21,620 nucleotides of DNA, from the IMG/VR virus record IMGVR_UViG_3300044814_000139, positions 1 to 21,620 of that record; one strand, given 5' to 3'. The position numbers were made by a program, and so were the translations under genes. Every line of letters starts with the position of its first letter. Positions within the stretch are counted from its first letter, which is position 1. A model generated the notes under the pieces. That model was given only the letters and a program-made list of their open reading frames with translations. It was not told the origin of the DNA and searched no databases. Below, one piece after another: positions 1 through 21,620 of the stretch. This DNA is from a virus.

Positions 1-1728
1 ACTAATACAGACGAAAATCCAGTTCATCGCGCCATAGGTACCGTTGAATGGGGCATGAATCCCGCCAGCAAACTTGTAGACGTTCCCGTTCGTGTCAGTG
101 AAGCTTGAGAGATTCTGCCCGACCGCTGAGAATAGCTGGCTGCGTACGTCTGCAATCAAAGTAGCTCCGGCTGTTACAGCAGTGGTGGAGGCTACGGAGT
201 TAGCCCCTACCGTTGAAATCGCTATGTTTGAGGCTACTGGCGTCCCGTTCGTAGGGATGGAAATCAGGACCCCTGAGCCTGTCCCGGCGTTGTTGGCGAA
301 GGACTGCGTTGTCGAGGTGCTGACCGGGACGCTGACCGGGAATACTCCATTCCCGGTGACGAAGGTGTTGTTTAGGGAGTCCCCAGGGAATAGGGAGAAT
401 CCGGTAGGCTCGGCTAGATTCCCGCCTGGTGACGCTCCGGTGAATGTGGCGTCGATCATCATCCAGGCTTGTCCGAATGTTGGGGTGACGTTCAAGGCTA
501 CGTTGATGGAGTTCGCCACCGGGATGGTTCCTACTTCCCCGTCGAGGCCATCCGCGAAGCTAGAGATAGGCCCTGCTAGGAAAGTGTTCGCGGATTCCGT
601 CACCCAGCTTCCTGTAAGGGTGCCGGAAGTGGTTACTGGAGAACCGCTGATGCTGAACTGCGGAGGCAGGCCGAGTCCGACGCTCGAAACGCCTCCGCCG
701 ACTCCAGCGCAGTTGGTCCCTACGGTTGTGAGAATTCCGCCTGCGCCTGTTTCGACGCAGCGGCTTGGAGTAAGGCCAGTGGCGGTTAGGGAGGATGCCT
801 TTAGAGGGCCAGGGTAGTTTACGCGGTACATATTGATGGCGTCGTACCAAACGGTTCCGGGCGTGGAGTATGGTGTGTATCCCATCCGAATCGACACATA
901 CACTGTACCGGCAGGAGCCGTTCCAGTGACTGAAATAGGTGTGCAACTTGTGGAAGTTGTTGTTGCTGCAGGGTCTACGCCGATACCAGTATTGGTTTTA
1001 TCTAGAAAAACGATGCGCAACGTTCCTGTCAGTACCCCATCCGTTTTTATAATCCCCGAAAGGTAAAAAACATCTCCAGGCTGTGCGGTGACAAAACTAA
1101 AGCCAGTTACTTCATTCCCTGCAGGGTCTCCCGGGTAGGCTACTTTTAGGGTATGACTTCCCTCGCAGGGCGCTGCTGTCTCATAGGATGCAGTGACTTG
1201 TGAATCAGGGAACCATCCAGGAGGGGGCATTGCACTGCTTCCTCCAAACCCTGCCTGCTCAAAATTCCCGTTGTATACTATTGGAATAGGCCCTTCTGCG
1301 TAGGGCGCCTTGACAAAGTCCAGGCCATCTGCGATGGTATCCATCGTCACAGGCGCGCCAGGATCACCAAGGATCACATCAGAATAGGTAACCGGAGAAG
1401 GAAAGCCTGCGCCAGAAAGCTGCACATCATATCTTCCATTGGCCGCGTACGCTAACCAGCGTCCGTTCGATTGAGCGGTAAAAGGATTGGACAGTGGGGT
1501 TCCGGCGTTGTCAGCAAAAATAGTCGCGAGGCCCCCGCCGTGGATAAAAACCGTAACCATGCATGCCGGATAGCTGGCTTGTACTTTGGTAGTGGATGTT
1601 AGACCGGAAGTGACTACAGGTTGCGCGCCAGCCTCGCACCAGCCTTGCACGTTTTGGTTTCCGCGGGCCACGAGCGGCACGCCGAGGAACAATAAAGACA
1701 ATAGGAATGCTCGTTTCACGCTGCCCAT
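1..1728 (-). CDS. Tail fibre / receptor-binding protein, 3' part outside window
   Basis: Open for 576 codons from an ATG at 1728 to the window edge, with no stop, so the C-terminus is missing. Residues 1-21 look like a Sec signal peptide: basic n-region (VKR), hydrophobic core FLLSLLFLGVPLV, then A. Residues about 48-118 form a small beta-rich module ending in a stretch like SNGRWLAYAANGRYDVQLSG, often seen in uncultured phage tail proteins. Residues about 150-303 resemble a CBM4/9-like carbohydrate-binding sandwich (NGNFEQ..., PPGWFPDS, closing VWYDAINMYRV). A Gly/Ser/Thr-rich repeat-like region follows (TPSRCVETGAGGIL, SISGSPVTTSGTLTGSW), typical of phage fibres. The ATG lies inside the end of the methyltransferase gene (13-base overlap), so translation is probably coupled. 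Likely role: adhesion to host surface glycans. A signal peptide on a tail protein is unusual. The fibre role is inferred from composition, domains and position. Confidence 0.72.
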   Translation of the reverse strand, partial: MGSVKRAFLLSLLFLGVPLVARGNQNVQGWCEAGAQPVVTSGLTSTTKVQASYPACMVTVFIHGGGLATIFADNAGTPLSNPFTAQSNGRWLAYAANGRYDVQLSGAGFPSPVTYSDVILGDPGAPVTMDTIADGLDFVKAPYAEGPIPIVYNGNFEQAGFGGSSAMPPPGWFPDSQVTASYETAAPCEGSHTLKVAYPGDPAGNEVTGFSFVTAQPGDVFYLSGIIKTDGVLTGTLRIVFLDKTNTGIGVDPAATTTSTSCTPISVTGTAPAGTVYVSIRMGYTPYSTPGTVWYDAINMYRVNYPGPLKASSLTATGLTPSRCVETGAGGILTTVGTNCAGVGGGVSSVGLGLPPQFSISGSPVTTSGTLTGSWVTESANTFLAGPISSFADGLDGEVGTIPVANSINVALNVTPTFGQAWMMIDATFTGASPGGNLAEPTGFSLFPGDSLNNTFVTGNGVFPVSVPVSTSTTQSFANNAGTGSGVLISIPTNGTPVASNIAISTVGANSVASTTAVTAGATLIADVRSQLFSAVGQNLSSFTDTNGNVYKFAGGIHAPFNGTYGAMNWIFVCIS

Positions 1729-2321
1729 GCCGCCACCCTTTCAAATACTGTGGTCGTGTCCGCGCCGTCGTCCAGCATGAAGAGTTTGCGGGCCTTGAAT
1801 TCTTCCTCAATGAGCGTACAAATCGGAACAATCTCCGCGCGCGAGGAATCGTCCATGACGAGCAGCCCGCCTACGCGCAGTAAAGGCCACACGTTATGGA
1901 AGTCTGCGAGCGCCGCTTCGTGAGAGTGATCGCCGTCCACGAAGATGAGGTCGAACTGTTCCGTACGCGAAAGCGTAGGAATAAGTGCACGGGAATCGCC
2001 GATGAGAAACTGGACTTGTTTGCGATACCCCTGGTCGGCGAGCAGCTTATCGATATGCTCATGCGAGCCGCGAGGAGCCCCGCCGTTGCCGCGGCCCCAG
2101 GATATCCAGTCGTGCGCGAAGAGGTCGCATAGCACTATGCGAGATAGCCCGGAAGCAGTAAGCAGGACAGAAAAAAGTGAGCCGCCGTCAAACACGCCGA
2201 TCTCCAGGTAGGATTGCGGGCGGACGAGGCGTGCCGCGAGGTTGAGGGCATCGTACGCCGCAGGGTGCCCGGTGCGGCCAGCGTACCCAAGGGAAGTCAT
2301 GCGCTCGAGCATGTAGTTCAC
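1716..2321 (-). CDS. Class I SAM-dependent methyltransferase (Methyltransf_24-like)
   Basis: A 201-aa protein with a Rossmann methyltransferase signature. Motif I is YLEIGVFDGGS (residues 38-48, SAM binding). An acidic post-strand motif FVDGDHSHE lies at 127-135, and GGLLVMDD at 151-158. This DGDHS pattern is typical of the Methyltransf_24 / cephalosporin-hydroxylase-like group, whose members often act on sugars or small molecules. The start is GTG at 2321 in a GTGA overlap with the preceding glycosyltransferase; an ATG three codons later is an alternative. The gene sits between a glycosyltransferase and the fibre gene, so O-methylation of a glycan added to a virion protein or to the host surface is a reasonable inference. 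The substrate cannot be read from the sequence. It does not resemble a DNA methyltransferase: no DPPY or PCQ motif is visible. Confidence 0.85.
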   Translation of the reverse strand: MNYMLERMTSLGYAGRTGHPAAYDALNLAARLVRPQSYLEIGVFDGGSLFSVLLTASGLSRIVLCDLFAHDWISWGRGNGGAPRGSHEHIDKLLADQGYRKQVQFLIGDSRALIPTLSRTEQFDLIFVDGDHSHEAALADFHNVWPLLRVGGLLVMDDSSRAEIVPICTLIEEEFKARKLFMLDDGADTTTVFERVAAWAA

Positions 2322-3619
2322 CGGACGCCTCGCGCGAGCACGTCCGAGAGAGCGTCTACAGCGTTGTCGATGCCCTCGCCGCGGTTGCGGAACATGCGCA
2401 TAGAGGGATAGAGAGGATGACGTTCGCAGTTAAGCAGGAATTGCCAAGCGGATATCCCGGGGAGCAGGACCCAGACGGGGATGCCCATGGCGCCAGCGAG
2501 GTGCGCGACGCCAGTGTCGGTGGTAACTAATAAGTCGAGCGCTGCAAGGACCGCCGCGGTATCCGACCAGTCGTTGATTGTAGGCACACGCACCGAGACT
2601 CCAGGAGTAGAAATCGGAGGAAGCTCGTCGTAAACGAGGCTCACCCAGTTGCATCCGGCAGGAGGAGAAGTCCTGAGAATGCGTTCTGTTTGCTCCGGCG
2701 TGAGCGAGCGATGCTTGCGAGGAGAGACATTTTCGCCGGACTTCCAGCACAAGCCGATCGTGAGCGCGTCGCCTCGGAGGGTTTGGCGCTGCTGGCTAGC
2801 CTTATGGGCGTCGGCGAACATGTACGGGCCAGTCCAGCGATACTCGTGACAAGCCACGCTGAAGTGCAGGCCGAGGTCCAAGATGGAAGTGAACAGATCG
2901 TACTCGCGAGGGATGATTTCCACCGCCGCACCATCCGGACCGCCGCCGATGACGCGATCGATGAAAGAGTAATCGCGGACGAGCGGTCCGAATTGCGTCG
3001 GGCATTTGAGCGTCACGTGCGCTCCGAGTTGTTTGAGGAGAGGCATCCACCGGAAAAAGAATATATTGTCCCCGTACCCTCCTTCGTCCAGGACTAGGAG
3101 GCGCTTGCCGATGAGGGATTCCGAGAGCCCTGACCATTCCGGGAGGACCGAATGAAGCCAGGAGAAGTTCGCGCAGTACCGCACGTAGTCCGGCCAGGCT
3201 TCAAGCCACCGTCCGAAGCGTAGAAGCGCAGCGGAGTAGAGTACGCCAGCGTAAGGGTCTCCGGGGTCGAGGGAGTTCGCTTCCGCTGCGAGCGGGAGCG
3301 CTTCTGCGAACCGTCCATGAGTTTCAAGAATGACGGCGGCGTTCATTAGCGTGGAGACGTTGCGATTCTTGGAGAGCGCTAGGGAAGAGAGATCCGCCGC
3401 GCGGGAGACATCGCCGAGGACGTAATGCGCAGAAGCGAGGTTGGATAGCTCTAGCCAGTCGGAGGGCAGCGCGTTACGATGGCGATCCAGAGCTAAGCGT
3501 GCGTCCCGCACGTTCATCATTTTTTGCTCGTCGCCGAGGAGAGTGATGTACGGCGGCGCAGGGATGTCGTGTTCGTGGAGGAGAGTGGAGCGCGTGTGCG
3601 GCGTGGCGGTGGAGGTCAT
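2318..3619 (-). CDS. TPR-containing glycosyltransferase (GT9/heptosyltransferase-like)
   Basis: A 433-aa protein. Residues about 53-145 are helical repeats of TPR type (WLELSNLASAHYVLGD, ALPLAAEANSLDPGDP). Residues about 172-415 are a GT-B fold glycosyltransferase domain: DEGGYGDNIFFFRW (178-191) matches the G-x-GD-x-I-x-F-x-R entry motif, GLCWKSGE (289-296) the substrate/phosphate loop, and DTGVAHLAGAMGIPVWVLLP (368-387) the nucleotide-sugar-binding motif. This architecture is common in bacterial TPR-glycosyltransferases, where the TPRs present a protein substrate. ATGA overlap with the adaptor gene upstream and GTGA overlap with the methyltransferase downstream put it firmly in the virion operon. 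Inferred job: glycosylating a phage structural protein or modifying host surface glycan. Family call is strong; target unknown. Confidence 0.88.
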   Translation of the reverse strand: MTSTATPHTRSTLLHEHDIPAPPYITLLGDEQKMMNVRDARLALDRHRNALPSDWLELSNLASAHYVLGDVSRAADLSSLALSKNRNVSTLMNAAVILETHGRFAEALPLAAEANSLDPGDPYAGVLYSAALLRFGRWLEAWPDYVRYCANFSWLHSVLPEWSGLSESLIGKRLLVLDEGGYGDNIFFFRWMPLLKQLGAHVTLKCPTQFGPLVRDYSFIDRVIGGGPDGAAVEIIPREYDLFTSILDLGLHFSVACHEYRWTGPYMFADAHKASQQRQTLRGDALTIGLCWKSGENVSPRKHRSLTPEQTERILRTSPPAGCNWVSLVYDELPPISTPGVSVRVPTINDWSDTAAVLAALDLLVTTDTGVAHLAGAMGIPVWVLLPGISAWQFLLNCERHPLYPSMRMFRNRGEGIDNAVDALSDVLARGVR

Positions 3620-4608
3620 AGTTGTACCCCAGGTCCGGCGAACCCGCTGATTGTATTGTAATAACCAAGCCTAGATGCATCCAATCCTTTGCGCTGAATT
3701 ATCCAGTTCAAAACGAACTCGCGGTCCTGCTTGCGATAGAGAACCTTATGCTCAATGAAATCCTTCTGCGACTTGCCAATCAGGAAGCGGAAGTCCGGCC
3801 CACTAGAACGGGGCGCGATGTCCTTGTTGGCTTCCGCCCATTCGTAAGCGAACTCGCGCGCTTTTGCAAGGATGAGATCCTCGTCAAGAGGCTGCGGGAT
3901 GGTGTCCGTTGGCGCGATGAGATCGAGGCCGTTGCGCACGCCGTAGCATTGGTAAGTAAACGGAGCGACTGGCTGTCCCCACAGTTCGAATAGAGGATAG
4001 CCAAGAGTCGCCGAGCCGGGACGCGTGTCGCGCTGGAAGGGCACCACGCGCGTCGGGAATTGGTACCAAGAGCGCTGCGGGTCCATGGCATCTACCTGCG
4101 CTCGCGTGGTCGTTAGATCGAGATCGATGAACATTTGAGGATTGCGGACGCTGATCCAGGCGCGATGGTCTTTGTATGGCGCAGCGTAGTAAAGCTGGTA
4201 GACCTGATAGACGGCGGCGGCGTTCGTGAGATCCGCAAACGGTCGTTCGATAATTGCGATTCCGTTGGATGAAAAGGAGGGATCGATGGAGATGATGGAG
4301 TAAATTCCGCCTACGCCCACACGGAACTGGCGTTGCGTCAGGAGCGAGTAAGGCTGCGCAGCAGCATCCGCTGCGAGCGCCGCACGCGCCGTAGCGTCGA
4401 AGGTGATCGTCGCTGAACCTTGAACGACTGCGCAGGCTCCAGCAGTTTCAAGCGGAGGCGTTATCCAAGAGGATTCAAAAAGGTTAAAGGACCAGAGGTT
4501 GGCTTCACGGACCGCGCGCCAGGCACGATTTACCAGAGTAGACGCAAATGTGATTGACAGCTTGGGAACGCAGCCGCGGATTTCTGCAGTCATATTGACG
4601 AAGGCCAT
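3616..4608 (-). CDS. Probable head-tail adaptor / connector protein
   Basis: A 330-aa protein, with ATG at 4608 preceded by a strong AAGGGGAGG site. The N-terminus (NRAWRAVREANLWSFNLFES, then a short beta segment with VVQGSATITF) resembles the helical adaptor proteins of podovirus-like phages (tail-tube A/gp4-type): a helix pair with a W-S-F motif, a beta hairpin, and a later helix (EDLILAKAREFAYEWAEANK, about residues 241-260). Further along are YQVYQLYYAAPY and DPQRSWYQFPTR, motifs I associate with uncultured phage structural proteins of this position. The TAATG overlap with the small basic gene upstream and ATGA overlap with the glycosyltransferase downstream indicate one operon. The structural assignment rests on remembered pattern and position, not on a search. 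It could instead be another tail or neck protein. Confidence 0.5.
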   Translation of the reverse strand: MAFVNMTAEIRGCVPKLSITFASTLVNRAWRAVREANLWSFNLFESSWITPPLETAGACAVVQGSATITFDATARAALAADAAAQPYSLLTQRQFRVGVGGIYSIISIDPSFSSNGIAIIERPFADLTNAAAVYQVYQLYYAAPYKDHRAWISVRNPQMFIDLDLTTTRAQVDAMDPQRSWYQFPTRVVPFQRDTRPGSATLGYPLFELWGQPVAPFTYQCYGVRNGLDLIAPTDTIPQPLDEDLILAKAREFAYEWAEANKDIAPRSSGPDFRFLIGKSQKDFIEHKVLYRKQDREFVLNWIIQRKGLDASRLGYYNTISGFAGPGVQL

Positions 4609-4769
4609 TAAAGCCTCCCCTTGGACTGCGTTTTGAGTTTTAGTTTAAGAGATTTCAGAGCCCGCTTGGACTTGGCGCCGGAGAAGGTTATCGTGCGGGG
4701 GTACGCGGACGGCGCACGAGGCGCCTTGGAGGATACAGGCGATGCGGGAATGAGCTTGCTGTAGGCCAC
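4608..4769 (-). CDS. Small basic hypothetical protein (53 aa, GTG start)
   Basis: A short gene: GTG at 4769, TAA at 4608-4610, with the TAA sharing its last A with the ATG of the adaptor gene (TAATG). An AGGGGAAG Shine-Dalgarno-like site lies 9 bases upstream of the GTG. The 53-aa product is very basic in its C-terminal half (AKSKRALKSLKLKLKTQSKG) and Ser/Pro-rich in the N-terminal half (SPVSSKAPRAPSAYPR). It fills the gap between two other genes with no slack, which supports it being real. No family recognised. A DNA- or RNA-binding, or minor virion, role would fit the charge but is a guess. Confidence 0.5.
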   Translation of the reverse strand: MAYSKLIPASPVSSKAPRAPSAYPRTITFSGAKSKRALKSLKLKLKTQSKGRL

Positions 4770-4784
4770 ACGCGAATTCTTCCC

Positions 4785-4946
4785 CTAAAGGGCGCGGCCG
4801 CCGCGCTTGCCGGAAGTTTTGATCCGGCGCTTCGGACGCGCGGAATGCGAGTGCACCAGCGGAGTGCGACCGGACTGGCGCGGGCCATGCGGCTGCGGAG
4901 GCTCTTTTTCATGACCCATGTAAGCTGCGATACCCTTGCGTGCCAT
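4785..4946 (-). CDS. Small basic hypothetical protein (53 aa)
   Basis: ATG at 4946 follows a TAAGGAG Shine-Dalgarno complement at 4953-4960; this decides the start over an in-frame ATG at 4967, which overlaps the previous gene. The stop is TAG at 4785-4787. The product begins MARKGIAAYMGHEKEPPQPH and ends in a Lys/Arg/Gly tail (PKRRIKTSGKRGGRAL), with several His residues in between. No family recognised. It is one of four tiny, strongly basic products in the capsid region (see also 4608-4769, 8897-9061 and 9181-9243). Position between capsid-decorating and adaptor genes suggests a minor virion component, by inference only. Confidence 0.6.
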   Translation of the reverse strand: MARKGIAAYMGHEKEPPQPHGPRQSGRTPLVHSHSARPKRRIKTSGKRGGRAL

Positions 4947-4957
4947 TGGAAGGCTCC

Positions 4958-5332
4958 TTAGACGCAACGCGCCTTGAGACGAAATTTAAGACCTGAGAGA
5001 TCGCTGGCTGCGACGATCTGCGTGCCGAGAACCTGGCTCTGGCCGTAGAGAGAAGCGGTGACGAGCGCCCAGTATTGAATGGCGATGGAAGGGACGGCGT
5101 TCCCGCTCCCGCCTAGATTCAGGACTGGGTAAGCGATTACCTTGCCGGTGGTATCTACCACTGGATCCATGGCTTCGAATCCGCCCATGCCGATGTCGGC
5201 GGCGTTCACCACATCGCCGCCCGTGGTCGGCGTAGCGAACTGCGTGTAGCTCGACGGGCCGGTATGGTCGAACAGGACCTCATACTTCGAGCCGATGGGC
5301 ATTACGTAGCCGGGAAGGATGGTGTTGGCCAT
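4958..5332 (-). CDS. Hypothetical virion-region protein (124 aa)
   Basis: ATG at 5332 with an AGGA-type site nine bases upstream; stop TAA at 4958, overlapping the Shine-Dalgarno of the next gene. The sequence is rich in Gly, Ala, Val and Thr with few charged residues (GGDVVNAADIGMGG, YPVLNLGGSGNAVPSIAIQYWALVT) and ends in a basic cap (GLKFRLKARCV). The composition is like a beta-rich capsid-surface or decoration protein. No family recognised. The location between the capsid-associated genes and the adaptor supports a structural role. Confidence 0.65.
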   Translation of the reverse strand: MANTILPGYVMPIGSKYEVLFDHTGPSSYTQFATPTTGGDVVNAADIGMGGFEAMDPVVDTTGKVIAYPVLNLGGSGNAVPSIAIQYWALVTASLYGQSQVLGTQIVAASDLSGLKFRLKARCV

Positions 5333-5345
5333 TGATAATCCTAAA

Positions 5346-5798
5346 CTAAATTTTTACAACCTTTACGTACAGGTTATAAGGATACGAAGTTGCCCCTGCA
5401 TTATATTCCGTAAAAAGCTGAATGGAATTACCAGACAAAGAGTGTACCAGCCACGTCATTTCATTTGTGGGGTTCTCTGTAGCACTATAACCAACGGAAC
5501 CGCTAATACGATCATGAAGTATGCCCGCACCGCTTCCATCCGTATACCCAACATCCACAAGAATACTAGAACCAGAGTTGGGATCTTGATTGGGAGAATT
5601 CCAACAAACAGTAACCAAAAAATCCCCCTCAACTATGGGCGTGTAGACCGTCATGGTCGAGACGTTGGAGGTTTGCCCAAGTGTTGTATAGTGTGCCACC
5701 TCCACAACCGCCATCAGCGCGGTCTGAGGTTTGACTCCGAGGCTCGCTACAGCAAACAATCCGGCAATCAGAAGTATCTTATTTATTAATTTCTCCAT
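5346..5798 (-). CDS. Signal-peptide-bearing beta-rich hypothetical protein
   Basis: A 150-aa product from ATG at 5798. This start is chosen because GGAAGGA lies just upstream and TGATG couples it to the preceding gene's stop; an in-frame start further upstream (5870) would overlap that gene by 73 bases. Residues 1-27 read MEKLINKILLIAGLFAVASL then GVKPQTA, a good Sec signal peptide. The remainder is beta-rich, with short Thr/Ser/Val strands (VSTMTVYTPIVEGDFLVTV, SSILVDVGYTDGSGAG). The gene is visibly more AT-rich than both neighbours, suggesting separate acquisition. Proteins with this strand pattern occur in fibre or surface modules of uncultured phages, but no named family is recognised. 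A secreted or envelope-exposed phage product is an alternative to a virion protein. Confidence 0.65.
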   Translation of the reverse strand: MEKLINKILLIAGLFAVASLGVKPQTALMAVVEVAHYTTLGQTSNVSTMTVYTPIVEGDFLVTVCWNSPNQDPNSGSSILVDVGYTDGSGAGILHDRISGSVGYSATENPTNEMTWLVHSLSGNSIQLFTEYNAGATSYPYNLYVKVVKI

Positions 5799-6439
5799 CA
5801 AATCCTTCCCATAAAGTTGCCGCGAGTGAGCATCACCGTGGAAATAACAGCAGAAGTGGGAATCCCACAAGATACTCCCAACAAAGCAGCGAACAAAAAC
5901 GTAGACGTAGGAGTTACGCCTACGTCAGCAGTCGAGGCAGTTGTAGCGGAAACTTTCGCCGTCACTGCGTTCCCATCCGCAATCGCCGTCAAGGAAGCAG
6001 AGTCGAACAAGATAGAAGCCGCGCCGGCGACTTGAATCCAGCCGTAGTATGCGGTCGTAAGTGCGTTGATGTAAATGCCCGCGATGTGCGTAGGAACGGC
6101 AGTCGAGGGATCAGCGTCCCCGTAGACGGTATAGGCTGAACCAATGTCAGCGGTCTTGAAGAACGAGATGCCCCCGCGAGCCGCCGCGCGCGTGGTGGTC
6201 TTGTGCTGCACGTACATGTACACGCCGCCGTAGAGCGTGCCGATGGCGGTGTCCGAGAGCGCCAGCGCAGTCGCGTCGTCCAGCACGATGCGGTCGCCGG
6301 GGAGCGTTTGCGATGCCTGCACGGCAGGCGCGCCGGACGGGACAGATACGATTGCGCCGCCAGCGACGGAGTCGTTCACGTCGTTCAGGAATTTTGCGGT
6401 GAGGAAATCCGCCTGTTTTGTGAGCATGCCACCGGCCAT
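5798..6439 (-). CDS. Probable capsid decoration / head-fibre protein (213 aa)
   Basis: Directly follows the major capsid gene with an 18-base gap. ATG at 6439 is preceded by AAGGAG at a good distance. The product is Ala/Thr/Ser/Val-rich with low charge and a repetitive beta look (GGAIVSVPSGAPAVQASQTL, TASTADVGVTPTSTFLFAAL). The first residues contain a helix-like stretch (MLTKQADFLTAKFLNDVNDS). The position immediately after the capsid gene and this composition are usual for head decoration proteins. The family was not recognised directly, so the role is inferred. Confidence 0.55.
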   Translation of the reverse strand: MAGGMLTKQADFLTAKFLNDVNDSVAGGAIVSVPSGAPAVQASQTLPGDRIVLDDATALALSDTAIGTLYGGVYMYVQHKTTTRAAARGGISFFKTADIGSAYTVYGDADPSTAVPTHIAGIYINALTTAYYGWIQVAGAASILFDSASLTAIADGNAVTAKVSATTASTADVGVTPTSTFLFAALLGVSCGIPTSAVISTVMLTRGNFMGRI

Positions 6440-6457
6440 ATTAGTTCTCCTTTTCGG

Positions 6458-7717
6458 CTAGAAGCCGGCTCCAATTATTTGAGAGTTGTCACGCGGCGAA
6501 GTGGTGTACGCATTGAGAGCCGCTTTCAAGAACATCACAATGAGATCCGCATTCGTTTGCGAGCGGATCGGCGGCGTGAAATTGAAATTGTACTCCGGGT
6601 CAGCAGACGGGCGAAGCTTCCAACCCTTGGCGCGCAGCCAGAAGAACGGCTCGCCGGGCTTGCAGGAGGTCGAGGACGGGAAGTTCGAGATCGCGGACTG
6701 CGCGGCGGTCAGAGACGGTGAGGTGAAGGTGGACGGTTTGATGGAGGTCGTTTGAGATAAGCCGGACGGTAGAATGGTTCCGTACTTGGTAGACGGAGCC
6801 AGCTTGTCCTCGAAGATCATGGCGTCCAGGAGCTTGAGACCGGACATACCGATCGACACGTCTGTCTGCATTTCAAAACGCTGTTTTGGTTCCTGGCGCT
6901 CGAGGAGATAAGCGTAGAGCGCTTTGTTGCAGAGTCCAATGTCCGGGCGCTGCACACAGTTGAGATAAGCTTCGACGAGAACTTTGTAGGTGATTTGCCC
7001 GGTGTTGCCGGACTGGTCGCCACACCAGATGGGGATGGCGTTCAGGACATTGCCAACGACAGCGTTGCGAAGCTGCCCACCATAGGTGGTGAACACATTC
7101 CCGTCCCAGGAAGGATTGACGCCGTCGTTCAGGGCTTCCGACATCCCGTTCAAAAAGATCAGACGGTTAGAGCCGGAGATGGACTGCCCGTGGCGATAGA
7201 AATCGATGGCGATGTCGGTGTTGAGCGCCTGGACAGCGTTGGTCATGTAGGCGTCTACTTCTTTGATCTTGACCGCCGGGCCGGAACCTTGGATTACGTT
7301 CGTCCGGAAGAGGTTCAGAGGGACCTGCTCGATGTACTCCTTGGGGACGAACGCGGTGGAAGCGATGATCTGCTTTTGCGTTACCGTGATGTCCGAACCT
7401 GGAGCAATCGCTCCGCCGTTCACGCGGTCGTACTGGAAAGGAGTCTGCATCAGCGTGCCGCCGAGGAATTCGTCGAGCGCACCGCTCACGCGCAATTTCC
7501 TTAGCCACGCGCTATCGACGAAGAAGCAGTCGTACAAAATGTCGTCGCGAAGTTCCGCGAGCGTCGTAGAACTGAGCTGGTCGAAAGTAGGGTCCACGCA
7601 CAGTTCCATCGGACCTTGATAGAGATACGAGTCGCGCTCGACGACCGCCATCGACTCCATATCAATGACGACGCGAGTGCTGATTACCCGCACTGGATAG
7701 TTGGATTGGTTATTCAC
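6458..7717 (-). CDS. Major capsid protein
   Basis: A 419-aa protein starting with GTG at 7717, with GAGGAGATG upstream as ribosome site. It lies right after the scaffold gene and before the decoration-like gene, the standard place for the major capsid protein. Features consistent with an HK97-fold coat are an N-terminal arm (residues 1-60), a segment with QTPFQYDRVNGGAIAPGSDI, an E-loop-like stretch ending in STAFVPKEYIEQVPLNLF, a long spine-helix candidate (VDAYMTNAVQALNTDIAIDF), an A-domain region with SGLKLLDAMIFEDKLAP, and a C-terminal Trp/Arg-containing strand region (FFWLRAKGWKLRP). Length is normal for a T=7-class coat protein. The assignment rests on gene order and size plus general sequence style. 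Confidence 0.8.
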   Translation of the reverse strand: MNNQSNYPVRVISTRVVIDMESMAVVERDSYLYQGPMELCVDPTFDQLSSTTLAELRDDILYDCFFVDSAWLRKLRVSGALDEFLGGTLMQTPFQYDRVNGGAIAPGSDITVTQKQIIASTAFVPKEYIEQVPLNLFRTNVIQGSGPAVKIKEVDAYMTNAVQALNTDIAIDFYRHGQSISGSNRLIFLNGMSEALNDGVNPSWDGNVFTTYGGQLRNAVVGNVLNAIPIWCGDQSGNTGQITYKVLVEAYLNCVQRPDIGLCNKALYAYLLERQEPKQRFEMQTDVSIGMSGLKLLDAMIFEDKLAPSTKYGTILPSGLSQTTSIKPSTFTSPSLTAAQSAISNFPSSTSCKPGEPFFWLRAKGWKLRPSADPEYNFNFTPPIRSQTNADLIVMFLKAALNAYTTSPRDNSQIIGAGF

Positions 7718-7729
7718 TGGTCATCTCCT

Positions 7730-8578
7730 CTAGTGCGTCTGCTGCATCTTCAGCGCGTTGGCCGTCGCGCGCCGCACACGGTCGCTCGAGCCGCCCTCGC
7801 CGTCGAGTCCGGTTTCCCAAGGAGCCTTCTCGCGGTTGGCCGCCGGGCGTGGGGTCAGGAAGTTGGTGGACGGGTGCAGCGGACGCAGGTCCGGGTTGCC
7901 GTACTTGGAAGCGAACTCCGCGGAGACTGTTTCGGTGATTTGTTTACGAAGTTCCGCTTCGTGCGCGTCCGCGATGCGCTTGGTTTGTGCCGCGCGGGCT
8001 TCGTCCACCTTGAAAGTTTCCAGCCAGTACTGCTCGACGGACTTGTTCGCTTTGACAGCGGCGGAACGCAGCTCACGCACTTTGAGAGGTTGCGTGGGGA
8101 AGAGTTGCATGTGCTCCAGCACGATGTCCTGGAGGACGGCGAGTCCGTCTCCGGCGCGTTCGGTCAGGGAGGCGATGTTATCGGTGGTTACGAACTTTGA
8201 AGTGTCGATGGGTTGTGCCTCCTTGGATTTGTCAGGGACAGGAGGCGCATCGAAGTTGTATCCGAGGTCCTTGGCCACGTCGAGCATCCCGCGCTCGTGC
8301 GCCACGCGCAGAGCCGCTTCGGCTTTCGCCGCACGCGCGGATTCGGCGACCATCTTGGATTCCACGGACTTGAACTCTTCATCGTGCTTTTTGAACCAGG
8401 TGTCCACTTCCTCGTGGTACTTGTTGGCTCCGGCCTTGGCGGCCTTGGCTTCGCTATCGAGCCGCACGACAGCTTCTTCCATGCGCTCGTAGGCCCGGCG
8501 CGCAATAGCAGTATCGAGAATCTTGATTTCTTCCTCGGAAGCTCCTTGCGACTTTAGATATTCAGCGTACGTTGCCAT
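7730..8578 (-). CDS. Capsid scaffolding protein
   Basis: A highly charged, Ala/Glu/Lys-rich helical protein of 282 aa. Two adjacent ATGs occur (8581 and 8578); the second is preferred because AAGGAG lies six bases before it and only three before the first. Residues about 1-110 are predicted coiled coil (SEEEIKILDTAIARRAYERM, DSEAKAAKAGANKYHEEVDT). A central helical part follows (residues about 140-215), then a Pro/Arg/Gly-rich C-terminus (RPAANREKAPWETGLDGEGG) ending in a basic helix (RVRRATANALKMQQTH) of the sort scaffolds use to bind the coat protein. It sits directly upstream of the capsid gene (12-base gap). A separate head-maturation protease was not seen; no Ser-protease motif is visible here. 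Confidence 0.75.
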   Translation of the reverse strand: MATYAEYLKSQGASEEEIKILDTAIARRAYERMEEAVVRLDSEAKAAKAGANKYHEEVDTWFKKHDEEFKSVESKMVAESARAAKAEAALRVAHERGMLDVAKDLGYNFDAPPVPDKSKEAQPIDTSKFVTTDNIASLTERAGDGLAVLQDIVLEHMQLFPTQPLKVRELRSAAVKANKSVEQYWLETFKVDEARAAQTKRIADAHEAELRKQITETVSAEFASKYGNPDLRPLHPSTNFLTPRPAANREKAPWETGLDGEGGSSDRVRRATANALKMQQTH

Positions 8579-8588
8579 CATTCACTCC

Positions 8589-8885
8589 TTAACCGCCGCT
8601 TGGGGGCGCCATCGGCTCGCCCGGTGTCTGGTGCTGCATCATGGCTGCGAGCATCTCGCGCATGAGATCGTTGATCTTCGCGACTGTCGGAGCCGCGCTC
8701 GGATACGCCTTGGCCAGCCCGCGAAGCTTCTGCACGATTTCGATCACGTCCTGAGTGCCTTGCTGCATCTGAGGAGAAGGCTGCGGAGGGGCAGGAGACG
8801 CGGCCGCCGGAGCAGTGGGAGTCTGCGGCGGAGTGTTCGAGTCCGGTCCCGGAGGGGGTGTGAGCGCGTTGGATGGGGAAGCCAT
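8589..8885 (-). CDS. Pro-rich small virion-region protein (98 aa)
   Basis: The N-terminal half is low-complexity Pro/Ala/Thr/Ser (ALTPPPGPDSNTPPQTP). The C-terminal half (residues 45-85) is a helix with the sequence DVIEIVQKLRGLAKAYPSAA followed by PTVAKINDLMREMLAAMM. A helix with this pattern is frequent in small proteins encoded next to scaffold genes in uncultured phages, though no name is established to my knowledge. The start at 8885 lies 11 bases after the previous stop and lacks a clear Shine-Dalgarno site, so translation may depend on coupling. Structural or scaffold-accessory role inferred from position. Confidence 0.68.
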   Translation of the reverse strand: MASPSNALTPPPGPDSNTPPQTPTAPAAASPAPPQPSPQMQQGTQDVIEIVQKLRGLAKAYPSAAPTVAKINDLMREMLAAMMQHQTPGEPMAPPSGG

Positions 8886-8896
8886 GCATTGAGGAC

Positions 8897-9061
8897 TTAA
8901 ACTTTCTTGTGCGCTTCCTTGGCGGCTTTCTTGAATCCGCCAGTTTGTAGATGTTCGCCGCGCATGTCGCCAGCGAGAGTGAGCTTCCTGCGTGAGCCGC
9001 CGAGCTTCGCAAGGTTGCCTACAAACCCGCCGCGCTTAGATTTCTTTCCGTAACCTGCCAT
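8897..9061 (-). CDS. Very basic small protein (54 aa)
   Basis: ATG at 9061 is preceded by AAGGAGG, a near-perfect Shine-Dalgarno site, and the frame closes with TAA at 8897. The product starts MAGYGKKSKRGGFVGNLAKL and ends GGFKKAAKEAHKKV. Lys, Arg and Gly dominate; no acidic patch, membrane segment or Cys is present. No family recognised. The charge suggests nucleic-acid binding or a minor internal head component, but that is inference. It is the second gene after the structured 9244-9454 stretch, followed after 11 bases by the Pro-rich gene. Confidence 0.65.
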   Translation of the reverse strand: MAGYGKKSKRGGFVGNLAKLGGSRRKLTLAGDMRGEHLQTGGFKKAAKEAHKKV

Positions 9062-9180
9062 CTGGGGCCTCCTTGGAAATTGAGTGTGGTGGGGACGGTC
9101 TTGCCCAGCCCGCCCCCGCCTGGTTGACCCTGCTCGGGGAATCCTTCGGGGGAAGGACTCGTTTCCGGACGGGGACGCGG
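9062..9180 (-). other. Short non-coding spacer between micro-genes
   Basis: About 120 bases between the 20-aa micro-ORF and the 54-aa gene. Two of the three minus-strand frames are open across it, but no start codon with a ribosome site was found apart from the one at 9061. The AAGGAGG ribosome site of the 54-aa gene is at its end. Nothing else recognisable. Confidence 0.4.
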
Positions 9181-9243
9181 CTACTTTTTGCCGTGCCGCT
9201 TGCCGCGCTTGCGGGAAGCTACGAAACGATCGTTGCTGTTCAT
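9181..9243 (-). CDS. Micro-ORF, 20 aa, Lys/Arg-rich
   Basis: ATG at 9243 has a strong upstream AAAGGAGG site and the frame ends with TAG at 9181. The 20-aa product reads MNSNDRFVASRKRGKRHGKK: half of the residues are Lys, Arg or His. It is the first possible start after the T-run terminator-like element at 9281-9347. It could be a real micro-protein or a leader peptide regulating the genes behind it. The reading frame one base back stays open from here through to the 54-aa gene at 9061 (see findings). Confidence 0.4.
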   Translation of the reverse strand: MNSNDRFVASRKRGKRHGKK

Positions 9244-9280
9244 AGGAGCCTCCTTTCCTTGATAGTGTAAGAGTGAACGT

Positions 9281-9347
9281 AAAAACAAAAAGCCCGCGAC
9301 AACAGCACTTGGAGGTCGGACATCCTCACAAGCGATGCGTCGCGGGC
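9281..9347 (-). terminator. Terminator-like hairpin with long loop and T-run
   Basis: On the minus strand, GCCCGCGAC (9339-9347) pairs perfectly over 9 bp with GTCGCGGGC (9292-9300) and is followed at once by TTTTTGTTTTT (9291-9281). This is the layout of an intrinsic terminator for leftward transcription, but the loop is unusually long (38 bases). The loop can itself fold (GAGG/CCTC stem) or compete with the main stem through GCGA-CGCA-TCGC. That alternative folding suggests attenuation or a structured RNA rather than a simple stop. Confidence 0.6.
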
Positions 9348-9359
9348 CGTCTGGCTGAA

Positions 9360-9387
9360 TCTCCTGCCGGAGAAATTGAGCAGGAGA
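9360..9387 (-). other. Stem-loop upstream of the terminator-like element
   Basis: TCTCCTGC (9360-9367 on the plus strand) and GCAGGAGA (9380-9387) form an 8-bp perfect inverted repeat with a 12-base loop. It lies 12 bases before the terminator-like stem in the direction of leftward transcription, so both would be in the same RNA. Confidence 0.5.
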
Positions 9388-9454
9388 ATCTCATTCACGG
9401 AACCCTGACGATAGTGAGTGGAACAGAGTTAGCGAGAGGCTGTCAAGGATAAAA
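9388..9454. other. Remaining non-coding leader after the portal gene cluster
   Basis: No credible gene. On the minus strand a TTGACA occurs at 9444-9449, but no good -10 lies 16-18 bases beyond it, so a promoter here is possible but unproven. Together with the two stem-loops and the T-run it makes the only gap over 200 bases inside the virion operon. Confidence 0.35.
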
Positions 9455-9652
9455 TTAAGGAGTGTCTACTTTGTGCTCTTCTCGGAAACGGATGGAGCAC
9501 AGCGCTCCTTGAGAAACATCAAGCATGAGCGTGCCTGTGAGACGCGATTCGTGTAGTTCCTGCATTACGTGCTCGAACTGGTGAGGCTGAAAGATGCGCT
9601 CGCGCACGATGTGATTGTTCTCTTTTTCTGGAGTGACGGTGGTGGTGCTCAC
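9455..9652 (-). CDS. Small hypothetical protein (65 aa)
   Basis: Starts with GTG at 9652 in a GTGA overlap with the portal stop, so it is translated by coupling. The product has a polar N-terminus (MSTTTVTPEKENNHIV) and a compact alpha/beta part, RIFQPHQFEHVMQELHESRL then TGTLMLDVSQGALCSIRFRE. The pattern of helix then a beta hairpin (GTLMLDVSQGALCSIRF) looks like a folded small domain. No family recognised. It is the last gene before the structured non-coding stretch. Confidence 0.65.
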   Translation of the reverse strand: MSTTTVTPEKENNHIVRERIFQPHQFEHVMQELHESRLTGTLMLDVSQGALCSIRFREEHKVDTP

Positions 9653-11724
9653 TTGGACTCCGTAATTGTAGAACGCGCGCCGTTGTCCTTTGATTTCAGC
9701 GCAGGTGCCGCTTGCCCCGTCGGAGGCCGTCCTTCTTGTGGCTGCTGTCCTGGCTTTGGCAAGCCTCCTCCAGCGCTATCTCCAGCGCCGCCGCCCAGCG
9801 CTGCTTTTATCTCCATCATGCGCGCAGCGAATTCCAAATCCATTTCCTGTTCCGCTTTCCATCTCTCTAAGATGGTATTGCCAGGGATGCGCCCGTAGCT
9901 GGGAAGATTCCATGACTCAGCGATAGTTTGCGAGTCGATCTTGACTCCCGCCTTCTTTAGCTGCACCAGTCCTAGCTTCATCTGCATCTGGCTCATCTCA
10001 TGGAGAGAGTTCGGCATGATGAAGAATCGCAAGTTGTCCGCAAACACACGCGCGCGCTGAATAGCGTTCGCGGCGGAAGGTGAATCCACCGCCTCGCCGG
10101 GCATGTGCGAGGGGATGAGCTTCGCAGGGTCGTAGTCGAATACTTCCGGAGTCACGCCGTCCGGACCCACGATCTGCATGATGCGCGGAGTGGTGTAGTA
10201 CTGCAGGATGAGGTATTTCACCATCACGCCGAGGTCGCGCATGGGAGGTTCCATCGAACGCGAAAGGTCCTCGATGATCGGCCCAAGCGCTTCGAGCACT
10301 TTTTCCATCTCGTCCATAGAGCCGGACATGCGGGATTTTACCAAGGCCATGGCGTCGCGCACGCCGAGTTGATTATCGAGCGCCCCTTCTAGGTAGGTAA
10401 TCATGGCCATGGATTCCGGAGTTACCTTGGTGAGATATTCCGGGAGCGCGGGTTGCGCCGGAGGGCCTTCGGAACCCTGGCCGTCGTAACCCATGCGGCC
10501 ATCCGGCTGCCAGGGGTCGAAAGCACGCATCTCGTTCATGGAGACCGCGTTAGTATCGAAGGCCATGGAAGGTTTGAGTTGCTGCTTTATTTTGTCCATG
10601 TTGCCGCGAGCGATTGTTTTGATGGCGTCGTTTAGCTCATAGCCTTCGTGCGCGAGCGAGAATCCGAGTGGCTCCCAGGGCCACTCGTCAAGGCAGAAGC
10701 TGACGCCAGGGAACATGCCGTGCCAGTCGAAGCCCGGGCCATCGTACGGGATGCAGTTATCACTAGAAATAAGCAAACGACGGTAGGGGTACAATCTGGC
10801 GTCATTCTCGTCCGCTTTGCGGTAGCGCATTTGATTCGTAGAAGGATCTATTCCAGTGGCGATATCCATGCCTACGGATGGAACATCGTAAGCCCAGGAG
10901 GATCCGGGTTCGCCCATGGGGATTTTATATCCCGTGCGATTGATGGTGAGGTCAATTACGTAGGATTTCCGGATGGGGACGAGCAGGTCAGCGAGCGCGG
11001 TAGAGCCGGAACGAGGAGTCTTGCCGAAGATGCGCTGGAGGACGTTGCCGCGCGAAGACTGCCGGATGCCGTCGGAGGAGTACCAGTAGCGCGAAGCAGT
11101 CGGGCGCAGGAGATGCTGGTAGGACGGGAACATCCCGTGCGCCATCGCCACAGGATACTCGTCGAGAATATGAACGATGTAAGCCGCCTGCCAGTCCCCG
11201 CTGGAAGGGAGTTGATTGGGGACTACGCAGGGGGCGCCATACGTAAGTAACTTTATATCTCCCCTGCCCGTGCCGAACATGTCGCGGCGATAGATAGGAT
11301 GAATCCAGCCACGGCGCGAACAGGCGGCGTACTGGAGGGCTTCTTTGACCGAGCGGTCCGCAAAGGCTTCGAGATACCAAGCGCGCGTCACGCGGTTCAT
11401 CATCTCCGCTTGCTTTTCGTAGGAGGTGTTGTCGGAGTGATAGCCCCACATGGGACGGAGCTTGGCGAGGGCGCCGATCACCTCGCGCATGTTGCGCTTG
11501 AGGCGGTTGGGATTTACTTTGGAGCGATAGTCGGCAGCAGGCGCTCCGGCGGTGTCCAGGCCGGAGATTACGTCGAGCGCGCGGCGGAAGTCGCCCGAGC
11601 CGCGCTGCGATTTGAGCCAGGACTGGCCTTCTTCGACGGACTCGTTGAGGAATCCTAAGCGACGCGACTCGGGAGCCGCGGCGGGCAAACATTGCCATTC
11701 TTTATATTCTGTCTCTTCGGCCAT
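9649..11724 (-). CDS. Portal protein
   Basis: A 691-aa protein following the large-terminase cluster, as expected for a portal. ATG at 11724 shares its A with the preceding gene's TGA (TGATG). Features that fit are an N-terminal polar region, a helical stretch with RNMREVIGALAKLRPMWGYH, a conserved-looking central region (DEWPWEPLGFSLAHEGYELN, then AIKTIARGNMDKIKQQLKPS), a helix with GALDNQLGVRDAMALVKSRM near residue 455, and a long C-terminal crown-like helical part (RMMEIKAALGGG) ending in a Gly/Pro/Gln-rich tail. The length is in the range of large podovirus-type portals. Function: dodecameric ring at one capsid vertex, docking site of the terminase and channel for DNA. Assignment by position, size and style. 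Confidence 0.78.
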   Translation of the reverse strand: MAEETEYKEWQCLPAAAPESRRLGFLNESVEEGQSWLKSQRGSGDFRRALDVISGLDTAGAPAADYRSKVNPNRLKRNMREVIGALAKLRPMWGYHSDNTSYEKQAEMMNRVTRAWYLEAFADRSVKEALQYAACSRRGWIHPIYRRDMFGTGRGDIKLLTYGAPCVVPNQLPSSGDWQAAYIVHILDEYPVAMAHGMFPSYQHLLRPTASRYWYSSDGIRQSSRGNVLQRIFGKTPRSGSTALADLLVPIRKSYVIDLTINRTGYKIPMGEPGSSWAYDVPSVGMDIATGIDPSTNQMRYRKADENDARLYPYRRLLISSDNCIPYDGPGFDWHGMFPGVSFCLDEWPWEPLGFSLAHEGYELNDAIKTIARGNMDKIKQQLKPSMAFDTNAVSMNEMRAFDPWQPDGRMGYDGQGSEGPPAQPALPEYLTKVTPESMAMITYLEGALDNQLGVRDAMALVKSRMSGSMDEMEKVLEALGPIIEDLSRSMEPPMRDLGVMVKYLILQYYTTPRIMQIVGPDGVTPEVFDYDPAKLIPSHMPGEAVDSPSAANAIQRARVFADNLRFFIMPNSLHEMSQMQMKLGLVQLKKAGVKIDSQTIAESWNLPSYGRIPGNTILERWKAEQEMDLEFAARMMEIKAALGGGAGDSAGGGLPKPGQQPQEGRPPTGQAAPALKSKDNGARSTITESK

Positions 11725-12221
11725 CAGCTTTTCACGGTGTGCTTCTCGGGATTGAAAGACTCTTCGCCCGCCGGACGGTCCCCGATGTCGTTATGCCTGG
11801 CCCACAGGAACGATTCGCGCTCCAAGAAACGCTGCGCGTAGAGCTTCTTCTTGCGGTCGTCCGAGAGCTGGAGATAGAGGCGGAGGAATTCCTTGTTCCA
11901 CTCGTCGGTTTCCGAGGACGCAATCCGCTGATAGATGCGGTCGCGCAGCTCCTTGCGTTTCGTTTCTAGAAGTTCCATATCCCGCTGTCCCTCGCGCTGC
12001 GCGGCTTCGTATTCCTGATGCTGGAGGATGCGCTCTAGTTTATCCACCGCTGCGAGCGTGTCCGCGTATTCGAGGCGATAGCCGGCTGGAGTGGGACAGG
12101 AGCAGCGGTCGGAGCCTGAGCCTCCGGTGTAGGGCGCGAGGAGGATGTAGCCGGGAGGGTGAGCGGGATCGGTTCCGTTAATAAAAAACCATACTGGTTC
12201 TATCGTTCCCGGCTTTCTCAT
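11724..12221 (-). CDS. Hypothetical protein between terminase and portal (165 aa)
   Basis: ATG at 12221 overlaps the terminase stop by four bases (ATGA), and its TGA overlaps the portal start by one base. The N-terminus is Gly/Pro/Tyr-rich with two Cys (RCSCP, about residues 39-43), a possible small metal or beta element. Residues about 60-145 are a long charged helix, probably coiled coil (KLERILQHQEYEAAQREGQR, then MELLETKRKELRDRIYQRIA). No family recognised. The fixed position between terminase and portal points to a role in packaging or portal assembly, but this is inference. Confidence 0.7.
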   Translation of the reverse strand: MRKPGTIEPVWFFINGTDPAHPPGYILLAPYTGGSGSDRCSCPTPAGYRLEYADTLAAVDKLERILQHQEYEAAQREGQRDMELLETKRKELRDRIYQRIASSETDEWNKEFLRLYLQLSDDRKKKLYAQRFLERESFLWARHNDIGDRPAGEESFNPEKHTVKS

Positions 12222-14425
12222 CTGCTCAAGCGCTCCAGCCTGCCATCACCGTAAATTATATCTTCCAGCGTTGCAATGTTTTTCTGTGACATGTCGCTGG
12301 CGGAGATAACGTTCCCGCGATACGGGGAGAGATCGATAGGAGGCAGAGCGGTCTGTTCCACAAAGCGTTTTTTGGAGCGATTCGCCAGCACGTCGAGGTC
12401 GTGCGGGCAGAAGATCGCCATGGCCGCCGCGAAGATACGATCGTCGTGGGAATCGTCCGCGTGCTCGAGCTTTTCCTTGCCGGAGGAAGTGACGTGCACT
12501 TCAAACTCCTTCATCTCGCCAATGAGCCAAGGAGAGTTGATTTCCGCCCAGCCGTTTTGAGAAGCATGTACGAAGTTGCCGGTTAGCATCGCGCGAGTGT
12601 AGCTGAAAGTGAACCAGCCACGCTTCCCTCCGGTGAGTTTTTGACGCCGGATGCGTTTGACCGAGGAGTCGTAGCGAGCCATGCGATGGAAGTTCGAGTA
12701 GCCCATGCGCGCGAGCTGGAGTTGACAAGTGTCCCCGACCGCGGCGACTTGCTCGATGGATAGGTAAGGCTCCTTCCAGCGGGTGACGCCCGCGGTCATG
12801 TAAGTTTTATAGTACGCGGCGATCGCAAGGACGAAGGCGAATGCTTCCACGTGGTTGACATGCGAGGAAGAGAATTCCGCGCACTGAATGTCCGACTCCC
12901 CGCGCCGACCGGTCGTCCACACGGAGATCACCGTGGAATCCTGGCCTTTGCCTTCGGAGGTGTCCACGCCAATGGAGTAGGAGACGCCAGGACGCGGATG
13001 ATGGAAGATCAGGAGGATGCTGTCCACGTCTTCCGGCTCGGACTCACGCAGCGTCTCAGGACGGAGAGGGATGAGTTCCCAGCGGTAAGTTTCGTTTTTG
13101 CTGGATGTGAATTTGACCGGGACGCGCTCGCGAGTACGGTCGAAATATTCAGGGGCTACTTCGTGTGACTCTTCGATCGACTGACCTGTGAGCGTGAAGC
13201 ATTCGTACTCGCGCTTGCGATGAAGGTTTATGGTCGAGATGGTTTCGTGGCCGAACACGCTCTCGCTTGAACGTTGGAGAGCTTCCTCGTCGTCGCCGGC
13301 CATTTCCTGGAGGAAGACGGATTCGATGTTCTTGGCCTTAGCTTGCTCGTGCTCGACCTCCCAGAACCATTGCTGGTTGATGGGCATACGATAGTTCGCG
13401 CCGAGGTGCTTGGAGAGGAGTTTGTCGGATTTGACGTAGAGTTCCGCTTTCGCGACGTGCAAGCGAGTGTCGCGATGCGGGATCCAGTCCGGAGGAACCG
13501 GACGCATGCGCAGCCAGGTAGAAGTGGGATAGATATCCGTGCCGCAGAACCAAGGAAGGAAGCGGGAACACAGACGCGAACGATGATGCTCCCAGTTCGC
13601 CTTGGCGTGACGGTAGGTATCCGGCCACCAGCCTTTGTCGCCTTCGCCGGTGCCTTCGAGGCAGCCGAACACTCCAGGGGAAGCATGCACGGCCTTAAAG
13701 AGAGAAGATTCGATTTGGTTGACAGGATCGCTGAAGGAAGCGCACTCGGAAAGGTGATAGAGCGTAGGAGTGGTCCCACGAGCGATACCGGAAGTCTGCG
13801 CGCCGTGCTGGAAGCTGACGCCGGATGCCAGGGAGCCGAAGACCAGCATCCCGCGGTCGGATTCGACGCGCCGGGTGTGCGCCGGGACCAGCCAGGGAGG
13901 GCACATGTCATACGCAAGGAATAACATGTTGGCCATCAGGCCGGTTTTGGTTTGGTCTGCGGAGCCGATCACCGCGTTGATGCCGTAGCTGAAGATAATG
14001 CGGTGCGCGATTAGGAGTTCGATGAGCGTCGAGAGGCCGAGCTGACGCGCTTTGAGAATTATCAGCTCGATCGCCACGCGGAGTTCTTCGAGGTCCGCGA
14101 TGATGTCAAAGAGAAGACGCTGCGGCACGCGGAAGCGGAAGCGCTTGATGATGTTCTCTTCCGTTTTTATATACGCGAAACGGGTTAGCCAATAGACAGC
14201 GTCGCATTGGCACAGTAATTGCTGGCTGAGGATGAATTGAGAATCGGCGAGGGATAGATTCTGCGTGGCCTTGGCGCGACCGGTATCGTCGTAGATAAAT
14301 TTTCCCTCGCGAATGAGCCTCGCGTTGAAAGCGTCTACTTCTTCGACGCTAGAGTAAGAGGGAATGAAGCCGAACTCCTCAGCGGCAAGAGCCAGGCGCT
14401 CGGATACTATTTTTTCGCTGTACAC
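12218..14425 (-). CDS. terL: Terminase large subunit (packaging ATPase-nuclease)
   Basis: A 735-aa DNA-packaging motor protein. The N-terminal ATPase has a phage-terminase Walker A-like motif KARQLGLST (residues 125-133) and Walker B TLYHLSE (221-227, with the acidic pair position at E227). The C-terminal RNase H-type nuclease shows its first catalytic Asp in SIGVDTSEG (D488), a middle acidic segment around SIEQVAAVGDT (557-565), and the last acidic cluster HADDSHDDR (655-663). It therefore cuts concatemeric DNA and pumps it into the prohead through the portal. At 735 aa it is longer than typical terminases (about 450-600 aa), with extra sequence in the N-terminal 80 and central 270-440 residues. 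The start is GTG at 14425 in TAGTG, coupled to the upstream gene. High confidence from motifs and context. Confidence 0.93.
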   Translation of the reverse strand: MYSEKIVSERLALAAEEFGFIPSYSSVEEVDAFNARLIREGKFIYDDTGRAKATQNLSLADSQFILSQQLLCQCDAVYWLTRFAYIKTEENIIKRFRFRVPQRLLFDIIADLEELRVAIELIILKARQLGLSTLIELLIAHRIIFSYGINAVIGSADQTKTGLMANMLFLAYDMCPPWLVPAHTRRVESDRGMLVFGSLASGVSFQHGAQTSGIARGTTPTLYHLSECASFSDPVNQIESSLFKAVHASPGVFGCLEGTGEGDKGWWPDTYRHAKANWEHHRSRLCSRFLPWFCGTDIYPTSTWLRMRPVPPDWIPHRDTRLHVAKAELYVKSDKLLSKHLGANYRMPINQQWFWEVEHEQAKAKNIESVFLQEMAGDDEEALQRSSESVFGHETISTINLHRKREYECFTLTGQSIEESHEVAPEYFDRTRERVPVKFTSSKNETYRWELIPLRPETLRESEPEDVDSILLIFHHPRPGVSYSIGVDTSEGKGQDSTVISVWTTGRRGESDIQCAEFSSSHVNHVEAFAFVLAIAAYYKTYMTAGVTRWKEPYLSIEQVAAVGDTCQLQLARMGYSNFHRMARYDSSVKRIRRQKLTGGKRGWFTFSYTRAMLTGNFVHASQNGWAEINSPWLIGEMKEFEVHVTSSGKEKLEHADDSHDDRIFAAAMAIFCPHDLDVLANRSKKRFVEQTALPPIDLSPYRGNVISASDMSQKNIATLEDIIYGDGRLERLSR

Positions 14426-15156
14426 TAAGGAGTCAGCTCTTCCTCTTCTCCATCCTCGTCGTGCGCGGCGATCAGCGCCGCCGCATCCTGAGCGCTGCGT
14501 CCGTGCTCTAAATCCTCATGGGGAAGCACACTTGGAATAATCAGAGAGCCCGTGTCCGCCGGGAGAGCGCGCTGGTCGTTGAAGCGATTAGCCAGGCGAC
14601 GAATAGTCTGTTCAGGCGGGGGAGCTGGAATGGAAGCCGCCTGCGCGGAAGCGGAGGCGTTCTGCGTCAGCGTTATTTGAGTCTTCGCTCCGGACGGCGT
14701 AGGTACAAAGCCAGTGGCTTTGTGAAGCATCTCGACGTAGCGGACGCTGTGCTTGTCCTCGTTGTCGAGCGCGCGCTCGATGGTTGCTTCGACGACTTGC
14801 GGATGCGAGACTGCGGCCATGATGGCGCTGGATTGCATGGAGATGTTGCGGCAGGCTTCGACGATCAAGTGGAAGATGGCAAGAGGGTCGGCGGAGGCGG
14901 CGAGGCAGTACGCTTCGATGGGGATGAGATCGCGCTTGAACTTGGGAAGGGAATAGTAGAGTTCGGTGATCTGACGCGCGACAGGGGACGAGGAGCACTT
15001 GAGGTAATAGTAAGGAGAGACTGGGAGATTGCGCCGCTTGAGATTCCCGGCCAGCATCCGGAGTTGCGAGGCGATGGGAGTTAGCTGGCGCACCTTGGCG
15101 GGATCGATGCCGAGGGCTGCGTAAGCTTCGGCGCGGCGGTTGTCTGCTGGACGCAT
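14425..15156 (-). CDS. Terminase small subunit candidate
   Basis: A 243-aa protein directly upstream of the large terminase, its TAG overlapping the terminase GTG by one base. Mostly helical: PVARQITELYYSLPKFKRDL, SADPLAIFHLIVEACRNISM, SHPQVVEATIERALDNEDKH. A segment with HKATGFVPTPSGAKTQITLT is followed by an Ala/Ser/Pro linker and an acidic tail (HDEDGEEEELTP). The GAKTQI segment before a low-complexity linker, and the position, recall small-terminase-like proteins encoded beside TerL in uncultured phages. No classic helix-turn-helix is obvious, so the function (recognising the packaging site and recruiting TerL) is a moderate inference. Confidence 0.5.
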   Translation of the reverse strand: MRPADNRRAEAYAALGIDPAKVRQLTPIASQLRMLAGNLKRRNLPVSPYYYLKCSSSPVARQITELYYSLPKFKRDLIPIEAYCLAASADPLAIFHLIVEACRNISMQSSAIMAAVSHPQVVEATIERALDNEDKHSVRYVEMLHKATGFVPTPSGAKTQITLTQNASASAQAASIPAPPPEQTIRRLANRFNDQRALPADTGSLIIPSVLPHEDLEHGRSAQDAAALIAAHDEDGEEEELTP

Positions 15157-15159
15157 GAC

Positions 15160-15402
15160 TTAGATTTCATCCCCGGGAATCTCTATCATCTGCGCTTCGC
15201 GCTCCTTTTGATAGCGGCGGTTGACTTCCGCGATGTCCAGCGTGCCGAACTCTGATTTGCGGGGCACGAGAGGAGCGTGCAGGTCGTCCCACTCGGATTG
15301 GTGGAGGGACGCGATTTGTTGCTGCGACGCGGCAATGGACTCTAGAGCTATAACCGCGCGCTTGATAAATGCGAGGTAGCGAAGGTCAGTGGGCCAGTTC
15401 AT
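15160..15402 (-). CDS. Hypothetical protein (80 aa)
   Basis: ATG at 15402 lies one base after the previous gene's TAG, so it is coupled to it. The product is helical and mildly charged: LAFIKRAVIALESIAASQQQ followed by IASLHQSEWDDLHAPLVPRK, then EVNRRYQKEREAQMIEIPGD. The helix near the N-terminus with regular hydrophobic spacing could be a coiled coil. No family recognised. Confidence 0.6.
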   Translation of the reverse strand: MNWPTDLRYLAFIKRAVIALESIAASQQQIASLHQSEWDDLHAPLVPRKSEFGTLDIAEVNRRYQKEREAQMIEIPGDEI

Positions 15403-15403
15403 C

Positions 15404-15613
15404 CTAAACCTTGTTTACAAACCACGCCGTAGGAAGATTCAGCCGGCAGATTTCGTGCATGGCTTCCATTTCTGAGACGAAATGCCGCGCTTGCGAGCGC
15501 GTGTAGGTGACGCCGATCGAGAAAGCGGCGGAGCCGGAGAGCTGGCGAAGCCAGCAAGGTGGGATGCCCAGGAATTCTATCAGGAACGCAACGGGAGCGA
15601 GGACGGCTGACAT
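15404..15613 (-). CDS. Small hypothetical protein with hydrophobic N-terminus (69 aa)
   Basis: ATG at 15613 is preceded by AAGGAG at a suitable distance. Residues 3-22 are hydrophobic (AVLAPVAFLIEFLGIPPCWL), possibly a membrane-associating helix but with a Glu and two Pro inside, so a true transmembrane segment is uncertain. The rest is a mixed helix (ARHFVSEMEAMHEICRL). Only four bases separate it from the 172-aa gene. No family recognised; a membrane role such as a holin is not supported by a clear topology. Confidence 0.55.
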   Translation of the reverse strand: MSAVLAPVAFLIEFLGIPPCWLRQLSGSAAFSIGVTYTRSQARHFVSEMEAMHEICRLNLPTAWFVNKV

Positions 15614-15617
15614 GGCG

Positions 15618-16136
15618 TCACTCCTTCACTTGAGAGACATGATCGCCTTCGACGAGTTGCCACGCTTGACGCGTCATTTCGGTGGCGTCCTGAATCATCA
15701 TCTCGCCAGGGCCTAGTTCCGGGAAACTGTCCTTGGGATAGATGATGGATTCCGTGGTGGTCGTGCCGTCCTGGCCGCGCACGAGGACTGGGACCGGCAT
15801 GGACTCCCGGAGACGCTCAGCGTTCGGCGAAGTGATCGTGCGAGTCAGCTCCATCGCGCCGACTTCCGATTCGCTGGACGGGGCAGTGAGCGGAGCCGGT
15901 TCGATGACGGGGATGGCTTTGTTAAGACGGGTGTTGGACGTGATCGTGGTATCCGGTATGAAAGGGTTATCCACGTGGAGACGGAGAGTCAGCGTGTAGC
16001 CGACGCGGCCAAACGCAATGTGAGGACTGAGAAGGCCCTCGTTGTCCAGCAAGCGAGTAGCGTCCGCCAGGATGAGTTTCTTGAGTTCGTCGCCCGAGAG
16101 AGCGCGGTTTACGACGGCTTCTTTAGATGAGGGCAT
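15618..16136 (-). CDS. Hypothetical protein (172 aa)
   Basis: ATG at 16136 is preceded by GGAGACTCTTC. The N-terminal 30 residues are a helix with an LSGDELKKLILADATRLLDN pattern. A beta-rich part follows (HIAFGRVGYTLTLRLHVDNP), then a Ser/Pro/Glu linker and a C-terminal segment with DSFPELGPGEMMIQDATEM. No family recognised. It lies upstream of the packaging genes in the same leftward unit. Confidence 0.65.
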   Translation of the reverse strand: MPSSKEAVVNRALSGDELKKLILADATRLLDNEGLLSPHIAFGRVGYTLTLRLHVDNPFIPDTTITSNTRLNKAIPVIEPAPLTAPSSESEVGAMELTRTITSPNAERLRESMPVPVLVRGQDGTTTTESIIYPKDSFPELGPGEMMIQDATEMTRQAWQLVEGDHVSQVKE

Positions 16137-16149
16137 GAAGAGTCTCCTA

Positions 16150-16539
16150 TTACTTATCTTCTATCCGGCGAGGCCCGCGCTTCTTCCCACGCGGCCATCC
16201 ACGAGGGGTCCTTGCCGGGCGCTTGTCGCGGCGCCGCAGGGCGGAGGCTAGTTTGAGGTTAAATTCCTCCTGAGGCAAGGAAGGATCGTCGAGCTGGCAG
16301 CTGCGGATGGTCGGCCAGGCGATGTTGGATGCTAGAAGCTGGAGAATGCGCATGCGATAGACGTTCTCAAAACGTGTCATGTGCGTCTCAGGAGCAAGGT
16401 GCCGGCGCGCAGCCAACGTGCATCGCGGAAGCCACTTGAGCCAGCGGGCATTGATGCGCGCTAGCTGGTGACGGGAGAGAGGTGGAGGTGCAGCGTGCGC
16501 TAGGCCGTAATAGAGGGTGTCGCTAGTCGTGGTGCCCAT
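16150..16539 (-). CDS. Basic hypothetical protein (129 aa)
   Basis: ATG at 16539 follows GGGAGAAAAA. The product has an Arg-rich character throughout (RINARWLKWLPRCTLAARRH) and a strongly basic C-terminus (ASALRRRDKRPARTPRGWPR, then GKKRGPRRIEDK) suggesting nucleic-acid binding. No family recognised. Its start lies 40 bases inside the end of the 83-aa frame at 16500-16751, a larger overlap than elsewhere in this operon, so one of the two boundaries may be wrong. Confidence 0.6.
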   Translation of the reverse strand: MGTTTSDTLYYGLAHAAPPPLSRHQLARINARWLKWLPRCTLAARRHLAPETHMTRFENVYRMRILQLLASNIAWPTIRSCQLDDPSLPQEEFNLKLASALRRRDKRPARTPRGWPRGKKRGPRRIEDK

Positions 16540-16751
16540 TTTTTCTCCCAGTTGAATCGGTAAAGCAATTCTCCTTCATGCGCTGGCCAGCGCTGGCCAG
16601 CGGCAAAAGAGGCCAAGCGCGACGCGATTGGTACGCACCTCGTCAACGTACTCGATGCTTGGGAAGCACTTGGTTGCCGGTCCCATTGGACTAAGCCATT
16701 GATGACAAACCAGAAGAGTTGACGGCGGGAGGGATCATATTTATAAGCCAT
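16500..16751 (-). CDS. Possible small protein (83 aa)
   Basis: ATG at 16751 has a good GAGGAGG site about nine bases upstream, and an 11-base overlap with the end of the 298-aa gene. The N-terminal 25 residues look protein-like (YDPSRRQLFWFVINGLVQWD), but the rest has shadow-frame composition and crosses the double palindrome at 16581-16602. Another minus-strand frame also stays open over 16580-16660. The real product may be shorter, or altered by a frameshift. No family recognised. Confidence 0.45.
   Translation of the reverse strand: MAYKYDPSRRQLFWFVINGLVQWDRQPSASQASSTLTRCVPIASRLASFAAGQRWPAHEGELLYRFNWEKKWAPRLATPSITA
16581..16602. repeat. 22-bp perfect double palindrome (CGCTGGCCAG twice plus CG)
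   Basis: CGCTGGCCAG is repeated twice in tandem and closed by CG, so the whole 22 bases equal their own reverse complement and contain two overlapping copies of GCTGGCCAGC. It can form a cruciform or a hairpin in RNA. It lies inside the 83-aa reading frame, about 40 bases before the start of the 129-aa gene. Confidence 0.8.
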
Positions 16752-17637
16752 CTTCGGAATCCTCCTCTTCGGGAAGGATGCCGCCGTCAGATTCTACCGC
16801 CTCCTGAAGCTCGGTGAGCGGTTCGCGAAGCTCATTGAACATTTTAGCCACTTCGGCGTTGGAGATGCGGTTTATTTCCTCCTCTGCTGTCGCGAATCTG
16901 ACATTTGGAGGAGGCACCAGCGATATCCTAGGTGCCGGAGTGGAAGCTGGCGGGGAAGCCAGCGCCGATGAAACTTCCTCCGGCCTTGGCGGGGGCGTCA
17001 GGCTGCGCGCACGTTCGCGGCGGGTGGTCACCCCCCTTGCGCTTGGGTTGATTATACCAGTCGCCGGAGCCTCGGTTTCAATCACTGGAGCCTGCTGCTT
17101 TCTGTCGCGACGATGCTTACCCTGCCCATGCGGTCGCGTGGGCTCACCGGTGATGCGATTTTTGCCCCAGCGCGGATTCGGCGGATCCGTCGGACGTCGA
17201 GCGTTCCCTGTCGTGGGTGGGATGCGCCACCCAGTCGAGCCGCAGCGCGGGCAGCCGCGCGGAGGGTGGTTAGGATCGTGCCCGCGCCAGTGATGCGCGC
17301 AGCGCGTACATGGACCCCAAAAGGGACGATTCTTAGGTCCAGCCGGCGGCGTAGGCGAGAGAAGCTCGAGTTGCGCGATCAGCTCGCGCATCTCTTGGTC
17401 TATTTTAAGATCCTGAGAGTGTAGCTCGCCAAGCCGGCGCACCGCGGAGACGAACTCGTCGCGGATGAGCGACGGATCGCGAGGGACGGCGACGGTGACA
17501 CACTCTGTTACAGCGTTAATGTCGCCGATGACGGAGGGGATTTCGGACTCGCTCACGAGTGCCAGCTCTTCCATTGGCGGTAGTCCGCGATCAAGAGTAA
17601 CGCTATGACTACCGTCCAGCCCGCGAGAAGTCCGCAT
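16741..17637 (-). CDS. Zinc-binding hypothetical protein (298 aa)
   Basis: ATG at 17637 has AAGGA five bases upstream, preferred over the internal ATG at residue 22, which has no site. Residues about 55-95 are helical (RDEFVSAVRRLGELHSQDLK). A zinc-finger-like pair follows: C110-x2-C113 and C129-x2-C132 with His residues between (CTRCAHHW, GCPRCGSTGW). Next is a basic Gly/Arg/Lys stretch (PRWGKNRITGEPTRPHGQGK, then HRRDRKQQ), suggesting nucleic-acid contact. The second half is Pro/Ala/Ser/Thr-rich and disordered, ending in a helix (ISNAEVAKMFNELREPLTEL) and an acidic tail. It is the second gene from the presumed late promoter, so a regulatory role is possible. No named family. Confidence 0.65.
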   Translation of the reverse strand: MRTSRGLDGSHSVTLDRGLPPMEELALVSESEIPSVIGDINAVTECVTVAVPRDPSLIRDEFVSAVRRLGELHSQDLKIDQEMRELIAQLELLSPTPPAGPKNRPFWGPCTRCAHHWRGHDPNHPPRGCPRCGSTGWRIPPTTGNARRPTDPPNPRWGKNRITGEPTRPHGQGKHRRDRKQQAPVIETEAPATGIINPSARGVTTRRERARSLTPPPRPEEVSSALASPPASTPAPRISLVPPPNVRFATAEEEINRISNAEVAKMFNELREPLTELQEAVESDGGILPEEEDSEDGL

Positions 17638-17659
17638 AGGAATCCTTCAGCGAACGCGC

Positions 17660-17809
17660 TCACCGGATCTCGCTCCCCCTACAATAGCCCGGCTTGTTCC
17701 TGACGCGCGTCCACGTCCGGCATACCAGGCATTCATAAATCACGCCGATCGAGGTGAAGAAGCGCTGCCAGCGATGACGATGCTCTTTTGATTCTGCGAT
17801 GCGATACAT
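17660..17809 (-). CDS. Small zinc-finger-like protein (49 aa)
   Basis: ATG at 17809 to TGA at 17660, closing 22 bases before the 298-aa gene. The product reads MYRIAESKEHRHRWQRFFTS, then IGVIYECLVCRTWTRVRNKP, then GYCRGSEIR. The CxxC pair (C27, C30), the later C43 and the His residues near the N-terminus are consistent with a small metal-binding fold. A TAG seven codons upstream in the same frame fixes the start region. No clear Shine-Dalgarno site is seen, which lowers confidence. It would be the first gene of the leftward transcript (predicted start near 17919). The overlapping 79-aa frame in this region was rejected. Confidence 0.5.
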   Translation of the reverse strand: MYRIAESKEHRHRWQRFFTSIGVIYECLVCRTWTRVRNKPGYCRGSEIR

Positions 17810-17831
17810 ATGAGCGCACGTTCGATTCTAA

Positions 17832-17870
17832 GGGAGGGCGGACAGACCACGACTAAACTGCCCGCCTCCC
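17832..17870. other. Strong inverted repeat in the late-transcript 5' leader
   Basis: GGGAGG-G-CGG-A-CAG (17832-17845) pairs with CTG-C-CCG-CCTCCC (17858-17870): 12 base pairs with one bulge and one mismatch around a 12-base loop. It lies between the predicted transcription start (about 17919) and the first gene (17809) on the minus strand. It is not followed by a T-run in either direction, so it is more likely a regulatory or stabilising hairpin than a terminator. Confidence 0.5.
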
Positions 17871-17925
17871 TGTGGGGTAGTTCTCTCATCCATCCTCGGA
17901 CAGCACGACTGAGGACTGGGGTGGA

Positions 17926-17955
17926 TAGATAGCACTTCAGCCTCCTGCGTGTCAA
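17926..17955 (-). promoter_or_regulatory. Sigma70-like promoter for the leftward virion operon
   Basis: On the minus strand, a perfect -35 TTGACA (17955-17950) and a -10 TATCTA (17931-17926) are 18 bases apart, with TG one base before the -10 (extended -10 TGCTATCTA). The predicted start of transcription is near 17919, about 110 bases before the first leftward gene. It is the best promoter match seen in the window. Confidence 0.65.
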
Positions 17956-17970
17956 CAGGAAAATGCAGGT

Positions 17971-18088
17971 TATGTTCATTATCCTTATAAGTGTATGAAA
18001 ATAAAAGGTATAGGTTGTATATTAAAGTTCTACATTAAAATTTACAAAAATAACATTAAAATTTACAAAAATAAAATAAAAATAAAGC
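17971..18088. other. AT-rich tract, candidate DNA-unwinding element
   Basis: About 118 bases composed almost wholly of A and T in a window that is otherwise GC-rich. It contains a perfect tandem duplication (next entry) and ends abruptly at a GC-rich stretch (18089 onward). An open frame crosses it, but its Lys/Ile/Asn-only translation and lack of a good ribosome site argue against coding. Confidence 0.6.
18032..18073. repeat. Two perfect 21-bp tandem repeats, AT-rich
   Basis: Copies at 18032-18052 and 18053-18073 are identical; each begins ACATTAAAATTTAC and ends AAAAATA. Such AT-rich tandem units are common in origin melting regions. The following bases (AAATAAAAATAAA) continue a degenerate A-rich tail. 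Confidence 0.85.
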
Positions 18089-18217
18089 CAGTGGGGAGGG
18101 CCAAAGGCGCCCCCGTCCTCGCGTCCCTTATCCCGGACAACTCAGGCGACAATGGACACGGCCGGCGCGATCGGCGCGCTAATGAACACGGGCGGCGAGG
18201 GATGGCGGTTGAGTCGC

Positions 18218-18243
18218 GTTACATCGCTTGTAACATTGTTACA
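18218..18243. promoter_or_regulatory. Operator-like triple half-site GTTACA / TGTAAC / GTTACA
   Basis: Three 6-base half-sites alternate in orientation: GTTACA (18218-18223), TGTAAC (18229-18234), GTTACA (18238-18243). The last two form a 15-bp palindrome, TGTAAC-ATT-GTTACA. This is the kind of site bound by dimeric helix-turn-helix repressors; the binding protein is not identified here. Confidence 0.5.
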
Positions 18244-18251
18244 TCACGCGC

Positions 18252-18267
18252 GAGCACGCGCGTGCTC
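18252..18267. repeat. 16-bp perfect palindrome GAGCACGCGCGTGCTC
   Basis: A self-complementary 16-mer lying eight bases after the GTTACA sites. It could be a second operator or form a cruciform. No T-run follows, so it is not an intrinsic terminator. Confidence 0.7.
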
Positions 18268-18279
18268 TCCCGGAATGGT

Positions 18280-18301
18280 CGCTGACAGGGCCGCTGACAG
18301 G
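18280..18301. repeat. Direct repeat CGCTGACAGG, two copies
   Basis: Exact 10-bp copies at 18280-18289 and 18292-18301, 12 bases start to start. They are flanked by two further direct copies of AATGGTC (18274-18280 and 18304-18310). Function unknown; they add to the repeat density of the hub. Confidence 0.65.
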
Positions 18302-18375
18302 ACAATGGTCAACGGACTAGTGGCGATGGTAAGATAATGATGGCGATTCTCCTGCAACTAGATGGCCATTCCGTA

Positions 18376-18417
18376 TGACTTCTATGTGACTTGATGTGAC
18401 TTCTATGTGACTTGATG
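18376..18417. repeat. Tandem 21-bp repeats with four TGACTT iterons
   Basis: Two identical 21-bp units (18376-18396 and 18397-18417). Each holds two TGACTT boxes, giving starts at 18376, 18387, 18397 and 18408. The 11-10-11 spacing places all four boxes on the same DNA face. This is typical of iterons bound by a replication initiator or of a cooperative repressor site. Confidence 0.75.
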
Positions 18418-18418
18418 C

Positions 18419-18456
18419 CTAGTACTAGTACAAACTTGCGATATACCTAGTACTAG
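18419..18456. promoter_or_regulatory. Twin palindromic operators CTAGTACTAG
   Basis: A perfect 10-bp palindrome CTAGTACTAG occurs at 18419-18428 and again at 18447-18456, within an identical 13-bp context CCTAGTACTAGTA. The copies are 28 bases apart, directly after the iterons and just before the rightward genes. The arrangement suggests paired operators controlling rightward transcription. Confidence 0.65.
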
Positions 18457-18471
18457 TATTACCAATCTTAT

Positions 18472-18519
18472 TTGACATGCATTTTTCTCTTGACACGCGA
18501 TTACGGAATATGGGACACT
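18472..18519 (+). promoter_or_regulatory. Possible rightward promoter(s), weak
   Basis: Two TTGACA boxes (18472-18477 and 18490-18495), 18 bases apart, lie upstream of the first rightward gene. The second has TGG-GACACT (18511-18519) at the extended -10 position with an 18-base spacer, but GACACT is a poor -10. The operators at 18419-18456 would sit immediately upstream. Start signals are therefore plausible but incomplete; an activator or a phage or alternative sigma factor may be needed. Confidence 0.35.
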
Positions 18520-18528
18520 CGCAGAGTG
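18516..18528 (+). other. Small hairpin CACTC-GCA-GAGTG in the rightward leader
   Basis: A 5-bp perfect stem with a 3-base loop just upstream of the GAGGAG ribosome site (18531-18536) of the first rightward gene. It could tune translation; short enough to be chance. Confidence 0.35.
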
Positions 18529-18547
18529 CTGAGGAGCACGATTAAAA

Positions 18548-18766
18548 ATGATTGACCAAATAACACTAACTAACACTCCCAGAGGATGGATAGCCGAGTT
18601 TAAAGGTCCTCATTCTCAAGAGGTCATACACCTGTTCGGCACAAACATGCTTCCTACTCCATTCACAAAGGAAGCTAGCCCAAAGACAGTAAGAGAATGC
18701 GTACAAGCACAAAACCCTAAAGTTATGGTCACACTCGCAGAGGAAAGGACGGATTCTCAATGCTAA
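18548..18766 (+). CDS. Hypothetical phage protein (72 aa)
   Basis: ATG at 18548, 11 bases after GAGGAG. The product reads MIDQITLTNTPRGWIAEFKG, then PHSQEVIHLFGTNMLPTPFT, then a helical part (KTVRECVQAQNPKVMVTLAE). The pattern GW-x-A-x-F-x-GPH ... LFGT-x-x-LPTPFT recalls a small uncharacterised protein common in phages at the head of accessory operons. Its end overlaps the DUF932 start by seven bases. No molecular function is known. Confidence 0.7.
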   Translation: MIDQITLTNTPRGWIAEFKGPHSQEVIHLFGTNMLPTPFTKEASPKTVRECVQAQNPKVMVTLAEERTDSQC

Positions 18767-19557
18767 CTAACAATACCCCGCTCACCAATGAACAGATTCA
18801 ACGCTATGCCCCTGCAGCATTCGCTGGTCAACCATGGGATAGACAGTCAGAGAGATATACCTTCGTGCCTACATCCGCTGTAATCGACGGGATGCGCGCG
18901 AATAACTTCTTTCCGGTCAAAGCGAGCCAGTCTCGCACGCGAATCGCTGGGAAGGAATTCTTCACCAAGCATATGATTCGCTTTCGGGCCGGAGACGTAC
19001 AGCTGTCTGCGGTGGGAGACAGTGTATTAGAGATGGTACTGGTCAATTCCCACGATGGCTCTTCTGCATATGAACTGTCCGCTGGCGTGTTTCGTCTCGC
19101 GTGCCTGAACGGAATGATGGTAGCGGAGAGCTTGCTTGAAGCTATCCACGTTCGCCATACCGGGAACATTCTAGAGGAAGTGATTGAGGGTAGCCAGAAA
19201 TTGCTTGCGAACGGCCCGGTCGTGAGTGACACGATTAAGGCGTGGAAAGGGATTACGCTCGATTCCCGGGAGCAATTGGCGCTAGCAGAATCCGCGCATG
19301 CTCTAAGGTTCGAAGAGGATGCCGCAGTGCGGCCCGTTCAGCTGTTGACCGCGCGGCGTCACAATGATGCGGGTACGGACCTATGGTCCACATTCAATCG
19401 CGTGCAAGAGAATACCGTGCGCGGGGGGATCCGCTACGTAGACGCAGAGAATCATCGAAGAAACCGCACGCGGGAAGTCAAGGGTATTTCTGAGAATGTC
19501 AAACTGAACCGTGCTCTTTGGATGCTGGCTGAAAAGATGGCGCAGTTGAAAGCATAG
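18760..19557 (+). CDS. DUF932-family protein (phage/plasmid-like)
   Basis: A 265-aa member of DUF932, widely spread in phages and plasmids, with no firmly established biochemical role. Recognisable conserved blocks in order are SERYTFVPTSAVIDGMRANN near residue 30, FTKHMIRFR near 68-76, LVNSHDGSSAYELSAGVFRL then ACLNGMMV near 94-121, VRHTGNILEEVIEGS near 131, DLWSTFNRVQENTVRGG near 207-223, and the terminal KLNRALWMLAEKMA. It is full length for the family, with no frameshift or missing block. It overlaps the 72-aa gene upstream and is followed by a strong G-rich hairpin. A role in early takeover or mobile-element maintenance is inference. Confidence 0.92.
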   Translation: MLTNNTPLTNEQIQRYAPAAFAGQPWDRQSERYTFVPTSAVIDGMRANNFFPVKASQSRTRIAGKEFFTKHMIRFRAGDVQLSAVGDSVLEMVLVNSHDGSSAYELSAGVFRLACLNGMMVAESLLEAIHVRHTGNILEEVIEGSQKLLANGPVVSDTIKAWKGITLDSREQLALAESAHALRFEEDAAVRPVQLLTARRHNDAGTDLWSTFNRVQENTVRGGIRYVDAENHRRNRTREVKGISENVKLNRALWMLAEKMAQLKA

Positions 19558-19563
19558 GCCGAA

Positions 19564-19609
19564 ACAAGGGGGGGGGAGCGACGAGCGAGTCTTTCCCCCT
19601 CTCCCTTGT
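19564..19609 (+). other. G9-run hairpin after the DUF932 gene
   Basis: ACAAGGG (19564-19570) pairs with CCCTTGT (19603-19609), and the inner GGGGGAG with CTTTCCCCC/CTCCC can extend the stem. A run of nine G (19568-19576) is opposed by C-rich tracts. No T-run follows, so this is not a classic intrinsic terminator. It may protect the upstream mRNA end or reduce expression downstream. The G run is also a place where sequencing length errors occur. Confidence 0.45.
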
Positions 19610-19661
19610 GCGCATGCTGGGCCTTATGGGGGCAGTGAACTGAAACTGAAGAGGTGCAATC

Positions 19662-19886
19662 GTGACAATCAAAGAAGCGATGCAAACTGTCGAATCTGAC
19701 AAGAAAGTACTTGTTCAAGCTTTGTCTGACCTTGGCACAGTTCAAGCTATTTACGCGTTAGGTGAGAGTGAAAAGGCCATTGACTTATACGGCGCCACTC
19801 GGAGCCGTGTGCATCTTGCAATGATGTCTTTTCCCGTCCTCTATCAATCAGCAATTGAGGCGAGGAAAGGAAGAACACTTAAATGA
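19662..19886 (+). CDS. Small hypothetical protein (74 aa)
   Basis: GTG at 19662 preceded by GAAGAGG at a suitable distance; an ATG six codons later is an alternative. The product is helical (MTIKEAMQTVESDKKVLVQA, LGESEKAIDLYGATRSRVHL) with a basic end (EARKGRTLK). The stop overlaps the next start (ATGA), so the two are coupled. No family recognised. Confidence 0.65.
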   Translation: MTIKEAMQTVESDKKVLVQALSDLGTVQAIYALGESEKAIDLYGATRSRVHLAMMSFPVLYQSAIEARKGRTLK

Positions 19887-20566
19887 ACACACCGTGGGGA
19901 AAGTCAGATTCAAAGATTACTATCACGCGCGGGATATCTTGGGTAGGCACAGCCTCTCACGGGGGGCTCGCAATTACACCCCTCGCGGCACTCCAATATT
20001 TATCAACACCGGCGGTAGCGCGTGCAACCAAGTATGGGAATTACTACTTCTTCGAGGAAGACTGCGATTACGCTATTGCGTTTCTCGAACTGCACGCTCT
20101 TCTTGCATCTACATCGGTACTTGAGTTTTCAATTAACGTCCCTACTAAGGAAGCACTCATAAACTCTCTATCTCGATGGCACGCGGATTATTTAATAGAG
20201 CGTGGTGTTGAGCCAGAGGCGGAAGGATTACGCTGGTTCAATGAGAACCGCAAGAGTGACTCCATGCGGGCCGATAGGTCTCCTGACCTAATTGTCTCCG
20301 CATCTGGTGACTGGAAGACCGGGGTCCCCAAAGGCATGGTGGAAGTTACTACCGCCGATGGTAAGACGCACCTTGTGTGGGCCCAAGATTACGCCAAGCG
20401 CAATACAAACCTAACTCTGCTTTCTAGCTTCGATAGTGTGCCCAAGCCTGAAATCAAGGCGCGCACTTGGGAAGATAGAGTTCGCGCACTCGAATCCGAA
20501 GGGTTAACGCGCAGTGATGCACAAGCGGCCATTGACGCAGAAGATAGCAAAGGAGAACTACAATGA
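19883..20566 (+). CDS. DUF7007-like protein (227 aa)
   Basis: Begins NTPWGKSDSKITITRGISWV, continues TASHGGLAI, and has an FFEEDCDYAIAFLELH segment near residues 55-70. The N-TPWG ... T-SHGG ... Y-EEDCDWAI order is the signature I associate with DUF7007, found in phage and plasmid accessory regions. The second half (residues about 90-195) contains SLSRWHADYLIERG, DLIVSASGDWKTGVPKGMVE and a C-terminal helix (WEDRVRALESEGLTRSDAQA). Function unknown; the domain is met near antirestriction and plasmid-transfer genes, but that does not prove such a role here. ATGA overlaps exist on both sides. Confidence 0.7.
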   Translation: MNTPWGKSDSKITITRGISWVGTASHGGLAITPLAALQYLSTPAVARATKYGNYYFFEEDCDYAIAFLELHALLASTSVLEFSINVPTKEALINSLSRWHADYLIERGVEPEAEGLRWFNENRKSDSMRADRSPDLIVSASGDWKTGVPKGMVEVTTADGKTHLVWAQDYAKRNTNLTLLSSFDSVPKPEIKARTWEDRVRALESEGLTRSDAQAAIDAEDSKGELQ

Positions 20567-20889
20567 AACTCAAGACAGATAAGTTACTCGTGAGCGTCTA
20601 CGCGCGCCATGGAGATATGTGCGGTCTCGCGGATTCCTACGGACACCACGATTCGCTTGGCTGCGCGACGGGGCTCAAGGAATGGGATTACGTGCTGGTC
20701 GCCAAGTTCGCGTACCTGCAGGAAGCGATCGAGTACTGCCAAGAAGCTAGCGCGCGCGGGGTGCGCGTGCGACTGGTATCGCGGATTGCGGGCGGGGCCG
20801 CCCCGTATGTGAGCGACTATCCCAAAGGGAACGTGGGTAGCGCTTTGGATGCAGTGCATGGTCAGTATGCCGCGGATTCTAAACTCTGA
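20563..20889 (+). CDS. Hypothetical protein (108 aa)
   Basis: ATG at 20563 in an ATGA overlap with the preceding gene, with AAGGAG about ten bases before it. The product starts MKLKTDKLLVSVYARHGDMC and has a helix KFAYLQEAIEYCQEASARG followed by a beta strand VRVRLVSRIAGG. The strand-helix-strand order and length suggest a small alpha/beta domain. Two Cys and several His occur in the N-terminal 35 residues (GDMCGLADSYGHHDSLGC). No family recognised. Confidence 0.65.
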   Translation: MKLKTDKLLVSVYARHGDMCGLADSYGHHDSLGCATGLKEWDYVLVAKFAYLQEAIEYCQEASARGVRVRLVSRIAGGAAPYVSDYPKGNVGSALDAVHGQYAADSKL

Positions 20890-20913
20890 AAGGGTCTGAA
20901 AGGGAGAAAACAA

Positions 20914-21114
20914 ATGGAACGGACATCAAAAGAAGCCAAGGTAAACGTAAAGCAGGTAACGGCGGCAGTTGAGTCAGGAGAGTCTCTGGGATTCTGTCTC
21001 GCCTGCGGGGCGGAAGCTCATGGCGTCGAGCCCGACGCCAGGAAGTATTTGTGCGAGAACTGTGGCGAGCGAAGGGTGTTTGGAGCGGAGGAATTGCTGA
21101 TGATGCTGGCCTAG
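20914..21114 (+). CDS. Zinc-ribbon protein (66 aa)
   Basis: ATG at 20914 preceded by GGGAG. A basic N-terminus (RTSKEAKVNVKQVTAAVESG) precedes a zinc ribbon: C29-x2-C32 (FCLACG) and C48-x2-C51 (LCENCG), then a closing helix (FGAEELLMMLA). Small proteins of this pattern are frequent in phages and probably bind nucleic acid or RNA polymerase, but I cannot name a characterised member. It stands alone, 24 bases after the previous gene and 66 before the next. Confidence 0.75.
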   Translation: MERTSKEAKVNVKQVTAAVESGESLGFCLACGAEAHGVEPDARKYLCENCGERRVFGAEELLMMLA

Positions 21115-21124
21115 CGTTTCACAC

Positions 21125-21148
21125 TCTGCTCTAGTGACAGTGAGCAGA
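21125..21148 (+). other. Stem-loop between zinc-ribbon gene and next gene
   Basis: TCTGCTC (21125-21131) and GAGCAGA (21142-21148) are perfect inverted repeats around a 10-base loop. No T-run follows, so it is a weak terminator candidate or an mRNA-processing/stability element. Confidence 0.45.
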
Positions 21149-21180
21149 ATGGGACACGCTCCCAGGAGATAAGAATCACC

Positions 21181-21620
21181 ATGAGACTAGCAAGCATAGG
21201 GCGGTACGCGACTGGTAAAAAGCTCAAGACCATCGTTCTGGTCATGGAAGGCGGGATAGTGCAATGCGTGTCTGGTATCCCGCCCGGCGTTCGCGTGGAG
21301 GTACGCGACTATGACCCTGATTGCCAGGATGAAGAGCATCCGAGGATGGTCAAGGATAAAGCTGGGAGACTTGTACTTTGTGAGTTACTGGACCGCTGGG
21401 GGCAATCAGAACGGAAAGAGGAAGGCATGAGATCGGACATAAGCGTACGTGTAAATTACCGGGAGTTCTCCACCATGCTGGCAGCGCTGCGCTTCTGGCA
21501 GAGCAAGATCGGGCCAAATCGCCTGCCAGCACAAGCGCGAGCGGAGTACGATTTTGGAGCGTACTTTGAGGACGGCGTAGAATTTTCTGCGCTGTCAGCT
21601 GAGGAGATAGACGCGCTGTG
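21181..21620 (+). CDS. Apparent fusion of two small phage proteins, 3' part outside window
   Basis: Open from ATG at 21181 to the window edge (146 codons plus two bases). Residues 1-80 resemble a small conserved phage protein: a beta strand KTIVLVMEGGIVQCVSGIPP, then VRVEVRDYDPD and an acidic stretch. From residue 83 (ATG at 21427, preceded by AGAGGAAGG) comes MRSDISVRVNYREFSTMLAA, then LRFWQSKIG and a C-terminal LSAEEIDAL. This second part is the sort of small protein usually encoded separately, with a conserved VxVNxREYxxxLAALRxWQ pattern. The internal start lies in frame, so this may be a true fusion, or one message giving a long and a short product. Function unknown. Confidence 0.65.
   Translation, partial: MRLASIGRYATGKKLKTIVLVMEGGIVQCVSGIPPGVRVEVRDYDPDCQDEEHPRMVKDKAGRLVLCELLDRWGQSERKEEGMRSDISVRVNYREFSTMLAALRFWQSKIGPNRLPAQARAEYDFGAYFEDGVEFSALSAEEIDAL

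Follow-up and report, generated by a model that had tools for sequence, protein, structure and literature searches.

A variably filled gene cassette led by a TPR-GT9 glycosyltransferase at the adaptor/fibre junction of soil podoviruses: a candidate virion glycosylation system

The window, meaning the whole stretch of 21,620 nucleotides that was analysed, corresponds to positions 1-21,620 of the soil phage record IMGVR_UViG_3300044814_000139 (IMG/VR). The two open reading frames highlighted in the preliminary description, coding for a glycosyltransferase (GT) and a methyltransferase (MT), were found in the following context:

1..1728, minus strand: fibre-like protein, 576 aa, cut off by the contig end; borders the cassette site downstream
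1716..2321, minus strand: Methyltransf_24 class I SAM methyltransferase (MT), 201 aa; family F9
2318..3619, minus strand: TPR + GT9-like GT-B glycosyltransferase (GT), 433 aa; family F0, which opens every cassette
3616..4608, minus strand: conserved tail ("adaptor") protein, labelled by homology; upstream border of the cassette site
6458..7717, minus strand: major capsid protein (phrog_9953, E 1.7e-7; NF033394, E 5.5e-11, below its cut-off)
9649..11724, minus strand: portal protein, P22/SU10-like (P22_portal, E 4.4e-5; phrog_156, E 2.5e-10)
12218..14425, minus strand: terminase large subunit, the query for finding relatives

The adaptor stop is joined to the GT start by an ATGA overlap, the GT is joined to the MT by a GTGA overlap (the MT starts with GTG, overlapping the GT stop), and the end of the MT gene and the fibre start share 13 nt. 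These overlaps agree with the translational coupling from adaptor to fibre that had been proposed. The major capsid protein gene places the GT-MT pair in the virion operon.

The names given earlier to the two border genes need one correction. The adaptor protein shows 52-63% identity across relatives and is 34% identical to Tunturi_1 gp11, annotated as "tail protein", while the label "fibre" derives from position, length and composition; neither protein matched a Pfam or PHROG family. At its N-terminus, the fibre-like protein carries a signal peptide and a domain in which two Cys are invariant. The fold of this N-domain was modelled with low confidence (pLDDT 64), and no meaningful structural match was obtained.

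The description of the GT as a TPR-GT9-like enzyme was confirmed by both domain matches and fold. Pfam returned TPR matches (E 5e-4 to 1e-2) and a match to Glyco_transf_9 (PF01075) with E 3e-4 and 20.6 bits, slightly short of the curated cut-off of 22, which the ortholog in relative G004 exceeds (25.4 bits). The AlphaFold2 model (pLDDT 80, pTM 0.81) displayed a predicted TPR solenoid at residues ~29-155, followed by a GT-B domain at ~165-433. This domain resembled solved GT9 structures with Z values of 17.7-19.5 (VIA; best 19.5), about 18 towards WaaC/WaaF and 16.4 towards the protein heptosyltransferase TibC, and the top Foldseek matches of the GT were the protein O-glycosyltransferases SPINDLY and OGT. 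Within the C-terminal sugar-nucleotide motif of GT9 enzymes (D-T-G-x-x-H-L), residues D368, T369, A372, H373 and L374 were invariant in a seven-sequence alignment. As judged from the model and this motif, the GT is a GT9/heptosyltransferase-like enzyme of the GT-B fold, with the FlmG-like order of a TPR part N-terminal to GT-B.

No homolog of the window GT was found by single-sequence search against viral contigs, nor was one detectable by tblastn against isolate phages (50,697 phage records). A profile search, unlike the single-sequence search, retrieved many viral homologs. On the tree, the F0 proteins of the phages cluster as a single group (SH-aLRT 89), inside which the GTs of the window and G004 pair (support 83); both genomes carry the F9 methyltransferase. 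A dN/dS analysis of close copies was uninformative, as the copies were identical.

The MT matched Methyltransf_24 in Pfam with E 1.5e-20 (74.4 bits, cut-off 26.3), in line with the family first suggested. Its sequence reads as having the SAM motif ExGxxxG together with VDGDHSH...DD, a pattern resembling that of metal-dependent O-methyltransferases; the Pfam match and the SAM-binding motif assign it to the Methyltransf_24 family. Models of sugar O-methyltransferases gave weak matches only, RMNT_CmcI for the window MT (E 0.0085) and TylF for its G004 ortholog (E 0.0088). Across 50,697 phage records the MT gave only two weak matches, both to unannotated records.

Relatives, mostly of 61-66 kb, were found by means of the terminase large subunit. 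Eleven phages, the window and 10 relatives, have a cassette exactly at the adaptor/fibre junction, and the F0 TPR-GT9 is the first cassette gene in all of them. As it directly follows one and the same adaptor gene in all 11 phages with a cassette (counting the window), the arrangement is not due to chance. In nine cassettes F0 is followed by further genes, the last being a second GT9-like gene; the cassettes reach nine or so genes, with the TPR-GT9 in the lead. These additional genes code for C- and O-methyltransferases, an NAD epimerase, a cupin isomerase and probable GTs; the Pfam content comprises Methyltransf_13/14, several Methyltransf_24 and Methyltransf_25, cupin/mannose-P-isomerase-like, NAD epimerase and second GT9 domains. 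Families F2 and F8 matched no Pfam model. The G011 cassette also contains an unrelated recombination endonuclease VII-like gene.

An F9 ortholog was present in one relative only, G004 (47% identity), so that this family occurs in 2 of the 11 cassettes; most of the others hold different methyltransferases. The MT is therefore an inconstant partner of the F0 GT, and the GT-MT pair of the window is the shortest form of a larger variable cassette. The picture of a pair in the preliminary description holds for the presence and coupling of both genes, but not as a general architecture, given that the cassette is usually larger and sometimes absent. The adaptor/fibre junction is empty (at most about 12 nt) in three relatives, among them G001, the nearest to the window by terminase (80%), and in Tunturi 1 and 2, two isolated podoviruses of Acidobacteriota. 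Acidobacteriota are also the probable hosts of the podoviruses that carry the cassette.

The cassette-free relatives have the same fibre N-domain as the cassette-bearing ones, and any decoration would therefore be dispensable. The Ser/Thr or sequon content of the fibre body was considered as a sign of glycosylation and rejected, being the same with or without the cassette. A link between shared fibre bodies and cassette type, close to the comparison with fibre types proposed earlier as a check, was tried and rejected: the fibre bodies are mosaic, and the body of the window fibre matches no other fetched ORF.

Several known systems resemble the cassette. In Caulobacter crescentus, the TPR domain of FlmG binds flagellin and its GT-B domain O-glycosylates it in the cytoplasm (PMC7591256). 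The likeness lies in the domain architecture, an N-terminal TPR and a C-terminal GT-B part, FlmG being soluble and cytoplasmic. However, FlmG (596 aa) has a more extended TPR region, and the sugar it puts onto flagellins is pseudaminic acid, whereas the window GT is viral, shorter and coupled to an MT. The TibC/AAH protein heptosyltransferases (PDB 4rap, 4rb4) share the GT9-like GT-B fold, but TibC is a dodecameric iron enzyme, the window GT has a TPR part at the N-terminal place, and the identity is ~10%. TibC acts on an exported adhesin before export. OGT and SPINDLY (GT41) likewise have a TPR solenoid before a GT-B catalytic domain, which in the present case is GT9-like and not GT41, and full-length TM-scores were low (~0.3). 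Bacterial TPR-GT9 proteins (PF01075 + TPR) show the same domain order, a D-T-[GA]-x-A-H-L motif and ~30% identity, although the phage F0 proteins fall in a tree group of their own. Linkage of these bacterial homologs to flagellin was tried and discarded, as a simple motif scan found flagellin genes nearby at only 2 of 80 loci, which is not convincing. In cluster O mycobacteriophages, grouped GT and O-methyltransferase genes are described in PMC11600133, citing Freeman et al. 2023, as modifying capsid and tail-tube proteins. On that account, sugar methylation by a phage cassette is an idea that already existed. Those phages belong to another virus group, and the site described here is fixed, variably filled and led by a TPR-GT9.

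Based on these likenesses, the cassette may constitute a cytoplasmic FlmG/TibC-like protein glycosylation system that acts on a virion protein, with the neighbouring fibre as the most likely acceptor; we give this reading about an even chance. The TPR solenoid would dock the newly made virion protein, most likely the fibre from the next gene, and the GT-B domain would use a nucleotide-activated donor to attach a sugar to it. The fibre has a signal peptide, and a cytoplasmic enzyme would therefore have to act before any export. The Methyltransf_24 enzyme would then O-methylate the added sugar and may cap it, the methyl group presumably residing on the sugar rather than on the protein. In the relatives, the extra transferases, C-/O-methyltransferases, epimerase and isomerase could extend or vary the glycan; virion parts of one class would then be decorated differently from phage to phage. 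The decoration may serve to change adsorption, or to hide the particle from surface glycans or bind it to them.

Protein-directed glycosylation, as originally proposed, finds partial support in the TPR + GT9 architecture, the fixed site beside the fibre gene and the sugar-tailoring enzymes of the relatives. A point against the preferred reading is that the nearest folds of the GT domain are GT9 enzymes, including lipid-acting LPS heptosyltransferases. The missing flagellin linkage of the bacterial homologs, the equal Ser/Thr and sequon content of the fibre bodies, the dispensability of the decoration and the signal peptide of the fibre count against it as well. Phages are known to convert host serotypes, and during infection the enzymes could instead change a surface glycan of the host (the LPS core or another polysaccharide), for instance blocking superinfection or preventing progeny from sticking to debris. 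The similarity to LPS-acting WaaC/WaaF and the C-methyltransferase, epimerase and isomerase, typical of polysaccharide loci, favour this explanation, but the fusion of a TPR domain to the GT and the site in the late virion operon beside the fibre do not. Moreover, no tyrosine integrase was found in 13 records and no serine recombinase or resolvase in 11 (records that may be incomplete), and a simple hydropathy scan gave no strong or clear membrane span in 62 cassette proteins. The locus does not resemble the Gtr type, a membrane flippase/glucosyltransferase of a temperate phage with an integrase, and without integrase, resolvase or strong membrane span a lysogenic serotype-conversion set of this type is unlikely. 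The same findings fit protein-directed glycosylation, and modification of the host glycan is considered unlikely.

Somewhat less likely is a virion target other than the fibre, such as the capsid, the adaptor or a small head protein. The target is not fixed by operon position alone, the fibre signal peptides could compete with cytoplasmic modification, and the mycobacteriophage targets named in PMC11600133 are capsid and tail tube. Nevertheless, in the relatives examined the cassette always lies between adaptor and fibre, and in none does it adjoin the capsid gene.

Methyltransf_24 enzymes have many acceptors, and the MT might methylate a protein or small molecule, the pair being accidental neighbours in a cargo ("moron") site. 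The rarity of F9 among the cassettes and the presence of the endonuclease gene in at least one of them would be compatible with this, but varied methyltransferases recur by the same GT in most cassettes, together with other sugar enzymes, and the window and G004 share both GT subclade and F9; we regard it as improbable. Phage GTs glycosylate DNA bases and phage enzymes modify host proteins, but a GT acting on nucleic acid or a host protein and on no virion part is very improbable here, given its location in the late operon and that the TPR + GT9-like architecture is not known from base glucosyltransferases.

In its fullest form, the preferred reading describes a modular, swappable protein-glycosylation island carried by podoviruses from soil. 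A TPR-guided GT9 would glycosylate, in the cytoplasm, a tail fibre with a Sec-type signal peptide, and the products of neighbouring genes would assemble a methylated glycan particular to each phage, so that one fixed genomic slot would supply a different surface sugar in every phage. This extended version is rather doubtful. If the preferred reading is right, the cassette would represent an interchangeable sugar-decoration module beside a likely host-recognition gene and a compact TPR-guided protein glycosyltransferase, with a possible means of changing the adhesion of particles to cells and debris. As the module is present in some natural relatives and absent from others, the two can be compared directly. 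Virion glycosylation, reported in actinobacteriophages, would be extended to phages probably infecting Acidobacteriota, which are a major group in soil but have been studied little.

The minus strand of the 21,620-base IMG/VR record carries a podovirus-like late operon in the order terminase, portal, major capsid protein, adaptor, glycosyltransferase (GT), methyltransferase (MT) and fibre-like gene, the last continuing past the contig edge. The genes considered here are:

12218-14425 (-), terminase large subunit
3616-4608 (-), adaptor, a conserved tail gene
2318-3619 (-), GT (family F0), with TPR matches and a Glyco_transf_9 match slightly under the curated cut-off
1716-2321 (-), MT (family F9), a clear Methyltransf_24 enzyme
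1-1728 (-), fibre-like gene

The stop/start overlaps were 4, 4 and 13 bases for adaptor/GT, GT/MT and MT/fibre, respectively, which bears out the coupling of both enzymes to each other and to their neighbours proposed in the preliminary description. On the opposite strand, a DUF932 protein was detected at 18760-19557 (+) (E 2.5e-41; phrog_12094, E 3e-78).

In the AlphaFold2 model of the GT, a helical TPR part at the N-terminus is followed by a C-terminal GT-B domain. In VIA-align comparisons, the fold reached Z 19.5 against a GT9 structure, 17.7-18.4 against WaaC/WaaF and 16.4 against the protein heptosyltransferase TibC. The best whole-chain Foldseek matches were SPINDLY and OGT, protein glycosyltransferases of the same TPR plus GT-B architecture, at low full-length TM-scores. 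The TPR-GT9-like and Methyltransf_24-like identities first assigned to the pair were thus upheld.

Searching with the terminase brought up 18 relatives in IMG/VR, several of them 61-65 kb long. Among isolates, the Tunturiibacter phages Tunturi 1 and Tunturi 2 came closest, with 33% identity in the terminase and 34% in the adaptor. Both come from Arctic soil and are described as podovirus-like phages that infect Acidobacteriota (PMC11924767), so the window phage probably has an acidobacterial host. They have the same gene order as the window, namely terminase, portal, capsid, gp9, gp10, gp11 (tail protein) and gp12; over 122 residues, the gp12 N-terminus matched the window fibre-like protein at 41%. 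Their gp11-gp12 gap is only 8 bases; neither phage gave a Glyco_transf_9 match, nor did the GT profile match Tunturi 1. In three related records (G001, G008 and L017), the fibre starts within about 12 bases of the adaptor end or overlaps it. Whole-record searches of G001, G008 and Tunturi 1 found neither F0 nor F1, a second GT9-like family.

In eleven phages (the window, G004, G015, G002, G011, G013, G017, L069, L073, L076 and L077), the adaptor/fibre interval is filled by a cassette of about 1.9-7.3 kb, in every case led by F0. The short form, GT plus MT, was found in the window and G004, the only cassettes with F9; the remaining nine carry additional genes beyond F0. These longer cassettes include a Methyltransf_13/14 C-methyltransferase (F4), a Methyltransf_25 enzyme (F6), Methyltransf_24 enzymes (F3, F5, F7 and F10), an NAD epimerase (L077) and a cupin/mannose-6-phosphate-isomerase-like protein (G011), with F1 last, directly before the fibre. 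Two further families of the longer cassettes, F2 and F8, gave no meaningful Pfam match; F2 looked GT-A-like by eye only. A recombination endonuclease VII-like gene (L059:3135-3500; PF02945, E 3.3e-18) is also present in the G011 cassette and may encode a homing endonuclease that aids cassette movement.

The closest relative of the window by terminase (80%) is the cassette-free G001, so the cassette is gained or lost among related phages. At least three changes are needed to account for the three junction states on the adaptor tree, support for which is modest. When F0 was placed on a tree together with further TPR-GT9 proteins from viruses and bacteria, all eleven of its members formed one group (SH-aLRT 89) beside other viral copies, the window and G004 GTs pairing (support 83). 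Because many rows were gappy and supports moderate, the tree is better read as pointing to a phage-resident lineage than as an exact history.

Elsewhere, the same parts occur in another arrangement: on a 125-kb viral contig (L068:3995-8215), genes for a related GT, for a Methyltransf_24-like relative of MT and for a GT2-like protein lie among fibre-like genes with signal peptides. In more distant phages (L080:6893-9236; L081:6833-9188), a TPR-GT9 gene directly precedes a tail/adaptor-like gene, so the association with tail genes may recur.

A role in lysogenic conversion is argued against by the lack of a tyrosine integrase in 13 relatives and of a resolvase in 11, absences that are not absolute because these IMG/VR records are of uncertain completeness, and by the lack of a strong membrane span among cassette proteins, whose highest 19-residue mean hydropathy (1.86) fell in Rossmann-like core strands.

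The proposed glycosylation of the fibre is itself weakened by several observations. Fibre Ser/Thr and sequon content did not track with cassette presence, flagellin genes are seldom near bacterial TPR-GT9 homologs, and the nearest solved catalytic folds to the GT include LPS heptosyltransferases. Moreover, the window fibre-like protein has a Sec-type signal peptide at its start and, behind it, a domain in which two cysteines are invariant, features common to 15 phages (alignment A3) and Tunturi 1 gp12 (L226:10371-10820). Glycosylation would have to precede any export, as it does with TibC-type enzymes. A signal-peptide-like leader (MEKLINKILLIAGLFAVASLG...) was also seen in a small virion-operon protein (5346-5870 (-)), and the fibre body (residues about 145-300; window 1-1350 (-)) contains by eye a candidate carbohydrate-binding module, YNGNFEQAGFGG...GWFPDS...GSHTLKV.

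The fibre is the favoured candidate for the acceptor, because the cassette adjoins its gene in every case. In the proposed model, whose acceptor, donor sugar, order of steps and purpose are all putative, the TPR domain of the GT would probably hold the protein acceptor, as that of FlmG holds flagellin (PMC7591256); the GT9-like domain would transfer a sugar onto it in the cytoplasm, and MT would then methylate the sugar.

The principle of virion modification by phage glycosyltransferases and methyltransferases is already known: PMC11600133, with reference to Freeman et al. 2023, states that capsid and tail-tube proteins of cluster O mycobacteriophages are modified by three glycosyltransferase genes that lie in tandem downstream of a gene for an O-methyltransferase, and a similar suggestion was made for cluster CB Rhodococcus phages (PMC13313380). 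No relative of the GT was detected among 50,697 phage records, and the papers searched did not contain a variable F0-led cassette at a single junction that is empty in kin.
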